Source: Phycisphaerae bacterium
GTDB lineage: Bacteria; Planctomycetota; Phycisphaerae; UBA1845
Reading direction: 5' to 3'
Assembly (NCBI GenBank): GCA_029260075.1
Contig: JAJDDY010000052.1
Coordinates: 1 to 64,000, forward strand
Length of the DNA stretch: 64,000 bases
A program made the position numbers and the translations under genes. Within the stretch, counting starts at the first letter, position 1. Each line of letters opens with the position of its first letter. The notes below the pieces were generated by a model that was given only the letters and a program-made list of their open reading frames with translations, searched no databases and had not been told where the DNA came from. Positions 1 to 64,000 of this stretch are shown piece by piece.

Positions 1-985
1 CCAGCTTGGCCACGGCTCGTTACGCCGGTGTCGTGTGCTGGTTCAGAACGGAGCACGCCGAGCCCGTAGGCGTCACGGCCTGGCCGATGGTGAGAATGTA
101 ACGGTCACCGCAGACGATCTTGACTCTGCTGAGCGCATTCTCCGGACGGAGAATTGCGAGCAGGATGCGATAAGCGAACGCCGCAGGCAGGCTGCAAACG
201 TAGCCAACGCCTAGCGGCTGGAAGTCATTTTGGAAGGCCCTCTGGGCGCTCGATTCTTGGACACTCGATCGAGCGTGCAGGGGGCTTGCGTCATATATGG
301 CCAGTGCCAAACTCGCAGACTCAGTGCCAAACCGTGGTAGCCCTTAGACGTAACGACGAGATGTAGCGGTGTCGGATTCGCAGGCTACAAGAGACGAGGA
401 AGCGCGCCCCCATCGTCTTGGCTTGAGTCTTCCGCGCGCGATGGTTTGAGCGACATCTGCGCGGCAAGCTGGTTTATCCAGTTCCGCTAGAATTATGACG
501 AACCGTCGTAGGAACCGATGCGTTCGATGGGTGTTGGTGCCCCGTTCTTCGCGTGATCTTGCGACGCACGGTGGCAAGCGCAAGCATTCCGTCAAGCGCG
601 GGGCGGGGACGACTTGTTTTCATGTGCGCGTTCCCCATTCTTCGGGAGTACGCGAAGAATGGGGAACTCGGAGCGGTGGCGTTTGCTGGTGTCGAAGACG
701 CCCCGACTTACGGTTCGCGGGATCGGGTCCGAGTAGTCACATCGCTCAATTTCACGGATGCCGCCGAATCGGCGTTTCACCATAGGCTGGTACATAGACG
801 CTGTCCTGGATCCCCAACCTGAATCCTTCGCGTCACGTTTTTCCTTGTGGCGACTAGGTTTGCATGTGTATACTGCACTGCGATCGATTGTCAGCTTCAG
901 AACGACGAACGGCGACTGCGTGCAGAGAATCGTCACCTACTCGTCTGTCTTGTGTGCAAGTGGGGTAACCCCGGGAGACATTGAG
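1..985. other. Intergenic region with a family III palindrome, no clear gene
   Basis: No reading frame here looks like a real gene. A 96-residue minus-strand frame near the left edge has no recognisable motif. The only structured part is about 528-668, a copy of the CCCCATTCTTC repeat family described separately. The window begins inside this region, so the neighbour to the left is unknown. Confidence 0.4.
528..668. repeat. Dispersed palindromic repeat, family III (CCCCATTCTTC), copy 1
   Basis: The segment starts with GCCCCGTTCTTCGCG and ends with a tight inverted repeat, CCCCATTCTTC then GCGAAGAATGGGG, separated by only a few bases. The middle contains GACTTGTTTTCATGT, which closely matches GACTTGTGCTTCCATGT in the copy near 2651. 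The arrangement of outer arms plus a shared core suggests a small non-autonomous mobile or REP-like element. Confidence 0.6.
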
Positions 986-1561
986 ATGCCAAGGGATGAC
1001 TGGTTCCGAGCTCGGCAAAGGGACATGGCCAATGAGGCCGCGCGTCAGTACGCGTCCGGTGAGCCCAGCACATTCGACAGGATCGACGACGATCCCGACG
1101 ACAAGGTAGTGTATCTAGGCGTCGTCGCAACGACAGGAAGGAAACAGAAGGATAAGAAGCAGGCAAGGGCATGCGGTGTAGGACATTCTAGGCGCGAAGA
1201 AGGCAAAACGCCGAAGGAGAGTTCCGCGTCCCACAAGGGCGAGAAGAGATTACGGACGCGGCTTCGAAAGAAAGTGGCGGGTAGGCGATGGCTTGAACTT
1301 GTGGTTGCGGAACAGCGGCATCGTAACGAGCATCTCTCGACGATTGCGACAGATTGTGCAAAAGGAACATCACAGGGTTCAGCGGAGCGTTTACAGCTTC
1401 GCCAACAACTGACATCGGCAGTCAAGGAACTCCGCGACGAATACACGCGAGCGATTAGACTACTTGGGGAGATTGACTCGGCGATAATGAATCGGCTAAG
1501 ACGACGCCGCGTGACTCGGAACAAACCAAATGCTTCCCGGCGACGTGTGAGACATAGGTGA
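986..1561 (+). CDS. Hypothetical basic protein, 191 aa
   Basis: I do not recognise this protein. The frame is open upstream to 758, but the ATG at 986 is preceded by GGGAGA at a normal distance and is the better start. The protein is strongly charged. It has a Lys/Arg-rich middle (about residues 50-105), then a probable helical segment (about 120-175) with regularly spaced Leu, Glu and Arg that could form a coiled coil, and it ends in an Arg-rich tail. No signal peptide or membrane segment is visible. The next gene, frr, lies on the opposite strand. A competing minus-strand frame of 159 residues covers most of the same DNA, so the coding strand is not certain. Confidence 0.4.
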   Translation: MPRDDWFRARQRDMANEAARQYASGEPSTFDRIDDDPDDKVVYLGVVATTGRKQKDKKQARACGVGHSRREEGKTPKESSASHKGEKRLRTRLRKKVAGRRWLELVVAEQRHRNEHLSTIATDCAKGTSQGSAERLQLRQQLTSAVKELRDEYTRAIRLLGEIDSAIMNRLRRRRVTRNKPNASRRRVRHR

Positions 1562-1879
1562 ATGGGATTCTTTGCACCAGCGAAGGTGTTTCCTCAATTG
1601 CCGTGTGGCGCCGTTTTCATGCTCGGCGGCAGGAGTCCAGTCAATAGCCTGTCGTGAGCCATCTCAACCACGGCTAGTGATGTGCGCGCATCGGCCGCCG
1701 GGCTTCTTCCCCAGCAAGTAAGACACCGCGGATCGCAATTCGGCGGAAGAAAGTTTGATGTTTTTCAACGCTTGGGATGGCTGGCGGTTTGAAGACGCCC
1801 GCTCGACAGCTTCGATTCGAGTCGTGTGGCCGTCTATTGGAGGAGATTATCGCGAAGCTGCTTGGTCGCCGCTACGCCG
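1562..1879. other. Intergenic region between convergent genes
   Basis: This space separates the converging 3' ends of the basic hypothetical gene and frr. I see no convincing terminator hairpin with a T-run and no small gene. Confidence 0.4.
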
Positions 1880-2446
1880 TCAGATTTGTTCGATTTCCTT
1901 GGCTTTGGTGGACACGAGTCCTTCGATTTCGTCTTCGTGTCTCTTGGTGAGTTTTTGGACGCGCTCTTTGATGGTCTTGGCCTCGTCTTCGCTCATGGTC
2001 TTGGCTTTTTCGGAAGCGTCGGCTGCCTTGTTGGCGTCGCGGCGTCCGTTGCGGACGGCTACCTTCTGCGCTTCGGCCATTTTCTTCACTTGTTGGATGA
2101 GGAGCTGACGTCGCTCGCCCGACAGCGGTGGGATGGGTAGGCGGATGGCCTTACCGTCGTTCTGCGGGGCGATGCCCAAGTCTGATGTTTGCAGCCCTTT
2201 TTCGATATCTTTGAGCGTGCCCGGGTCGAACGGTTTGATGAGCAGGGTGCTCGCGTCCGGTACCGATATCGTAGCCAGCTCGCGCAGCTCCATCATGCTG
2301 CCGTAGCTGGGCACGTCGATTTTGAGATGTTCGACCAACCCGGGATTGGCCTGCCCGGTGCGAATCCCGCGTAGCTCCTGCTTGAGGAACTCGACGGCCT
2401 TGTACATCTTAGCCGAACACTCTTTTTCGATCGAATTGGAATCCAT
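1880..2446 (-). CDS. frr: Ribosome recycling factor
   Basis: Ribosome recycling factor, 188 aa, the usual size for the family. With EF-G it splits the post-termination 70S ribosome in the cytoplasm. The N-terminal half carries the family hallmark RGIRTGQANPGLVEHL near residues 27-42 and the loop PFDPGTLKDIEKGLQ. The C-terminal half is the long charged helical bundle with PPLSGERRQLL and KKMAEAQKVAVRNGRRD. The start is fixed by a strong AGGAGG a few bases upstream of the ATG. In many bacteria frr follows pyrH and tsf; here neither is adjacent and the upstream space is full of dispersed repeats, so frr appears to be its own transcription unit. Confidence 0.97.
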   Translation of the reverse strand: MDSNSIEKECSAKMYKAVEFLKQELRGIRTGQANPGLVEHLKIDVPSYGSMMELRELATISVPDASTLLIKPFDPGTLKDIEKGLQTSDLGIAPQNDGKAIRLPIPPLSGERRQLLIQQVKKMAEAQKVAVRNGRRDANKAADASEKAKTMSEDEAKTIKERVQKLTKRHEDEIEGLVSTKAKEIEQI

Positions 2447-2562
2447 CCGTCGCGCCTCCTTAGTATGTGCCTCGCGCGGGGATTCTACGTGCGGTGGGGC
2501 GTTGGTTCAAGCAGCGGAACCGACCAAACGCCAGCAGTCTATCGAGCAACGGTGATCGTCAC

Positions 2563-2708
2563 GCATGCGGGTGCCCCATTCTTCCCCGTAGGCGAAGGGT
2601 GGGGGACGGGTAGTTCACGAGAATACCAGTAATTCCCCACCCTTCGCGTCACCGGAGACTTGTGCTTCCATGTCGCGCGTTAAGCGGTGACGCGAAGAAT
2701 GGGGCACC
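2563..2708. repeat. Dispersed palindromic repeats, family III, two adjoining copies
   Basis: The left unit reads GTGCCCCATTCTTC ... GCGAAGGGTGGGG. The right unit starts TTCCCCACCCTTCGCGTCACC and ends GGTGACGCGAAGAATGGGG, an almost perfect inverted repeat with the core GACTTGTGCTTCCATGT. The core matches the copy at 528-668. Confidence 0.6.
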
Positions 2709-2741
2709 CGCTGTAGTCTCGTCACGACGGGAAATCCCGAC

Positions 2742-2790
2742 GGATCACCGGGTGGAAGCCGGTGCCACAATTCTTCGACAAGGGGTTAGG
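2742..2790. repeat. Dispersed repeat, family II (GGATCACCGG...GGTGCCAC), copy 1
   Basis: This contains GGATCACCGGGTGGAAGCC followed by GGTGCCACAATTCTTCGACAAGG. The same pattern recurs near 18100, 22550, 48370, 57085 and 61995. Its heart is a short hairpin, ACCGGC-TTCC-A-GCCGGT in the consensus. Confidence 0.6.
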
Positions 2791-3031
2791 CAAACGCTAG
2801 GTGGCGTGGTAACGGATTTCGTGACGTGATCGTTCGCGCTTCCCGCTGGCATCGCTCCGGTTCATGCGGTACAACTCCGACCGAGGCGTGCCACGGTCGT
2901 TGGGATGACCGGGCGGGCTGCGGCGCGGCGAGAGCCTGTCCCGCGCCAGGACGCCGAATTCTCGAATCGTCGGCGGAGTGCCGCCGCTATGGCCAATGGC
3001 GGACGTGGAGCCGCCCCGGAAGGAACATGCG

Positions 3032-4582
3032 ATGTTGACCACTTTTTCTCCTGAACCCTACGTAGATTTCACTCAGGACGAGCCGCGGCGGAAAATGTTG
3101 GCGGCGCTCAAGCAGGTTGAGGGCGAGCTTGGGCGGAGCTATCCCCTGTGGGTCGCGGGCGAGGCGATGTCCACGTCAGAGACGTTCAAGTCGACAAGCC
3201 CGGCTGATCCGGATCGTGTGGTCGGTGTGATGGCCAAGGCCAACGCGGACCTTGCGGATCGGGCGGTACAGTCCGCGTTTGACGCGTTCGGAGAATGGTC
3301 GCGGTTCGATGCCGACAGTCGCGCGCGAATCTTGATCAAGGGTGCGGCCATCATGCGCCGTCGGGTTTACGAATTGACCGCATGGCAATGTTTCGAGGAA
3401 AGCAAGAGCTGGCTGGAAGGCTACGCAGACGTGTGTGAGGCCATCGATTTCTTGGACTTCTACGGCCGCGAGATGATGCGGATCGGTGGTGCCCGACCGG
3501 TGACGCCGTTTGCCGGTGAGGAAAACGAGGTACGTTACGTGCCGCTCGGTGTCGGCGTGGTCATCCCTCCGTGGAATTTTCCGCTGGCGATTTGTGCGGG
3601 CATGACGACCGCGGCGCTGGTGACCGGGAACACCGTCGTGCTCAAACCGGCCAGCACGGCGCCGGTGGTGGCTGCCAAGTTCGTTGAGATTCTTCACGAC
3701 GCCGGATTGCCCAAACAGGTGTTGAACTTCCTTCCCGGCCCCGGCGGTACGGTCGGCGACGCTCTGGTCTGCCACGCAAAGACGCGGTTCATCTGCTTTA
3801 CCGGATCGCGCGAGGTGGGCGTGGGGATTTTCGCCAAGGCGGCGGAGGTTCAGAAGGGGCAGATTTGGCTGAAGCGCACGGTGTTGGAGATGGGCGGTAA
3901 GGATTGCATCGTCGTCGACGAGACCGCAGACGTTGCGGCTGCGGCTGCCGGTGCGGTGGCGGCGGCGTTTGGCTTTCAAGGTCAAAAATGTTCGGCGTGC
4001 AGCCGGCTGATCGCCCACGCGGATGTGTATGACGAGTTGCTCGATCGCGTGATCGCCGGTGCTCGCGAACTGACAATCGGTGACACAACCTCGTCGGAAG
4101 ACTTTCGCATGGGCGCGGTCATCGACCAATCAGCGTACGATAAGATTAACGACTACATTAAGATCGGCGGGCAAGAGGGGCGAACCGTGCTGAGCGGTGG
4201 CAACGTGCCCCCCAAGGGATATTTCGTGCCCCCGACGATTATCGCGGACATCAAGCCCAACGACCGGATCGCTCAGGAAGAAATATTCGGTCCGGTGCTT
4301 GCGGTGATCAAAGCCAAAGATTTCGACGATGGCTTGCGTATCGCCAACGGTACGGAATATGGCTTGACCGGGGCGTTGTTCTCGCGCGACCGGGCGCGAT
4401 TGGACCGGGCCCGACACGAGTTCCACGTCGGCAACCTGTATTTGAACCGCAAGTGTACGGGCGCCCTTGTTGATGTGCAGCCGTTCGGCGGCTTCAACAT
4501 GTCCGGTACCGATTCCAAGGCCGGCGGTCGTGACTATCTGCCGCTCTTTTTGCAGGCCAAGAGTATCACGGAGTGCTGGTAG
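3032..4582 (+). CDS. rocA: Delta-1-pyrroline-5-carboxylate dehydrogenase (aldehyde dehydrogenase superfamily)
   Basis: NAD-dependent aldehyde dehydrogenase of 516 aa, the length of the stand-alone RocA/PruA-type P5C dehydrogenases. It oxidises glutamate semialdehyde from proline or arginine breakdown to glutamate in the cytoplasm. Family marks are PPWNFPLAICAGMTTAAL (cofactor-binding region), TGNTVVLKPAS, FTGSREVG, the general base Glu286 in LEMGGKDC and the catalytic Cys320 in FQGQKCSACSRLI, followed by EEIFGPVLAV and PFGGFNMSGTDSKAGG near the C-terminus. The frame is open back to 2978, but the ATG at 3032 has GGAAGGAA in front and matches the family N-terminus. No proline dehydrogenase gene lies next to it, so the substrate source is not shown here. 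Another semialdehyde substrate is possible but less likely. Confidence 0.92.
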   Translation: MLTTFSPEPYVDFTQDEPRRKMLAALKQVEGELGRSYPLWVAGEAMSTSETFKSTSPADPDRVVGVMAKANADLADRAVQSAFDAFGEWSRFDADSRARILIKGAAIMRRRVYELTAWQCFEESKSWLEGYADVCEAIDFLDFYGREMMRIGGARPVTPFAGEENEVRYVPLGVGVVIPPWNFPLAICAGMTTAALVTGNTVVLKPASTAPVVAAKFVEILHDAGLPKQVLNFLPGPGGTVGDALVCHAKTRFICFTGSREVGVGIFAKAAEVQKGQIWLKRTVLEMGGKDCIVVDETADVAAAAAGAVAAAFGFQGQKCSACSRLIAHADVYDELLDRVIAGARELTIGDTTSSEDFRMGAVIDQSAYDKINDYIKIGGQEGRTVLSGGNVPPKGYFVPPTIIADIKPNDRIAQEEIFGPVLAVIKAKDFDDGLRIANGTEYGLTGALFSRDRARLDRARHEFHVGNLYLNRKCTGALVDVQPFGGFNMSGTDSKAGGRDYLPLFLQAKSITECW

Positions 4583-4609
4583 TTCGTTCCGTGACGATCG
4601 AAAACAAGC

Positions 4610-5278
4610 ATGGACGCTGTTGCCCCTTTTTCTGAACTGTTCTGGCCAACGCACACGCACGTGTTGCGCGTGGTCGTCGCCGTGGTCCTTAGCGGCTTGA
4701 TCGGACTAGAGCGCGAGTTACGCGACAAGCCCGCCGGTTTTCGCACGATTGTTCTAATCGGCGTTGGGGCTTGTTTGTTCAGCATGTTGTCCGACATGGC
4801 CGGCGGACCTGAATATCAGAGCACGCGGATCGCAGCGCAAGTCGTTACCGGTATTGGTTTTCTTGGGGCCGGGGCGATCTTGACGGACCGGGGCAGCGTG
4901 CTCGGCCTCACGACGGCAGCGACAATTTGGTCGGTGGCGGCCGTGGGGATGTTGGTTGGGTTCGGTTACCTCCCGCTCGGCGTACTGGGCACAGTCGTTA
5001 TTTTGACCGCACTCTTACTGTTCGATATCATTGAGAATTGGGTCGCCGATCGTCGCGACATTCAAGAGTATCACATTGCGACAGATAACAGCCACGATGC
5101 GTTCGACAGAATCAAGTCGATCTTCGGCGAGGCGGTGTTGAAGGTGCGTAAGTGTCGCTGCCATGAAGAGGGCGATGTCTTGGTGTTCTTCGTGGTCGCG
5201 ATGGGTACCAAGGTGCACCACGATCAGCTGCGCATCAAGTTGGTGCGTTCCGACAACTACACACTTCGCGGCACGTAG
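4610..5278 (+). CDS. MgtC/SapB family membrane protein
   Basis: 222 aa. The N-terminal two-thirds is hydrophobic with about four to five membrane helices and carries the MgtC/SapB signature: GLIGLERELRDKPAGFRT, then GIGFLGAGAIL and GLTTAATIWSVAAVGML. The C-terminal 70 residues are soluble and could be the regulatory ACT-like domain of the longer members. MgtC proteins in pathogens aid growth in low magnesium and inhibit the F-type ATP synthase. The role of environmental homologues is not settled, so I leave the gene unnamed. It follows the dehydrogenase by 27 bases and precedes lgt by 29, so the three may be co-transcribed. Confidence 0.88.
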   Translation: MDAVAPFSELFWPTHTHVLRVVVAVVLSGLIGLERELRDKPAGFRTIVLIGVGACLFSMLSDMAGGPEYQSTRIAAQVVTGIGFLGAGAILTDRGSVLGLTTAATIWSVAAVGMLVGFGYLPLGVLGTVVILTALLLFDIIENWVADRRDIQEYHIATDNSHDAFDRIKSIFGEAVLKVRKCRCHEEGDVLVFFVVAMGTKVHHDQLRIKLVRSDNYTLRGT

Positions 5279-5307
5279 CGCGCTTCACACGAGGCCAACC
5301 CCACGTT

Positions 5308-6432
5308 ATGCATCACGAGCTACTCAAGTTACCCGGCGGTCTGAGCATCAAGACGTATGGGTTCATGCTGATGATCGGTTTCGCCAGTGCGACGTGGATG
5401 GCACGGCGTTGCGCGCGGCGCGTCAAGGCTGACCCCGATGTCGTGCTCAACGTGGGTGTGTTAGCCATGCTCTTTGGCATCGCCGGGGCACGCCTGTTCT
5501 ATGTTATTCACTACTGGCGGCGGTTCGCGGACGGGCCGAATCCGCTCGCCGCGATTCTTGATATTCGCAAGGGTGGCTTGGAGTTTCTCGGCGGGTTTAT
5601 CTTTGCGACGATTGCGATCGTCGCGTACTTGATGTTCCCGCGACGCTGCAGCGACGGCATACGGCGGCCGCTGTCGATTCGAATGTACGTGGATATCTTC
5701 GCGCCGAGCGTGGTCTTGGGGTTGGCGTTTACGCGGCTTGGTTGTTTCGGTAACGGTTGTTGTTTCGGTGACGTGTGCGTCAGCGCCGATCGCCAGGAAG
5801 CGGTGTGGCCTTGGGCGGTCGAGTTTCCGTATGGAAGTCCGTCGTTCAACCGGCAGTGGGAAGAACGGGCGATTACCGTGCCGGCTGAACTCATTCGCAC
5901 GTCGAAACGCTATCCGCACCCCAAACTCGTCGACCGCGACGTGCTCATTTCGTCCGATCGGGACCAGTTAGTGCGCGTGACGGTGGCGCGTCAACATTTT
6001 CCCTCGCGGCAGGTTCCGTCTCGACCGACGTCTGCTTCTGAGCTTCGCGCTTTCGCGTCTAATCTACATGCTTTGTACGCGCATCCGACACAAGTCTATT
6101 CGTCGATCAGTTGCGCGCTCCTGACCGGCGTCTTGGCGTGGATGTTCCGTGTGCGCAAACGGCACGGGGTTGTTCTCGCGTACATGCTCGTGTGTTATCC
6201 CATTTCCCGGTTTCTGCTGGAGATGATTCGATCCGACAACCCGCGCGACACGTTCGGGATGACCGCGTCCCAATTCGTCAGCGTGGTGATGTTCTCTTGT
6301 GGTATCGTTCTGTTCATCGTGTTGTACCGATTCCTCCCGCTACGTTCACCCCACGCCGTCGCGTGGGTCGCCAACCCGCCTATGCCCATTCCACAGCAAC
6401 CCCAGCGGAAGCGGAAACGCCGAAAACGCTAG
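5308..6432 (+). CDS. lgt: Prolipoprotein diacylglyceryl transferase
   Basis: Transfers diacylglycerol from phosphatidylglycerol to the lipobox cysteine of prolipoproteins in the inner membrane. The signature is spread over several helices: GGLEFLGGFIF, then FTRLGCFGNGCCFGD with the essential Arg and Asn, HPTQVYSS, and SRFLLEMIRSDNPRDTFG near the end. At 374 aa it is clearly longer than the roughly 290-aa E. coli enzyme. The extra 80 or so residues form a charged, non-membrane insert between CCFGD and HPTQVY (about residues 160-250). The C-terminus is Pro/Arg/Lys-rich. Likely substrates in this window are the lipoproteins encoded at 18162 and 22777. Confidence 0.95.
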   Translation: MHHELLKLPGGLSIKTYGFMLMIGFASATWMARRCARRVKADPDVVLNVGVLAMLFGIAGARLFYVIHYWRRFADGPNPLAAILDIRKGGLEFLGGFIFATIAIVAYLMFPRRCSDGIRRPLSIRMYVDIFAPSVVLGLAFTRLGCFGNGCCFGDVCVSADRQEAVWPWAVEFPYGSPSFNRQWEERAITVPAELIRTSKRYPHPKLVDRDVLISSDRDQLVRVTVARQHFPSRQVPSRPTSASELRAFASNLHALYAHPTQVYSSISCALLTGVLAWMFRVRKRHGVVLAYMLVCYPISRFLLEMIRSDNPRDTFGMTASQFVSVVMFSCGIVLFIVLYRFLPLRSPHAVAWVANPPMPIPQQPQRKRKRRKR

Positions 6433-6689
6433 GGGTGGCTCTGTGGCTGCAAAGTTTTGCACTTTGGAACCAAACGGGGCTGGATGCCACCGGTCGGCTG
6501 AACTACGATGGTCGGACGGCGTACGTTCTTGTGGCTCATATCCTTACAGTTTGGGATGCGACTCTTGCGGTGTTTTGCGTTGCGAAAGCCGATGCTCGGT
6601 GTCGCGATAGCGCGGACAAGACGTTCGTACGATTTTCGAAGTCTTCGTAACCGAGAATGCGATCAGTGCAGTCTTCAGCGAGGTAGACA

Positions 6690-7304
6690 ATGGCCCGGCC
6701 GCTGAAATTCAAACAGGCGATTTATGATTCAGCCACCAAGCTGTTCGGCGAGCACGGTCTTGCTGACACAGGCGTGCGCGAGATCGCCAAGGACGCCGGA
6801 GTAAGCGAAGCCGCACTCTATCGCCATTGGAAGGGTAAGAAGGAACTCGCCCGTGATATTTTCCTGGATGGCATGAGCCAGCTTCAATTGCGGCTTGTTA
6901 CAGAGGTTCCAACCGACGGGCCTGCGTGTCACGCCATTCATGCGGTCGTGAGGATATTTTTCGAAGCCTACGACACCGTTCCCGAGGCGGTTCACTTTCT
7001 CCTGATGAATCAGCACGTCGTGTGGCGAACGATCGACCGCGACATGCCCAACCCGGTCAGCTTCTGGTTCAACTTGCTGCGCGACCGCGCGGCGCAGTTC
7101 GACTTGGTGGACGAATCCGTGGACGACATCATCGGTCCCGTCACGCTTGGGATGATTCTCCGCCCCGGCATCGCCGCGTCATACGGAAGTATTCCTCGAC
7201 CACTTAGTCAACACATCGACAAAGTGAGTTTGGCCATCTGTCGTGTCGTTGGCACCCCATGGTGCATCGGGGCCGATGCGGTTGCAGATTCCACGCCTTC
7301 CTGA
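6690..7304 (+). CDS. TetR/AcrR family transcriptional regulator
   Basis: 204 aa. The N-terminal 50 residues form a clear TetR helix-turn-helix: AIYDSATKLFGEHGLADTGV, then REIAKDAGVSEAALYRHWKGK with the recognition helix. The remaining 150 residues would be the ligand-binding and dimerisation domain and are too variable to suggest a ligand. GAGG lies upstream of the ATG. The gene is followed by a 414-base space with two GTTAACAAA repeats and then the Fe-S reductase operon in the same direction, so control of that operon is possible but not shown. Confidence 0.9.
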   Translation: MARPLKFKQAIYDSATKLFGEHGLADTGVREIAKDAGVSEAALYRHWKGKKELARDIFLDGMSQLQLRLVTEVPTDGPACHAIHAVVRIFFEAYDTVPEAVHFLLMNQHVVWRTIDRDMPNPVSFWFNLLRDRAAQFDLVDESVDDIIGPVTLGMILRPGIAASYGSIPRPLSQHIDKVSLAICRVVGTPWCIGADAVADSTPS

Positions 7305-7718
7305 CGCACTGCCAGTTCATCGCGCGAAGACCGGTTAATAAATTCATTTTTCCCGTTCCCCATATTGCGCAAGGCCGGGCAACCGCCGTGGCGCTTGCCA
7401 GAGAACGTTTCGTAACACTTCCTTTCTAATGCCGTAGCGCTGTCGGACAACATCGCGAAGGTTAATGCTCCCGTGTGTTTGGGCTTTCAGCAGACGCCGT
7501 CAGTGGCGGGCGGTTCACTTCGTATTGCCTCAATGGACTGTTGTTGAAACGTGCGTTAACAAACCGGCGCGATGGATGTGTTAACAAATAAATAGTCCAT
7601 TAGTAAGCGCGTAATGTCGTCGTAGTTCGTAATTGCACCTTGCTCGGTATCAGTTTGCACGCTACCGTTTTCTTGGAACGCACTGACAGGGTCCGACATT
7701 CAAATTGGGAGCATCATC
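7305..7718. other. Intergenic region upstream of the Fe-S reductase operon
   Basis: No gene is visible. The right half is noticeably AT-richer than the neighbouring DNA and should contain the promoter of the operon starting at 7719. Two GTTAACAAA motifs (7555 and 7580) are the only repeated signal. I could not identify a convincing -35/-10 pair. Confidence 0.4.
7541..7588. promoter_or_regulatory. Possible operator: two direct GTTAACAAA repeats
   Basis: GTTAACAAA occurs at 7555-7563 and again at 7580-7588, with start points 25 bases apart. A TTGTT just upstream of the first copy makes a loose inverted repeat with its AACAA. The spot lies between the TetR gene and the operon at 7719. This is a pattern only. 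A TetR dimer site is the simplest guess. Confidence 0.25.
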
Positions 7719-9548
7719 ATGCCCGCGATCGCCGAAGCGAAAACTGCCAGGAACGTGGCACTGCCAACGTACGATGACGAGGTGACGCGATACAAGCAAC
7801 GATTGCTCGAAGAGGCGGGGCTCAACGTCGGTCCGCCGTCGCACTTCAAGCGCTCGCACGAGCGACCGTTCACGCGTAGCGAACGAGACCATGTGACCGT
7901 ACTGTTCGGTGGTTTGACGTTACGGCACGAGCGGATGGTCATGGCCGGACTGCAAGGACTTGGCTACAACGTTGATCTTGTCCGCACGCCGGTGAAGGAT
8001 GATTTTCAAGCGGGTCGCGAATACGGCAACAATGGTCAGTGCAATCCGACCTACTTCACCGTCGGTTCGCTCGTGAACCACCTCAAGCGGCTTCGCGATG
8101 AAGAGGGAATTTCCACCCAGACCATTATTGATGACTACGTGTTCTTCACGGCGGGGGCGTGTGGACCGTGCCGATTTGGCATGTATGAAGCGGAATATCG
8201 ACTGGCCCTGCGCAACAGTGGGTTCGATGGTTTTCGCGTGCTGCTCTTTCAGCAGAGCGGTGGGGTGAATCAGGCGGACATCGAAGCCGGTTTGGAACTC
8301 GACTTGAACTTCTTCCTCACGCTTGTCAATGCTCTTTTCATTGGCGACCTGTTGAACGAAGTGGCCTACCACATCCGCCCCTATGAGATTGACAAAGACA
8401 AGACCAACGACGTGTTCGCCAAGTGTGCGGAGCTTTGTGGGAACAATCTGCGCGAAAAGGATTATGACGCCATGCATGGCGGAACGCTGGCCAAGCTGCT
8501 TGCCGGCGTGGCTCCGGTAAAGGATGCGGACGACGCCGAAAAATTCCTGGACCAAATGCGTGGCACGTACTACGTCGATGCGTTCAAGGAATGTGCAGAG
8601 CTGATCAACGACGAGGTCGAAGTCGACTACACGCGTCCGAAACCCGTCGTGAAAATCACTGGCGAGTTCTGGGCTCAGACCACCGAAGGTGACGGCAACT
8701 TCAACATGTTCAGCTTTCTGGAAGGCGAGGGCGCCGAAGTCCTTGTGGAGCCAATCGCGACGTGGCTTGCCTATATGCTGAATCAGGTTCGTAACGCCCA
8801 GCGGGACCGTCATGAAGCGGGCGTCGGGACGGGCGCAGAAGAAAGCGACAAGGAATCGCGTCCGGGCCGATGGAATCTTCGCGCCCGTTGGAAACAGGAG
8901 GCGGACTATCGCAAGCGCATGCTCACGCTCACGATGGCGGACAAGCTGATCAACCGTGAATACGATCGCCTTCGTAAGGGTCTTGGAGGGACTGCTCACG
9001 AGTTGGTCAATCAGCAGCATCTAGTGCGCCTCGGTCACCCGTTCTACAACTCGCGTAGCGGCGGAGGTGAGGGGCATCTCGAAGTCGCGAAGAACATTTA
9101 CTATGGCAGCAAGAGTCTCGCCCACATGGTGTTGTCGCTGAAACCGTTCGGTTGCATGCCGTCCACTCAGTCCGACGGTGCCCAAACCGCAGTCATCGCC
9201 AAGTATCCCGACATGATCTACTTGCCCGTGGAAACCTCCGGCGAGGGTGACATTAACGCCCACTCGCGCGTTCAGATGGCGCTCGGCGATGCGAAGATCA
9301 AGTGCAAGGAAGAATTCAAAGCGTGCGTGGCGAGGACCGGATACACCATCGATCAGATTCGGGCCTACGTGGCTGACCATCGCGAGCTTCGACGTCCGTT
9401 GCTTTCGATACCGCATGCCGAAGGCGTCGTCGGTCGTGCAGCCAACTTCGTACTCCACGTGGGTTCGCTCATGGCCAGCCAGCAAGAAGCACCGGCTGTC
9501 GAGTGCTCGGCTTCGACAAACGCCACGAACGGGCGGGTCGCTGTATGA
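7719..9548 (+). CDS. 2-hydroxyacyl-CoA dehydratase / double-cubane-type subunit (COG3581-like)
   Basis: 609 aa. It resembles the C-terminal part of the very long CoA-dehydratase-activase proteins of anaerobes, here as a separate gene. Conserved-looking segments are TVLFGGLTLRHERM, NNGQCNPTYFTVGSLVNHL, FFTAGACGPCRFGMYEAEYR, QSGGVNQADIEAG and KPFGCMPSTQSDG. The Cys in these motifs are candidate Fe-S ligands. Family knowledge: such subunits accept very low-potential electrons from an ATP-hydrolysing partner and reduce a difficult substrate. The substrate here cannot be read from the sequence. The ATG has GGGAG upstream. The 3' end overlaps the next gene in an ATGA, which argues for a fixed complex with that product. 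Confidence 0.8.
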   Translation: MPAIAEAKTARNVALPTYDDEVTRYKQRLLEEAGLNVGPPSHFKRSHERPFTRSERDHVTVLFGGLTLRHERMVMAGLQGLGYNVDLVRTPVKDDFQAGREYGNNGQCNPTYFTVGSLVNHLKRLRDEEGISTQTIIDDYVFFTAGACGPCRFGMYEAEYRLALRNSGFDGFRVLLFQQSGGVNQADIEAGLELDLNFFLTLVNALFIGDLLNEVAYHIRPYEIDKDKTNDVFAKCAELCGNNLREKDYDAMHGGTLAKLLAGVAPVKDADDAEKFLDQMRGTYYVDAFKECAELINDEVEVDYTRPKPVVKITGEFWAQTTEGDGNFNMFSFLEGEGAEVLVEPIATWLAYMLNQVRNAQRDRHEAGVGTGAEESDKESRPGRWNLRARWKQEADYRKRMLTLTMADKLINREYDRLRKGLGGTAHELVNQQHLVRLGHPFYNSRSGGGEGHLEVAKNIYYGSKSLAHMVLSLKPFGCMPSTQSDGAQTAVIAKYPDMIYLPVETSGEGDINAHSRVQMALGDAKIKCKEEFKACVARTGYTIDQIRAYVADHRELRRPLLSIPHAEGVVGRAANFVLHVGSLMASQQEAPAVECSASTNATNGRVAV

Positions 9549-12500
9549 GCATGCGCGGTCAATCGAATCCCGCGTCGCCGGGCGACGTGCGCCGTCAGCA
9601 GAAGCACAGCGGCGGATCGACCTCATTGCCCGTAGTCGATGAATCGCCGTCGGGCGGAGGATGCGGCGGCGGCTCTTGCGGGTCAAGTCATTCCGGTCCG
9701 AAAGATCCGACGCCGAAGTTCGTCTCGCTCAACACGGCCACCTTGTCAGCCAATCGCCACAAGCCGTCGATCGAGGCGCTCGCATTTCGCGGGACCGACG
9801 CGTACCCCGACGGGTTGATGATCGGTTTGGACGTGGGCTCGACGACGGTCAAAGCCGTCGTGGTCAATCCCATAACCGACGAAGTGCTTTGGAAGGAATA
9901 CCACCGACACGATACCAAGCAACCGGAAAAGACGCTGGAGATGCTCGCGAGCATCGAAGCGACCCTTTCCGATGTTCCTCGCTCCGCGTACCGCCTGTTC
10001 GTCACAGGTTCCGGCGGGGGGGCTTTGCTTCCTCATCTGGGCGGCAAGTTCGTTCAAGAGGTTAGTGCCGTGTCCCTGGCAGTTGAAAAACTCTACCCCG
10101 AAGTCAACAGTGTGGTGGAGTTGGGCGGTCAAGACGCCAAGATCATTGTCTTCAAAACCGACGAAGTGAGCGGGCGGAAAAAGAAAATCCCGTCGATGAA
10201 CGACAAGTGCGCCGGCGGGACCGGTGCGGTGATTGACAAAATCAACGCCAAGCTGCGCATTCCGCCGGACGAACTGTGCAACATGGCGTACCACGGCGTC
10301 AAGCTTCATCCCGTGGCCGGTAAGTGTGGCGTGTTCGCCGAGACGGACATCAACGGTCTTCAAAAGCAGGGTGTTCCCGCCGACGAACTGATGGCATCGT
10401 TGTTCGAGTCGATCATTCAACAGAACCTTTCCGTGCTCACCCGAGGGCACACGCTGCGCCCCACAGTCCTGCTCCTCGGCGGTCCGAACTGCTACATCAA
10501 GGGCATGCGCGAGTGCTGGCAGCACAACATTCCCATCACCTGGAAGGAGCGGGGCGTTGATCTTCCCGATTCCGGTCGATCGCCCGAGTCCTACGTCATC
10601 ACACCGGACAACGCCCAATACTTCGCGGCGCTCGGAGCCATCGAGTTTGGGAAGATTGAGGTTCTCGACGAGCCCAACATCGGTGCCTACTTGGGTCGCG
10701 GGTTGCTCGAGTGGTTCGTCGAGCATGGCCGCGCCGCGGAAAACCAATCGCGCGGTAAGCGGGGACTGGCGAAAGACGCCGACGATCTTGAGCGGTTTCA
10801 GAGACAGTACAAGAAGAAAATCTGGCGTGCTCCGCCGCAAGCAGCGCGTACGCAAATAGATGCGTTCATCGGGTTGGACGGCGGATCGACGTCGACCAAA
10901 GCCGTGCTGATCGACAGAGATCGAAACCTGATCGCCAAGTCGTATCAGCTTTCGAAGGGCAATCCGATCGAAGACACGATCGACGTGTTGTCAGAGCTTG
11001 AGCAGCACCTGATCGATCAGGGTTGCACGTTGAACGTCCTGGGCGTGGGTACGACCGGCTATGCGAAGGATATTCTCAAGGACGTGCTTCGTGCTGATGT
11101 GGCGCTCGTCGAGACCGTCGCGCACACGCAGAGCGGTCTACACTTCTATCCCGGCACCGATGTGATCGTCGACGTGGGCGGGCAGGACATCAAGCTGATC
11201 GTCCTCAAAGAAGGGCGTGTCAAAGACTTCAAACTCAACACCCAGTGCAGCGCCGGAAACGGCTACTTCCTCCAATCGACCGCAGCCGGTTTCGGGTACG
11301 ACGTGCGCGAATACGCCGACATCGCTTTTTCCGCTGAGTCCATGCCCGAGTTTGGCTACGGCTGCGCCGTCTTCATGCAATCGGACATTGTAGATTTCCA
11401 GCGTCAAGGTTGGCAGCCCAACGAAATCATGGCCGGTCTGGCGGCGGTGTTGCCCAAGAATATATGGCTATACGTGTCGCAGATTCCCAACATCGCCAAG
11501 CTCGGTACGAAGTTCGTGCTGCAAGGTGGCACGCAACACAACCTCGCCGCCGTCAAGTCGCAAGTCGATTTCATCGTGTCGCGTTTTGTGGGCACGGGTT
11601 TGACGCCGGACGTCGTGGTCCACGAGCACTGCGGAGAAAGCGGTGCGATTGGGTGCGCGTTGGAAGCCCATCGTTTGTGGTCTGACCGTGTAGCGCCCAC
11701 CGAGTTCATCGGCATGGAAGCCGTGCGGCGCATCGAATACAAGACCACGCGCGAGGAGAACACGCGGTGCTATTTCTGCAAGAACAAGTGCCTGCGCACG
11801 TTCATTGACGTCAAGACCGCACCGTCCGCAGAGGCGACGCCGGACTCTCTGGTTGACCTGTCGAGTCGCGTGCTTACCGCCACTACGTCGAAAGCGAAGC
11901 CCGAACACGTCGCAAACGAGGTCGCGATTGGAAGTAACGGAACCGCGAAATCGAACACGAAGCCCAAGCCGAAATTCGTCTCGAAGATCCCGATCGAAGA
12001 GGGTTCGCAGCGTTTGATTATCGCCACGTGCGAGAAGGGCACGGTCGAAGACGTCAACGACATGCGTGGTATCAAACAGGGGCTCGACGCGATCAAGAAG
12101 CTCAATCCCAATCTGGTCGAGCTGTCGGCGCGTGAAATCTTCAAAGATCCCGAAGTCGACGTCGTGGCTGATGCGCCGCCGAGCGTGTCCCGATGGCGGG
12201 TAGGCAGTCGCAAAGCAAGCGAGCTTCGGCGCGAGCAGATGAATCGCCGGACGGAGGTGCGGATCGGCATACCGCGCGTGTTGAACATCTACTCCCTGGC
12301 CCCGTTCTTCACGGGGTACTTCAAGAGCTTGGGCGTGCCCTTCAAGAACATTGTGTGGAGTGGCTATACGACGGAACAGCTCTACAAGTCTGGAGCGAAA
12401 CGCGGGGCGATCGATCCGTGTTTCCCGAGCAAGTTGGGCATTCCACACGTTCACGACCTGTTGCATCGTGTGCATTCAGCCAAGCCGCTCACGCACATCT

Positions 12501-13489
12501 TCTTCCCGATGGTCGATACGTTCCCGACGTTCCTGTATGGCGTACAGGACAGCCGCGCTTGTCCGACCGTGGTGGGGACCGCCGAGGCTACACACGCTGC
12601 TTTCATCAAAGAAGGGGACATGTTCGCCGGCAAGAATATCGTGTTCAAGAAAACGTTTATGAACCTCGACGAGCCGCAGCTTTGTGCCCGGCAGATGTTC
12701 GACGATTGGGTCGACGAACTAGGGATTTCAGAGGAGGAGTCACGGCGGGCTGTGGATGAAGGGCTTAGAGCACTTCGCGACTACGACGATCGCATGCGCA
12801 GGAAAGCGCGTGCCGTCATCGACCAGCTCGAAGCCGAAGAGCGGATCGGTGTCGTACTCTTGGCACGACCATACCACAACGACCCCGGCGTTAATCACGA
12901 GATCACCGAAGAGCTCCAGAAACTAGGCTATCCGGTGCTCACGCAAGATTCGTTACCCACCGATCCCGACTTGCTCGAACGGTTGTTCGGTGCAGAGGTC
13001 GCTGACGGCAGTCTGGCGTCACCGTTGTCAATTGAAGATGTCTGGAAGAACAGCTATTCGGAAAACACGTCGCGCAAGGTGTGGGCTGCCAAGTTCACGG
13101 CACGCCACCCCAACCTGGTCGCTCTGGAAATGTCAAGCTTCAAGTGCGGTCACGACGCCCCTATTTATTCGGTGGTCGAAGAGATCATCGAGAAATCTTC
13201 CACGCCGTACTTCAGTTTCAAGGACGTTGACGAAAACAAACCGACCGGGTCGATCAAGATACGCATCGAAACGATCGCCTATTTCCTGAAACGATACCGA
13301 GAAGACATGATGGCCAAGCGCAAAGCCCGCGACGAGATCGATCGCAAGGTGGCTGACTACGCCAAGCGAAGACCGGTCCACGCCATACCTGTACACGCGG
13401 CTGAGCTGTCCAAGTCTTCGTATGGCCATGCTCCAGACTACGTGACGCCGGCGTTGCGCGCCGAGATCATCGAGGCCGCCACGCGGTGA
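9545..13489 (+). CDS. Large activase: two tandem BadF/BadG-type ATPase domains plus a COG3580/DUF2229-like domain
   Basis: 1314 aa from the ATGA-coupled start; a longer reading begins at 9503. A Gly/Ser/Cys-rich leader is followed by ATPase domain 1 with GLDVGSTTVKAVVV, ELGGQDAKIIVF, KCAGGTGAVIDKI and GKCGVFAETDING. ATPase domain 2 has GLDGGSTSTKAVLID, DVGGQDIKLIVL, TQCSAGNGYFLQS and GYGCAVFMQSDIVDF. Each domain keeps the two Cys that in HgdC-type activators hold half of a bridging [4Fe-4S] cluster. A linker with CYFCKNKC leads to a C-terminal domain with GIPRVLNIYSLAPFF, GAIDPCFPSKLGIPHV, DSRACPTVVG and SFKCGHDAP. It should hydrolyse ATP to push electrons into the partner encoded upstream. 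The stop overlaps the next start (GTGA). Confidence 0.85.
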   Translation: MSMRGQSNPASPGDVRRQQKHSGGSTSLPVVDESPSGGGCGGGSCGSSHSGPKDPTPKFVSLNTATLSANRHKPSIEALAFRGTDAYPDGLMIGLDVGSTTVKAVVVNPITDEVLWKEYHRHDTKQPEKTLEMLASIEATLSDVPRSAYRLFVTGSGGGALLPHLGGKFVQEVSAVSLAVEKLYPEVNSVVELGGQDAKIIVFKTDEVSGRKKKIPSMNDKCAGGTGAVIDKINAKLRIPPDELCNMAYHGVKLHPVAGKCGVFAETDINGLQKQGVPADELMASLFESIIQQNLSVLTRGHTLRPTVLLLGGPNCYIKGMRECWQHNIPITWKERGVDLPDSGRSPESYVITPDNAQYFAALGAIEFGKIEVLDEPNIGAYLGRGLLEWFVEHGRAAENQSRGKRGLAKDADDLERFQRQYKKKIWRAPPQAARTQIDAFIGLDGGSTSTKAVLIDRDRNLIAKSYQLSKGNPIEDTIDVLSELEQHLIDQGCTLNVLGVGTTGYAKDILKDVLRADVALVETVAHTQSGLHFYPGTDVIVDVGGQDIKLIVLKEGRVKDFKLNTQCSAGNGYFLQSTAAGFGYDVREYADIAFSAESMPEFGYGCAVFMQSDIVDFQRQGWQPNEIMAGLAAVLPKNIWLYVSQIPNIAKLGTKFVLQGGTQHNLAAVKSQVDFIVSRFVGTGLTPDVVVHEHCGESGAIGCALEAHRLWSDRVAPTEFIGMEAVRRIEYKTTREENTRCYFCKNKCLRTFIDVKTAPSAEATPDSLVDLSSRVLTATTSKAKPEHVANEVAIGSNGTAKSNTKPKPKFVSKIPIEEGSQRLIIATCEKGTVEDVNDMRGIKQGLDAIKKLNPNLVELSAREIFKDPEVDVVADAPPSVSRWRVGSRKASELRREQMNRRTEVRIGIPRVLNIYSLAPFFTGYFKSLGVPFKNIVWSGYTTEQLYKSGAKRGAIDPCFPSKLGIPHVHDLLHRVHSAKPLTHIFFPMVDTFPTFLYGVQDSRACPTVVGTAEATHAAFIKEGDMFAGKNIVFKKTFMNLDEPQLCARQMFDDWVDELGISEEESRRAVDEGLRALRDYDDRMRRKARAVIDQLEAEERIGVVLLARPYHNDPGVNHEITEELQKLGYPVLTQDSLPTDPDLLERLFGAEVADGSLASPLSIEDVWKNSYSENTSRKVWAAKFTARHPNLVALEMSSFKCGHDAPIYSVVEEIIEKSSTPYFSFKDVDENKPTGSIKIRIETIAYFLKRYREDMMAKRKARDEIDRKVADYAKRRPVHAIPVHAAELSKSSYGHAPDYVTPALRAEIIEAATR

Positions 13490-13773
13490 ACGATGACCGA
13501 GCGGGCAAGATTATGTTCGAGATTTTCCGCGACGTACGCGGGGCGCCCGTTTATGGCGTTGTCTACTACACCGAACTCGAAGAGGACGATCGCGACGTGG
13601 TCATCGAACGAGTCATGGCCTGCGAGCACGTGCTCGGCGGATTTGTCGCCGACGGCGATGCATCGGCACAGGCCAAGGACGCCATCGCCGCCATCTTGGA
13701 CCGTCTCAACGACGGGGAATCCCTAGAGACCGACGCCGTACGCGACTTGTTGGCGTCTCACCTCGTGCCCTAA
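13486..13773 (+). CDS. Small protein coupled to the activase, unknown function
   Basis: 95 aa, acidic, no membrane segment and no Cys pair. I do not recognise a family. The GTG start overlaps the TGA of the activase in GTGA, so it is probably translated by the same ribosomes. The middle contains FEIFRDVRGAPVYGVVYYTE and then a helical, Asp/Glu/Ala-rich half ending in RDLLASHLVP. An ATG-started frame at 13493 covers the same DNA in another register, but its Arg/Ser/Thr-rich product looks like a shadow. Context suggests an accessory or regulatory partner of the ATPase-reductase pair. Confidence 0.65.
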   Translation: MNDDRAGKIMFEIFRDVRGAPVYGVVYYTELEEDDRDVVIERVMACEHVLGGFVADGDASAQAKDAIAAILDRLNDGESLETDAVRDLLASHLVP

Positions 13774-14341
13774 CTAGCGCGTGGTGCCGCCCGCATACCA
13801 GCTCACTTCACAGCGAAAATAGACAGCATACTTTCCAGTGCCTTGTCACACATCGTATGGCGGGTTTACCGAGCCGCGACCGTAAGGAAGCGGACGTATG
13901 AAAACCGGTCGCGACACCCTAACAACGCTCCCGCACGGTCGCGGCTCGGATCGGACCAACGTGTCACTGAAGTCGTGAAAAAACCCCGATGTCTTGTCAG
14001 CGTCGCTTTGGTGGGTGCCGTAGGCCTGGATGGCCCATCTCTTCAGACGTGTGGGATTCGAATCCAGCGTCGATTCGTGTCCGCCACGGCTAAGGGTATG
14101 GGCAACCCAACTCGTCGTTCGACCGCAGACAAGCGACTAGACGATGGACACCGTGCGGTCGCGCCTTGGTACCCTCAACGTCATGTTCGTATGTCACGGC
14201 GACATGGGCACGAAATCGTAGCCGTTCCTGCTCATGTCGTCCGATGCTAGAATGAATTGCAGCCAAGACGCGACTTGGCTATCGTGATTAGCGATGGTCC
14301 AGTGATCGCGACGACCGCGGAAGCCCTGGCGAACCGCCGTT
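13774..14341. other. Intergenic region with a full family I repeat
   Basis: It holds one complete family I element (about 13845-13985) and no credible gene. The right part, roughly 13990-14341, must contain the promoter of the ECF sigma factor, but I cannot point to it. Confidence 0.45.
13845..13985. repeat. Dispersed palindromic repeat, family I (GAGCCGCGACCGTAAGG), copy 1
   Basis: About 140 bases. The outer left end GTCACACATCG and the outer right end near GTCGTGAAA are roughly inverted. Inside, CCGAGCCGCGACCGTAAGG is mirrored by CACGGTCGCGGCTCGG. The copy at 46754-46894 aligns over the whole length, including the flanks (CACACATCG...CGGGTTTA), so the element is longer than the inner palindrome. 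Confidence 0.75.
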
Positions 14342-14926
14342 ATGTCGTCGATGGATGTTCGTGTGTTGGCGGAGGGCTTTCCCGGCTTGGATAGTGAATG
14401 CGTGAACAAGCGAAACCTCATCGAACGCTGCCGCCTCGGTGAGCGAGAAGCCCAGCGAGAGCTGTATGAACAGACGTCCGGTCGCATCTTTCGCCTCCTC
14501 CTGCGCATGACGGGCAATCCCGAAGACGCCTCCGACCTGACGCAGAATACTTATGTCAAAGGGCTACAACGGCTTGATCAGTTCGACGGTCGTTCGGCCA
14601 TCGCGTCGTGGTTCTACCGCATCGCCATAAACGAGGCGCTGCAGTTTCGTCGCCAGTCGGGCACCGGAAGATTGAAACTTCAGGAACTCGCCCCCACTCG
14701 ACCGAGTCAAGCACACCCCCCCGCAACCGACGTTCGCTTGGATATCGAGGAGGCGTTGGTGGGACTCTCGCCGGACGATCGAGCGTTGCTCTTACTGCGA
14801 TATCAAGAGGGGCTCGATTATCGCGGAATCGCCGAGGTTCTGGAGTGCGCCGAGGGAACCGTCGCGTCTCGTCTGAACCGTGCCCGCGAGCGACTTCGGG
14901 GGATTCTGCAGGAAAGCTACGGATAA
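14342..14926 (+). CDS. ECF-type RNA polymerase sigma factor
   Basis: 194 aa. Region 2 is recognisable in FRLLLRMTGNPEDASDLTQN and the following LDQFDGRSAIASWFYRIAIN. Region 4 has LVGLSPDDRALLLLRYQEG and the helix-turn-helix DYRGIAEVLECAEGTVASRL. Region 3 is absent, as in ECF factors. The first ATG has no clear ribosome binding site. An in-frame GTG at 14402 would give a more typical N-terminus, so the first 20 residues are uncertain. No anti-sigma factor gene follows; the next gene is on the other strand. Its target genes cannot be read from the sequence. Confidence 0.9.
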   Translation: MSSMDVRVLAEGFPGLDSECVNKRNLIERCRLGEREAQRELYEQTSGRIFRLLLRMTGNPEDASDLTQNTYVKGLQRLDQFDGRSAIASWFYRIAINEALQFRRQSGTGRLKLQELAPTRPSQAHPPATDVRLDIEEALVGLSPDDRALLLLRYQEGLDYRGIAEVLECAEGTVASRLNRARERLRGILQESYG

Positions 14927-14999
14927 TCGAAGCAACGATCTACCCCCATGCATCCGCACATCGCTCGCACGAGGCGGCGGGCTGCTCGCGGATAATATG

Positions 15000-17762
15000 C
15001 TACGGTACGACGAGTTCCAGGTTGTGCGATCTTGGGCCGTCGTTCACTTCGCGGAGCATGAGACGGACCGTTCGGCCGATAAGCGACGCCCCGTTGGGGA
15101 ACCGATACCGGACGGTCTGGCTGTCACCAGGAAGCAGACCGGACATGGGTCGGTATTGTCTCTGTTGACCAGGTACGACCGCCGCACCCCGAAAACTGAG
15201 CACGTTCTTGGTATGGTTGGTGACGACGTGGTGGAGAACGAGATCAGAGCGTTCCACAACGGCCGTACCCCAGACCGCGACGTCCGTCAATTCAAGGCTC
15301 ACTTCGAGCGGTACTTCGAGGTAGTACGGCGGGCTCTCTAGCGAAATTTGCGCCACAATGGATTTTGTGCCGGCCGGTTCGTTATGGGGGTAGCGGATCT
15401 CCAGCGGTAGGTGGCTGATTCGTCGCGCTTGCGCGGAGAAGCTTCGATGTCGCCGTGATAGGGCCCATGTGCTCGGCGCCAAGAGGCTCAGTTCGCCATT
15501 TATGGAGTGGTCACCGTGATAGGCGATTTCGATTGCGTGCGAGACGATTTCGCTTCCGGTGTCGACGCGTCGCGGTGTCAGCGTCATGGCGGTTCGAAAA
15601 TCGATGAGCCATCGATCCACCCCGCTAACGAAGACGGGCGTGTTGGTTACACGGACGACCTGTCGCCCGTGTTCATCGCGTCCCAGTGGTGTGGTGTTTC
15701 CCCAAAGGTCGACCTGGCGGCGGGCCTGGCCCAGTTGGATGGCGTATTGCTTCCCGCTTGGCGGCGCGTATCGATCCCAGATGACAAGTGTGGTGTTCGT
15801 GTCGTCGCTAAAGGCGAGGCAAACAACACCTTCGCCGAGCGCGACGCGCGGTCCGGGCCTGAGGTTGCCCAGTGAGCTCGCGATCGTTCGCATGGCGATG
15901 AAGTCTTCAGTCGGTTCGGCTGTTCGGCCGAACACGCCATCGCGCACCCGCCAGGTCTGTGGTGCGAATACTGTGTCGGCGCCGCCGTGGCGAGCAAGCA
16001 CCATGCGCTGCGTCCAGTCGGCCAGACGCGGCAGGCGACGATATCGATCTTCAGGCGCCGGCTCGATGTAGACCGAGACCCTCACGTATCCATCGCTCTT
16101 GGCCTGTTTGATGAGCGTGGCGAACGAATCCGGATCAATCTCGCGTCCCATCGTCAGGACAAGATGATCGACAGACGGTTTGCCGGCGTTGTCATTACTT
16201 GCCGCGCGAACGGGTACAGCAAGTCGCGGTATGGTGATGAACGCACGCATCGCCTGTCCGAGTTGGGCGATGGCCTTGTCCAGCTCGACAGGGTCAGCCA
16301 CAGGCGGCGCCGCGTCGGGACCGATTTGCCACCAGCGAAACGCCGTGGCGTGCGGGGCGACGACAGATGCGAGGTGTTCGTTCCAGGCGTTGGGATTGCC
16401 GGCAAGTAGATCGATCAAAGGTCGCACGTAGGCGCCGCTTCCCCGAACGATGCCGCCCGGCGGTCCAACGAACACCGCTGATAAATCGAATCCACGTTTG
16501 ACCAGCTCCTGCAACATGCGATCCGTCGAGCGACGCTGTTGGATTGTCGGCGGCGCGTCAGGTAATCCGGTCCAGACCGGGAGCTTGACGGATCCCACCG
16601 CTTGCGCATCAAGAAGTGCCAACTCGGTGTCAGTATCCGTTCGAGCGCGAGGATCGATCACCACGCCGAACGATCGCCCAAGTGAACCGCTGGCGTTGTC
16701 GATGTCCTCTACTTTGGCGAAAGTGAGCGTGCGCGTGACCAGCAGTGTCTTGCCGGCATAGACGTCCAGACGGGCGTGGTAGATTCCCGGACCCAAGTGG
16801 GCAAGCGACACCGAGGGCGGATCGGCGGACCCGTTGGGCGTGGTCATGACGGAGTGACGTTCCACCATCACGCCATCCGCAGCCATGATCGACAGTGTAC
16901 CGGTCGGGGCCGGTCGTTCGTTGGCCGCCAGACTGATTCGAAGCATTGGCTCATCGTTTGGCGTGATGACATTTCCCTCGACGCCTGTGCTCAACTGAGC
17001 ACGGGGTAGGGCGAATACGGTGATGTCATCAAACCAAGCCCCGGCGAATAGATCTCGGTGTGCGATTTGTCGACGATGCGGCGGGGCGTCGTTCCACGTT
17101 GCCCCCTGAACAACCCACGCGGTCAATCCAATGGACGCGGCTTCGTCCGGCGCCGCTGCCAAGTGAAGCTCGATGCGTTGCCACTCGTCCGACGCATTTT
17201 CTCCTCCGATATAGCGCGAGCGCACAAGAGACCCGTCAATGGGTAGGCCGAGACGATCCACGAAGTGAGCGCTCAGGCAGGCGCGGGCGTACCGAAGGCG
17301 ATCCGGTCGAATGTAGGCTTGAATGCGGTAGTCGGTGCTCGCATTGACCGGAGTGTTCGGACCGGAGTAGCGATAGGCCACATTGCGTCCTTCGCATTGA
17401 AGATGAAACGAAGGGGCTCCGGGTCGACCAATGGCGTCATCGAATTTTCCTGTGGCGTAGTGAGGGAAGCCGTCGAGGACCAACGGCTCCCAGTATCTTG
17501 GTACGTCCTCAAGGTTGCCGTCGTCGCGCTCTGCGAAGTCGAAACGATGCACGATCCGGTTCGAGGATTCGGCAGCGTCTTCGTCGCTTTGGGCACGCGC
17601 GTCGGGTTCAAGCGAGATCAGCGGCTGAACTGCTAGTACGCTCAGCCCAACGACGGCTACAAGCCGCAACCGCGACGCGCTGTGGCGCGATTGCCGAGGA
17701 GCGCGCACTTCGCCGAAGCCGGCACGCGATTGGGGGAGCCCGGATTTTGGCGCGACGGTCAT
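15000..17762 (-). CDS. Large exported protein of unknown function
   Basis: 920 aa from the ATG at 17762; a TTG at 17816 would add 18 residues. A basic stretch and then LRLVAVVGLSVLAVQPLISL around residues 32-52 form a signal peptide or anchor. The next 200 residues contain many aromatic residues and a WFDDITVFALP motif, resembling a beta-sandwich carbohydrate-binding module. The middle (about 350-600) could be a TIM-barrel, glycosidase-like domain, with WWQIGPD and VRVSVYIEPAPEDRY, but I see no certain catalytic pair. The C-terminal 250 residues look like beta-sandwich domains. It converges with the ECF gene. I would call it a cell-surface or periplasmic protein and leave the activity open. 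Confidence 0.75.
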   Translation of the reverse strand: MTVAPKSGLPQSRAGFGEVRAPRQSRHSASRLRLVAVVGLSVLAVQPLISLEPDARAQSDEDAAESSNRIVHRFDFAERDDGNLEDVPRYWEPLVLDGFPHYATGKFDDAIGRPGAPSFHLQCEGRNVAYRYSGPNTPVNASTDYRIQAYIRPDRLRYARACLSAHFVDRLGLPIDGSLVRSRYIGGENASDEWQRIELHLAAAPDEAASIGLTAWVVQGATWNDAPPHRRQIAHRDLFAGAWFDDITVFALPRAQLSTGVEGNVITPNDEPMLRISLAANERPAPTGTLSIMAADGVMVERHSVMTTPNGSADPPSVSLAHLGPGIYHARLDVYAGKTLLVTRTLTFAKVEDIDNASGSLGRSFGVVIDPRARTDTDTELALLDAQAVGSVKLPVWTGLPDAPPTIQQRRSTDRMLQELVKRGFDLSAVFVGPPGGIVRGSGAYVRPLIDLLAGNPNAWNEHLASVVAPHATAFRWWQIGPDAAPPVADPVELDKAIAQLGQAMRAFITIPRLAVPVRAASNDNAGKPSVDHLVLTMGREIDPDSFATLIKQAKSDGYVRVSVYIEPAPEDRYRRLPRLADWTQRMVLARHGGADTVFAPQTWRVRDGVFGRTAEPTEDFIAMRTIASSLGNLRPGPRVALGEGVVCLAFSDDTNTTLVIWDRYAPPSGKQYAIQLGQARRQVDLWGNTTPLGRDEHGRQVVRVTNTPVFVSGVDRWLIDFRTAMTLTPRRVDTGSEIVSHAIEIAYHGDHSINGELSLLAPSTWALSRRHRSFSAQARRISHLPLEIRYPHNEPAGTKSIVAQISLESPPYYLEVPLEVSLELTDVAVWGTAVVERSDLVLHHVVTNHTKNVLSFRGAAVVPGQQRQYRPMSGLLPGDSQTVRYRFPNGASLIGRTVRLMLREVNDGPRSHNLELVVP

Positions 17763-18161
17763 GGGGAACAAATCATTCCTGTTGCCTAGATCGACTACGA
17801 ACGCTCCGCCAGCCAATAGTCTGTGAGCGAGGCATTCCCATCAGACGCCGCGTCCCGTCGTTGCTGAGATTATCGGTGCGGCCTGTGGGCGTCGTTAGTG
17901 TTGGCGTCGGACTACCTGCGATGTTTTCGGTCCATTCGGATCGGCTGCGGCATACCGCAGGTCGAGGAAATGCCAGGAGCTACGCTCTTGCACGGTCATC
18001 TTTGCGTCCGATAACGAGGCGCAGTGGTGCGGATTCCGAGCACGTGGTACCCTTCGCGCGTTCGCTCCAGCCGGCGTGGCGTGTCCCCATCAAGAAAGGG
18101 ATCATCGCCAGTGGGCCGTCCGCTGGGAGCTGGTGCCAAACTTTTTCAACAGGAGTTCAAC
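17763..18161. other. Divergent intergenic region
   Basis: It lies between two divergent exported-protein genes and should hold both promoters. No gene is recognised. The last 60 bases are a degraded family II repeat that supplies the ribosome binding site of the lipoprotein gene. Confidence 0.4.
18098..18158. repeat. Dispersed repeat, family II, degenerate copy 2
   Basis: GGATCATCGCCAGTGG ... GAGCTGGTGCCAAACTTTTT followed by CAACAGGAG follows the family pattern with several changes. The final AGGAG is the ribosome binding site for the gene starting at 18162. Confidence 0.45.
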
Positions 18162-18950
18162 ATGGTCGCAACCCGCTGGTCGTTCTTACTCCCTTCCGTG
18201 TTTGCTGTTGGCGTGATTGCTCTATCGGGCGGATGTTCCGAACGTGAGAGTTCGGTCAACATGACCGCCCATCGGGCTCCCGACCTGACCGACCCGATGG
18301 ACATACTCCAACGCGTTGACGACGCCACCAAGGCCGTCAAGACAGTGAAGTATACGGGGTCGGTTCACGGGGAGGGTGCGGCGGCGTCGCGTATGTCACG
18401 AATCGAGGGCACGGTCATCCTGGCTGATTGGGATAACGGGATGCCGTCAAAGTTCTGGAGTGACGTGTCGGGCGAGCGACGCGGTACGGGCGAGAAGTTT
18501 GAGATTACAGTCGGCGGCGACGGCGAGAATTTCTACGTGACCGATCATCCCAACAAGATCGCGTATGAAGACATTGACCCGACGGTGCTAGGAAATACGG
18601 GAGGTGTGGCGCAGGAGCTTTGGATGCTGGAGTTCCTTCATCCCACTCCATTCAGCGACGAACTCAACGGCGATTCTCAGACGCTGGTCGGAACCAAGAC
18701 GATCGCGGGTGAAGAGTGCTACGAAATTCGTGTGGAGTACGCTGGCGGTCAGGGCGAGGCCTTTTGGTGCTTCTCCAAGAACGATTTCTTGCCCCGTCAG
18801 CGAACGGACATCTTGCGGTCGCGTGACGGCGCTGCTGCGTCGCGCGTCCGAACGATCACATCGCTAACCGTAGACCCCAAAATTGACGCATCGACGTTTC
18901 GCCTGAAGCTTCCCTACGGATATACCAAGTCGGACGACTTCGCACCGTAG
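18162..18950 (+). CDS. LolA-like outer-membrane lipoprotein
   Basis: 262 aa. A lipoprotein signal peptide with lipobox LSGGC puts the modified Cys at residue 25; AGGAG lies 6 bases before the ATG. The mature part starts with DPMDILQRVDDATKAVKTV and a run of short beta strands (VKYTGSVHGEG, IEGTVILADWD, FEITVGGDGENFYVTD, GEECYEIRVEY, YTKSDDF), the pattern of the LolA/LppX-like half-barrel fold that carries lipids or lipoproteins. This is a fold-level guess. No Lol partner is adjacent. Lgt from 5308 would process it. Confidence 0.75.
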   Translation: MVATRWSFLLPSVFAVGVIALSGGCSERESSVNMTAHRAPDLTDPMDILQRVDDATKAVKTVKYTGSVHGEGAAASRMSRIEGTVILADWDNGMPSKFWSDVSGERRGTGEKFEITVGGDGENFYVTDHPNKIAYEDIDPTVLGNTGGVAQELWMLEFLHPTPFSDELNGDSQTLVGTKTIAGEECYEIRVEYAGGQGEAFWCFSKNDFLPRQRTDILRSRDGAAASRVRTITSLTVDPKIDASTFRLKLPYGYTKSDDFAP

Positions 18951-19092
18951 CACAGCCGCCGGGCGACCCATTCGCGCAATCACAAGCACCATACGGGTTT
19001 CGCGCATCGAAATTCACGGAGGCGCATGCGACTCTGGCGCAGCAAGACGTCGGCGCGTGCCGCGCTGCGCGGTGACTTCGTCACCCAGACAC

Positions 19093-20787
19093 CTACGGTG
19101 CGCACGGTCCGAGGCATTGGGTCGAGTCAAAGAAGTTCAGGCCCCGAAAAGCGGTGAGCGCGACGACGACATCAAGGATGCTTACCACGCCATCCGGCCC
19201 GCACGTCATGCCGTTCGCGTCGGCACCGATCAGATCTACATAGTGTAGGTCGGGGGCCGTGGGGTCGCTGCGTAGTCGGTCGAGAATGGCGACGACGTCG
19301 ATGATGTCGATGCTTCCGTCCGGAGGCTGCCACGCACCACCGGCGACCGGACCGACCGTGTCACCCCACACGCCGGTGGACCCAGCGGCGGCAGGCGACA
19401 GCACGGCGGACCCCGATACCCCGTAGTCGCAAGCAACAGAATAGCTCTGTTCCGGTACGATCACCGCGTCGCAAATGTATACGGTTCCCCAAGCGTCCGG
19501 TAGCTGAAAAACCGGCGTTCCGCCGAGTCGACCATCAGCACGGACATAGAGCGATAAGCAGCCGGTCGTTCCATCGCCAAGGCTGTCGGTAACCAGCATG
19601 GCCATCGGCAGGTTCAGGGTAGGCGGCGTCACGTGAATGCATCGAGCGCCGAAACCTTCGACCTCCGGCGGCACGAGGTTGCACAACCATAGCGTTGCCG
19701 GTTGGCCCGGTTCCGTCCAAACGGCCACAAGGAACTCGCGATCCAAGCAGTCGACATCTCCATCCGCGTCGTAGTCAAAGAAACCACACGCGGGCGGGCT
19801 GAACCGTACGCCCTCGCCGGAGTAGCAACCATCGAAGCTGGCTATGTCCATCGAATCGACGTCGCCATCCGCGTCGAAGTCACCATCGGGCATGGTCACA
19901 TTGACTTGCGCGTGCCCCGTGAGCAAGGCGGTGACGGCGCGAGTGATGGACGTGGCAAAACCGTAGTCGATGTAGCCCGGCGTATCGACGCTGTCGAGTG
20001 CCGTGTGGTAGTTGGGGTTTCCCCATTCCTCGATGATCAGGCAAGCCTCAAAACCCGCCCACTCAAACGGCGCGTGGTCGCTGGCGTCCATCGGGCCATA
20101 CACAACAGCAGAGAGACCCCGTCCGTAGGTCTCGACGGCCTGTGAGAGGGCGAGTTTGATCGGATTGGACGGGGCGTATCCGTAGATGTCGACCACGTCG
20201 TTGCCGAGGTTATAGGCTACCATGTCCGCTTGGATCATGCCGAGTATGTTGTCGTTCTGATGCGCCGCCACATACGCCTGACTGCCCACAAGTCCCTGTT
20301 CCTCACGATCGAAAGCAATGAAGCGTATGGTAGACGCGGAGTCGTACGCGCTCAATACGCGAGCCGTTTCAAGCACCAATGCCACGCCGCTGGCATCGTC
20401 GTCGGCGCCAGGGTTGTCGACTGAATCGTAGTGTGCTCCGAGAATGTACACTCGATCGGGTGTTGTCGTGCCTGTCTTTGTTCCGACGACGTTGAAGTAC
20501 GTGCCGCCACCGTAGTTGAATGCCTCATAAGAGACGGTCAACCCGAACGATTCCATTAACGTGGCGATGTTGTCGCGCGCCAGGTCATGCTCAGGACCGA
20601 AGCCGCGATCGTCTCCGTTGTGCGTAAACAGCATGTCATCAAGAAAGTGGCGATAGCTTGTTTCGGAGACTTTCGCCGCGGCCACACGCGCGGCGTCGGA
20701 CGCCATCGCGGGTGTGGCGGACGCGATGAGTGAGGCTAGGGCGGCTGTCAGGAGTGAATTACAGAAAACTTTCGTCGGACGAAGCAT
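19093..20787 (-). CDS. Secreted M28 family zinc aminopeptidase with Ca-binding-type C-terminal repeats
   Basis: 564 aa. A signal peptide (LLTAALASLIASATPAMA) is followed by the M28 peptidase domain. Zinc-site motifs are GAHYDSVDNPGADDDASG (His and Asp ligands) and DREEQGLVGS (catalytic and ligand Glu), with ADMVAYNLG and a later DASDHAPFEWAG supplying the remaining ligands. After residue 300 come Asp-rich segments, DFDADGDVDSMDI and DYDADGDVDCLDREF, and near the end a dockerin-like DGVVSILDVVVALTAF. These tails are typical of planctomycete exported proteins. The ATG at 20787 has AGGAGG 5 bases upstream. A GTG at 20793 lies against that site and is less likely. It would release N-terminal amino acids from peptides outside the cytoplasm. 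Confidence 0.9.
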   Translation of the reverse strand: MLRPTKVFCNSLLTAALASLIASATPAMASDAARVAAAKVSETSYRHFLDDMLFTHNGDDRGFGPEHDLARDNIATLMESFGLTVSYEAFNYGGGTYFNVVGTKTGTTTPDRVYILGAHYDSVDNPGADDDASGVALVLETARVLSAYDSASTIRFIAFDREEQGLVGSQAYVAAHQNDNILGMIQADMVAYNLGNDVVDIYGYAPSNPIKLALSQAVETYGRGLSAVVYGPMDASDHAPFEWAGFEACLIIEEWGNPNYHTALDSVDTPGYIDYGFATSITRAVTALLTGHAQVNVTMPDGDFDADGDVDSMDIASFDGCYSGEGVRFSPPACGFFDYDADGDVDCLDREFLVAVWTEPGQPATLWLCNLVPPEVEGFGARCIHVTPPTLNLPMAMLVTDSLGDGTTGCLSLYVRADGRLGGTPVFQLPDAWGTVYICDAVIVPEQSYSVACDYGVSGSAVLSPAAAGSTGVWGDTVGPVAGGAWQPPDGSIDIIDVVAILDRLRSDPTAPDLHYVDLIGADANGMTCGPDGVVSILDVVVALTAFRGLNFFDSTQCLGPCAP

Positions 20788-21125
20788 GCGCACCTCCTTA
20801 GGTTCGTTGAACGAACAACCAACCTCGTCTCCGCAACTTTGCCCGAGTGCCCCATGTTACTCAAAAAGGCGTGCCCATTGCAAGAGGTTCGCGTTCTGTC
20901 GGCGTCTTTGCTCGAATCTCGGTTAACTCTCGACGCTGTACATGGATCATGACGCATCCGTCTGTTGATCTGACGAACCGCCGACACCGCCGCGCGTCGA
21001 GCTCCGGCCAAAAAAATGGTTGGACGACCCGTCGGAAACCGGACCGCATCGACGAACCCCCCACTCTCTTGCTAGAATGGTCCGGGTGCGTGGGAACACG
21101 CTCACGCACAGGAGGTGTAGGGAGT
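20788..21125. other. Divergent intergenic region between the peptidase and HAF-repeat genes
   Basis: Both promoters should be here. The frame of the right-hand gene stays open through most of it, but no ATG with a ribosome binding site is present. I see no small gene or clear promoter pair. Confidence 0.35.
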
Positions 21126-22532
21126 TTGTCCATCCGCGCGTTGCTCTTAGTCTTAACTATCGTAGGCGCGCGATCCGCGCCCACGTGGGCCGGAGTCTGG
21201 CCAAAGGCAGTTGAGCCGGTCGCGAACGATCAGACTCAATCGCCGGGTGTGCTTGTGGCGGCGGGGCAAGCAATGGCGTTACGACACCCGCGACCCTCGG
21301 CGTTCGCGCTCCGCTACGACGTCGTCAACCTCGGTGTTCCGCCGGGCGGCGGTACGAGTGTGGCCACGGCGATCAACGATCAGGGGCAGGTCGTCGGTGT
21401 CGTACGCTCGGGTTTCGCGTTGACCGGCACGGATGCGTTTGTTTGGGAAGCAGGGTTCATGGACCTTCTTCCCCGCGCAGATTTCGATCGATCGGTAGCC
21501 ACCGGCCTTAACCATCAAGGTCAAATAGTTGGCACTCTTTCCACGACCGGCACGTCGGCCGTTGCCGAGGGCGTTCGATGGACGCGCGACGCAGATTTGT
21601 GGGTGACGGACTTCTTGGGTGACTTGGGAGGTAGCAGCTTCGCCAGCGACATCAACAGCGCCAGCCTGGTCGTGGGTACGTCGTGTACGTCGGTGATTGC
21701 TTGCGCTCCGACGCGAGCCTATCGCGGACAGATTGCGGAAGGTGGGGCTGATCTTCGAGACTTGGGGGCGCTCGGCGGCGACGCGAGCGGCGCCAACGCC
21801 ATCAATGACCTCGGATTCAATCAGACCGGTCAGATTGTCGGCGAGGCGGAACTGCCCGACGGCACGATGCACGCGTTCGTGTGGCCGCTGGGCCAGCAGG
21901 CGATAATGACCGATTTGGGCACTCTGGCGGACGTTCCAGGCGAATTTCGAGCGAGCGGCGCGAACGATATCAACAGCGGCGACCCCGTGATCATTGTAGG
22001 CCGGTCGACCCGTGCGACTGACGACGGCGTCGATGCGGTCGCTTGGGTGCAGGTGGGAGCGGGCGAGTGGTCCATCGCCGACCTCGGCACGCTCGGCGGA
22101 AACCATGCAGATGCGCTGGCCGTCAATGATTTCGGCCGAGTGGTTGGGGCGTCCCAGACGGCGACCGACGGCGAGCGGGCTTTCGTTGCGTCCGCTCTCG
22201 GTGCAAGTGATATGATTGATCTGAACATGCTGACGGGGTGCGATTCGGATTGGTTGCTTCGACGCGCCAACGACATTAACACCGCCGGGTCGATCGTCGG
22301 GGGCGGTGAAGTCGCGGGCCAATCGAGGGCGTTCTTGTTGACGTCCTTCGTCGCGGGCGACTGCGACGGTGATCAAAGCGTCAGTCTCTTTGATTGGCAA
22401 TTGTACGTCGACTGTATGACAGGCCCCGACGAGCCAATCGGCGTGGCGTGTGGTTGCTTCGACTTGGATTGCAACGGTTCGATCGACGCACACGACGCCG
22501 CCGATCTGGCTGTCGTCTTGATGCGTCCCTAG
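21126..22532 (+). CDS. Exported HAF-type repeat protein 1
   Basis: About 468 aa. I chose the TTG at 21126 because AGGAGG lies 10 bases upstream and a clean signal peptide follows (SIRALLLVLTIVGARSAPTWAG). The frame is open back to 20847 without a better start. The body is built of about six repeats of roughly 50 residues in which a line such as DLGTLGG is followed by AxAINDxGxVVG and a FVW or AVAW segment; this is the HAF-family extracellular repeat. The C-terminus carries GDCDGDQSVSLFDWQLYVDCM and DLDCNGSIDAHDAADL, two Asp-rich dockerin-like loops. Probable surface or secreted beta-propeller-like protein of unknown ligand. Confidence 0.8.
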   Translation: MSIRALLLVLTIVGARSAPTWAGVWPKAVEPVANDQTQSPGVLVAAGQAMALRHPRPSAFALRYDVVNLGVPPGGGTSVATAINDQGQVVGVVRSGFALTGTDAFVWEAGFMDLLPRADFDRSVATGLNHQGQIVGTLSTTGTSAVAEGVRWTRDADLWVTDFLGDLGGSSFASDINSASLVVGTSCTSVIACAPTRAYRGQIAEGGADLRDLGALGGDASGANAINDLGFNQTGQIVGEAELPDGTMHAFVWPLGQQAIMTDLGTLADVPGEFRASGANDINSGDPVIIVGRSTRATDDGVDAVAWVQVGAGEWSIADLGTLGGNHADALAVNDFGRVVGASQTATDGERAFVASALGASDMIDLNMLTGCDSDWLLRRANDINTAGSIVGGGEVAGQSRAFLLTSFVAGDCDGDQSVSLFDWQLYVDCMTGPDEPIGVACGCFDLDCNGSIDAHDAADLAVVLMRP

Positions 22533-22533
22533 C

Positions 22534-22676
22534 AGGACAGTTGAACAAGTGTGGCGCCAGCTACCAGCCGGTGATCTATTAGCCATCTCCGTCTCTTGAC
22601 GGGCGTAAGTTCCGTTGTCACGTGCGGGTTAGCGGCGACGTGATTCAAAACCAGCCTTGTTCAACAGGCTGTTTGT
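22534..22676. repeat. Dispersed repeat, family II, full-length copy 3 with terminal inverted repeats
   Basis: The ends are TTGAACAAG (22541-22549) and CTTGTTCAA (22656-22664). Inside lie GTGGCGCCAGCTACCAGCC, GGTGATCTATTAG, CTCTTGACGGGCGTAAG and GCGGCGACGTGATTCAAAA. The copy at 48368-48500 matches over the same span. The layout resembles a small non-autonomous transposable element. Confidence 0.7.
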
Positions 22677-22776
22677 CGACAATTCATAGGGCGGTCGAAA
22701 TCGCTCAGGAAGAGTGAGGCGGTAGCCACCGCACGCCAATCGGAGACGGAACGACATCAACTTCGGAGAGGTTACT

Positions 22777-24222
22777 ATGCTCGCGTACAAAGTAATTCCC
22801 ACCATGCGTTTCGTGGCTGTGGCGATTTCGGTCTTGACGTTCACGGGTTGTGCAGCGCGCGCGCCGAGGCTTGATGAGTTGTACAGTCGATCCGCCGCCT
22901 ACCACGATGCGTACACGAATCCCGTCATCGTCATACCCGGCATCTTGGGTTCGCGTCTTGTGGACTCGGAGTCGGGGCGCACGGCGTGGGGGGCTTGGAC
23001 CGGTCAATACGCCAACCCGAGCAAGACGGATGGTCTGCGCCTGCTCGCACTACCGATGGAAATGGGGACGCCGCTTCGAGCACTTACGGACGACGTCGTT
23101 CCTGACGGCGTGCTCGATCGACTACGAATCAGTTTCTTTGGCCTACCGATCGAGCTAAACGCCTACGCGAACATTCTCGGAATCTTGGGTGTCGGCGGGT
23201 TCCGCGACGAACTTCTCGGTCAAAAGGGCGTTGTGGATTATGGCAAGGATCATTTCACATGTTTTCAGTTTGCCTATGACTGGCGACGCGACATTGTCGA
23301 AAACGCGCAACTGCTGGATGCGTACATCGAAGAGAAGAGGGCGTACGTCCGGCGTGAGATATTGAAACGTTATGGCGTGGACAATGACGACATCAAGTTC
23401 GACATCGTGGCCCACTCGATGGGTGGGCTCGTCGCGCGATACTACCTTCGATATGGTTCAGCCGACCTGCCGGAAGACGGGTCGGCGGCGACGGTGACAT
23501 GGGCTGGCGCGGAGCATGTGGATCGCGTCATCTTGGTGGGCACGCCCAACGCCGGATCGGCCAAGTCACTCGATCAACTTGTGGCCGGGGCGCAGTTGAG
23601 CACCATTCTCCCCACGTATCCACCGGCGCAGCTTGGCACCATGCCCGCGTCTTACCAGTTGATGCCACGCACGCGGCACTTTGCGGTTACCTATGCAGAT
23701 GCCGAGCCCGGTGAGGCGTTGGACATTTACGACCCAGCGGTTTGGTATCGCAACGGATGGGGGTTAGCTTCACCCGATCAAGATCGCGTATTGAAGAAAT
23801 TGCTTCCTACCGTATCGTCCGCGTCGCGGCGACGTGAAATCGCGCTGGATCATCTTGGCAAGTGTCTGGATCGAGCACGCAACCTGAACGCCGCGCTAGA
23901 TAGGCCGGCCTCACCGCCGGACCATTTGCGTCTAAACCTGTTCGCCGGAGACGCCCGCCCAACGCTCGCCCGAATCGAAGTGGATAAGCAAACCGGCGCG
24001 CTAACGCCTGCCGGCGTGGCTCCGGGTGACGGTACGGTCATTCGCACAAGCGCCGTAATGGACGAGCGCGTCGGCAAAGATTGGACACCCGGTCTCCCAT
24101 CGCCAATCGACTGGGACGACGTGACCTTCCTGTTCACCGACCACCTCGGCATGACCAAGGATCCGGTTTTCCAAGACAACGTGCTGTTCCTACTGCTGGA
24201 GCGCGTACCGCCTCGGCGGTAG
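22777..24222 (+). CDS. LCAT/PDAT-like lipase or acyltransferase, lipoprotein
   Basis: 481 aa. The signal peptide ends in the lipobox TFTGC with Cys25, so this is a lipoprotein. The alpha/beta-hydrolase of the lecithin:cholesterol acyltransferase type follows: NPVIVIPGILGSRL (oxyanion region), FAYDWRRD, the nucleophile Ser214 in VAHSMGGLVARYY, an Asp in APGDGTVIRTSA and a His in FTDHLGMTKDPVF. The triad therefore looks complete. Family members hydrolyse or transfer acyl chains from phospholipids; the bacterial substrate is unknown. GGAGAGG precedes the ATG. A second ATG at 22804 is possible but lies further from that site. Confidence 0.85.
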   Translation: MLAYKVIPTMRFVAVAISVLTFTGCAARAPRLDELYSRSAAYHDAYTNPVIVIPGILGSRLVDSESGRTAWGAWTGQYANPSKTDGLRLLALPMEMGTPLRALTDDVVPDGVLDRLRISFFGLPIELNAYANILGILGVGGFRDELLGQKGVVDYGKDHFTCFQFAYDWRRDIVENAQLLDAYIEEKRAYVRREILKRYGVDNDDIKFDIVAHSMGGLVARYYLRYGSADLPEDGSAATVTWAGAEHVDRVILVGTPNAGSAKSLDQLVAGAQLSTILPTYPPAQLGTMPASYQLMPRTRHFAVTYADAEPGEALDIYDPAVWYRNGWGLASPDQDRVLKKLLPTVSSASRRREIALDHLGKCLDRARNLNAALDRPASPPDHLRLNLFAGDARPTLARIEVDKQTGALTPAGVAPGDGTVIRTSAVMDERVGKDWTPGLPSPIDWDDVTFLFTDHLGMTKDPVFQDNVLFLLLERVPPRR

Positions 24223-24342
24223 TGCGTTGGCCCGGAGGGCACTCCGGCGACCGCCCACGTCTCGCCGATCTTCACTGGATACTGTTCTACCAGCCTGCAT
24301 TTCGCCCGGCACGTTTCTTCGTTGATATTTTCCAAGAAAAAA

Positions 24343-24370
24343 CCGCCGTCCGGGAATATTCTCCGGCGGA
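24343..24370. terminator. Candidate terminator hairpin after the LCAT-like gene
   Basis: CCGCCGTCCGG and CCGGCGGA form a GC-rich stem with one bulged base around a loop containing GAATATTC. On the plus strand it is followed by only a weak T-run (GCTTGTTTGG); on the minus strand by GGTTTTTTC. It sits about 120 bases after the stop codon. Confidence 0.4.
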
Positions 24371-24477
24371 CGCTTGTTTGGAGGTAGGCCGGGGTTGTGT
24401 GGCGCCACAAATCACGCACCGCGCCGGCTTCGGAGGAATCGGGAACGTTTCACTTCACTTTCACCGGAGAGAGTCTC

Positions 24478-26678
24478 ATGAGGTACAAGCGAAGAGCGTA
24501 TAAACGACGGACCGTTACAAACCGAACCGCAACCGTGAGGGAATGGTTTTTCCGAACCGCAACCGTGAGGACCGTTGCGAACCGAGCCGCGACCGTAAGG
24601 GAGCGTTCTTTCTCCTCGCCGCCGCACCGCGTCCTTACCGGCAAGGCTCGGAAAAACCCTTTTGGACACTCGCTAAGGGTGCTGGCCGTCGTGGTATCGG
24701 TCGCTCTGGGTTCGTGGGGGGGGGAGCGGTGCTCGCTGAGCCCACAATAAGCTGCACGCAATGTGGCTGTACGGATTGCAACGGCAACGGCGTGGACGAT
24801 CGCTGCGACGTATCCTGCTCCAACAGCGGGATTTACTGCACGGGGTTCCCACCGGTGGCGACGTCGGACGTCTGCAACGCGAACCAGTTCCCCACCTGCA
24901 ACATCAGCGCCGATTGCAACGGCAACAACGTCCCCGACGAGTGCGAGCTAGCCAGCGGAGCAAGCTGCGATGCGAACCTCAACAACGTCTTGGACGAATG
25001 CGAATATACGATCCCCAGTAACGTGCTGCTTGTCGACGATAGCGCACCCCCCGGTGGCGATGGGTTAACCTGGTGCTCGGCGTTCCAAGACCTGCAAAAC
25101 GCCCTGGTTGTCGCGACCGCGGGTAAGACCATCTGGGTCGCGCAGGGCACGTATGTCCCCATCGGTTGCGCCCCATCGTGCGGGGCAGGCGACCGGTCAG
25201 CCACCTTCAACCTGATAGAGGGCGTCACCATCCTGGGCGGCTACGCCGGGTTCGGCGCCCCCATCCCCAACGCCCGAGACATCACCGGAAACCCCACCAT
25301 CCTCACCGGCGACCTGCTCGGTGACGACGTCGGCCTAGCCAACAACGCCGATAACGCCTTGCATGTCGTGACCGCGATAGGTGTGGACGCTACGGCCGTT
25401 ATTGATGGAGTTACTATTCGAGCGGGCCATGCAAATGGGACCGGCGATGACAAGCGCGGCGCGGGCATGTTCGTCTCGGCGAGCACGGTGACGATCTCCG
25501 ACTGCACCTTCTCAGGAAACCACACGGTTCGACTTGCGGATGGCACAGCTCATGGCGGCGGCATGTACACCATCGCGAGTGCGCCCACGCTGGATAACTG
25601 CGTCTTCTCGGGCAACACGTCGAACGCCGGGGGTGGAATGTTCATCGACGGGAAGAGTGGGACGATCAGTGCAACGATCACCAACTCCATCTTCATCGAT
25701 AACACCGTGCAGCCGGTTACGATGTCGTTCGGCGGCGGCGTCTACGTCGCTCGCAGTGCGCCGGAGTTCAGGAACTGCAAGTTCCTGAACAACGTCTCGT
25801 GCGAAGGCGGGGGTGGACTCTGCAATGTCGCAAGTCAAACGAGGATCATTAACTGTCTTTTTAGTGGTAACGTGGCGTACAAAGGCGGCGGAGTCGGAAA
25901 CAGGGGAAAAAGCGATTCGTTCATGACCAACTGTACGCTCAGCAACAACTGTGCAGATATCAACGGGAGCAGTTTCTACAACAACGATTCCGCTCCGAGA
26001 ATTACTAACAGCATTCTCGTGGCCGGTTCGACCAGCGCTTGCAACCCCGCCCCGAACATCGAAGGGCTGAACCCGAACGACTCCCTAGCCCTCACCTTCA
26101 GTCTGACCGGTTCTCCCGGATTTGTGGACGCCCTCGGGCCTGATGGAGTGGCCGGTACGCTGGACGACGACCTTCGCTTGGCTGGCGGATCGGCGGCGAT
26201 CGACGCGGGGAACAACGCCGCCGTCCTTGGTGTCTCCTGCACGGTGGACGCCGATTGCGTAGCCGTCGGGTACCAAACATGCACGAGCGGACTCTGTGAC
26301 GGTAGCGTAATCGACACAGACATCGATGGGCGTGTCCGCATCGTGGAAGGGAACGGTTGCGGCCTCGCCACGGTGGATATCGGCGCCTCCGAAGTCCAGA
26401 TCGATTGTGGCAACGGCGTCTGCGATCCCGGTGAAACGCCCTGCACTTGCCCCAGCGAATGCAGTCAGTTCTCGGTAGTGGCCAATGAGGACGCCGCCTC
26501 AACCTGCCATGACGGATTCGACAACGATTGCGACTGCGCGACCGATTGCAGCGATACCAGTGATTGCGTTGACGTGATCGCCGAGGATTGTACGGACTTC
26601 GTGGACAATGATTGCGACGGACTTAAGGACTGCGCTGATCCCGATTGTTCTGCGGACCCGTTCTGCGCACCGGAATAA
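24478..26678 (+). pseudogene. Exported right-handed beta-helix / POMP-repeat protein, interrupted by a frameshift at a G9 tract
   Basis: Read as one gene with a frame change. From the ATG at 24478 (GGAGAGAG upstream) one frame encodes a basic, repeat-derived leader and a signal-peptide core (LRVLAVVVSVALGSWGG), then stops soon after the G9 run at 24716-24724. The second frame, open from 24543, takes over at the same G-run and encodes about 650 residues: Cys-rich CTDCNGNGVDDRCD and CNGNNVPDECELASG, then beta-helix repeats (GGGMYTIASAPTLDNCVF, GGGVYVARSAPEFRNCKF, GGGLCNVASQTRIINC), and a Cys/Asp-rich tail (CHDGFDNDCDC, DNDCDGLKDCADPDC). One extra G or two fewer would restore a single frame. It could be a sequencing error, phase variation or true decay. 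Confidence 0.7.
24512..24652. repeat. Family I repeat, three tandem left arms plus a degenerate right arm, inside a coding region
   Basis: CCGAACCGCAACCGTGAGG occurs near 24522 and again near 24555, and GAGCCGCGACCGTAAGG near 24583. CGTCCTTACCGGCAAGG then CTCGG near 24630 is a degraded right arm. The repeats are translated as NRTATVRE, FRTATVRT and NRAATVRE in the leader of the beta-helix protein. Confidence 0.65.
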
Positions 26679-26781
26679 GAATCTATGAGGGCGTCGCTTA
26701 CGGTTCACGTGCGCGAGGTGTCAACCACAGACGTTGTGCATGCGGCCCCACGGACATCGGCTTAGAGCGGAAGGAAACGGC

Positions 26782-28137
26782 GTGAGTGGTATCTATCGAG
26801 TGTACACAGCGCGGCGCGTGGCCATAATGACGGCCGTCATCGTCAGCGTGTTATCCGGGGCTCAAGTATTTGCCCAACGAGGCCCGAGCTTCCAGGGATT
26901 GGGTGCCCTCGTCGCCCCCGATTTTATTCCCGAAACAACGGCCAATGACATATCGGCGGATGGATCGGTTGTTGTTGGTTACGGCTTGCGCTTCAACCAG
27001 TTTCAGGCATTTCGCTGGACGCAGACGTCGGGGTTCGAGGTTTTGCCCGGCGTAACCGGTTCGATCGCGAACATACCGCGGGCCACGTCAGGCGACGGTT
27101 CGGTCGTGGTGGGTAAATCAGATCTCCACAGTGCCGGATTTCGCGCATTTCGCTGGACGTCGTCAACAGGCAGCATCTCCTTGAGCAGCCTTCCCGGAGG
27201 CGCTGTGGATAGCTCCGCTTTCGCTGTCTCGGCGGACGGGTCGGTGATTGTCGGAGACGCCGACAGCTTCTTCGGGAATCAAGCGTTTCGCTGGACTCAA
27301 AGCGGGGGGATTGTCGGCTTGGGTTTTCTACCGGGGCTCACCGTTTCGAGTAGTGCCCGTGGAATTTCCGGAGACGGAACCGTGATCGTAGGGGGTTCGG
27401 TAGGTGCGCTCGGCTCCGGAAAGGGGGAGCCGTTCCGCTGGACGGCAGAAACAGGCATGGTGAGTATTGGGTTTTCGGGAGGATTCTCAAGCGGAACAGC
27501 GAGCATCGTTTCGGCTGACGGGTTGGTGGTGGTCGGAATTGGTCTTAACAGTTCGTCCGTAGGAGAACCGTTCCGCTGGACCGAGGCGGAGGGCATGGTC
27601 GGGTTGGGTGACCTGCCCGGAGGACAGTTCCGAGGGAACCCGCTTGCCATCTCTGCGGACGGCACGTTGATCGTAGGATCGAGTTTTACGTCTATTGGTC
27701 AGGAAGCATTCATTTGGGACGCTATCAACGGCATGCGCAACCTCAAGGACGTACTCGAAAACGAAATCGGTCTGGACTTGAACGGATGGTTCCTCCTTGG
27801 CTCCGCCGACGGAATCTCCGACGATGGTCGCGTGATCACCGGCACAGGATCGAATCTCAACAGTGGATCCGAGGCATGGATCGCCATTCTCAACGAGTGC
27901 GGCAAGGACGCTGATTGCAGTGACGGGTTGTTCTGCAATGGGGTGGAGACGTGCGTCGCCAACGTGTGCGTGCCCGGTGTGGACGTCTGCCCGGCCGGTG
28001 ATCCGTGCATCGAGGCGTCACGCCTATGCGCCAGCGACATCCCCACCCTATCGCAATGGGGCCTAGTCGCGATGACCCTACTACTACTCACCGCCGCAAC
28101 CTTCATACTAAGACAACGCGCGGTGAGGGAGAGGTGA
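26782..28137 (+). CDS. Exported HAF-type repeat protein 2 with IPTL-CTERM sorting tail
   Basis: 451 aa from the GTG at 26782, which has GGAAGGAAA upstream; the frame is open to 26734. Signal peptide: VAIMTAVIVSVLSGAQVFAQ. Seven or so repeats follow with the pattern AxxISADGSVVVG ... AFRWT, for example DISADGSVVVG, AVSADGSVIVG and AISADGTLIVG, ending with GISDDGRVITG. A Cys-rich patch (DCSDGLFCNGVETC) leads to IPTLSQWG, a hydrophobic helix and an RQRAVRER tail. This is the IPTL-CTERM signal, which in other bacteria goes with exosortase-type processing. No exosortase gene is in the window. The protein is related in style to the one at 21126 but lacks the dockerin-like end. Confidence 0.88.
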   Translation: MSGIYRVYTARRVAIMTAVIVSVLSGAQVFAQRGPSFQGLGALVAPDFIPETTANDISADGSVVVGYGLRFNQFQAFRWTQTSGFEVLPGVTGSIANIPRATSGDGSVVVGKSDLHSAGFRAFRWTSSTGSISLSSLPGGAVDSSAFAVSADGSVIVGDADSFFGNQAFRWTQSGGIVGLGFLPGLTVSSSARGISGDGTVIVGGSVGALGSGKGEPFRWTAETGMVSIGFSGGFSSGTASIVSADGLVVVGIGLNSSSVGEPFRWTEAEGMVGLGDLPGGQFRGNPLAISADGTLIVGSSFTSIGQEAFIWDAINGMRNLKDVLENEIGLDLNGWFLLGSADGISDDGRVITGTGSNLNSGSEAWIAILNECGKDADCSDGLFCNGVETCVANVCVPGVDVCPAGDPCIEASRLCASDIPTLSQWGLVAMTLLLLTAATFILRQRAVRER

Positions 28138-28190
28138 GCGGCTGAAACGGTAAGGAACGGTTGCTCTGACCACGCTCTTGCCGTGACTCT

Positions 28191-29456
28191 CTATTGGCTT
28201 TCCGGCGTCGTCTGATGTTGCAGAACCATGCGTCGGTAGTAGGCCACGCCGAGGCATGTTAGTGGTATGGCTAGTAGCAATCCGAGGAAGCCGAGCAGTT
28301 TGCCCCAGATGAAGACGCCCAGAAGAATCGCCACAGGCCGCAAGCCGGTTGCTTTGCCCATGATGCGCGGGATGATGATCGCATCTTGAATGAGTTGGAC
28401 CACGGCGAACACGAGTAGGGTGAGTAGTACGGATGCGGCGAAGCTCGCATCGCCCTCGATCGATCGCAATCCCGCAAGCATCAGCGCCGGTACGATGCCG
28501 GCCATTTGCAGGTAGGGGACCATGTTGAGCAGGCCGATGAACAGACCGAACGGTAGGGCCATCGGCAGACCGACGATGGAGAAACCGATCGCGAACAATA
28601 CGCCAACGGCGCCGGCGACGGCTGACTGACCGCGGAGGTATCGCCGAAGGGCATCGTCGAACTGACCAAGGAATTCGACGATCGGTCCGCGATAGGTTGG
28701 TGGAAGAAACGTCTGCCACGTCCGGGCGTATTCCGGGAAGTCCATTAGCAGGAAGACGAGGTAGAGCAGGACGACGATCAGACCGGTCATCCCGAGAATG
28801 ACGTTCACCGCAAACGTTACGACGGTGAGGCCTCCGAGGGCGAGGCGTTTGGCGGCGTCCAAGAGGAACTGGTCGAACTCCGGCGACGCCACGTATCGTC
28901 GCGCTCGGCCGACGAGATCGCCGACGTGCGTTCCCTCGATCGACTGCAGCAGGTTAGCCAATCGTTTGTGGCGGGGCACGTCAGGGTGTTCGCGGTATTT
29001 CGTCCACGCATGAGTGAGTTCAACGAATCCAAGCGACGTTCCGCCGTCCGTGGGTTGGGTCGCTTTCGCCTCTTTCCCTGTCGGTGCGGTGGGCGAGTTC
29101 GGGCGGACGGATTCGACCACCATGGATTCCATGAGGTCGTCGCGCAGCGTGCCGAGGTCGTGTTGGAACCGGTCGATCTGTCCGGCCATCAGAGGCACCG
29201 CGATAGCCACAACCGCCAGGCCGATAACCCCTAATCCTCCGACGGTCATGCCGACGGCCAGGCTGCGGCGCTTGGTCTTTCGCTCGAAAACGCCGACGAG
29301 AGGGTTGAGCAGGTAGGCGAGGACCACAGCCACGGCGAATGGAAGCAAGACGTCGGACAGGTAGCGCAATAGTGCGAAGACGGCCACCAGGGTGATCAGG
29401 CTCAGCACCATCCTCACGATGCGGTCCAATGTGTACATTTCGCGTGGCTCGTTCAT
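28191..29456 (-). CDS. AI-2E family transporter (PerM-like permease)
   Basis: 421 aa from the ATG at 29456 (GGAG upstream); the frame is open to 29516. The pattern is that of the AI-2E exporter / PerM family: two to three N-terminal helices with LPFAVAVVLAYLLNPLVGVFERK, a soluble part (about residues 100-200), then LVVLLYLVFLLMDF, RGQSAVAGAVGVLFAIGF, GLFIGLLNMVPYLQ, DAIIIPRIMGKATGLRPVAI and LGVFIWGKLLGFLGLLLAIPL. Members export diverse small molecules or sodium, and the substrate cannot be inferred. It converges with the HAF gene and diverges from lepA. Confidence 0.9.
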   Translation of the reverse strand: MNEPREMYTLDRIVRMVLSLITLVAVFALLRYLSDVLLPFAVAVVLAYLLNPLVGVFERKTKRRSLAVGMTVGGLGVIGLAVVAIAVPLMAGQIDRFQHDLGTLRDDLMESMVVESVRPNSPTAPTGKEAKATQPTDGGTSLGFVELTHAWTKYREHPDVPRHKRLANLLQSIEGTHVGDLVGRARRYVASPEFDQFLLDAAKRLALGGLTVVTFAVNVILGMTGLIVVLLYLVFLLMDFPEYARTWQTFLPPTYRGPIVEFLGQFDDALRRYLRGQSAVAGAVGVLFAIGFSIVGLPMALPFGLFIGLLNMVPYLQMAGIVPALMLAGLRSIEGDASFAASVLLTLLVFAVVQLIQDAIIIPRIMGKATGLRPVAILLGVFIWGKLLGFLGLLLAIPLTCLGVAYYRRMVLQHQTTPESQ

Positions 29457-29675
29457 TGGGGGCTCCAAGCGACACATTGAACCCAAGCGGGACCGAGTTG
29501 GCAAATCGACCGCCACCGCAGCAGGCTGTGCTCTACGGCGGGAGGCGGCGCGCCACTGGTTAGGATCGGTCGATGAGTTATACTCCGACGTGAACCACGC
29601 GCCTCAGATGACGGCGATCGCGACGGGCTAGGACCGGCCCGCGTGTGGTGATTTGTCGGTCCTGGTGAGTACTTG

Positions 29676-31475
29676 ATGGCAGACCTGAGCCTTATCCGAA
29701 ACTTCAGCATCGTGGCCCACATCGACCACGGCAAGAGCACCCTTGCCGACCGTATTCTCGAACACACCGGCGTGATATCACAGCGTGAAATGCGCGCTCA
29801 GTTCCTTGACGACATGGATCTTGAGCGAGAGATGGGCATTACGATCAAGGCCAATCGGGCGACCTGTCCGTACACGCATGATGGCCGTGAATACATGTTG
29901 AACCTCATCGACACTCCCGGTCACGTTGATTTCCACTACGAAGTGTCGAGGTCGCTGGCGGCGTGCGAAGGCGTACTCGTTCTGGTTGACGCGACGCAAG
30001 GCGTTCAGGCGCAGACCGTAGCCAACACCTACCTCGCGGTTGAGGCCGACTTGGAGATCATCCTTGTGATCAACAAGATCGATCTACCCGCCGCCCGCCC
30101 TGAAGATATTGCGCTTGAGGTCGAGCAGGTTTTGGGCCTTGACGCTTCAGAAGCCGTGTTCACCAGCGCCAAGACGGGCGCAGGAATAGACGAGCTGTTG
30201 GCGGCGGTGGTCGAGAGAATACCGCCGCCTGCGGGCGATCCCTCCGGTAAACTTCGTGCGTTGATCTACGATGCCAAGCCCGATCCACACCGAGGTGTCA
30301 TTTCGCACACGCGCGTGTTCGACGGCGGTTTCCGTCGCGGCGATTCCGTCGAGCTTGTGGGCGTTGGTCGGCAGTTCTTGATCACCGAGGTGGGCAAGTT
30401 CACGCCGAAGCTCGGTGCGGTGGAGTCGCTCGGCGCCGGCGAGGTGGGATATTTCTTCGCAGGAATCAAGACGCTCGCAGACGTGAACATCGGCGATACG
30501 GTTACGCTCGCGGCTGATCCCACGGATAATCCGTTTCCGGGATATCATCCACCGCAACAGATGGTCTTCTGCGATTTCTATCCCGGCATCGGAACGAGCA
30601 CCGAGGCGCTCCGCGAGGCGATGGAGAAGCTTTGGTTGAACGACAGCTCGTTCACCTACAGCACAGTCGGGTCCGACGCATTGGGGATCGGGTTTCGCTG
30701 CGGTTTTCTCGGCCTCTTGCACATGAAGATCATCCAAGAGCGCTTGGAACGCGAAAACGCCGTCTCTGTCGTTCAGACCGCCCCGACCGTGACGTACGAG
30801 ATCGAGCTGACCACCGGTGAAGTTAAACGCATTGAGTCGCCGAGCGAGCTTCCTGATGCGTCGACGATGAACGAAATTCGTGAGCCGTTCGTCAAGGTGC
30901 AAATGATCATTCCGGCGGACTGCGTCGGCACGGTGATGCAGCTCGCCATGGATCGGCGCGGTAAGCAAAAGAAGACCGAGTATCTCTCCACGACCCGCGT
31001 GATGCTCACCTATGAGATGCCACTCTGCGAAATCATCTACGATTTCTTCGATAAGCTGAAAACATGCACACGCGGGTACGGTACGGCGGATTACGAGTTG
31101 ATCGGCTATGTGGTCGGAGATATGGTCCGCATGGATGTTCTCGTCAACGGCCTTCCCGTGGACGCCCTGTCAGTGATCGTTCACCGGGACAAGGCGGCGG
31201 TCCGGGGTCGAAAGCTCATCACGCGGTTGAAGAAGGAAATCAGCCGACACATGTTCGAAATCCCGCTACAGGCGGCCATCGGTTCCAAAATCATCGCTCG
31301 TGAGACGATCCGGGCGTTCCGAAAGGATGTCACCGCCAAGTGTTACGGCGGCGATATCACGCGAAAGCGTAAGCTTCTTGAGAAGCAAAAAGAGGGTAAG
31401 CGGCGGATGAAGACCGTCGGAAACGTGGCCATTCCGCAGGAAGCGTTCATGTCGATCCTGAATCCCGATGACTGA
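29676..31475 (+). CDS. lepA: Elongation factor 4 (back-translocating GTPase)
   Basis: 599 aa, the usual length. G-domain motifs are AHIDHGKSTLADRILEHTG (G1), DTPGHVDFHYEVSRSLAACE (G3) and VINKIDLPAARPED (G4). Downstream come EF-G-like domains and the LepA-specific C-terminal domain with AKCYGGDITRKRKLLEKQK near the end. A TTG directly before the ATG would add one residue; GGTGAG lies upstream. LepA binds the ribosome and aids initiation or back-translocation under stress. In E. coli lepA lies upstream of lepB; here a tRNA gene on the opposite strand follows. Confidence 0.97.
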   Translation: MADLSLIRNFSIVAHIDHGKSTLADRILEHTGVISQREMRAQFLDDMDLEREMGITIKANRATCPYTHDGREYMLNLIDTPGHVDFHYEVSRSLAACEGVLVLVDATQGVQAQTVANTYLAVEADLEIILVINKIDLPAARPEDIALEVEQVLGLDASEAVFTSAKTGAGIDELLAAVVERIPPPAGDPSGKLRALIYDAKPDPHRGVISHTRVFDGGFRRGDSVELVGVGRQFLITEVGKFTPKLGAVESLGAGEVGYFFAGIKTLADVNIGDTVTLAADPTDNPFPGYHPPQQMVFCDFYPGIGTSTEALREAMEKLWLNDSSFTYSTVGSDALGIGFRCGFLGLLHMKIIQERLERENAVSVVQTAPTVTYEIELTTGEVKRIESPSELPDASTMNEIREPFVKVQMIIPADCVGTVMQLAMDRRGKQKKTEYLSTTRVMLTYEMPLCEIIYDFFDKLKTCTRGYGTADYELIGYVVGDMVRMDVLVNGLPVDALSVIVHRDKAAVRGRKLITRLKKEISRHMFEIPLQAAIGSKIIARETIRAFRKDVTAKCYGGDITRKRKLLEKQKEGKRRMKTVGNVAIPQEAFMSILNPDD

Positions 31476-31687
31476 CGATCGCGTACGGTGGGAACGAAAG
31501 GCGTGTTGGTCGGGGTGCTGTTGCGTTACCAGCGACGGAAAAATTCGGAAGGGTGATCGCTGAGGGACGGATCGAGACCCAGCCTATCCAGGTCTGGCGG
31601 CACTTGTTGATTGGTCGTAATGTCGGTATTGTGCCGCCAGCGGTCAGTTTGGGATCATCGCGGGCACTGGGCCCGGATCCGAGAGAT

Positions 31688-31760
31688 GCGCCCGGGAGGA
31701 CTCGAACCTCCAACCTACTGGTTCGAAGCCAGTTACTCTATCCAATTGAGCTACGAGCGC
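31688..31760 (-). tRNA. tRNA-Arg (anticodon TCG)
   Basis: A 73-base cloverleaf on the minus strand. The acceptor pairs GCGCTCG with CGGGCGC through one G-T pair. The D arm is GCTC...GAGT. The anticodon stem CTGG/CCAG closes loop CTTCGAA with anticodon TCG (Arg, CGA codons). The T arm is GGAGG-TTCGAGT-CCTCC. CCA is not encoded. Confidence 0.93.
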
Positions 31761-31762
31761 TG

Positions 31763-31802
31763 CGAGCCGCACCGGCAGGTGCCGGGGCTTCCATGCGGCT
31801 CG
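31763..31802 (-). other. Nested hairpin in the leader of tRNA-Arg
   Basis: CGAGCCGCA (31763-31771) and TGCGGCTCG (31794-31802) are a perfect 9-bp inverted repeat. CCGGC and GCCGG (31772-31785) make an inner hairpin. It lies between the TATAAT box and the tRNA, so it would be transcribed as a 5' leader and be removed by RNase P or other nucleases. Confidence 0.5.
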
Positions 31803-31808
31803 GGGTTG

Positions 31809-31836
31809 ATTATAGTACCGGTCGTTGGCGCGTCCA
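31809..31836 (-). promoter_or_regulatory. Promoter of tRNA-Arg
   Basis: On the minus strand there is a perfect -10 box TATAAT (31809-31814) and a poor -35, TGGACG (31831-31836), 16 bases upstream. The start of transcription would fall about 40 bases before the tRNA. Confidence 0.55.
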
Positions 31837-32032
31837 GCGGAATCCGAGAACGTGGGTCAAGGTCAGCCCAACGCATCCGATGAACGCGGTCGACACCGTC
31901 AAGAAACCTGTGAAAAAAACACCGAAGCGAAATCGTCAGCATTTGAGCTCATCGCGCTAGCGGCCGATTCAGTCCGTCGGTTTGCCAGGCGGGCTGTGTG
32001 CGAAGGGCGATGCAATTGGAGGTACTTAGAAC

Positions 32033-32785
32033 GTGGGAACTGCCAAAGAGGTCGCCCCGATTGTTACAAACGCCGCGTCTAGCGGAGGTGGCGCCACTGC
32101 TGCCGCGAACAGCAAGACGGGCGGTACCGCTGTACCAACAGTACCGGGCGCACCGAATGCCGCGGCGCCGGTAAGGAAGCTTCCGGGCGCGAAGGAAGTC
32201 ATTCCTTTCGAGTGGAAACTGTTGGGTGACGCGAACGGGTTGACGTTTACACTGTTCAAGTCGGTGGAGCGCGACGAGGTTGATGCGCAGTTCAAGCGTC
32301 TTGAGGGCGACGTGTACTACACGAAGTTGCGGGTCGTTTCGGCCGGTTCGAAGATCAAGCAGAGTGCGTCGGCCGTCAAGGCAGCCGTACCGTCGCATAG
32401 CAAGCTGCGCGCTGAGGTCGTCAAGAAACCCAAGGCCAAAGCGAAAACCAAGAAGTCCGCGGCGTCTTCGGATGCTCCGACGGTGATTGCGATTCCGCGT
32501 TCCGAGAAATTCCCCACGGCTCCAAAGACAGCCAAGCGGAAGAAAGCATCGGCCAAGAAGACCAAAAAGGCTAAGGGCGCCAAAGTGAAGAAAACCACCA
32601 AGAAGAAGGTGACCGCCAAGAAGAAGACGTCCAGCGCGAAGTCTGCGGCGATCAAGAAGAAAACCACCAAGAAAACAGCCGCCGTCAAGAAGACCAAGAC
32701 CGCCAAGAAGAAAACGACCACGAAGACAACCAAGAAAACCGTAGCGAAGAAGAAAGCGACCGCGAAGAAAAAGAAGAAGCGCTGA
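32033..32785 (+). CDS. Protein with histone H1-like Lys/Ala/Thr-rich tail
   Basis: 250 aa, GTG start with GGAGG 10 bases upstream. Residues 1-50 are Ala/Gly/Pro-rich and look disordered. Residues 55-110 form a small possible domain with KEVIPFEWKLLGDANGLTF and DVYYTKLRVVSAGSK. From about 115 to the end it is made of Lys, Ala and Thr in KKTTKK- and AKKK-like units, as in histone H1 C-terminal tails and bacterial H1-like proteins. Such tails bind DNA or RNA without sequence preference. A role in nucleoid packing is a reasonable guess for a planctomycete, but the N-terminal domain is not one I recognise. Confidence 0.75.
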   Translation: MGTAKEVAPIVTNAASSGGGATAAANSKTGGTAVPTVPGAPNAAAPVRKLPGAKEVIPFEWKLLGDANGLTFTLFKSVERDEVDAQFKRLEGDVYYTKLRVVSAGSKIKQSASAVKAAVPSHSKLRAEVVKKPKAKAKTKKSAASSDAPTVIAIPRSEKFPTAPKTAKRKKASAKKTKKAKGAKVKKTTKKKVTAKKKTSSAKSAAIKKKTTKKTAAVKKTKTAKKKTTTKTTKKTVAKKKATAKKKKKR

Positions 32786-32831
32786 GTCGCGATCGATCGA
32801 TCGCCCCGGCGTCGATCCCTTCGCTTGCATG

Positions 32832-34931
32832 TTACCGACCGAGGGTTTTCGCGCGTTCTTCGAACAGACGCCGTTGGTTGCTTCCTGATGGCAACAGGTT
32901 GATCGCCTGATCCATTAGCCGTAGCGCCGCATTCATATCGCCCGCCGCCGCCGAAATCTCCGCACTGCAAAGCAAGACCGTGGGTGCGTTGGGTGCAAGC
33001 GCAATCGCGCGGTTGGCGAGCGTACGGGCGTCGACCAAATCATCGTACTTTCGTCGCTCTAGCAAAAGCATGGCCAGCTCAACCAGACGCTGGGGATCGT
33101 TCGGTGCGAGGGCCACGCACGTGCGATAGCGTGCGATGGCGTCGTCGAGTCGGTTCAGCATGACCAGGGTGACGGCGAATTCCCCCTGCCAGTTGGCTAC
33201 TTTTTCAAACGCCGGCTCGCGCTGTGCAAATCGGTCGAGCGCTTCGGCAAGCAGCCCAAGATCGCGTAGACGCTTCACCAGATCGAGTTCGATAGCCACG
33301 TCGTCCGGATGTTCAACAACGTCTTGCCGCAAACGTTCCAGCGCGTCGTCTCGGCGAGACAGCATGGAACTGACACTCTTCAGAAGGTTGGCTGTCGATT
33401 TGTGCCCGGGCGCTTGCATCTCCGCGATCTGCAAGTGACGCAACGCCTCTCCGACCTGACCGGTACGTAGGTAGGCTCGACCCAGCGCACGATGGGCGTC
33501 GGTATAGCCCAGGTCTATTTGTATCGCCCGATTGAGCAGCATCACGCCGCGCTCGACTTGATCGTGGTCGGTGAGCCATTGGCCGTAGAGCTGGAGTGGA
33601 CCGACCGCGTCGGGTTGATCTTCGAACGCAGCCGCATAGAGCGTGCCGTCGTTACGCCACTCAGCCGATCGCATCCAACAGCGGACGGCCATCGCTGACA
33701 CGATTACGCTGACGGCAACCCATGGAACGGTTCCACGCAGTTTTCTATCGAGCAACACACCGATTATCAGCACGACGAACACCGAGGGGAGATACCAAAT
33801 TCGCTCGGCGAAGAACACCTGCATGAGTACGATGGCGTTGGACGTGGGTATGTACGCAAGTACCAATATGGTTGCGAGAGCGGCTATGCGACGCTCACCG
33901 CGGCGCCAGAGTGCGACGCTCACCGCGATGAGGCTGAGGGTGGCGGCGATGCCAACGAGTACGTTCGGATCAAGCGCGGACGTAGCCAGGCGGATGCCGT
34001 TGATGGAGTATTTCACGCTGAGCGCCGCGGGCCAGACCGTCTTGGCGCAGTACATGCCCCAAAGCTGAACGACGCCGAGCGCGTGTTGGGCGGGCGAAGC
34101 GTCGACGAGCACGTTGATCGTCTTGGACATCGGTGATTGCTGATGGAATCGGCCGCCGAGGGCTTGGTAACGCATCGCGAGGTAGAGCACGAGCGGAATC
34201 AGCAGATAGCTCAGGCGCAGCGCAGTTTGCAGCGACAACCATGGCGTGCGCGTGGTTCGCGAGCTCGCGTCGTCACGTGACCAGAGGGCGTCCATGATGA
34301 GGACGGATGCGAACGCGGCGATGCCGCTCTCTTTCGATCCGATGGCAAGAAACGCCATGGCTATCCCGGCCATTTGCCAGCGGAAGCGAAGTACGGGAAT
34401 CTCGGTACGCATGACCTGTCGATGGGCGAGGAGCGTCGCTATGACGCCGAGCGTGGCGAGTAGGTCCGCCCGACCGACCACGGCGGCGACGACGTTCGCG
34501 TGAATCGGCAGCGCGGCGAACAGCAATCCGGCAAGACACGCTCCACGCGCGCCGACGGGCAGGGATAAAGCCAGTCGGACGACCAGCACTGCGAGAAGGG
34601 CGTGCAGGGTAATGTTGAGCAAGTGTTGAGTGAGCGCGCCGGGACCGGCCAACATGCGCACGAAGCGGTACGACGACAGTGCAAGCGGCCGGTACAGTAG
34701 GTCGCGGTCCGGGCTGCCATCGGCCGATTCGGACCAATGGTCTGTTCGAAATATGGCGCCCCATTGCCCCGGCTCGTTGACCTTCGCGCTATCGCGAACA
34801 ACAAGCGTGTCATCGAAGCAGAAGTCATTCGGGACGACGTTGACGTAGCAGACTATGGCGACGATGGCTGCAAGCGTCTCGGGGCGGCGCCACGAAGGAC
34901 TCGGCCTATTCTGGCTCGCGATATCCGTCAC
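32832..34931 (-). CDS. TMTC-like membrane protein with TPR repeats
   Basis: 699 aa. The first 430 residues have about ten membrane helices, and the last 270 form TPR-like repeats (GYTDAHRALGRAYLRTGQVG, ALRHLQIAEMQAPGH, APNAPTVLLCSAEISAAAGD). The membrane part resembles the animal TMTC proteins: NDFCFDDTLVVRDSAKVN in the first loop, LYRPLALSSYRFV, HLLNITLHALLAVL, and LPIHANVVAAVVGRADLLATL. TMTC proteins are GT-C-type O-mannosyltransferases acting on cadherins. Bacterial homologues are common in Planctomycetota but uncharacterised. The acidic loop after the first helix is where GT-C enzymes hold their catalytic Asp. I infer a possible protein or lipid glycosyltransferase. Confidence 0.75.
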   Translation of the reverse strand: MTDIASQNRPSPSWRRPETLAAIVAIVCYVNVVPNDFCFDDTLVVRDSAKVNEPGQWGAIFRTDHWSESADGSPDRDLLYRPLALSSYRFVRMLAGPGALTQHLLNITLHALLAVLVVRLALSLPVGARGACLAGLLFAALPIHANVVAAVVGRADLLATLGVIATLLAHRQVMRTEIPVLRFRWQMAGIAMAFLAIGSKESGIAAFASVLIMDALWSRDDASSRTTRTPWLSLQTALRLSYLLIPLVLYLAMRYQALGGRFHQQSPMSKTINVLVDASPAQHALGVVQLWGMYCAKTVWPAALSVKYSINGIRLATSALDPNVLVGIAATLSLIAVSVALWRRGERRIAALATILVLAYIPTSNAIVLMQVFFAERIWYLPSVFVVLIIGVLLDRKLRGTVPWVAVSVIVSAMAVRCWMRSAEWRNDGTLYAAAFEDQPDAVGPLQLYGQWLTDHDQVERGVMLLNRAIQIDLGYTDAHRALGRAYLRTGQVGEALRHLQIAEMQAPGHKSTANLLKSVSSMLSRRDDALERLRQDVVEHPDDVAIELDLVKRLRDLGLLAEALDRFAQREPAFEKVANWQGEFAVTLVMLNRLDDAIARYRTCVALAPNDPQRLVELAMLLLERRKYDDLVDARTLANRAIALAPNAPTVLLCSAEISAAAGDMNAALRLMDQAINLLPSGSNQRRLFEERAKTLGR

Positions 34932-35242
34932 TGTAGTCGGTTCCTTGACGCCAGTTCAGTCAAACGCGCCATCGATGATGACTGGCATCCTTGATTTGCA
35001 TCAGTTTCCAGCGTGTGTGCGTGCGTTGTTCGCGATAACGCTCGGCCCCAGTGCTCTGTCAGCGTCCCATCGACGGGACGGGTGGCCCGTGGCTTTAGCC
35101 GTGGGGGAGTCGAATCGACGCCGGGTTCGCCTCGCCCACCTCTGAAAAGGCCGCCACGCAGGTCCGTCGCAACGCCCCAACACAACGCTGACACCGCACC
35201 GACGTGTTCCTTCGTGCTCAACAGGTCGTCCAGTTATTGCAG

Positions 35243-35821
35243 CTAACGTTTCGCGGCGCGCTTGGCGGTCGTCTTCTTCGCTTGCGTGCTTGCAGACTTA
35301 CGCGTCGACTTGGCCGTGGCGCTGCGTGCGACGCCTTTCCGCGTGCTCGCCTTCGCTGTTCGTCTCGTTGCAGGGTTGATGATCGACTCGTAGTTGCCAA
35401 CGAATTTCCTAACCGGGATACGCTTGATCGTCTTGCCGATGACTTCGAGCGGCAAGTTGTCAACGTTCTTGAACCGAACGCAGCCCTTACCCATGTCCAA
35501 CTTCTTGCCGGTCTTCGCCCACGCATCACGGAACCAAGCCTCCTGTTCCGCGTCACAGTAGACGCACATCAGGTAGATCGACATGTAGTTCTTCTGCGAC
35601 GCAAGACCCGCGAAGGGGAGCGGCTCTTTGGGATTGCAATGATATCCCGGTGGGTAGACGCTGTGCGGCACGTAGTAGCCGATCATGCCGTACTGCATAC
35701 CCTCTTCATAACCCTTCGGAAGGTTCTTGAGGATGACAGCGCGCACGGCCTGAATGGCCTCGCGTCGGTCGGCGGGCAGTTCGGCGAGGTACAGATCAAC
35801 CGTCTCGGCTCTGCTTTGCAT
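35243..35821 (-). CDS. DUF1801 (YdhG-like) protein with basic tail
   Basis: 192 aa. The N-terminal 140 residues fit the DUF1801/YdhG fold: YLAELPADRREAIQAVRAVI, YEEGMQYGMIGYYVP, LPFAGLASQKNYMSIYLM, GKGCVRFKNVDNLPLEVIGK. From residue 150 the chain becomes a Lys/Arg/Ala/Thr-rich tail (TAKSTRKSASTQAKKTTAK) like that of the protein at 32033. Members of the family are small cytoplasmic proteins without a settled function. The tail suggests binding to nucleic acid. Confidence 0.82.
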   Translation of the reverse strand: MQSRAETVDLYLAELPADRREAIQAVRAVILKNLPKGYEEGMQYGMIGYYVPHSVYPPGYHCNPKEPLPFAGLASQKNYMSIYLMCVYCDAEQEAWFRDAWAKTGKKLDMGKGCVRFKNVDNLPLEVIGKTIKRIPVRKFVGNYESIINPATRRTAKASTRKGVARSATAKSTRKSASTQAKKTTAKRAAKR

Positions 35822-35899
35822 GCCAACAGCGTACCACAGGCGCGGTGGTCATGCGACAAGGGTAGCGACGGCGCGTCATCGATGAATGCGGCTTGCGGG

Positions 35900-36382
35900 T
35901 CAGGGTGTGGGGAGTTCGGCGAAGTTCGTGGTCGGTGGGATGTTCGCCGTGAAGAACTCGAAGTAGATCGACCAACGGAGGGCGAGCACCACGTAGGCTG
36001 CGAAGATGAGGTAGGCGGCCAGCTCGGAAATCCGTGCTGTTCGAAATCGAAGCAACGGATAGCTTCCCATCATGACCAAACCGGTCTTGAAAAGTACGAT
36101 TGATAATGTCCCTTGTTGCAGCATGTGGCTTGCAAGCGGGTTCGCTTCGCGCAACAGGCCCTGCTCGTGCGATATGATAGTGAAGACCAGATCGAAACCG
36201 TTGAGTAGCCAGATGCCGACGAGTATGCAAATCACGCGGTGAGACCGCGCCTCGACAACCCAGCGGACCAGACGCGCGGTCCACGGCGGTCGACGCCGAT
36301 ACTGCGTCCCGGTTTCGGGGACAAGAGTTGGATAGGTACCGTTCACCACAGTGTCTATCGGCAGGGCTATCGAGCAGCGCAA
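35900..36382 (-). CDS. Small membrane protein, DUF5658-like
   Basis: Up to 160 aa with three or four hydrophobic helices. The first has WLLNGFDLVFTII followed by EANPLASHML, a pattern I associate with the DUF5658 family of unknown function. Then come FKTGLVMMGSYPLLRF and AAYLIFAAYVVLALRW. The longest frame begins at TTG; GTG codons at 36349 and 36346 are alternative starts, and no ribosome binding site decides. It is divergent from moaC. Confidence 0.7.
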   Translation of the reverse strand: MRCSIALPIDTVVNGTYPTLVPETGTQYRRRPPWTARLVRWVVEARSHRVICILVGIWLLNGFDLVFTIISHEQGLLREANPLASHMLQQGTLSIVLFKTGLVMMGSYPLLRFRTARISELAAYLIFAAYVVLALRWSIYFEFFTANIPPTTNFAELPTP

Positions 36383-36582
36383 ATCACGCGCGAGTCTCGC
36401 AGGGCGTACGATCGCCCGGAACGTGCGGGACTATCGGTCCAGCGGTGGCGGTGGGGGGTGAAGGACTTGGCGATCCGATAATGATCAGCGCCTAGCCAGT
36501 GGAGTGGTTCAAGCGGTCCACGTCGCCGGTGCGATGCGTCGGAGTTGCCGATCGCGGACCGACAGGCCACAATGGATGCGAG

Positions 36583-37080
36583 ATGAGTTCAAACGAGAAC
36601 ATACCGCAGCTTTCTCACGTCGACGGAAGTGGGCGCGCCCGTATGGTCAACGTGTCCGCAAAGGACGTTACCGTGCGCGAGGCCGTCGCCTCCGGCGCGG
36701 TCACGATGCGGCCGGACGTGCTCGACGCGCTGACGCGGGGCAAGTTGCCGAAAGGGGACGCGCTGGCGACGGCGCGCATCGCCGGCATCTGTGCCGCCAA
36801 GCGGACGAGTGAATGGATTCCGCTGTGTCATCCGCTGGGCTTGGACTGGGTCGACATCGAGTTTTCGCGTATGCGTGACGGCGTGCTTTCGATTCAGTGC
36901 GTCGCGCGAACCACAGCCCGGACCGGCGTAGAGATGGAAGCGTTGACGGGTGTAAGCGCTGCGGCGCTCACGGTGTATGACATGGCCAAGGCAGCCGACA
37001 AAGGCATCGTCATCGGTCCGATTCAGCTCGAGCGCAAGACGGGCGGAAAGAGTGGGACGTATTCGCGCGCTGACGGCTGA
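36583..37080 (+). CDS. moaC: Cyclic pyranopterin monophosphate synthase
   Basis: 165 aa, the family size. Converts the MoaA product (3',8-cyclo-7,8-dihydroguanosine triphosphate) into cyclic pyranopterin monophosphate in molybdenum cofactor synthesis. Hallmarks are MVNVSAKDVTVREAVASG, the active-site loop IPLCHPLGLDWVDIEF, and GVEMEALTGVSAAALTVYDMAKAADKG followed by the Lys-rich KTGGKSG. The start at 36583 gives the standard N-terminus LSHVDGSGRARMVNVS. No other moa gene is adjacent. Confidence 0.96.
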   Translation: MSSNENIPQLSHVDGSGRARMVNVSAKDVTVREAVASGAVTMRPDVLDALTRGKLPKGDALATARIAGICAAKRTSEWIPLCHPLGLDWVDIEFSRMRDGVLSIQCVARTTARTGVEMEALTGVSAAALTVYDMAKAADKGIVIGPIQLERKTGGKSGTYSRADG

Positions 37081-37347
37081 CTATCGGTGTAGTCGTTCGG
37101 ATGTCTATCCGGGTTTCAAAACGTGTGTGAGAAGCTTCTTGCCGAGCGGCGCCCGTGAGGAAGCGTTCTCAAGCTGTCACGAGTCGATTTCAAAACTCCG
37201 CTTCCTTACGGGCGCGGCTCGGTTCATCGCAGACGCTCCAATACATCTTTTCACGCACGTTCTCAGCGACGGGATTGTCTGCTGGCTGCCAACGCTACAC
37301 TTCGGCGGCTTTGCGTTCTCGCGCAGTGGATTGCACTTCGTGATTGT
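37081..37347. other. Intergenic region between convergent genes, carrying a family I palindrome
   Basis: The region separates moaC from the 3' end of the receiver-histidine kinase gene. A strong stem-loop made of a family I repeat (37139-37222) fills its centre and could stop transcription from both sides, although it lacks a T-run. Confidence 0.45.
37139..37222. repeat. Dispersed palindromic repeat, family I, copy 3
   Basis: The left arm GAGCGGCGCCCGTGAGGAAG and the right arm CTTCCTTACGGGCGCGGCTC are near-perfect inverted repeats of about 25 bases, with a 33-base centre containing CAAGCTGTCACGAGTCG. The centre matches that of the copy near 52020. Confidence 0.7.
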
Positions 37348-38634
37348 TCATCCTGCAGCAGCAGGTTCGAGCGCGGCGGCGCCCGGCTCCGTAGACGATG
37401 CGGCTTTTCGTGTCGGCTTGTCGTCCGGGTCCACCCCAATGTTTTCGTGATCCTCATAAAGCGGTAGTTCGATTCGTGCGCGAAAACCACCACTCGCACG
37501 ATTGCTGAACTGCAGGGTGCCGCCATGGTCCTCTATGATGCCGATACAGATCGGCAATCCGAGCCCCGTTCCTTTTCCAATGGGTTTCGTGGTGAAGAAT
37601 GGCTGCGTGATGCGCGTTTCCAATTCCTTGGGAATACCGGGTCCGTTGTCGTCAAGTGCGATCGCGAGCTTCCCATTTGTGATCCAAGTAGTGATTCGAA
37701 TCGTCGCGGTCGCCTGCTCGCTAATCGCATCAGCCGCGTTTGTCAGGAGATTGACGAACACCTGGCTCAACTCGGTCGCGTTGCCCATGATCGTCGCGGC
37801 GGCGCTGATGTCTTGCGTTACGGTCGCCCCGTACTTGAGCCTGTTGTGCGTGAGCTCGAGTGATTCGGTGATCAGTCGGGCCACATCGATCGGTTTCTTG
37901 TCCGCTTGCCGGCGTGCGCCGAAGCGTAGAAGTCCGCTCACAATATCCGCGATGCGCGCCGTTGCCCGGGTCATGCCGTCGAGAAGCTTGGGCATCTCTT
38001 CGAGTACGACTCCGACCCGCTGATCCTCTTCAGACTCGACGTATCGTTCGAGTATCCGCGTGACGGACTTCCAATACAGTCGCAACGTGCCGATGTTGCC
38101 GCGAATAACGGCCGTCGGATTGTTGAGTTCATGGGCCGTGCCCGCCGCAAGCGTACCCAGAGACGCCAAGCGATCGGCGTGAATCAGCGCCTTGGTGCGC
38201 TCAGCTACGATGCCTTCAAGTTGCTCCGAATATCGTCGGAGCAAGACGTCCTGGTCGCGAATGCGAATGTGGTTTCCTACGCGCAGCAGGAGCTCGGCCG
38301 GCATGACCGGTTTTCGTAGAAAGTCCGCGGCGCCGAGATGCAATCCCTCCGCGATCACTTCAGGCGCGCCATCACTACTTAGAAAGATGACCGTCGGCGC
38401 GTACTTCGGGTCGACATTCATGATCCGCCGGCATGTCTCGAAGCCGTCGATGCCGGGAAGGTAGAGGTCGAGCAGGACGAGGTCGGGCTGGTGCTTGGTC
38501 ACGCAGGCGCACGCCGCTTCGCCATCCGAAGCCATCAAGACCTCGTAGCAGGCGTTTTGTAGTACACGCTCAAGCAATTGGAGAATGAATTCGTCGTCGT
38601 CCACGCAGAGAACACAAGCAGGCCGCGTTTTCAT
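37348..38634 (-). CDS. Receiver-histidine kinase fusion protein
   Basis: 428 aa, no membrane segment. Residues 5-125 are a receiver domain: CVDDDEF (acidic pocket), LVLLDLYLPG (phosphorylation Asp) and RKPVMP (Lys). A short coiled region follows, then a kinase core with the H-box RLASLGTLAAGTAHELNNP, the N-box ELSQVFVNLLTNAADAI, G1 LDDNGPGIP, the F-box QPFFTTKP and G2 GKGTGLGLPICIGIIEDHGG. The receiver at the N-terminus suggests that another kinase, probably CheA ten bases upstream, phosphorylates this protein. The last 40 residues are low-complexity Ala/Glu/Pro. It is the last gene of the signalling operon. Confidence 0.92.
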   Translation of the reverse strand: MKTRPACVLCVDDDEFILQLLERVLQNACYEVLMASDGEAACACVTKHQPDLVLLDLYLPGIDGFETCRRIMNVDPKYAPTVIFLSSDGAPEVIAEGLHLGAADFLRKPVMPAELLLRVGNHIRIRDQDVLLRRYSEQLEGIVAERTKALIHADRLASLGTLAAGTAHELNNPTAVIRGNIGTLRLYWKSVTRILERYVESEEDQRVGVVLEEMPKLLDGMTRATARIADIVSGLLRFGARRQADKKPIDVARLITESLELTHNRLKYGATVTQDISAAATIMGNATELSQVFVNLLTNAADAISEQATATIRITTWITNGKLAIALDDNGPGIPKELETRITQPFFTTKPIGKGTGLGLPICIGIIEDHGGTLQFSNRASGGFRARIELPLYEDHENIGVDPDDKPTRKAASSTEPGAAALEPAAAG

Positions 38635-38644
38635 ATTCTGTTCC

Positions 38645-40855
38645 TCAAGTGGTCGTGACCAATTCCGATTCGCGCGTAGCGCACCGCGCCTCCGATACCT
38701 TCGTCACGCTGGCGATAAGATTCTGCGTGTTGAGTACGAGCGCCACTCGGCCGGTTCCGGTCAGCGCGGCTCCGCTGGCAATCTTCAAGCTGGGGAAAAT
38801 ATGTTCCAGTTCCATGACGATGATCTGCTCGATGCCCAGTGGTCGGTCGATCGCGATGCACACGGTGTCAGATGCGCGGCGGAGAATGATCCAATGCGGA
38901 TCAGCCTCGTCGTCGTCCGATTGCTGCTTCGGGAGCAAGTCTTCCAATCGCAGGAACGAGTGTATTTCATTCCGAATGCGGACCGCTTCAAGCCCGCTGG
39001 CCAATCGGTGCGGCGTGTTGTTGGCGGGACGCACCAGCGCCTGAATGTCGCTCGTGGGTATGAAGTATTCACCGCCGGCGATTTCCACCATTAGCGCTCC
39101 AGCCACAAGCAGCGTTCCGGTTATCGGTATGCGAATGTTGACGGTCGTCCCAACGCCGGCGGTGGAGTCGACCGTAACCTGACCGGACGCCTCCGCGACG
39201 TTGCGCATCACCACATCCATGCCGACACCGCGTCCGGAGACATCAGTCTGTTGTTCGGCGGTGGAAAGACCGGCGGAAAAAATGAGTCCGCACAGCGCCT
39301 GATGATCCATGGTGGCGGCGTGCTGAACAGTGATGACACCACCATGGATAGCCTTCTCGCGGACTCGGTCGACGTTGATCCCACGTCCGTCGTCTTCGAT
39401 AGTGAGCGAGAAGAATCGCTTGTCGGCGCTAGCGACGAGCCGAATCGTGCCGTGCTCTTGTTTTCCTTGAGCGAGGCGTTCCGCCGGCGTTTCCAATCCG
39501 TGGTCGATGCTGTTGCGAAGGATGTGCGTGATCGGATCCTTGAGTAGATCGAGCGTGCTGCGGTCCGCCTCGACGTCCTCGCCGACCAACTCCACATGAA
39601 CCTGCTTTTGCAGCTTGTCGGCAAGCTCCGTGACCATACGCGGTACTGTACGCAACATGGTGCCAGCCGGTACTTTCCTCAACCCCAGAACGCCTTTTTG
39701 CAGCCGTTGCGACGTGCTCTCGAAGCGTTGGTTGACCGCTTTCATCTCTTGCGTACAGAATTCAGTTCCTGATATTTGTTCGAATTGCCGTCCGAGTACG
39801 GAGTACTTCTTACTGATCAGAATGAGATCGCCTATATGCACCAGAAACTCGTCGATGCGATCTTGATTGACGCGAAGAATCGTCTTGCGTTGGGAATCAT
39901 CCCGGGTCGGTGAGGCCTTGGGTTGCGGCTTATCGTTGGCCGAATCGGCACCCGTGGGCTGCGATTCATCCGCTGGTGGCTTCGCCGTGTTGAGGTGAGA
40001 TGCGAAGGCGGAGAATCTCTCGCGTAACGAACCGGCCAGCATCGCGTCGGTGGTCAACCCCGCATCGGCCAGCACTTTGGACTCGGTCGCGAAGTCGTCG
40101 AGCAACGCTATTCCAGTATCGTCGACGACCGAGACGTTTTTCAGACTTGCCAGCGCTTCGTCCGGGTACGGCTGCTCCATCGCATCTTCGCACGCCCGAA
40201 GCCAATCGTTGATGCAGGCGATCTCGGAGGATACGTCGACGCCGTTCCACTGCGCCGGCAGCGGTCGGTCGGTGTTCTTAGCGTCTTCGGGATTCGTGCG
40301 ACCGGCTACTTCGTCATCGTCGCAGATCTTCACCAAGTCCTCGAGTAACTCGCTGAGTGTGGCGGCGATCTGTTCGCGGTGCGTCAATTCCTCGAATTCT
40401 GTTGCCGCGATGGTTTCTATGATGCGATGAATTAGTTGGGCGGGAACCGCGACGGGGCTTTGCGTTGTGGTGCCCGCGACGCGCTCAAGGATTTCCAACT
40501 GGGTCGGGGTAAGATCGCTCGTACGTATCCCGCCCTCGGCTTGATCGAGCATAAGCTTGATCTCGTCGAGTCCGGTCAGGAGCAACTCCACGACGTCTGC
40601 GGTCACAGAGAGTTTGTGAGTGCGCAAGCTGTCGAGCATGTCTTCGAAGCGATCGCAGAACCTCGAGGCGTTCTTGACGCCGAAGAATCCGCTGTTGCCT
40701 TTGATGGAATGGACGACGCGGAACGCTTTTTGAATCGTGCTGGGGTTGCTGGGGTTGGATCGCAGCGCGACGAGGTTGCCCTCGAGCTGCTCGATGTCTT
40801 CCTTCGATTCCTCGAAGAATCCCTGTAGGAGTTCCGGATCCCATTGTTGAGCCAT
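38645..40855 (-). CDS. cheA: Chemotaxis-type histidine kinase CheA
   Basis: 736 aa. P1/Hpt domain at the N-terminus with phospho-acceptor His49 in FRVVHSIKGNSGFFG. A long linker (about 110-320) is followed by the dimerisation helices RVNQDRIDEFLVHIGDLILI, then the ATPase with DPITHILRNSIDHGLETPAE (N-box), TIEDDGRGIN (G1) and GRGVGMDVVMRNV (G2). The C-terminal 150 residues form the CheW-like P5 domain (VAGALMVEIAGGEYFIPTSD, RPLGIEQIIVMELEHIF). No CheW, CheR, CheB or chemoreceptor gene is in the window. The neighbours are a CheY-like protein upstream and a receiver-kinase downstream, separated by 22 and 10 bases. It may therefore serve an output other than flagella. Confidence 0.93.
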   Translation of the reverse strand: MAQQWDPELLQGFFEESKEDIEQLEGNLVALRSNPSNPSTIQKAFRVVHSIKGNSGFFGVKNASRFCDRFEDMLDSLRTHKLSVTADVVELLLTGLDEIKLMLDQAEGGIRTSDLTPTQLEILERVAGTTTQSPVAVPAQLIHRIIETIAATEFEELTHREQIAATLSELLEDLVKICDDDEVAGRTNPEDAKNTDRPLPAQWNGVDVSSEIACINDWLRACEDAMEQPYPDEALASLKNVSVVDDTGIALLDDFATESKVLADAGLTTDAMLAGSLRERFSAFASHLNTAKPPADESQPTGADSANDKPQPKASPTRDDSQRKTILRVNQDRIDEFLVHIGDLILISKKYSVLGRQFEQISGTEFCTQEMKAVNQRFESTSQRLQKGVLGLRKVPAGTMLRTVPRMVTELADKLQKQVHVELVGEDVEADRSTLDLLKDPITHILRNSIDHGLETPAERLAQGKQEHGTIRLVASADKRFFSLTIEDDGRGINVDRVREKAIHGGVITVQHAATMDHQALCGLIFSAGLSTAEQQTDVSGRGVGMDVVMRNVAEASGQVTVDSTAGVGTTVNIRIPITGTLLVAGALMVEIAGGEYFIPTSDIQALVRPANNTPHRLASGLEAVRIRNEIHSFLRLEDLLPKQQSDDDEADPHWIILRRASDTVCIAIDRPLGIEQIIVMELEHIFPSLKIASGAALTGTGRVALVLNTQNLIASVTKVSEARCATRESELVTTT

Positions 40856-40877
40856 TACTTATTCTCTGATCTGGTGC

Positions 40878-41327
40878 TCAAACCTGCACACCGGTTCGGA
40901 ACTGTTTCATCATGGCCGCCCAACGGTCGATTCGTTTTGCTGCGCTGTCGACGGCGGCGCACAACTCGTCGACATTCAGCGGTTTGGCAAAGCAATCGCA
41001 GGCTCCAAGTCGCAGGCATCGGAGCAGACGTGTCATGCGTACTTGGCCGCTCATGACGATGACTTGAATCGTTCCGTCACGCTCCTTGATTTCGCGCAAG
41101 AGCTCATCACCATGCATACCGGGCATCATGATATCAGTGATCAGGACGCGGTAGTCGTTGCAGGATTGTTTTTTCAACGCCTCTTCGGCGCTGTTGGCCG
41201 TGTCCACTTCATAGCCGAGGAACTTGAGATGTCGCGCGATTTGGTCAGCCAGATCCACCTCATCATCAACGACCAGGACGCTCGCGGGCGCGTGCTTCGG
41301 ACGTGTGTCTTGATCTTTGTCAGCCAT
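40878..41327 (-). CDS. CheY-like response regulator
   Basis: 149 aa from the ATG at 41327; the frame extends to an ATG at 41387 and neither start has a clear ribosome binding site. It is a single receiver domain: VLVVDDEVDLADQIA (acidic pair), RVLITDIMMPGMHGDELL (phosphorylation Asp), IVMSGQVRM (Ser) and CFAKPLN (Lys). There is no output domain. The gene precedes cheA by 22 bases in the same direction, so it is the likely phosphorylation partner. Confidence 0.9.
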   Translation of the reverse strand: MADKDQDTRPKHAPASVLVVDDEVDLADQIARHLKFLGYEVDTANSAEEALKKQSCNDYRVLITDIMMPGMHGDELLREIKERDGTIQVIVMSGQVRMTRLLRCLRLGACDCFAKPLNVDELCAAVDSAAKRIDRWAAMMKQFRTGVQV

Positions 41328-41601
41328 GGCGCGGACGCTCTCAATCTGGTTTCGTTGTGTTCCGCAAGTACCGATGTTGGTGTCCATCCCCAGGGACGGC
41401 GCTCTTCAGCCGGTATCGACGTGGAGGTAAACCCACTTGACGATCGCGCGCAGCGCGATGAATCGACCTATGCCGCGAGACGTCGCGGCGGGCGGATCGT
41501 ACAGGAAAACCCTGACGGATCACGCGCGTTTGATGCGTGTTCTGGTGGGGCGGGTGATCGAACGTCAGTCGCGCTGCAACGATTGATGGAGCGATCGTTG
41601 G

Positions 41602-44600
41602 TTATTCTTCGTTTGTAAGAAGACGGCGATAGTGTGCGGCTTGCGTGGCGTCGTCCTTGTCTTCGTAGAGCTCGATAAGACGACGCAGCACGGTTCGGAT
41701 CTGGTTAGTTTGGTGGGTAGCATTGCCTCGAAGCGCGTCGTATGCGTTGACCAGCAGGGCTTCAGCCTCGGACAACTGCTCCTGACCCATAAGACATTGC
41801 CCTAACGCGCTTTGAATGATGGCGGACGTGGCGTCTCCGTCGGGGTGGACCAGTCCAGCGATTTCGAGGCACGTGCGCAGTACAGGTTCGGCGTCAGCAT
41901 AGCGACCGTTGTCGTTGAGATCGAACGCGTAAGCCAGCGCCGAGCTAGCGATGCCAAGTTGTCCTTGCCGTGGCGTTCCGCGTCGAACGGCCGCGAGCTC
42001 GCTGCACAGTTGTTCATGCTGAACATATTCACCGTGATCGAGAAACCAAAACGCGAGGTCGCACATCTTTGCCGCCAGGTCCGCCATGAGCGCCCCGTGT
42101 TGATCACGCGTTTGGTCGATGATGTTGGTCAGTCGCCTATCGGCTTGATCCGTGTCGCCTGCTTCCCGTAGGAATGCGATCATCCGTGTTTCCAAAAAAG
42201 ATCGCTTGATCAAGAGATCCGGCGCGACTTTGCCCATCGCGTTGTTCAGCGTGGCGATGGCCTGATCGAGGTCACCGTTGACCTTGTAGGCCAGGGCGAG
42301 TGTATCGGCAAAATCGATTTCGTTGGAACGTGCGGTCGCGTTTCTCGCCAACGACAACGCTTCAACCGGATCGCTTGAAAGCAAGAGGTAGGCGAGGCTG
42401 TTGGTCGTCCAAAGTGTGTCCGAATCGCGATCACCGAACACCGCTCGCTGCGTAGCGAGCACGCTTCGATAGAGCGTTTCGGATTCCGCGAACTGACCGC
42501 TATCTTGCAGCAGGTTGGCGAGATCGTATCGAGCGAGCAGTGTATCGCGATGTTGTTCACCCAATGCTGCGGACCGCCGAACGGCTACATCTCTGAGCAA
42601 AGCTTCGGCGTCGGGAAGCTTGGCGGCTGAATGCAGCACGGCGACAAGACTGTTCTCGCATTCGATGGTCAGTCGATGCGCGTCACCGACGGTGCGTCGC
42701 AGATTGTCGAGCGATTCGCGACACTGCGTCTCGGCCTCGGTGAGCGTACCCATACTTAACAACAGGCGGCAAAGGCCGGTCGCAGTGCGCAGCGTATCGA
42801 CGTGATCGGCGCCCAATAAGCGTCGCTGCGCGTCCACCGTTTGCCTCAAGAACGATAGTGCCTCATCGAACGCACGCCGCGTGATCAACACGTTGGCGAG
42901 GTTATACTGCGTACGTAGCGTTTCCGGATGATCTACACCCAGCACGCGCCGCCTCGCCTCCAGGATCGTTCGATGAAGTCGTTCCGATTCCGCCGCGCGA
43001 CCGGTCTGGTGAAGGAGTGTCGCGAGATTGTTCATTGTGGAGAGCGTCTCGGGATCGTCGTTGCCGACTGATTGTCGATAGAGTCGCAGCGTCGCGCGAT
43101 AGATTTTTTCCGCTTCGACGAGCCGGCCTTGATCCTGCAATACGCCACCGAGATTCTTCATCGTTACCAGCGTGTCCGCGTGCCCTTCACCGAGTACGTC
43201 ACGCTGAACGGCGAGCGCTTCGCGATAGAGCGACTCGGCGGTTGTTAGCTCATCCTTGTCTTGCAGCACGGCCGCATAGCTGACTTTGGATCGCAACGTC
43301 TCCACGTTTCGCTCACCGAGTACGCGACGATGGATCGCCAGCGCCGCAGCCGTCTCCTTTTCCGCGCTGGCCAGATCGCCGAGAGATCGAAACGCGCTAC
43401 CGACAGCACGCCGTAGCGCGGCCTCGACAAGTGGGTCGTTCTTGGCCTTCACTTCAATACGTTTCGCAGCGGATGTTATCATTTCGCGCACCGTCATCTC
43501 GCGACCCTGCGCTCCCGACGTGTCCACCGTGGCGAGCGTGTCACTAAGAAACGCGCTCACCGCCTGCGCTTCCGTGCGGCGCTGCTCTGCAGTGCGCTCC
43601 GCAGTCAGTGCCCTATCGCGCTCAACCTGCGTTTGGGCAAGAAGGGCCATGCTGACGGCGATGCCGCCCACCAGCGTGAGAAAGACCGCGACCGCGGCGC
43701 CCACGACCAACTTGTTGCGTCGTGCGAACACCTGAAACTGGTAGGCCATGCTCGTCGGCCGCGCGGTAATCTGCTCGCCTCCGAGGTAGCGCCGAATGTC
43801 CTCCGAAAGCTGTTCGACGGAGGCGTAGCGTTGCTCCGGTTCCTTACGCAGGGCTTTGAGCACAATCACGTCGAGATCGCCTGCGAGGCGTCGGCGCAAA
43901 CGGTCAGGACTCAGTTCACGCGCCAATCCGATCGATTCCGGCGTAATCGTATCATCTGTCTCCCCATCGTCTGTCGGAACAGTCGTGCGGGTCATGACCA
44001 CCGTGCTTGGACGCTCGGGTAGGTGTTCACAAATGACGTCCGCGACCTTGTGCCACGGCATCGTGCTAAGTTGATACGGACGATGGCCGGTGAGCATCTC
44101 GTAGAGGATGACGCCGAGCGAATAGACATCGCTCGCTGTGGTAACCTGTTCACTGCGAACCTGTTCCGGACTGGCGTAGTCTGGCGTCATCGGTTGCATG
44201 GCCGTTTGCGTGCGCGCCGTCTTCCCGTGCCCATTGTCGTCGAGCAGTTTGGCTATCCCGAAGTCGAGAAGTTGGGGCACGCCTTGCGCGTCGACGAGAA
44301 TATTCGAGGGTTTGAGGTCGCGGTGTACGACGAGGTGTTGGTGGGCATACTGAACCGCGGAGCACACGCCCTGAAAAAGCGTCAGGCGATCGTCAATCGA
44401 CAGCCGCTTGTCATCGCAATAGTCGTCGATCGGCTGACCGTCGATGTAGTCCATCACCAAGTAGGGTACGCCGCCTTCGGTCGAGCCCCCGTCGTGCAGC
44501 CTGGCGATGTTGGGATGATCGAGATTGGCTAGCGTCTGGCGTTCCAACTGAAATCGCCGGAGCAGTTCAAGTCGTCGCTTTTCAGTCTGTAGGAACCGGT

Positions 44601-44952
44601 CTGACCTGAGCAGTTTGACCGCGACTTCTTTGTCGTAGGCTTGATCGGCCCGTTCGGCCAGGTAGACCACACCCATCCCGCCGGACGCGATGGGGCGTAT
44701 CAGTCGGTAGGGTCCAGCCATCTCGCCGGTGAAATCCTCGGCGAATGACGACATCGCGGCACGTGATCGATCGCTGCCGGGTTCAATAAACCCGGGATCG
44801 CTTTCATGCGACGAGATCAACGACTCGACTTCCGTGCGCATCTCGGCATCGTCGCCGCATGCCTCGTCGAGGTACGCCGTTCGGCGCGCCGGTTCCTGCT
44901 TCAAGGCTTCGTGGAAAACCTCTTTGATCTGTTGCCAACGCTTGGGGTCCAT
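41602..44952 (-). CDS. Membrane Ser/Thr protein kinase with TPR repeats
   Basis: 1116 aa. N-terminal leader (RWQQIKEVFHEAL...) typical of planctomycete and acidobacterial kinases. Kinase domain about 80-390: SGGMGVVYLAE (Gly loop), Lys113 in EVAVKLLRS, the catalytic loop VVHRDLKPSNILVD with Asp212, LLDFGIAKLL and TPDYASPEQVRSEQ. A single membrane helix at about 412-435 (LVVGAAVAVFLTLVGGIAVS) separates it from an outer segment of about 680 residues made of many TPR repeats of the type found in kinesin-light-chain-like proteins (ALAIHRRVLGERNVETLR, TLRLYRQSVGNDDPETLS). It lies 53 bases behind an ECF sigma factor gene, a linkage seen repeatedly in planctomycetes, in which the kinase probably controls the sigma factor by phosphorylation. 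Confidence 0.93.
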   Translation of the reverse strand: MDPKRWQQIKEVFHEALKQEPARRTAYLDEACGDDAEMRTEVESLISSHESDPGFIEPGSDRSRAAMSSFAEDFTGEMAGPYRLIRPIASGGMGVVYLAERADQAYDKEVAVKLLRSDRFLQTEKRRLELLRRFQLERQTLANLDHPNIARLHDGGSTEGGVPYLVMDYIDGQPIDDYCDDKRLSIDDRLTLFQGVCSAVQYAHQHLVVHRDLKPSNILVDAQGVPQLLDFGIAKLLDDNGHGKTARTQTAMQPMTPDYASPEQVRSEQVTTASDVYSLGVILYEMLTGHRPYQLSTMPWHKVADVICEHLPERPSTVVMTRTTVPTDDGETDDTITPESIGLARELSPDRLRRRLAGDLDVIVLKALRKEPEQRYASVEQLSEDIRRYLGGEQITARPTSMAYQFQVFARRNKLVVGAAVAVFLTLVGGIAVSMALLAQTQVERDRALTAERTAEQRRTEAQAVSAFLSDTLATVDTSGAQGREMTVREMITSAAKRIEVKAKNDPLVEAALRRAVGSAFRSLGDLASAEKETAAALAIHRRVLGERNVETLRSKVSYAAVLQDKDELTTAESLYREALAVQRDVLGEGHADTLVTMKNLGGVLQDQGRLVEAEKIYRATLRLYRQSVGNDDPETLSTMNNLATLLHQTGRAAESERLHRTILEARRRVLGVDHPETLRTQYNLANVLITRRAFDEALSFLRQTVDAQRRLLGADHVDTLRTATGLCRLLLSMGTLTEAETQCRESLDNLRRTVGDAHRLTIECENSLVAVLHSAAKLPDAEALLRDVAVRRSAALGEQHRDTLLARYDLANLLQDSGQFAESETLYRSVLATQRAVFGDRDSDTLWTTNSLAYLLLSSDPVEALSLARNATARSNEIDFADTLALAYKVNGDLDQAIATLNNAMGKVAPDLLIKRSFLETRMIAFLREAGDTDQADRRLTNIIDQTRDQHGALMADLAAKMCDLAFWFLDHGEYVQHEQLCSELAAVRRGTPRQGQLGIASSALAYAFDLNDNGRYADAEPVLRTCLEIAGLVHPDGDATSAIIQSALGQCLMGQEQLSEAEALLVNAYDALRGNATHQTNQIRTVLRRLIELYEDKDDATQAAHYRRLLTNEE

Positions 44953-45005
44953 GATGTGTTGCTTATCGGCAGGGCTGGGCTGTTCACCCGTCGTCGGCCC
45001 GCTGT

Positions 45006-45590
45006 TTATTGCTTGGCCTCATCGCCGTCGATCTCCCGCCGCAGCCACGCCTTGGCGATCGTCCATTCACGTTTGACCGTGGCCGGCGAAATGCCAATGA
45101 CTTCAGCGGTTTCTTCGATGGTCAACCCACCGAAGAACCGAAGCTCGACGACCTGCGCCTGCTGCGGGTCGAACGACGCCAGATGGCCCATGGCTTCATC
45201 GAGGGCCTCAAGATCGATGGGTCGCTCGCCCGCCGCCACCGCGCCATAGTCAAGCGTAATCCGTCCGCGCCCGCCGCCGCGTTTGGCTGCACCGTGCTTA
45301 CGCGCGTGATCGACCAAGATTCGGCGCATCATGCGTGCCGCGACGCCGAGGAACTGGGCGCGATGCTGCCAATTGGCGCTGCGCTGGTCGACCATACGAA
45401 GGTACGCTTCATGAACCAGGCCGGTGCTGTCGAGCGTGTGGTCCTTCCGCTCGCGCCGCAGCACCCGGTCAGCCATGACCCGAAGTTCGCGGTATACAAG
45501 CGGCATGAGTTCGTTAAGGGCGTCATTATCGCCCCCACTGAGTTCGTGAAGAAGCCGTGTTATTTGCCCAGTAGGCGGTTTGGCTGTCAA
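45006..45590 (-). CDS. ECF sigma factor (kinase-linked type)
   Basis: About 194 aa from a TTG at 45590, preceded by GGGGGAA; the frame is open to a GTG at 45710, which would add 40 unusual residues. Region 2: GQITRLLHELSGGDNDALNEL, VYRELRVMADRVLRRER, STGLVHEAYLRMVDQ, FLGVAARMMRRILVDHAR. Region 4: LASFDPQQAQVVELRFFGG then LTIEETAEVIGISPATVKREW. These features fit the sigma-70 ECF subfamily that sits beside Ser/Thr kinases rather than membrane anti-sigma factors. The kinase gene follows directly. Confidence 0.9.
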   Translation of the reverse strand: MTAKPPTGQITRLLHELSGGDNDALNELMPLVYRELRVMADRVLRRERKDHTLDSTGLVHEAYLRMVDQRSANWQHRAQFLGVAARMMRRILVDHARKHGAAKRGGGRGRITLDYGAVAAGERPIDLEALDEAMGHLASFDPQQAQVVELRFFGGLTIEETAEVIGISPATVKREWTIAKAWLRREIDGDEAKQ

Positions 45591-45836
45591 CGTCCCGGTT
45601 CCCCCAAAAAAATCCCAAGGGTTATGAGCCAATCGCTGCCTGATTCTCGCTATAGCTGATAGGAACCGCAAGTGGTCGTCACGAACATCCGGCCAACTGA
45701 TCCGGAGCACAGTGACGAGCGAAACGATACGGCCGGTCGACGACGACCGGACACGAGTAGATGGGTGTCTCGAGGTTCACGCCAATCGGACGCCTGGCGT
45801 GGCCTTGGGCGCCCACCTTTCTACTCTTCAGAATTC

Positions 45837-45880
45837 GATACCGGCTATCTTGGGGGGGATGGCCGGTATCACGGTTTTTT
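45837..45880 (+). terminator. Rho-independent terminator candidate
   Basis: GATACCGGC (45837-45845) and GCCGGTATC (45862-45870) are a perfect 9-bp inverted repeat around a 16-base loop, followed by ACGGTTTTTTGC. No plus-strand gene is known to end here. Confidence 0.5.
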
Positions 45881-46065
45881 GCTTCACGAGGCCTTCGCTC
45901 GGCCTGGCCAATTCGCGGCGTACGCGAACGTCAGCCTTGGGGACCAGGGGCCGCGTGAAATGGTTTTTCTGCCACCTGGCAGCCACAATCAGACCAACCT
46001 CACCTGTGCGCCTCCAACCACTGGTAAGGGAAAGGCCCTGACGCTACCCAGCGGCAGGGCTTTTT
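45881..46065 (+). ncRNA. Candidate structured non-coding RNA
   Basis: Between the two terminators lie several short perfect stems, including AGGCC...GGCCT and TGCCACCTGGCA, in about 185 bases without a plausible reading frame. The right end is a proper terminator. I do not recognise RNase P, SRP, tmRNA or 6S features. It is proposed only because a terminator needs a transcript. Confidence 0.22.
46035..46065 (+). terminator. Rho-independent terminator candidate
   Basis: GCCCTG (46035-46040) pairs with CAGGGC (46055-46060) and is followed directly by TTTTTGC. Confidence 0.5.
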
Positions 46066-46433
46066 GCATTTCGGCATCGCCGGCGTGAAGACCGCATAGC
46101 ATCAGCAGCGGTCGATCCCGTCCGAAGCCAGCGGGAATCGTTGTAGGGTATTGACGGAGACGGCAAGATCCGCCAGAATGCGCCGTTCCAGCCACCGTGG
46201 CGCCGCGAGCGGCGTTCGTGGTGGTGTTTCGATTGAGCGGTTCGTGCCGGCGGGTTCAGACCGGCGGTGGCGACACAGTTGTGCTGGTCGTATTGCCTGC
46301 ATCGACTCAATCGCGACTGTGCTTGTTCAACTTGGCGTAGTATGGGGTTTGGATCCCGTGCTGCTGTTCGGCCTGAGCCTGGGGACGCAGGAGTCCTCCG
46401 GCGGAGCGCGGACATTCAGCGGAGCGATACATC

Positions 46434-46751
46434 GTGTTTGCAATCATCAGTGACGGATCCCATCAATATCGAGTCGAGGAGGGGCAACTGCTCGACATCG
46501 AGCGTAAAGACCTTGCCGAAGACGCCAAGACCATCGATTTCGATCGCGTGTTGCTAGTAGGTGGTACGGAAGACGCCGTACGCATCGGGCAACCGACGGT
46601 CGAAGGCGCCAAAGTGGTCGCGGCCGTCGTCGAAGAGTTCAAAGGCGACAAGCTGATCATCCAAAAACGCCGCCGCCGCAAGGGCTATCGCCTCAAGAAG
46701 GGTCACCGCCAACGCTACCTCCGAGTCAAGATCGACAAGATCGAAGCGTAG
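46434..46751 (+). CDS. rplU: 50S ribosomal protein L21
   Basis: 105 aa, the standard length. GTG start with GGAG upstream. Hallmarks are MFAIISDGSHQYRVEEGQLL at the N-terminus (in the usual form FAIIxxGGKQYxV), FDRVLLVGG in the middle, and the basic 23S rRNA-binding end IIQKRRRRKGYRLKKGHRQ followed by YLRVKIDKIEA. L21 binds 23S rRNA near L20. In most bacteria rpmA (L27) follows at once. Here the next 150 bases hold a family I repeat and then a gene on the other strand, so rplU stands alone. Confidence 0.96.
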   Translation: MFAIISDGSHQYRVEEGQLLDIERKDLAEDAKTIDFDRVLLVGGTEDAVRIGQPTVEGAKVVAAVVEEFKGDKLIIQKRRRRKGYRLKKGHRQRYLRVKIDKIEA

Positions 46752-46753
46752 TG

Positions 46754-46894
46754 TTCTGCCACACATCGAATGACGGGTTTATCGAGCCGCGACCGTAAGG
46801 AAGCGGAGGCTTGAATCCGCTCGTGACAATTTGAAAGCGCCGCCTCACGGTCGAGGATCGGATCGAACGAACCGGTCACTTGACTCGTGACAGA
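46754..46894. repeat. Dispersed palindromic repeat, family I, copy 4
   Basis: Starts just after rplU with GCCACACATCGAATGACGGG, then GAGCCGCGACCGTAAGG, a variable centre, CTCACGGTCGAGG, and ends near TCGTGACAG. It aligns end to end with the copy at 13845-13985. It may act as a transcript-stabilising or terminating hairpin after rplU. Confidence 0.75.
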
Positions 46895-46909
46895 ACAGTA
46901 GAGCCAAAC

Positions 46910-47632
46910 CTAACTTCGCAATCCGAAACCCAGAAGAAAAATCGGCCGGAGCATGCTCCACCAGCCCACGATCGGGATCATTTTCGTTTGCCCTAGTTTT
47001 TTTGCCGGATAGATCTTCGTACACGGCACCTCGCGATGGCGGTAGCTGAGTTTCAGCACCTTCCAGAGTAGGTAGACCTCCAAACCGTAGGCGTCAAGCC
47101 AAGGTTGATCGAGCTTGATTCGTGGATCGTCAATAAGCGATGGACGAAACGCCCGGAAACCGTTTGTGCTTTCCGTAAGCTTCTTGCCGGTGAACACGCT
47201 CATCAACCACGGATGCCATCGCGTCGCCACTCTTCGGTACAATGGCATGTCGCCGCCGCACCGCCCGCCGCTTAGGTAGCGCGAACCGATCACGAAATCG
47301 CTCTGTCCGTCACAGATGGGGTCGACAAGGTGGGGTATCTCGTCCGGATTATCCTTGTTGTTGCCAGCCAATATGACAATGATGTCGAAGTGACGCGTCC
47401 GGGCGGTTTCAATGCCTTGGCGAAGGGCGGCGCCGACGCCCATCCTCCGCCCGGTCGACAGCACTTCGGCGCCGTGCTCGCTCGCAACGATGGCCGTATC
47501 GTCCGTGGATCCATCATCGAGAACCAGAATCGTATCCACGAGGCCCGCGTCGATGCGCCGCACCACATGGTCGATTTTCTTGGCCTCGTTGTAGGCCGGA
47601 ACCAAGGCAATGAGTTTCTGACCCTTGTACAT
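46910..47632 (-). CDS. Family 2 glycosyltransferase
   Basis: 240 aa, no membrane helix needed for catalysis. The GT-A fold motifs are LIALVPAYNEAKKIDHVV, TILVLDDGSTDDT (nucleotide-binding Asp pair) and ILAGNNKDNPDEI, where the usual DADGQ at the metal site is replaced by AGNNKDN, the same change seen in some DPM1/DPG-synthase-like enzymes. Near the end, ESTNGFRAFRP and YGLEVYLLWKV are typical of dolichyl- or undecaprenyl-phosphate sugar synthases. It probably loads a sugar onto a lipid carrier or glycan. It is the last gene of the surface-sugar group. Confidence 0.88.
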   Translation of the reverse strand: MYKGQKLIALVPAYNEAKKIDHVVRRIDAGLVDTILVLDDGSTDDTAIVASEHGAEVLSTGRRMGVGAALRQGIETARTRHFDIIVILAGNNKDNPDEIPHLVDPICDGQSDFVIGSRYLSGGRCGGDMPLYRRVATRWHPWLMSVFTGKKLTESTNGFRAFRPSLIDDPRIKLDQPWLDAYGLEVYLLWKVLKLSYRHREVPCTKIYPAKKLGQTKMIPIVGWWSMLRPIFLLGFGLRS

Positions 47633-47692
47633 GACGTTCTCCTCAGCCCGACTCCGCCCGCTCGCCGCCTGATTCGACTCACATGATCAGTG

Positions 47693-48388
47693 TTACGAAG
47701 TTGGCATCGTCGGTGTGGAACCTGAGTCGCGACAACTGTCGCATTGCGCTCCCGATGCTTCGACGGTCTGCCCGCAGCAACACGCCCATGCTGTTTGGCG
47801 CGCCGGGTTGCCCACGACGACGGCGAAGTCCGGTACGCTCTTGGTAACGACGGCGCCGGCACCGACGATGGCGTAGCGACCGATGGTCAATCCGGGGAGA
47901 ATCACCGAGCCGCCGCCGATGGAAGCGCCCGTTCGAACCAGCGTAGGTACGAGCCAGTCGTCGTCGCAGGCGTACCGCGCGGTCGATGCGGCCAAGCCCC
48001 GACTACGCGGCCGACGATCGTTGGTGAACACTGTTCCCGGTCCTACGAAGACGTCATCTTCGATCGTTACTCCGTTCCAAATCATGGCTTGGTTCTTGAT
48101 TACGACGCGATCCCCAATCCGGGCGCCACCTTCAATGAAGACGTGATCGCAGATGTTGCAGTTGCAACCGATTACGGCGCCGTCAAGAATGTGGCAAAAC
48201 GCCCAGATGCATGTCCCCGAATCGATCGCCTGCGACTCGCACAGCGCTGTCGGATGTATGCGTACACCGAGGACGATACACGGTGGTTTCGTTTGCGGTA
48301 CGGCCAATGAATTCGAGGAAGTCGCCAATGTGTTGTTCGCTCCTCTGAGGGTTACTTGGCGTGGCAGCCTGTCGAAAAAGTGTGGCAC
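47693..48388 (-). CDS. Left-handed beta-helix acetyltransferase (WlbB/WbpD-like)
   Basis: Up to 231 aa. Hexapeptide repeats run from RIHPTALCESQAID to SIGGGSVILPGLTIG, ending in YAIVGAGAVVTKSVPDFAVVVGNPARQ. IWAFCHILDGAVIGCNCNICDHVFIEGG is quoted here in parts: IWAFCHILDG and NICDHVFIEGG match the UDP-3-amino-sugar N-acetyltransferase subgroup. A Cys-rich end follows (ACCCGQTVEASGAQC). The longest frame begins with a GTG that sits inside a family II repeat; the true start may be an unassigned codon nearer residue 30-40. It sits 3' of the dehydrogenase gene, as in wlb-type clusters. Confidence 0.82.
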   Translation of the reverse strand: MPHFFDRLPRQVTLRGANNTLATSSNSLAVPQTKPPCIVLGVRIHPTALCESQAIDSGTCIWAFCHILDGAVIGCNCNICDHVFIEGGARIGDRVVIKNQAMIWNGVTIEDDVFVGPGTVFTNDRRPRSRGLAASTARYACDDDWLVPTLVRTGASIGGGSVILPGLTIGRYAIVGAGAVVTKSVPDFAVVVGNPARQTAWACCCGQTVEASGAQCDSCRDSGSTPTMPTS

Positions 48389-48500
48389 CGGCTTCCAGCC
48401 GGTGATCCATTAGCGATTTCCGCCTCCTGACGGGGACAAGTCCCGTTGTCACGGGCGGGTTCGCGGCGACGTGATTGAATACCAGCCTTGTCCAGCAGAC
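48368..48500. repeat. Dispersed repeat, family II, full-length copy 4
   Basis: GTGTGGCACCGGCTTCC then AGCCGGTGATCCATTAG, CTCCTGACGGGGACAAG, GCGGCGACGTGATTGAATAC and CCAGCCTTGTCCAGCAG. It aligns throughout with the copy at 22534-22676 and covers the possible start codon of the acetyltransferase gene. Confidence 0.7.
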
Positions 48501-48546
48501 GGGTAGCTGCTTGGCACACGCGCCGGACGTTTCACGCTTGCGCCGT

Positions 48547-49701
48547 TTACACCTTTCGTGTCATCGACGGAGGTCGCTGGTTTTGTCGACCCGCTTTTCC
48601 GGCGAGGTGGGGCGCTGACGTCGGTATCGACGTCGCATCGACGGATGCAGCTTGGCACAGCATGTCAGCATTGCCGTCGACCAAGCACTCAACGCCGCCT
48701 TGTTGCATGGACCGCATGGCCGCATCGAGCACTCTGGCGACGGCGATGCCGTCGCGGGCGCCGGGACCGTACGGAATACCGGTCAGCACCCAATCGGCGA
48801 AAGCGGCAGCTTGATTGAGCAGCGGTTCGATCTGACGCATCGCCAGCGAGCGAACGTCGGCATGGCGCAGTAGATACCGGAAATCGCCGAACGAATCGTA
48901 GTTGGGCGGTTGATCCAATCCTTTGTCGTAGAGTCGAAGCGTATCCGCAGGATCGATGTCGTCCCAATGGGCCATCTTCCGTTGTCCCACGACCGTCAGT
49001 GTTCGGACTTTTCTCGGGTTAAGCCAACTGACGTGAATGTGTGCCAGCGTGTTGCCCGGATATCGAAGTGTGACGAAGCAGACGTCCTCGACGGCTTCTT
49101 GAGTAATGCAACTCCCTGTGGCTGAAACCGAAACCGGCGTCGCATCAAGTAGGTAGTTGAAGATCGAAATGTCGTGCGTGCCCAAGTCGAACAACGCGTT
49201 GACATCGCCGCGAATCGGTCCAAGGTTGGTTCGGACGGCGTCAAGGTAGTGAACGTCGCCGATTTCGCCTTCCTCGATCAACCCGCGCAGCTTGCGTATG
49301 CCGTTGTTGAACAGGAATACGTGACCGACCATCAACACGACACCAAGACGATCGGCGAGGTATCCGAGGTGATTGGCTTCGTCGGCTGTCATACACAGCG
49401 GCTTTTCGACCAGCACGTGTTTCCCCGCGTTCATCGCATCGGCGGCGATTGCGGCGTGCGTTCGCGTGGGTGTGGCCACTACCACCGCATCGATCGAGCT
49501 GTCGTTCAATAGATCACGATAATCCGTGGTCGTGGTCACCCTTGGGAATCGGCGCCGCATATCGTCAAGCCGCTCCTGCTGCAAGTCTGCACAGGCTACG
49601 ACGCGCGTTCGATCGAGTTGCGAAAACACGCGCACATGGTTTGGACCCCAGTGCCCGCAGCCGATCACGCCAATACGCAATTCTTGCTTCTTTGAAGACA
49701 T
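48547..49701 (-). CDS. Gfo/Idh/MocA family sugar dehydrogenase (WlbA/WbpB-like)
   Basis: 384 aa, AGGAGC before the ATG. Rossmann fold at the N-terminus (RIGVIGCGHWGPNHVRVF), VVVATPTRTHAAIA, then the hallmark HVLVEKPLCMTADEA with the catalytic Lys, and a C-terminal alpha/beta domain with NYLLDATPVSVSATG and HIHVSWLNPRKVR. The chain with the downstream acetyltransferase resembles WlbA-WlbB of the UDP-2,3-diacetamido-uronic acid path, in which WlbA oxidises the 3-position of UDP-GlcNAcA. The aminotransferase WlbC is not present in the window. Confidence 0.88.
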   Translation of the reverse strand: MSSKKQELRIGVIGCGHWGPNHVRVFSQLDRTRVVACADLQQERLDDMRRRFPRVTTTTDYRDLLNDSSIDAVVVATPTRTHAAIAADAMNAGKHVLVEKPLCMTADEANHLGYLADRLGVVLMVGHVFLFNNGIRKLRGLIEEGEIGDVHYLDAVRTNLGPIRGDVNALFDLGTHDISIFNYLLDATPVSVSATGSCITQEAVEDVCFVTLRYPGNTLAHIHVSWLNPRKVRTLTVVGQRKMAHWDDIDPADTLRLYDKGLDQPPNYDSFGDFRYLLRHADVRSLAMRQIEPLLNQAAAFADWVLTGIPYGPGARDGIAVARVLDAAMRSMQQGGVECLVDGNADMLCQAASVDATSIPTSAPHLAGKAGRQNQRPPSMTRKV

Positions 49702-50153
49702 AGCTCAAAGCTCCTTGAACCTCGGACCCGCTCTCATCGCGCGTCGTCATCGTGAATATCGGAACCACAGGAGGGGCGGTTCAGTTAGCGGAGCCACCAA
49801 TGCACGCTGGGAATTCGAGGTTTCGGGTGAGCTCCGGCCCGCACGGCCGATAAGAATCGCGATCTTTGGACAAGAAGGACTCTGGAATGGCGTCGAGCGT
49901 GGAATCGGTAGCGAATTGGTTGATCTCTGCCGGAACGAGCATCGCTCGTCAGGGGCGGTGTCCCTGTCGTATTTCGGCGGTGTACCGAGACCGCTTTCCC
50001 GTATGCGAGAGCCTCTGTGGTTCGCGTGCAGCGGTTCGCGGAAGTGGATGCGAGACGCGACGCTTGCGGCGTTGTCGTGCTACGAACGTTGGCGTCCAGT
50101 GCCACGAACGTGGCGGTTAAAATTGAGCGCGCCGAGCTTGCTTCGACGGTTCG
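49702..50153. other. Intergenic region without recognisable content
   Basis: It separates the dehydrogenase from the TolC-like gene on the same strand and should contain the dehydrogenase promoter. I see no gene, clear hairpin or member of the three repeat families. Confidence 0.35.
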
Positions 50154-51755
50154 CTACGGCACCGGTCCAAGCGCGCGGTCGACGTCTGCAGTGTCCGTGT
50201 GATCGTTGATCAAATCGAAGAACTTGCCCGTCGCGGTGCAGAGCTGAGCGATATTGATGCCGACGATAAACGTCAGGCGCGCGACCCTCTGCTGTTGATC
50301 AAACAAGGATTCACGACGTTTGACAATATCGTCGATGTTCAGTGTCCCCTGGATGTACTGTTCGATTCCGCTCACGAAATCTTCTCGAAAGCGTGGAATA
50401 TTTGCCTTCAGTTCATCGCGACTGGCGCCGAGGGTTTCGATTCGGATGATCGGTTCGAGCGTGTCGACGAAAATCCTATTTTCCCGCGCAATGATCGCCT
50501 GGCGAAAACGGGCGATTCTCGCTTGGGCTTGCCTCCCCAAGCTGTCGGTGACTCGCGAATCAACCGCACTGACGTCCACCCCCACCGATAGTTGCCAGTC
50601 CGAGTTGCCATCGAGGTCGGTCCCACCGTCCAAGTTGGAGTTGGCGTCAAAGAGGAGCGAGACATCCCACTTGCCCCGACGGGCGAGGTCGAGTTGGACT
50701 TCGGCGTTGCGTTGTTCGTTGCGCAGCGTGGCAATCTCGGGATCCGTCTCAATGCTTGCGCGAAGCAGATCGTCGTGTGCAGCGCCGAGAAATGGGTTGA
50801 ACGCTTCGTCGACAAGCTGGATTTGCGCGTGAAACGGAAGTCCGCACGATCCCTTGAGCCGTTCACGATCGATGTCCAATCGCCCGGCTATTTCACCCAA
50901 GAAAGCGCTTGCCTTGGCGAGCTCCGCTCGGACGCGGCTCCGATCCGTGGTCAGGTCCCGCCCGGCGATCTCTTCCATTCGGGTGGTGAGGTTGCGAAGA
51001 TCACGCTCCCACGATGCGGCGTGGTCGACCTGGCGGCGAAGGTTGAGCACGTTGAAAAAACTTCGCAGCGCGTTCTCCAGCCTGCTGCGGACCGTCTGAA
51101 TGTAGCCAAGCTGCGCAGTGCTGAGTTCGTTGCGCCGAAATATTTCCTCGCTCGTGCGTTCGAGCTTCTGCCGCGAAACCCACAGCGGATATCGAACACT
51201 GGCGGAGAGGAAGGGTTGAACCCCATCGGTCTCGTCACGCGCAAGCGTGGACAACCCGACGCCGAAGTCCAACTCGGTGGTGTCGAAGAACTGCTTTTCG
51301 ACGTTGAACTCGACGGAGTTCTGGCGACGCCTGCTGACGGCCCCGGTTAGTCTACCAGGTCGTGCGGAATCGGGGACGTTGGTGCGCGATTCCGAAATAT
51401 CGTTTCGTGTAACCATGCGCGGCGTCAGCGAGTCCCTCGACACGACGAAGAAGTCGTACCTTGCCTCCTCCGACATGTATCGTTGATAGCTCGACTTGAT
51501 GTCCGGTTCGTTATCGAACGCGATTTCGATGACGGAGTGCGGGGTCAAGCGATAGGACTCGCCGCAGTCGACTCTCGTAAGGCGGCTTGGGCCGGGCAAC
51601 TCAGCGGCAATCGTCGGAATAGGGAGGTGTACTTCAGTGCGCAACCGGGCCGACGGAAGCGTGGAGTCGCAAGAGACGGAGCAAAGAGCGCCAAGCGCTA
51701 GCCAGCGACCGAAGGCGCGCATGCGGAACAAGCGTTTCGGAAGATGGCGTCGCAT
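50154..51755 (-). CDS. TolC-family outer-membrane protein
   Basis: 533 aa; ATG codons at 51755 and 51722 are both possible. The N-terminus has a lipobox-like LGALCSVSC, so it may be a lipoprotein as in the OprM branch. The rest has the repeated pattern of long coiled-coil helices and short strands of TolC proteins: LENALRSFFNVLNLRRQVDH, SRVRAELAKASAFLGEIAGR, RNEQRNAEVQLDLARRGKWD, SLFDQQQRVARLTF. TolC-type proteins form the outer-membrane channel for efflux or type I secretion. No membrane-fusion or pump gene is next to it in this window. Confidence 0.85.
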   Translation of the reverse strand: MRRHLPKRLFRMRAFGRWLALGALCSVSCDSTLPSARLRTEVHLPIPTIAAELPGPSRLTRVDCGESYRLTPHSVIEIAFDNEPDIKSSYQRYMSEEARYDFFVVSRDSLTPRMVTRNDISESRTNVPDSARPGRLTGAVSRRRQNSVEFNVEKQFFDTTELDFGVGLSTLARDETDGVQPFLSASVRYPLWVSRQKLERTSEEIFRRNELSTAQLGYIQTVRSRLENALRSFFNVLNLRRQVDHAASWERDLRNLTTRMEEIAGRDLTTDRSRVRAELAKASAFLGEIAGRLDIDRERLKGSCGLPFHAQIQLVDEAFNPFLGAAHDDLLRASIETDPEIATLRNEQRNAEVQLDLARRGKWDVSLLFDANSNLDGGTDLDGNSDWQLSVGVDVSAVDSRVTDSLGRQAQARIARFRQAIIARENRIFVDTLEPIIRIETLGASRDELKANIPRFREDFVSGIEQYIQGTLNIDDIVKRRESLFDQQQRVARLTFIVGINIAQLCTATGKFFDLINDHTDTADVDRALGPVP

Positions 51756-51993
51756 GTGCGGTTTGGTTGAGTCCCTTCGTATGCTTCGATGTTGGCCTGC
51801 TGCGGGGCGAGTCTATTCTCGTTCGACGACACGAGCAACCGAACCGACCAGTCGGTCGAGCCGTGTTACGTGCCGAATACGTTCGCGCCCCAGCCAAACC
51901 GTCTTGAGCCATGTATCGCCCCAGTGCAGCCGTGTGGCGACGCAGGGACCGATGTAGCGATTTGTAAGACTCAAGCGACGGGTTCGTCCGATC

Positions 51994-52057
51994 CGAGCCG
52001 CAACCCCCCCGAGGAAACGCTCTCACGCTGTCACGACCTGCTTTCTAATGCGGCGTC
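51994..52057. repeat. Dispersed repeat, family I, partial copy 5
   Basis: CCGAGCCGCAACCCCCC then GAGGAAACGCTCTCACGCTG and TCACGACC. It has only the left arm and centre; the right arm is missing. Confidence 0.5.
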
Positions 52058-52397
52058 ACACCTTAATGTTCGGGTTGTCGCCGCCCGAACCAGCGGAGCC
52101 AGGCGCGCCGGTCAAAGCCCTCCGCGCTAGCGGTGGGACAGGTCCGCGGGCTAGCGCCCACAGCTCTGACGCCGTCGCAAACCCGTGGACTTGGCTGTGA
52201 CGGAGCACCAGCGCTCGACCCGATCGAAACCGGATCCGCAGACCCACGCGAGGCGCGCGAAGCGGTGGCTCGGGCCGGACGCAGGAGTCCTTCATTCTTG
52301 AGGAGGTTCCGGAGGTCGCATTCTTGACGACCGCACGGTGTACCGGTCCTGCCAGCGGTGTCGATGTCGCCTATTCGCCAACCACGATTGCTACCGC

Positions 52398-52426
52398 TTG
52401 CGGAACCGAGCCCGGTTTGCCATAAT
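52398..52426 (+). promoter_or_regulatory. Promoter of tRNA-Ala
   Basis: -35 TTGCGG (52398-52403) and -10 CATAAT (52421-52426) with the ideal 17-base spacer. The tRNA begins 10 bases after the -10, so transcription starts a few bases before it. Confidence 0.7.
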
Positions 52427-52436
52427 GCCCGGTCAC

Positions 52437-52509
52437 GGGGCCATGGCGCAGTTGGGAGCGCGTCTGCATGGCATGCAGAAGGTCGCGAGTTCGAGTCTCG
52501 CTGGCTCCA
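52437..52509 (+). tRNA. tRNA-Ala (anticodon GGC)
   Basis: A 73-base cloverleaf. The acceptor pairs GGGGCCA with TGGCTCC (one G-T) and has discriminator A. D arm GCGC...GCGC. The anticodon stem TCTGC/GCAGA closes loop ATGGCAT with anticodon GGC. T arm GCGAG-TTCGAGT-CTCGC. CCA is not encoded. Confidence 0.92.
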
Positions 52510-52940
52510 GTGATGTGGTTTCCGCTGAGCGCGGAACTCTTTCGTACGCGCTTGTGTTGGGTCGTTCGGCTTGGGCGCTCTGAGTTTCGGTAGTCTGCCG
52601 GATTCGCGAGTTCCGAGACCGCATCGGTCAAAGACGTACACCTCGAGTGCCAACCTATCGATTGCACCGACCAACCCACAAGCCGTTGTCACGATTGGCC
52701 GTTGCAGCAGCCTTTCGCGATGTACTTTCGGACGTACAAGCGCCGCACCCTGACACGAACGGCACTCTGCTTAAGTGGCTTCAGGAGATGATACGCGCGT
52801 ATTCGGGTTTGTTTCTCATCGCTCTCGCTCGACCTTTGAAATCGAACAGTCGCAAACGACACCTTGTCGTGAGTTCTCAGCAGCATCGCGCGACGATGCG
52901 CCGTGCGCGGCGAACGTGCGTTTGACGGGACTTATGATAC
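52510..52940. other. Intergenic region between two tRNA genes
   Basis: The two tRNA genes point toward each other across this space. No gene, strong hairpin or repeat-family member is visible. Confidence 0.35.
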
Positions 52941-53014
52941 TACCGACGCCAGGTCTCGAACCTGGGACCTCCTGCTCCACAGGCAGGCGCTCTAACCAAC
53001 TGAGCTACGTCGGC
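52941..53014 (-). tRNA. tRNA-His (anticodon GTG), atypical acceptor end
   Basis: A 74-base cloverleaf on the minus strand. Acceptor GCCGACG/CGTCGGT with G1-T72; T8 A9; D arm GCTC...GAGC. The anticodon stem CCTGC/GCAGG closes loop CTGTGGA with anticodon GTG. T arm CCAGG-TTCGAGA-CCTGG. The discriminator is A and the base at -1 is C. Most bacterial tRNA-His genes have G-1 opposite C73; this one does not. CCA is not encoded. Confidence 0.88.
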
Positions 53015-53482
53015 GACACCCCGGCATCGGGGCAGACGCGCGGCGCCAGACGCCGCGACTGCGGTTTTTAACCGCTTGGGCGATCGATGTCCACCGGGGA
53101 GAACGTGTCCGCACGTGCGACGCCGGGCAGCCGCATTCTAACTTCCGGAGTGGTTGGAGTTGCCTCGGGCTTGTTGGTGCCTGCTTCGCGTGGCTGAAAG
53201 CACGGATCGGCCGAATCGTAAGAGCCGACACCGCTTGAGAATCCTCAGAATGCGGCTGCCCTGACGAGCGACGGCGGAACCGGTGCCGGGAGATACGTGA
53301 TGCACTGGGGATCGACGGCGTTGTGGGCGATCGCGCCGCGCCGGAGTATTGTCGGTTGAGGTGGCACGTCGCGCTCGAACGATCGCGGGACGTGGTGATT
53401 ACGGCCGGGGCGATTGCAAGCGAGTGAAAGTGCGGAGGTCGCTGTTACCCAGCGGCCGGCTGCACGAGAAACGTTGCAGGTC
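53015..53482. other. Intergenic region upstream of tRNA-His
   Basis: The only clear structure is GCGGTTTTTAACCGC at 53061-53075, a small perfect inverted repeat. No gene is seen. Confidence 0.35.
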
Positions 53483-54265
53483 TCACGTGGGACGCGTCTT
53501 TTGATCCCGTCGCTTCAATGCGTCACGTAGTTGAGCAGCTTCTTCAAACCGTTCATTCTCGATGGCTTCGCGTAACGCTTTGCGGGTCACGATGAGTGAA
53601 TCCTGGGGTACGCGTCGCCCAAGCTCCTGCGCCATCGCTCGGAGTATTTTCAGCTCTTCGCTCGATTGGGCCGCTTCGTCTTGACCGTATCGCGCGAAGT
53701 GGTCATTGACGGCCATGGTCCCCCGATTGACATGGGCGAGTGCGCTGGACGCTTCCCCCTGCTGCATGGCCGCGTAGGCGCGGGCACGTGCATCCATCAT
53801 CAACACGTACGGTCGAAATTCCTCGAGTGCCAACTGATCTTCACGCTCCAGCGCGTGGTCACGACAGAGGTCGAACACCTCTAGGTTGTGTGAAGTGTCG
53901 CGAGCTACGTCGGCGTATTCTTCGAGAACGAACAGCGCCACATATCGACGATAGAACAGTGACGCCTCGTTTCTCAGTTCGTTGCTTTCTTCCGGTGATA
54001 GGGAAAAGCCAAGCGTCGTACCGTTGCATGATTCGTAGCGCTGTAACTCCTTCTTGTGACGGTTGAGCAACGACTCGCGTCCACCGGGCCGTTGCCCGTC
54101 GGGACGCCCAACGGTTTCCATTTGAATGAGGCCGAGCTCGACGCGCATTTGTATGCGGACCACGCCGTCCGTACCGAGTATCTTTCGAACGGAGATTTTT
54201 TCCGGCTCGAATGGCCAATCCGCGAGCGTATCTTTTAGATCAACGTAAGACATTGCGCTATGCAT
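53483..54265 (-). CDS. UVR-motif protein of unknown function
   Basis: 260 aa; a second ATG at 54253 is equally possible. The C-terminal 40 residues contain a UVR motif, ALREAIENERFEEAAQLRD followed by ALKRRDQK, the helical hairpin through which UvrB and UvrC bind each other and which also occurs in McsA and Clp-related adaptors. The first 60 residues (RKILGTDGVVRIQMRVELG then LIQMETVGRPDG) look like a small beta domain. The middle is helical, with a TPR-like ARAYAAMQQGEASSALAHV stretch. No Cys zinc sites as in McsA are present. I would guess an adaptor protein. Confidence 0.75.
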   Translation of the reverse strand: MHSAMSYVDLKDTLADWPFEPEKISVRKILGTDGVVRIQMRVELGLIQMETVGRPDGQRPGGRESLLNRHKKELQRYESCNGTTLGFSLSPEESNELRNEASLFYRRYVALFVLEEYADVARDTSHNLEVFDLCRDHALEREDQLALEEFRPYVLMMDARARAYAAMQQGEASSALAHVNRGTMAVNDHFARYGQDEAAQSSEELKILRAMAQELGRRVPQDSLIVTRKALREAIENERFEEAAQLRDALKRRDQKTRPT

Positions 54266-54953
54266 CCCGACGATGGCCTGCCTCGCCCCCAGAGTTCCCC
54301 AAAGTATCCTAGGCCACTTCCATTCTACAATTCAACGTCGACGCCGATCGTCTCGTTCGGCGTCATCACCCGATAAGAGTTGATCTCGTGCTAAGAAGCA
54401 AGCCGAATCGTACCCGTAGGGCGGTTTGGAGTAGCGTATGAGCGAGCGCGTTACGCCACATCTTCGGACGTTGAATGGCAGGCTGTTCAACCGTACGGAG
54501 CTATTGTGCAACCGACTTTCTAGTCGGTCGTCTTCGGAGCGACAGCGCTGCTTGACGGACCGGAGCGTCGGCCCCGCGGCGGTTGTCAGCGGCTGATAGG
54601 GGTTGCGCCCGGGAATCGCGCGCTTGAGGGTGCCCCATCCTTCTCTACTGGAAAATGGTGGCCGTGAGATGGAGCGGCCGCGTGGACGGAGTCATTGGTT
54701 TTGTGTGTTCATCTCCCATCCGTTGCAGCGCAAGGAGCGGGGCACCACCGCTTCCTCGTACACTTCGCCGCGCAAAGGATAGGGTACTCCCACCGCGCGA
54801 CGAGGGGGCCGCCTGTTGTCCAAGAAATGCGATTCGCCCGCGACTGGCGCTCATATACACATCGCACCGACCGCCACACCGGCGATACTACGATGCCACG
54901 AAAGTGTCAGTCTTCGTCGACGGCGGCCGCGATGGTGGAACGGGGAGGGTGCG
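54266..54953. other. Intergenic region with a degenerate family III repeat pair
   Basis: No gene was recognised. GGGTGCCCCATCCTTCT at about 54628 and AAAGGATAGGGTACTCC at about 54774 are an imperfect inverted pair of the CCCCATTCTTC type. Confidence 0.4.
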
Positions 54954-55232
54954 CTAGCCCAGCATATCGAGGAGGCGTGAAACCGTGCCTTCGATTCGAT
55001 CCGGTGTTTCGTAGGTACCGTTGGCGACTTCTTCACGTATGGCGTTGACGCGGGCTATGCGAAAGCTCGAGTCGGCCATGGTGTCAGCCAGTGCTCGACT
55101 TGCGGAGGAAATCTCGACGGTGTCTTGTGCCGGCGCGTTGTCTGGCGGCGTGGTGGGGGCGGAGGACCGGACGTTTGAAGGGCCCGTCGGCGTCGCTGAA
55201 TCCATACCACCAAGGTTGATAATCAAACTCAT
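54954..55232 (-). CDS. flgM: Anti-sigma-28 factor FlgM
   Basis: 92 aa, typical size. The N-terminal half is Pro/Ser/Thr-rich and disordered; the second half matches FlgM: DTVEISSASRALADTM, then RIARVNAIREEVANGTYETP and DRIEGTVSRLLDML, the helices that wrap around sigma-28. FlgM holds FliA inactive until the flagellar hook is complete and is then exported. AGGAA precedes the ATG. No flagellar structural gene is nearby, so the link to motility rests on this protein alone. Confidence 0.9.
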   Translation of the reverse strand: MSLIINLGGMDSATPTGPSNVRSSAPTTPPDNAPAQDTVEISSASRALADTMADSSFRIARVNAIREEVANGTYETPDRIEGTVSRLLDMLG

Positions 55233-55806
55233 CTCGCTTATTCCTGGCCGCCGAGGCTCGGCCCGTCCTATGGAACCCGCCGACCGTCAATGGCGTGGGC
55301 GATCGAATCGCGACGGCGGTCACAAACCGCAGCCGGTGGTTCCATTCTGGCCGCCCAGAAGAGGGGCAGTCCGTAGCAGTGTTGAGGCGTGCCACGTCGC
55401 GATGATGCCGATAATCGGCGGACCTCGGAGTCCAATATCATCACTGTTGATATCGTCCTTTTGGCGGCAAAAACTTTAGACCTGACGGACTCGTCGCATG
55501 CCCTCGTGCCCCTACCTACTACATATTGCGACAAAGAAATACACAGGCAATACATGTCGATTCGGGGCGCTACGCCGTAGCCCGGACCGGCGCGAGGTGC
55601 GGCTCCGAGAATCGGCTCCTGTGATACTGATAATGCGGATTCCATCGCCGGATCCGGCGTCGTATCGACATCGTGCTCCGGTCAAAATGGGGTGCAGACT
55701 GCGCGAAACGAGCGCTAGGGCTGCTTGTGAGTGCCGTTGCGGGTGAATGGGCGAGCGCGGTGTTGTGCGCCGAACGGCGGCCGTGCGTTCGGTGGCACTC
55801 GGGCGG
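55233..55806. other. Intergenic region upstream of flgM
   Basis: No gene is supported; minus-strand frames here are Arg/Ser/Pro-rich. The central part (55440-55480) is AT-richer and holds the sigma-28-like boxes described separately. Confidence 0.35.
55450..55478 (-). promoter_or_regulatory. Possible sigma-28 promoter upstream of flgM
   Basis: On the minus strand TAAAGTTT (55471-55478), identical to the sigma-28 -35 consensus, is followed after 13 bases by GACGATAT (55450-55457), 6 of 8 in agreement with GCCGATAA. The usual spacing is 11, and the leader to flgM would be about 210 bases, so the match is only suggestive. Confidence 0.3.
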
Positions 55807-56979
55807 CTATTCAACAGGCTGGAGACGCACGGAAACGGTGGTCGACTTACCGTCTCTCTGGTAGGTCACCTGCACGCTGTCTCCGATGGTCTTTGTCTCA
55901 AGGGCGTCGCGCAGGTCGTACTCGTTACCGATGGCAACGTCGTCGATCGCGACGATGATATCCCCGAGTTGTTCCACGTGCCGGGTTCGTTCGGAGGAGA
56001 TGGTCCCGCGCAGCCCGGCTTCCTCCGCTCCGCTGTTGGCGCTCACAACCAGAACCAGCACGCCCTCGATGCCCGCGCGTTGTTGAAGCTCGGGTTGCAA
56101 CGGCACGATGCCCAAGCCCGGTCGCCGTTCGTGCCCGAAACGAATCAGTTGCGGCACGACGCGATTGACAATGTCGACCGGTAGGGCGAATCCGATACCG
56201 ATGCTGCCACCGGACGAACTCGCGATTTGCGTGTTGACTCCGATAAGTCGCCCGGCGCTGTCCAAAAGCGGCCCGCCGGAATTGCCGGGGTTGATGGCTG
56301 CGTCGGTTTGAATGACGTCGCGAATGGGTCGCCCGGAAAGCGAAGTGATCTCGCGGCCCAGTGCGCTGACCACGCCCGTAGTGAGTGTGTAGTCGAGGCC
56401 GAAGGGGTTGCCGATTGCGAAGACATTCTGTCCCACCTGAAGCGTGCCCGACGTTCCGACGGCGATCGGCGTGAGTCGTTCGGCTGGGACCTCGATTTTC
56501 AATACGACGAGATCGTTGTCCTCGGACTTGCCCACTCGCGTCGCCGGCCAGACCGAGTTGTCTGCGAGCATGACGTCGATCCGGTCTGCCCCGGCCACGA
56601 CGTGCAGGTTGGTTACGATATGACCGTCGCGATCCCATACGAACCCCGAACCCGTGCCCTGAGGAATCGCGAACACGTTCGGACTGAACAGCTGTCGCCG
56701 ATACTCGATGGTCGAAATGTACGCGACGCTCGGGGACGCGTTTTGAAAGAGCCGGATGGTGGATTGTTCGTCTGCGGCCAGATCGCCGCGCGGTTCGATC
56801 GATCTCGGTGTGGCGGTTGGCTCGGTTAGCGCGTCGGTGCGGATCGAGCGTGCGAGTGTCCAAACGACGAGGAACACGAGCGTCCAAATTCCGATGCTCG
56901 CGGTCCAGGACACGCCACGCGGGCGCGGCGCGGGATGCTGCGGCGGCGTCGAGGTTGGATCGCTTCGGTACTGGTTCAT
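55807..56979 (-). CDS. HtrA/Deg-type serine protease
   Basis: 390 aa. Residues 25-45 form a membrane anchor or signal (SIGIWTLVFLVVWTL). Trypsin-like domain with the complete triad His126 (IVTNLHVVAG), Asp156 (DNDLVVLKI) and Ser234 (NPGNSGGPLLD), plus FAIGNPFGLDYTLTTG and VIQTDAAIN. One PDZ domain follows (RPGLGIVPL, GVLVLVVSANSGAEEAGL, GDIIVAIDDVAIG). A single PDZ domain and an N-terminal anchor make it closer to DegS/HtrA-like quality-control proteases than to DegP. It acts in the periplasm on misfolded proteins. Confidence 0.93.
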   Translation of the reverse strand: MNQYRSDPTSTPPQHPAPRPRGVSWTASIGIWTLVFLVVWTLARSIRTDALTEPTATPRSIEPRGDLAADEQSTIRLFQNASPSVAYISTIEYRRQLFSPNVFAIPQGTGSGFVWDRDGHIVTNLHVVAGADRIDVMLADNSVWPATRVGKSEDNDLVVLKIEVPAERLTPIAVGTSGTLQVGQNVFAIGNPFGLDYTLTTGVVSALGREITSLSGRPIRDVIQTDAAINPGNSGGPLLDSAGRLIGVNTQIASSSGGSIGIGFALPVDIVNRVVPQLIRFGHERRPGLGIVPLQPELQQRAGIEGVLVLVVSANSGAEEAGLRGTISSERTRHVEQLGDIIVAIDDVAIGNEYDLRDALETKTIGDSVQVTYQRDGKSTTVSVRLQPVE

Positions 56980-57505
56980 TCCGTCTCTACCGGGTTACCG
57001 GAGACCATTGCCGGGGTAATTCCTTGTTGGCACGTGCGAGTCTCTAATGTATTCGCCGTCCCGCTTCGATATTGCCGGCAACCGCTAATGGATCACCGGC
57101 CGGAAGCCGGTGCCACACCTTTTTCAACCGGCCGCTAACAGGTTGCTGGCTGCGTCCTGTTCCGCCCATCGATCACCCATCGCCGGATTCTATCCGTTCC
57201 GTCGACCGTAGGCCAATAATACGGCAAGGCGTGATTACTGTCTCGGTTGCGGCACATGCGGTCCGAAAGCGCTCGGGCGAAATCGTCGTCGTGTTGTTCG
57301 AGCGTAATGGGGGAGAGGGAAAGAGGCTTTCCGTAGAGTGTCTAGAGCACAGAATTCACGGGCGAGTGTCGAAACACCGGCGGGGATCCACGCGGCAGCG
57401 GGCACACTTCGGCGACGGCAGGATGGCGCGTCCAGCAACACGACGGTGGAGTTGCTTACCCGCGAACGCCTGGTACGCCAAGAGCGGCGCTGGTCGTTTG
57501 CTCGA
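56980..57505. other. Intergenic region containing a family II repeat
   Basis: No gene was recognised. A family II repeat lies at 57082-57145. The right part is the downstream side of the zinc-ribbon gene. Confidence 0.4.
57082..57145. repeat. Dispersed repeat, family II, copy 5
   Basis: GGATCACCGGCCGGAAGCC, then GGTGCCACACCTTTTTCAAC and CGGCCGCTAACAGG. It is in the same orientation as the copy at 2742 and opposite to those at 22534 and 48368. Confidence 0.65.
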
Positions 57506-57685
57506 TCAGCGTTGATCGCAGGTGGCGTTGCCGTCCTTAACGATCGCCGCTTTGACGTCTCCACCCTTGGTCAGACGCAATTCCAGCGTCTCATGCGTCT
57601 GACCGCACGTCATGTGGATCGTGGTTTCGGGCATATCGAAGGAATGCGAGCCGCCGCAGGCTGGGCAGTCGAATCGTACAAGCAT
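57506..57685 (-). CDS. 59-aa zinc-ribbon-like protein
   Basis: A small gene. The product starts MLVRFDCPACGGSHSFDMP and continues through TTIHMTCGQTHETLELRLT, KGGDVKAAIVKDGNATCDQ and a final R. CPACGG and a later TCG could bind one zinc. A long run of non-random residues, the compact beta-strand pattern and the conserved-looking Cys argue that it is real. A GGA-type site (AGGACG) lies upstream. It may be co-transcribed with nhaD. I do not know a function. Confidence 0.65.
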   Translation of the reverse strand: MLVRFDCPACGGSHSFDMPETTIHMTCGQTHETLELRLTKGGDVKAAIVKDGNATCDQR

Positions 57686-57811
57686 GGGTTCTTCGTCCTG
57701 GCGACGCCGCCGACGTAAGACCCCGCCTGCGCCCCACGCGACAGCCGACGCAGTCGTAGGCTGTCGTGCGTGCAGGCGGCGATCTTGCCGACCATCGTGG
57801 CTCCTCGTCTT

Positions 57812-59392
57812 CTACAGGAAGATGGTCGTGACGACAATAAGGAGCGGAAGGAGAATAAGGCAACTGTAGACCATGTAGCCGAAGAAGCTCGGCATGCGAA
57901 CCCCGCTACTCTCGGCAATGCTCTTGACCATGAAGTTGGGTCCGTTGCCGATGTAGCTCATGGCGCCCATGAACACCGCACCCAGTGAGATGGCCACTAG
58001 CGCCGGCTCGGCGACCGATGTTCCGTCCGCCAGCGTTACCAAGGCCGTACCGGCCGCATGTGGAAGCGATGTAGACGTTTCGAAGAACACAACATAGGTC
58101 GGGGCGTTGTCGAGGAACGCCGACAGGGTTCCGGTAGCCCAGAAGAATCGGGTCGGTGAACTCAGCAGGTCGCCGAGTGCGCTTCCGCTGGCCTTGAGTA
58201 TCTCGATCGGGGCTTGCATGCAGATGAAGATTCCGATGAACAGCGCCGCCACTTCCATGATGGCGTGGTAGTTGAACTTGTTCGTTTCGCGAATGCTCGG
58301 AGCCGTCGACTTCAGCGACAGCACGACAAACGCCAACATCATCAATTCACGTAGGAACGGGAAGGCTGTAAACCCGAGAAGCGGTACGGGTTTCCCGGGT
58401 TGAATCAACGCGACGCAGAAGACGATGCCCAGCAGCCACAAGAGGTTGGGCGTGCCGGCTAGTGAAAGTCGTGTGACCTGCGTCTCGTCACGAACGATAT
58501 CTTTGATGGTTTCTTTCTTGTAGGCGATCGTGTCCCAGATGTAATAGACGATGAGCAGCGCCGCGCACATGACCGCCCACTCCGCCCAGAGATGGAGCGT
58601 CCAGAGAAACGGCACGCCCCTCAAATATCCGAGAAACAGCGGCGGATCGCCGATCGGTAACAGGCAGCCGCCGACGTTGCTCACGAGGAAGATAAAGAAG
58701 ATGACCGTGTGGCGCACGTGCTTGCGCTCGCAATTCGTTTTCAGCAGCGGGCGGATGAGTAACATGCTCGCGCCGGTCGTTCCGACGACGCTGGCGATAA
58801 GAGCCCCGACAGCGAGAAAACCGGTGTTGGTCGCCGGATGAGCCGCGAGATCCCCGCTCAACGAGATGCCCCCGCTGATCACGTACAGCGAAAAAAGCAG
58901 TACGATAAACGGGAGATATTCGACGACGATGCCGTGCTCGAGAACCTGTACCACGCGACCGGTTCCGACGGTGATCCAGTAGTACACCAGCGTCACGGCG
59001 CCGAACGACAGGCTTACCATCAGGCGATTCTTATTGTTTTCCCACCAATGCTCCGTAGCCGGAATCAGCGGGAGGATGGCGACGCAGAGCAGCAATCCGG
59101 CGAACGGCGTGACCGCCCAGAGACTCGGCGCATGCGCATGGGCAGCGCCCTCGTGGGCTACGATATGGTGCGAAGTGAGCGAATGGTGGATGAGCAAGCC
59201 CATCGCCAACGCACCCAGCGCCATAGCCGCCCACTGCAATGGGGAGAACTTACGTTCTGGCGCTTCGGCCGCCCCTTGGAGGTTTATACTGATATCCACG
59301 TTGGCAGACTCCGTATGTGCGTTTTCGTTGCCCGGTGTGAGGCTGCCAGCGTTCGCAGCCTGTCCCGACTCGTCCCGATTGTCGTTGGACAT
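57812..59392 (-). CDS. nhaD: NhaD-type sodium/proton antiporter
   Basis: 526 aa from the ATG at 59392; AGGAG lies 11 bases upstream (59404-59408), so an ATG at 59416 is less likely. After a 55-residue polar leader it has about 12 to 13 membrane helices of the ArsB/NhaD ion-transporter type. Recognisable parts are [22 protein letters not shown], given here as [18 protein letters not shown], then [49 protein letters not shown] and [16 protein letters not shown] near the end. It extrudes sodium (or lithium) in exchange for protons at the inner membrane. Confidence 0.92.
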
Positions 59393-59598
59393 GTGACGTT
59401 TAACTCCTATCGGCAACCTGAGCAGTCAAATTGCACTGATCACACCATGCGATCCCACACACCGTGGAAGCGGGGGCGGCATCATGCTGGAATTCGTAAC
59501 GGAATACCAGTCGCTTCTCGCGGCTTGAATACCGGACGTGGGTCATATGATGACCGTGCGACACGCGCTGAGCGGTTTGGCGGCGGCAATAGGCCGGT

Positions 59599-60027
59599 TT
59601 ACGTTGCGGGTCTACTTGGCATCGCGCTTAGTCGCATATATGTAACTTGTGCGACCGCGACCTTCGTGGCCGATTCGTCGTACAGGTCGACCGCCACCGG
59701 GCAGAGCGTTTTCCCGATCTTGATGACAGTGGCGCGAGCGGAAACGTCGGTGAGGCAGGGGGCTAGAAATCGAATGTTCATGTCCGTTGTGGTCAAGATC
59801 GCGTCCGGTCCGAGGTGTGTCATGATGGCGAAGCACGCGATGCTGTCGGCAATGGTCATCAAGATGCCGCCGTGAAGCGATTCATAAATGCCGTCGTATG
59901 CTCGCTGCCGCGGCACCGTAGCCATGCACGTGCCCTCGGAAAACTCATCGATGCTAATGCGAAGGGTTTCGACGATCGGAATGACCGCGACGCGAGCCAA
60001 GAGTGTTTGTCTACTGTTTGCGTCCAT
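59599..60027 (-). CDS. PaaI-type hotdog thioesterase
   Basis: 142 aa, one hotdog domain. SLHGGILMTIADSIACFAIM is the central helix with the usual HGG, followed by ILTTTDMNIRFLAPCLTD and VAVAQVTYMRL. Members hydrolyse acyl-CoA esters such as phenylacetyl- or benzoyl-CoA. The substrate is not predictable here. It stands alone between nhaD and the HldE-like gene. Confidence 0.85.
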   Translation of the reverse strand: MDANSRQTLLARVAVIPIVETLRISIDEFSEGTCMATVPRQRAYDGIYESLHGGILMTIADSIACFAIMTHLGPDAILTTTDMNIRFLAPCLTDVSARATVIKIGKTLCPVAVDLYDESATKVAVAQVTYMRLSAMPSRPAT

Positions 60028-60172
60028 TCGTACTGATCACTCCGAGCAAGCCATCGGCGCAAGTTGCGAAACACGCGGGTATCGGGCGAGATACGTAATA
60101 GTCAAGAGCAACGCCGCGACCGCGGATGATACCGGAACTCGGTGCGTTCGCACAAGCGACTCGCTGATTCGT

Positions 60173-61792
60173 TCACGCATGCATGGGTATCGTTGGTGTG
60201 GCCGAGGATGGCGCGGCGGAAGGGGGAGCGGTTGGTGGGGCGAGTTCACGCCGCGTGCTCATCCAGTCTCGAAGTTGCGCTTGACGTACAGGGTGATTGC
60301 CCAGCATGGCGATCTCCAAGGCGGCGGCGGCGCTCCCGACGTACGCAGCCTGCACCACATCGGCACCAGAAGCCAACGCCATCGTAGCCGATGCCAATAG
60401 CGCGTCACCGCAACCGAGGCGATCGACGGGCGTATCGGCCAATGAAGGTAGCTGTTCGCTGCGGAGGCGCCCGGACCATTCCGGCGAGTTTCGATCTTGA
60501 CTACTCCGCTCGAAGACCACCATGCCCCGCTTCTCCAGCGTGACCATGAGGTGCCTCGCCTGAGTCCGCGCCAATACATCCCACGCTACAGCCGACAGGC
60601 CTGAATCGTAGTTGTTGAGCGTCGTACGCACCTCGCGTTCGGTCGGGCAGAGCAGGTCCACATGCTGAAAATGAAGCATGTTCGCACGTCCGCCGCTGAT
60701 GTCCGCCGCAAGAATATGCACGTTGTGTCGCAGCATCGGCAGCACCCGCCCGAGCAGGTTGCTTGTGATCATGCCGTATCCGAAGTCGCACAGAATCACG
60801 GCGTCCGCTAGTTTGGCTTGCTGTTCGATCAGCAATGCGGCTTGCCGTTCCGCCACGGAGTCGAGCGGATATCGCCGACCACGGTTCACCTTCAACAGCT
60901 TGGCGTCGTCCACCATGAACCGCGTCTTGCATACGTTGTCAGGGCGGGACTCCATGAGGTGCGATTCAACGCCTTCGCCGGCAAGCACGTTGCGGATGGT
61001 CGGCGTGGCGTCGTCGTCGCCCACCGAAGAGAGAAGGAACGCATGGGCGCCGAGGGCGGCCACGTGTCTCGCGACGATCGCGGCGCCGCCGACGTAGCAT
61101 CGCTCGTCGCGCTGCGTCAGGTTGATCATGGGTGACTCGCTCGCGACACTGAGCGCGTCGCAAAGCACGTAGCGATCGACCACAACGTCGCCGACGACAA
61201 GCACATTGAGATCGCGAAACCTGTCAAGCGTTTGCGTCAACTTGTCGCCGGTGACTTCGTTTCGCTTGACGACCTGGCGCACGCGATGCCACGGTCCGGT
61301 GTCACGGCTGAGTCGTGGTTCGAGTAGTTCGACGGAGCTGAAGTCGACCTCGCCGCTCGAAAAAATGACGCGTCCGCCGTAGCCCTCGACCACTCCGACC
61401 TCGGCGAGAAACGCGGGTTCGCAGGAGTGTTCATGTTCCTGCCCACGAACGCAAACGTCGGGGCGTATCCTCGCCAGAACGCTTTCGGCAGTTGGCCCGG
61501 GATCGATGTGGACGAAGTCGACGAACATCAACGCCGCCACGTTTTCCGCGCGGCGCTGCTCGGCGACGTAGGGCGTTTGACCGGCATGCGTCAGGCGATC
61601 GTCGCCGCTGATGGTGACGACCAGGACGTCGCCTTGGGCCCTGGCGAATTCGAGGTACCGCATGTGTCCCGGATGAACGATGTCGAAGCAACCGTGGCAC
61701 TGCACGATCGTTCGCCCGTCCGACCGCGCGAGATCCACGGCCTCAACAAGCTCGTCTAGCGTGAGAATTTTTCGTTGAATGTTCGCGGGCAC
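60173..61792 (-). CDS. Domain-swapped HldE/RfaE-like bifunctional enzyme
   Basis: 539 aa from a GTG at 61792 with CGGAGA upstream; a GTG at 61834 would add 14 residues. The N-terminal 140 residues are the nucleotidyltransferase: QCHGCFDIVHPGHMRYLEFA with HPGH, ISGDDRLTHAG and IRPDVCVRGQEHEHS. The PfkB sugar kinase follows (about 200-510): VVGDVVVDRYVLCDAL, GGAAIVARHVAALGA, and DRLGCGDALLASATMAL, where GCGD replaces GAGD but keeps the catalytic Asp. In E. coli HldE the kinase comes first. If the activity is that of HldE, it makes ADP-heptose for LPS. The last 30 residues are Pro/Ala/Ser-rich. Confidence 0.85.
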   Translation of the reverse strand: MPANIQRKILTLDELVEAVDLARSDGRTIVQCHGCFDIVHPGHMRYLEFARAQGDVLVVTISGDDRLTHAGQTPYVAEQRRAENVAALMFVDFVHIDPGPTAESVLARIRPDVCVRGQEHEHSCEPAFLAEVGVVEGYGGRVIFSSGEVDFSSVELLEPRLSRDTGPWHRVRQVVKRNEVTGDKLTQTLDRFRDLNVLVVGDVVVDRYVLCDALSVASESPMINLTQRDERCYVGGAAIVARHVAALGAHAFLLSSVGDDDATPTIRNVLAGEGVESHLMESRPDNVCKTRFMVDDAKLLKVNRGRRYPLDSVAERQAALLIEQQAKLADAVILCDFGYGMITSNLLGRVLPMLRHNVHILAADISGGRANMLHFQHVDLLCPTEREVRTTLNNYDSGLSAVAWDVLARTQARHLMVTLEKRGMVVFERSSQDRNSPEWSGRLRSEQLPSLADTPVDRLGCGDALLASATMALASGADVVQAAYVGSAAAALEIAMLGNHPVRQAQLRDWMSTRRELAPPTAPPSAAPSSATPTIPMHA

Positions 61793-62191
61793 GCCGCCGG
61801 TCTCCGGGTCGTTTTGCCATCGCGACTGGCGCACACCACACCCGCCGATTGTCGATATCGGCGATCGATGGCGTGGTGGAACACGGTTTCTTTATCGTCT
61901 GGAATTGACGGTCTGCGGCCCGAGATCGCCTGTCGAGGCCCAGAGTCCCGATGTCGAGATTCAAAGGTAGAATGTCGAACCTCTGGCAATCTGTTCAAGA
62001 ACGTGTGGCACCGACTTCCAGCCGGTGATCCGTTGCGGCCTTACTCCCGATTTACATTGTGACAGGCGTGACGTACGATGGCTGTCCGTCGTGGCGCGGT
62101 GGTTGCCGCCGGTCGATTGCTGCTGTCGGGGGTCGTGCGTGTGCGATGCCGCCAGCCACAAGCACGCGGAGTTAGCTAGAAGCTCGTCGCC
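61793..62191. other. Divergent intergenic region with a family II repeat
   Basis: It separates the HldE-like gene from lptF and must hold both promoters. A family II repeat lies at 61990-62045. No gene is seen. Confidence 0.4.
61990..62045. repeat. Dispersed repeat, family II, copy 6
   Basis: CTGTTCAAGAACGTGTGGC, then ACCGACTTCCAGCCGGTGATC and CGTTGCGG. It has one arm of the terminal repeat (GTTCAAG) and lacks the distal half seen at 22534. Confidence 0.6.
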
Positions 62192-63784
62192 ATGCCGTTT
62201 CCCTGGACCCTCCAACGATACATCTTTCGCGAAATCAGCAAGACCTTCATGCTGACTGCGCTGGCCCTGACGGTTGTGCTCGGGCTCGGCGGTGGCGTGG
62301 TGAACATGATGAAACTCGGCGAGGTTACGGGTGGACAGGTCGTGCGTCTCATGGCCATGCTCCTGCCACTCGCCATGGCGTTGACGCTTCCGGTGGCGGC
62401 GCTGTTCAGCGCCACCGCCACGTATGGCCGGCTGAGCGCCGACAACGAGTTCGTGGCCTGCCGCGCCAGCGGGATCAACATGCACGTCTTGTTCTTTCCT
62501 ACGGTCGTACTCAGTTTCGTCGCAGGGGGAACGTGTTTTGTATTCACGAGTTTTGTGATTCCCAGGATGGTGCGCAACCTCAACACATTCGTTAGTGTCG
62601 ACGCGGCGGCTCTGATTCAGAAAGAGCTCAATCGCCCCGACGGCATCGTGGTCGACGGTCGCTTTCGCATTTACGCCGACCGGTGCGTGGCGAGTGCGGA
62701 TGATCCGAACCGCATCACGCTAATCGGTGGCGCGCTGATCGAGATGGATCAAGGTGAAGTCGTTCGGTACGGTACGTTTCGAGAAGGACGCATTAACATT
62801 GAGCGCGATCGCGATCCACCACGATTGTCCGCGGTGGCCATCGGCGTCAGTTCCTACGACCGAAGGCAGGGTGCGTTCTTCGAGGAAGGCGAGCAGGTGT
62901 TCGGCACCACCGATCTGCCCTCGACGCTTCCGTCCAGAATCAAGTTCCTGGACCTTGGAGAGCTGCTGCACTACCGCGCCGCGCCTACCGCGTGGTTCGA
63001 GGTTCGCGAAAAGATGGACGATCTACGTGCAGCCGCGCGTGCTCTGGCGGTTCAATCTTGGTTATGGCGTTCGCTTCGCGACAACCAACGGCTCACCCTC
63101 GAAGACGACACGCATCGATACGTGATCAGCGGAACCCCGCCCTCGACGATGCCGATGGAGTCGGGTTTTCACCTCGAGGGTGTTCATATAGACCAACAGA
63201 CCATCGCGGCGCCGAGCAAGGTCGACGCTGACTACGCGACCATCGATGTCGGTGGCGATGCTACGCCGACGGGCGTGTCCGTTCGCATTCAACTCACCGA
63301 CGCGCGTCTTTACGATGGGGATACGACCATTCGCCGGTCCACGCTGATCTTGGACCCGGTTCACGCAGCGACGGCGGTCTTGGACGAAATGAACACCCGA
63401 AGCGATGAGCAGATTTTGGCGTATGCCGGTTCGAGCCCCGTCGAGGCGTTGCGCGAGGCAGGCGATAAAGTTGCGGTCGAGCAAAGCAGAACCTTGCGAC
63501 ACATCTCCGGCGTGCTGCACGAACGAGCCGCCCTGAGCGTCAGCGTGTTTGTGCTTGTTTTTCTAGGGGCTGCGCTCGGTATTGTGTTTCGCGGCGCCCA
63601 CGTCATGACCTCTTTTTGCATCAGTTTCGTACCCGCGCTGGTCATTATCGTTACTATCGTGATGGGAAAACAAATGGCGCATAACGAATCCACGTACCTG
63701 GTCGGGCTGTGCGTGCTTTGGAGCGGGATTCTCACTGCCGCAGCGTTGGACGTCTGGGTCTTGGGTCGCGTGTTGAGACGGTAA
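62192..63784 (+). CDS. lptF: LPS export permease LptF-like (YjgP/YjgQ family)
   Basis: 530 aa, longer than E. coli LptF (366 aa). The N-terminal part has a basic start (LQRYIFREISKTFML), then three helices with LALTVVLGLGGGVVNMM and LLPLAMALTLPVAALFSATATYGRLSADNE, given here as ALTLPVAALFSATATYGRL followed by SADNEFVACRASGIN. The periplasmic part, about 330 residues, is expanded. Three helices close the protein (VSVFVLVFLGAALGIVF, CISFVPALVIIVTIVMG, VLWSGILTAAALDVWVL). LptF and LptG form the ABC permease that extracts LPS from the inner membrane. The next gene begins 16 bases on and is the second subunit. Confidence 0.9.
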   Translation: MPFPWTLQRYIFREISKTFMLTALALTVVLGLGGGVVNMMKLGEVTGGQVVRLMAMLLPLAMALTLPVAALFSATATYGRLSADNEFVACRASGINMHVLFFPTVVLSFVAGGTCFVFTSFVIPRMVRNLNTFVSVDAAALIQKELNRPDGIVVDGRFRIYADRCVASADDPNRITLIGGALIEMDQGEVVRYGTFREGRINIERDRDPPRLSAVAIGVSSYDRRQGAFFEEGEQVFGTTDLPSTLPSRIKFLDLGELLHYRAAPTAWFEVREKMDDLRAAARALAVQSWLWRSLRDNQRLTLEDDTHRYVISGTPPSTMPMESGFHLEGVHIDQQTIAAPSKVDADYATIDVGGDATPTGVSVRIQLTDARLYDGDTTIRRSTLILDPVHAATAVLDEMNTRSDEQILAYAGSSPVEALREAGDKVAVEQSRTLRHISGVLHERAALSVSVFVLVFLGAALGIVFRGAHVMTSFCISFVPALVIIVTIVMGKQMAHNESTYLVGLCVLWSGILTAAALDVWVLGRVLRR

Positions 63785-63800
63785 CAGGGTATCTCGCCGA

Positions 63801-64000
63801 ATGTTGTCCACGCTAGATAGATACGTCCTGCGATCGTTGGTGATCAATTATGTGCTGGGGCTGGGCACTATGCTTAGCCTCTACATCGCACTTGATATGT
63901 TCGTCAATATGGACGAGTTCACTGAGCACGGTTACTCGCTCGGCACCGTGCTGTACAACATCGCCAGCTATTACTGGCCGAACCTGTTCGTGTATTTCAA
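63801..64000 (+). CDS. lptG: LptG-like permease, 5' part only
   Basis: 66 codons before the window ends. The product begins MLSTLDRYVLRSLVINYVL, then a helix (GTMLSLYIALDMFVNMDEF) and VLYNIASYYWPNLFVYF. LDRYVLR followed by a helix with an Asp-rich end (DEF) is the usual LptF/G N-terminus. It follows lptF directly, so it should be the partner subunit; which of the two is F and which is G is uncertain. Confidence 0.8.
   Translation, partial: MLSTLDRYVLRSLVINYVLGLGTMLSLYIALDMFVNMDEFTEHGYSLGTVLYNIASYYWPNLFVYF

Follow-up and report, generated by a model that had tools for sequence, protein, structure and literature searches.

A predicted ATP-driven radical reductase operon of a Phycisphaerae bacterium represents a deep, separate lineage of the PlsA-PlsR/Ger superfamily

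A three-gene operon in the genome of a Phycisphaerae bacterium, lying within the 64,000-nucleotide stretch of DNA analyzed here (referred to as the window), is predicted from its domain architecture and conserved cysteines to encode an ATP-driven radical reductase of the BCR/HAD type, belonging to the PlsA-PlsR/Ger superfamily as a deep and separate lineage. We refer to the lineage of the window as T1 and to its sister lineage as T2. On balance, we favor the view that the T1+T2 enzymes reduce membrane-lipid esters to (vinyl) ethers, with the substrate being assigned by analogy. A preliminary description of the operon had proposed a low-potential, ATP-driven Fe-S reductase, which the family architecture supports, but it named the wrong nearest relative and did not recognize the plasmalogen synthase/glycerol ester reductase architecture.

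Results

The three open reading frames (Table 1) are joined by 4-base overlaps, ATGA and then GTGA, exactly as first described for positions 7719-13773. The ATG at 9545 gives a second gene product of 1314 aa, and an alternative GTG at 9503 would give one of 1328 aa. The first two genes are present in 15 of the 60 genomes searched, including the organism's own, the other copies being 52-73% identical and from relatives in the same order; since orthologues are kept at this level, the frames are real genes rather than chance open frames. Orthologues of the 95-aa protein also occur in same-order relatives. The 4-base coupling is particular to the organism's own genome, orthologous gene pairs being separated by about 30 bp to 2.4 kb. 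A DUF2229 protein was found only once in the organism's own genome.

Table 1. Features of the operon and its surroundings (window coordinates, except for the last row)
Feature	Position	Strand	Basis and remarks
lgt-like gene, predicted prolipoprotein diacylglyceryl transferase; neighbor of operon	5308..6432	+	Pfam LGT PF01790, E=1.3e-48
TetR-family regulator gene	6690..7304	+	Pfam TetR_N, E=5.5e-16
GTTAACAAA, two identical copies whose starts lie 25 bp apart	7555..7588	+	In 414-bp gap between TetR gene and operon
Red2, 609 aa, second reductase subunit, PlsR-like	7719..9548	+	Homology to C-terminal part of fused PlsA-type proteins; cysteine columns; model
Act1-Act2-Red1, 1314 aa, double activase and first reductase domain, PlsA-like	9545..13489	+	2x PF01869 and PF09989
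Act1 domain, about residues 91-380	9815..10684	+	PF01869; putative cluster ligands C222, C261
Act2 domain, residues 442-708	10868..11668	+	PF01869, best stretch; putative cluster ligands C568, C607
Linker with C742, C745, C749, C829	11768..12031	+	Cysteines invariant in all four groups compared
Red1 domain, DUF2229 residues 906-1137 and third ligand C1201	12260..13147	+	Putative ligands C959, C1006, C1201
P0003, 95-aa protein, GTG start, probable third component of T1 system	13486..13773	+	Co-occurrence with T1
lgt directly upstream of T2 operon in Sulfurovum contigs	L083 7062-7847, L084 2418-3377, L095 7195-7986		

Pfam analysis of the 1314-aa protein reveals BcrAD_BadFG (PF01869) in two stretches, followed by DUF2229 (PF09989, E=3.5e-46), i.e. 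the two activase domains and the DUF2229 domain that together in one chain mark the PlsA-PlsR/Ger superfamily. The protein had been described as a large activase; its two BcrAD_BadFG domains bear this out, but it also carries a DUF2229 reductase domain, Red1, with three cysteines of its own, and is thus activase and reductase in one. Because Red1 sits in this chain and Red2 is the 609-aa protein, the catalytic pair is split across the first two genes. The four-cysteine linker between Act2 and Red1 may form an additional metal or Fe-S site. A PlsA-type protein from Listeria is homologous to the 1314-aa protein over its full length, with 31% identity. Among 14 control genomes, DUF2229 matches were confined to Thermotoga maritima, Lactococcus lactis, Thermus and Deinobacterium; Ger has been verified in T. 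maritima (PMC11150832) and PlsA in L. cremoris (PMC12838417).

The 609-aa Red2 has no Pfam and no NCBIfam match, and a PDB sequence search with its profile found nothing. However, tblastn shows its homology to the C-terminal portion of fused proteins of 1400-1600 aa from Listeria, Haliovirga and Collinsella, and its profile scores about 75-127 bits against fused or PlsR-like proteins. The operon was correctly seen as split and reversed with respect to the form in anaerobes, in which a fused chain of about 1400-1500 aa runs Act-Act-Red1-Red2. The best PDB matches (Foldseek) of an AlphaFold2 model of Red2 (pLDDT 81.5) were BzdNO and DCCP, and a model of Red1-Red2 from the naturally fused SAR202 relative L068 (pLDDT 81.5) matched DCCP, BzdNO and HadBC; BzdNO, DCCP, HadBC and MbdON are the dominant family among the best PDB matches of both models, at Foldseek E-values >0.001, so that these matches count as support for the fold only.

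Across the window, sister, PlsA and Ger-like lineages, C222, C261, C568, C607, C742/C745/C749/C829 and C959/C1006/C1201 of Act-Act-Red1 are invariant. In Red2, C108, C151 and C479, the putative [4Fe-4S] ligands, are conserved in 100% of the sequences of the same four groups, in accord with a homologous Red2/PlsR part, whereas C148, which forms a CxxC motif with C151, is present in 100% of the window lineage and 93% of the sister lineage, compared with 13% and 0% of the remaining two. In BzdNO, three cysteines (Cys95/128/380) hold the [4Fe-4S]-OH2 site of BzdO, and six (Cys36/73/100/263/293/327) hold the double cubane of BzdN (PMC11971306). To judge from their cysteines, the reductase halves of the operon, with three ligands each, would fit a BzdO-type [4Fe-4S] site and not a six-cysteine double cubane.

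This difference bears on the original proposal that the operon encodes a DCCP-like reductase acting on a small molecule, i.e. a double-cubane [8Fe-9S] protein with an ATP-driven activator. DCCP with DCCP-R shares its fold family and an ATP-driven activator with the operon, and the best fold matches include 6eno, 7yyl and 7yzm. By contrast, the six cysteines needed for a double cubane (cf. BzdN, PMC11971306) face three in Red1 and three plus one lineage-specific cysteine in Red2, and the separate single activator of DCCP (243 aa, beside a DCCP of 419-422, i.e. about 420, aa) faces a double activase fused to DUF2229 in a 1314-aa chain; nor was the HGD-D Pfam domain found in the first two proteins at E<=0.1. 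We rejected the proposal on the cysteine count and architecture, and consider it very improbable.

The three-cysteine [4Fe-4S] pattern of BzdO (PMC11971306), together with membership of the same superfamily, might instead suggest a 2-hydroxyacyl-CoA dehydratase or a class I benzoyl-CoA reductase of a CoA-thioester pathway. The fold, the three-cysteine [4Fe-4S] sites and the activase family are indeed shared with HadBC/HgdAB, BzdNO, Bcr and Mbd, but in the operon the activases are duplicated and fused to Red1. The BCR equivalog models match the activase part only, and score far below their cut-offs (116.8 versus 578, 85.9 versus 380 and 74.3 versus 313); the 609-aa subunit, as noted, matches no family model, and genes of CoA pathways do not recur next to orthologues. 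Both enzyme types were rejected on family models and gene context, and a CoA-thioester substrate appears most unlikely; the preliminary description had likewise leaned away from a hydroxyacyl-CoA dehydratase, with which the lack of an HGD-D match agrees.

Trees of Act-Act-Red1 (IQ-TREE, LG+C20, quick search, SH-aLRT support), built without the verified enzymes of C. perfringens, E. faecalis, T. maritima and D. alkenivorans, and for which the program warned of long branches meeting, contain three lineages. T3 (branch support 99) comprises the Listeria PlsA and other proteins mostly from anaerobes. Clade B comprises Ger-like proteins of the window's phylum, either fused or split in the PlsA-PlsR order, and includes a fused 1431-aa protein from a genome (G416) that is probably Ca. 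Kuenenia. Ca. Kuenenia reportedly carries a modified plsA (PMC8788747), and this homologue is the only Ger-related reference placed in the tree, where it lies outside the window clade. T1 and T2 together form the third clade (support 100), on a separating branch of about 2 substitutions per site, and so apart from the PlsA sensu stricto of T3. Placement in a known substrate-specific clade, named beforehand as evidence that would count against the first interpretation, was not seen; the operon falls in a clade of its own.

In T1, Red2 precedes Act-Act-Red1. This lineage is present in the window's order and in Bryobacterales (Acidobacteriota), Myxococcota, Ignavibacteria, Krumholzibacteria and SAR202 (Chloroflexota; fused). 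T2, which shares the Red2 CxxC with T1, mostly has its genes the other way round; its carriers are Bacillus chungangensis, Myxococcota (Enhygromyxa among them), Sulfurovum, Cellvibrionaceae and Rhodospirillales. Two long-branched sequences (L074 and L089) were at first sorted with T2 by identity and lie near the base of T1 in the tree. In the order of one Bryobacterales locus, 98 of 257 genomes have a strong P0002-type match.

The survey also yielded several observations on gene structure and copy number. The window's order holds a separate clade B paralogue family (L030-L041), either fused (about 1430 aa) or split as Act-Red1/Red2, and four genomes (G007, G036, G055 and G058) carry both this paralogue and the T1 operon. 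A SAR202 contig (L068, 5587-10842) encodes a natural T1 fusion, Act-Act-Red1-Red2, of 1751 aa. In G391 and G540 (loci L170 and L171), two genomes from the window's phylum, the T1 Act-Red1 gene is surrounded by very long open frames. A Mediterraneibacter contig (L122) has two convergent PlsA-type genes of different subclades, at 7977-12383 and 13348-17595.

The 95-aa protein has no confident Pfam or NCBIfam match. Profile searches for it covered the set of relatives and a second set of genomes. In the relatives it is present in 13 of 16 T1-holding genomes (G026 on the strength of a fragment at the edge of a contig) and absent from 44 of 44 genomes without T1; in the second set it is present in 14 of 19 T1 genomes (Acidobacteriota, Myxococcota, Ignavibacteriota and Chloroflexota), in none of the 11 genomes classed as T2-type or intermediate, and in none of 19 Bryobacterales without the operon. 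A twentieth genome of this last group (G077), with both the 95-aa protein and a strong P0002 match, was left out of the count. Pooled, the figures are 27 of 35 T1 genomes versus 0 of 74 others (Fisher p about 1e-18, shared ancestry uncorrected). The gene is often unlinked to the operon, as in 7 of the 13 positive relatives, so that its co-occurrence with T1 is not a by-product of adjacency; the neighbors of the unlinked copies gave no functional clue. On the basis of this distribution the T1 system probably includes the 95-aa protein as a third component.

The preliminary description found no substrate clue nearby, which is not quite right, because an lgt-like gene and a TetR-family regulator gene lie just upstream of the operon, and lgt adjoins the sister system in Sulfurovum. 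The window's Lgt-like protein is long, at 374 aa, with the 240-position family model spanning residues 5-338, and has an insert in its central part and a basic tail at the C terminus. The TetR gene product is likely a local regulator of the operon, and the GTTAACAAA pair in the intervening gap is a candidate operator; its two copies are the only ones in the 64 kb, where 0.10 would be expected, and two copies were seen in 0 of 100 shuffles. A sigma-70 promoter scan and an Rfam search gave nothing for the operon. TetR genes also adjoin the T2 operon in four Myxococcota loci, and a TetR gene lies upstream of pls in E. faecalis (PMC9702350).

Among T1 orthologues in the window's order, the neighborhood survey found nothing conserved beyond the operon itself, neither lgt nor the TetR gene being kept. 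In Sulfurovum, lgt lies directly upstream of the T2 operon in three contigs, with a 4-base overlap in two and a distance of 141 bp in the third, a lead to a lipoprotein or phosphatidylglycerol connection. In an Ignavibacteria contig (L093, 2913-6049) the squalene synthesis genes hpnC, hpnD and hpnE lie directly upstream of the T1 operon, with about 80 bp between them and it. This recurrent lipid gene context was noticed after the fact, and is suggestive rather than proof.

Discussion

The closest functional comparisons for the operon are with PlsA-PlsR and Ger. PlsA has the layout Act1, Act2, Red1, Red2 (PMC12838417), and PlsA-PlsR (C. perfringens Q8XL48/Q8XL47; fused in Enterococcus, Listeria and Lactococcus) has the same two activases, Red1, Red2 and core cysteines as the operon. 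The C. perfringens system is also split into two genes, and a TetR gene lies upstream in some pls systems (PMC9702350). By contrast with PlsA, the operon lies in a separate clade, with 28-31% identity to the fused reference proteins, has its gene order reversed, includes a 609-aa Red2 with a CxxC motif and a 95-aa third component, and lacks the extra Act2 cysteine (CSAGC) of the PlsA group. Verified Ger, which makes alkyl ethers (PMC13274423, PMC11150832, PMC8788747), has two activase domains, and this double activase (BB) architecture of the T. maritima (Tmari_0479) and Desulfatibacillum alkenivorans enzymes (PMC13274423) is shared with the operon. The D. alkenivorans Ger is one 159-kDa chain (PMC11150832), unlike the split operon, and the Ger-like proteins of clade B show domain-by-domain homology to the operon proteins.

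The PlsA/Ger architecture, the full-length homology to PlsA, the invariant Fe-S cysteines, the fold matches and the lipid gene context together point to a lipid ester as the probable substrate. The lineage-specific Red2 CxxC, and the fact that lipid genes are not kept as T1 neighbors, argue against this assignment. For PlsAR, sequential electron reductions, protonation and dehydration have been proposed (PMC8788747).

By analogy with established knowledge of the BCR/HAD family, the Act1-Act2 pseudo-dimer would accept an electron at its shared [4Fe-4S] cluster, and ATP hydrolysis would drive it at very low potential to the [4Fe-4S] clusters of Red1 and Red2, where the ester carbonyl, most likely that of an acyl ester of a membrane glycerolipid, would be reduced to a ketyl-type radical. 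Loss of water would then give a vinyl ether, and further reduction an alkyl ether. The 95-aa protein may have an assembly, docking or regulatory role.

The same machinery could, however, serve another substrate, such as the diacylglyceryl moiety of lipoproteins, a different class of lipid or a soluble metabolite. The fully supported branch that separates T1+T2 is long enough to make a substrate change conceivable, and the reversed gene order, the extra third component and a Red2 CxxC absent from PlsA-type proteins would suit one, as would the finding that lgt, and not phospholipid genes, is the sole recurrent lipid neighbor. In addition, the carriers include Bacillus chungangensis and Enhygromyxa, which are generally known as aerobes. 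Against this stand the retention of all cluster ligands and both activase domains as in PlsA, and the neighborhoods examined, in which no alternative substrate pathway recurs. We regard a change of substrate as unlikely, albeit a good deal less so than the DCCP-like and CoA-thioester readings. We know of no member of the T1+T2 clade that has been assayed.

If the lipid-ester reading is correct, T1+T2 may constitute a third kind of bacterial reductase that turns lipid esters into ethers, at work in facultative or even aerobic bacteria and, in T1, aided by a small dedicated partner protein; we advance this broader proposal only tentatively.

Where branched tetraethers serve as climate proxies, the underlying question is which bacteria form ether lipids, and by means of which enzyme. 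Screens in the literature have found Ger/PlsA homologues in Planctomycetota and Acidobacteriota, and state that Ger and PlsA are indistinguishable by sequence alone (PMC11868695, PMC10087280, PMC13274423); PlsAR homologues have been proposed as the ether-forming enzyme of the brGDGT producer Solibacter usitatus (PMC10087280). This analysis contributes the sorting of PlsA/Ger homologues into three lineages, with that of the window being separate and widespread, and the identification of a small co-occurring protein as a testable third component. If the proposal of a third reductase type is true, T1+T2 could be an ether-forming enzyme so far missing from the picture in Planctomycetota, Myxococcota and Acidobacteriota, groups without ElbD among them.
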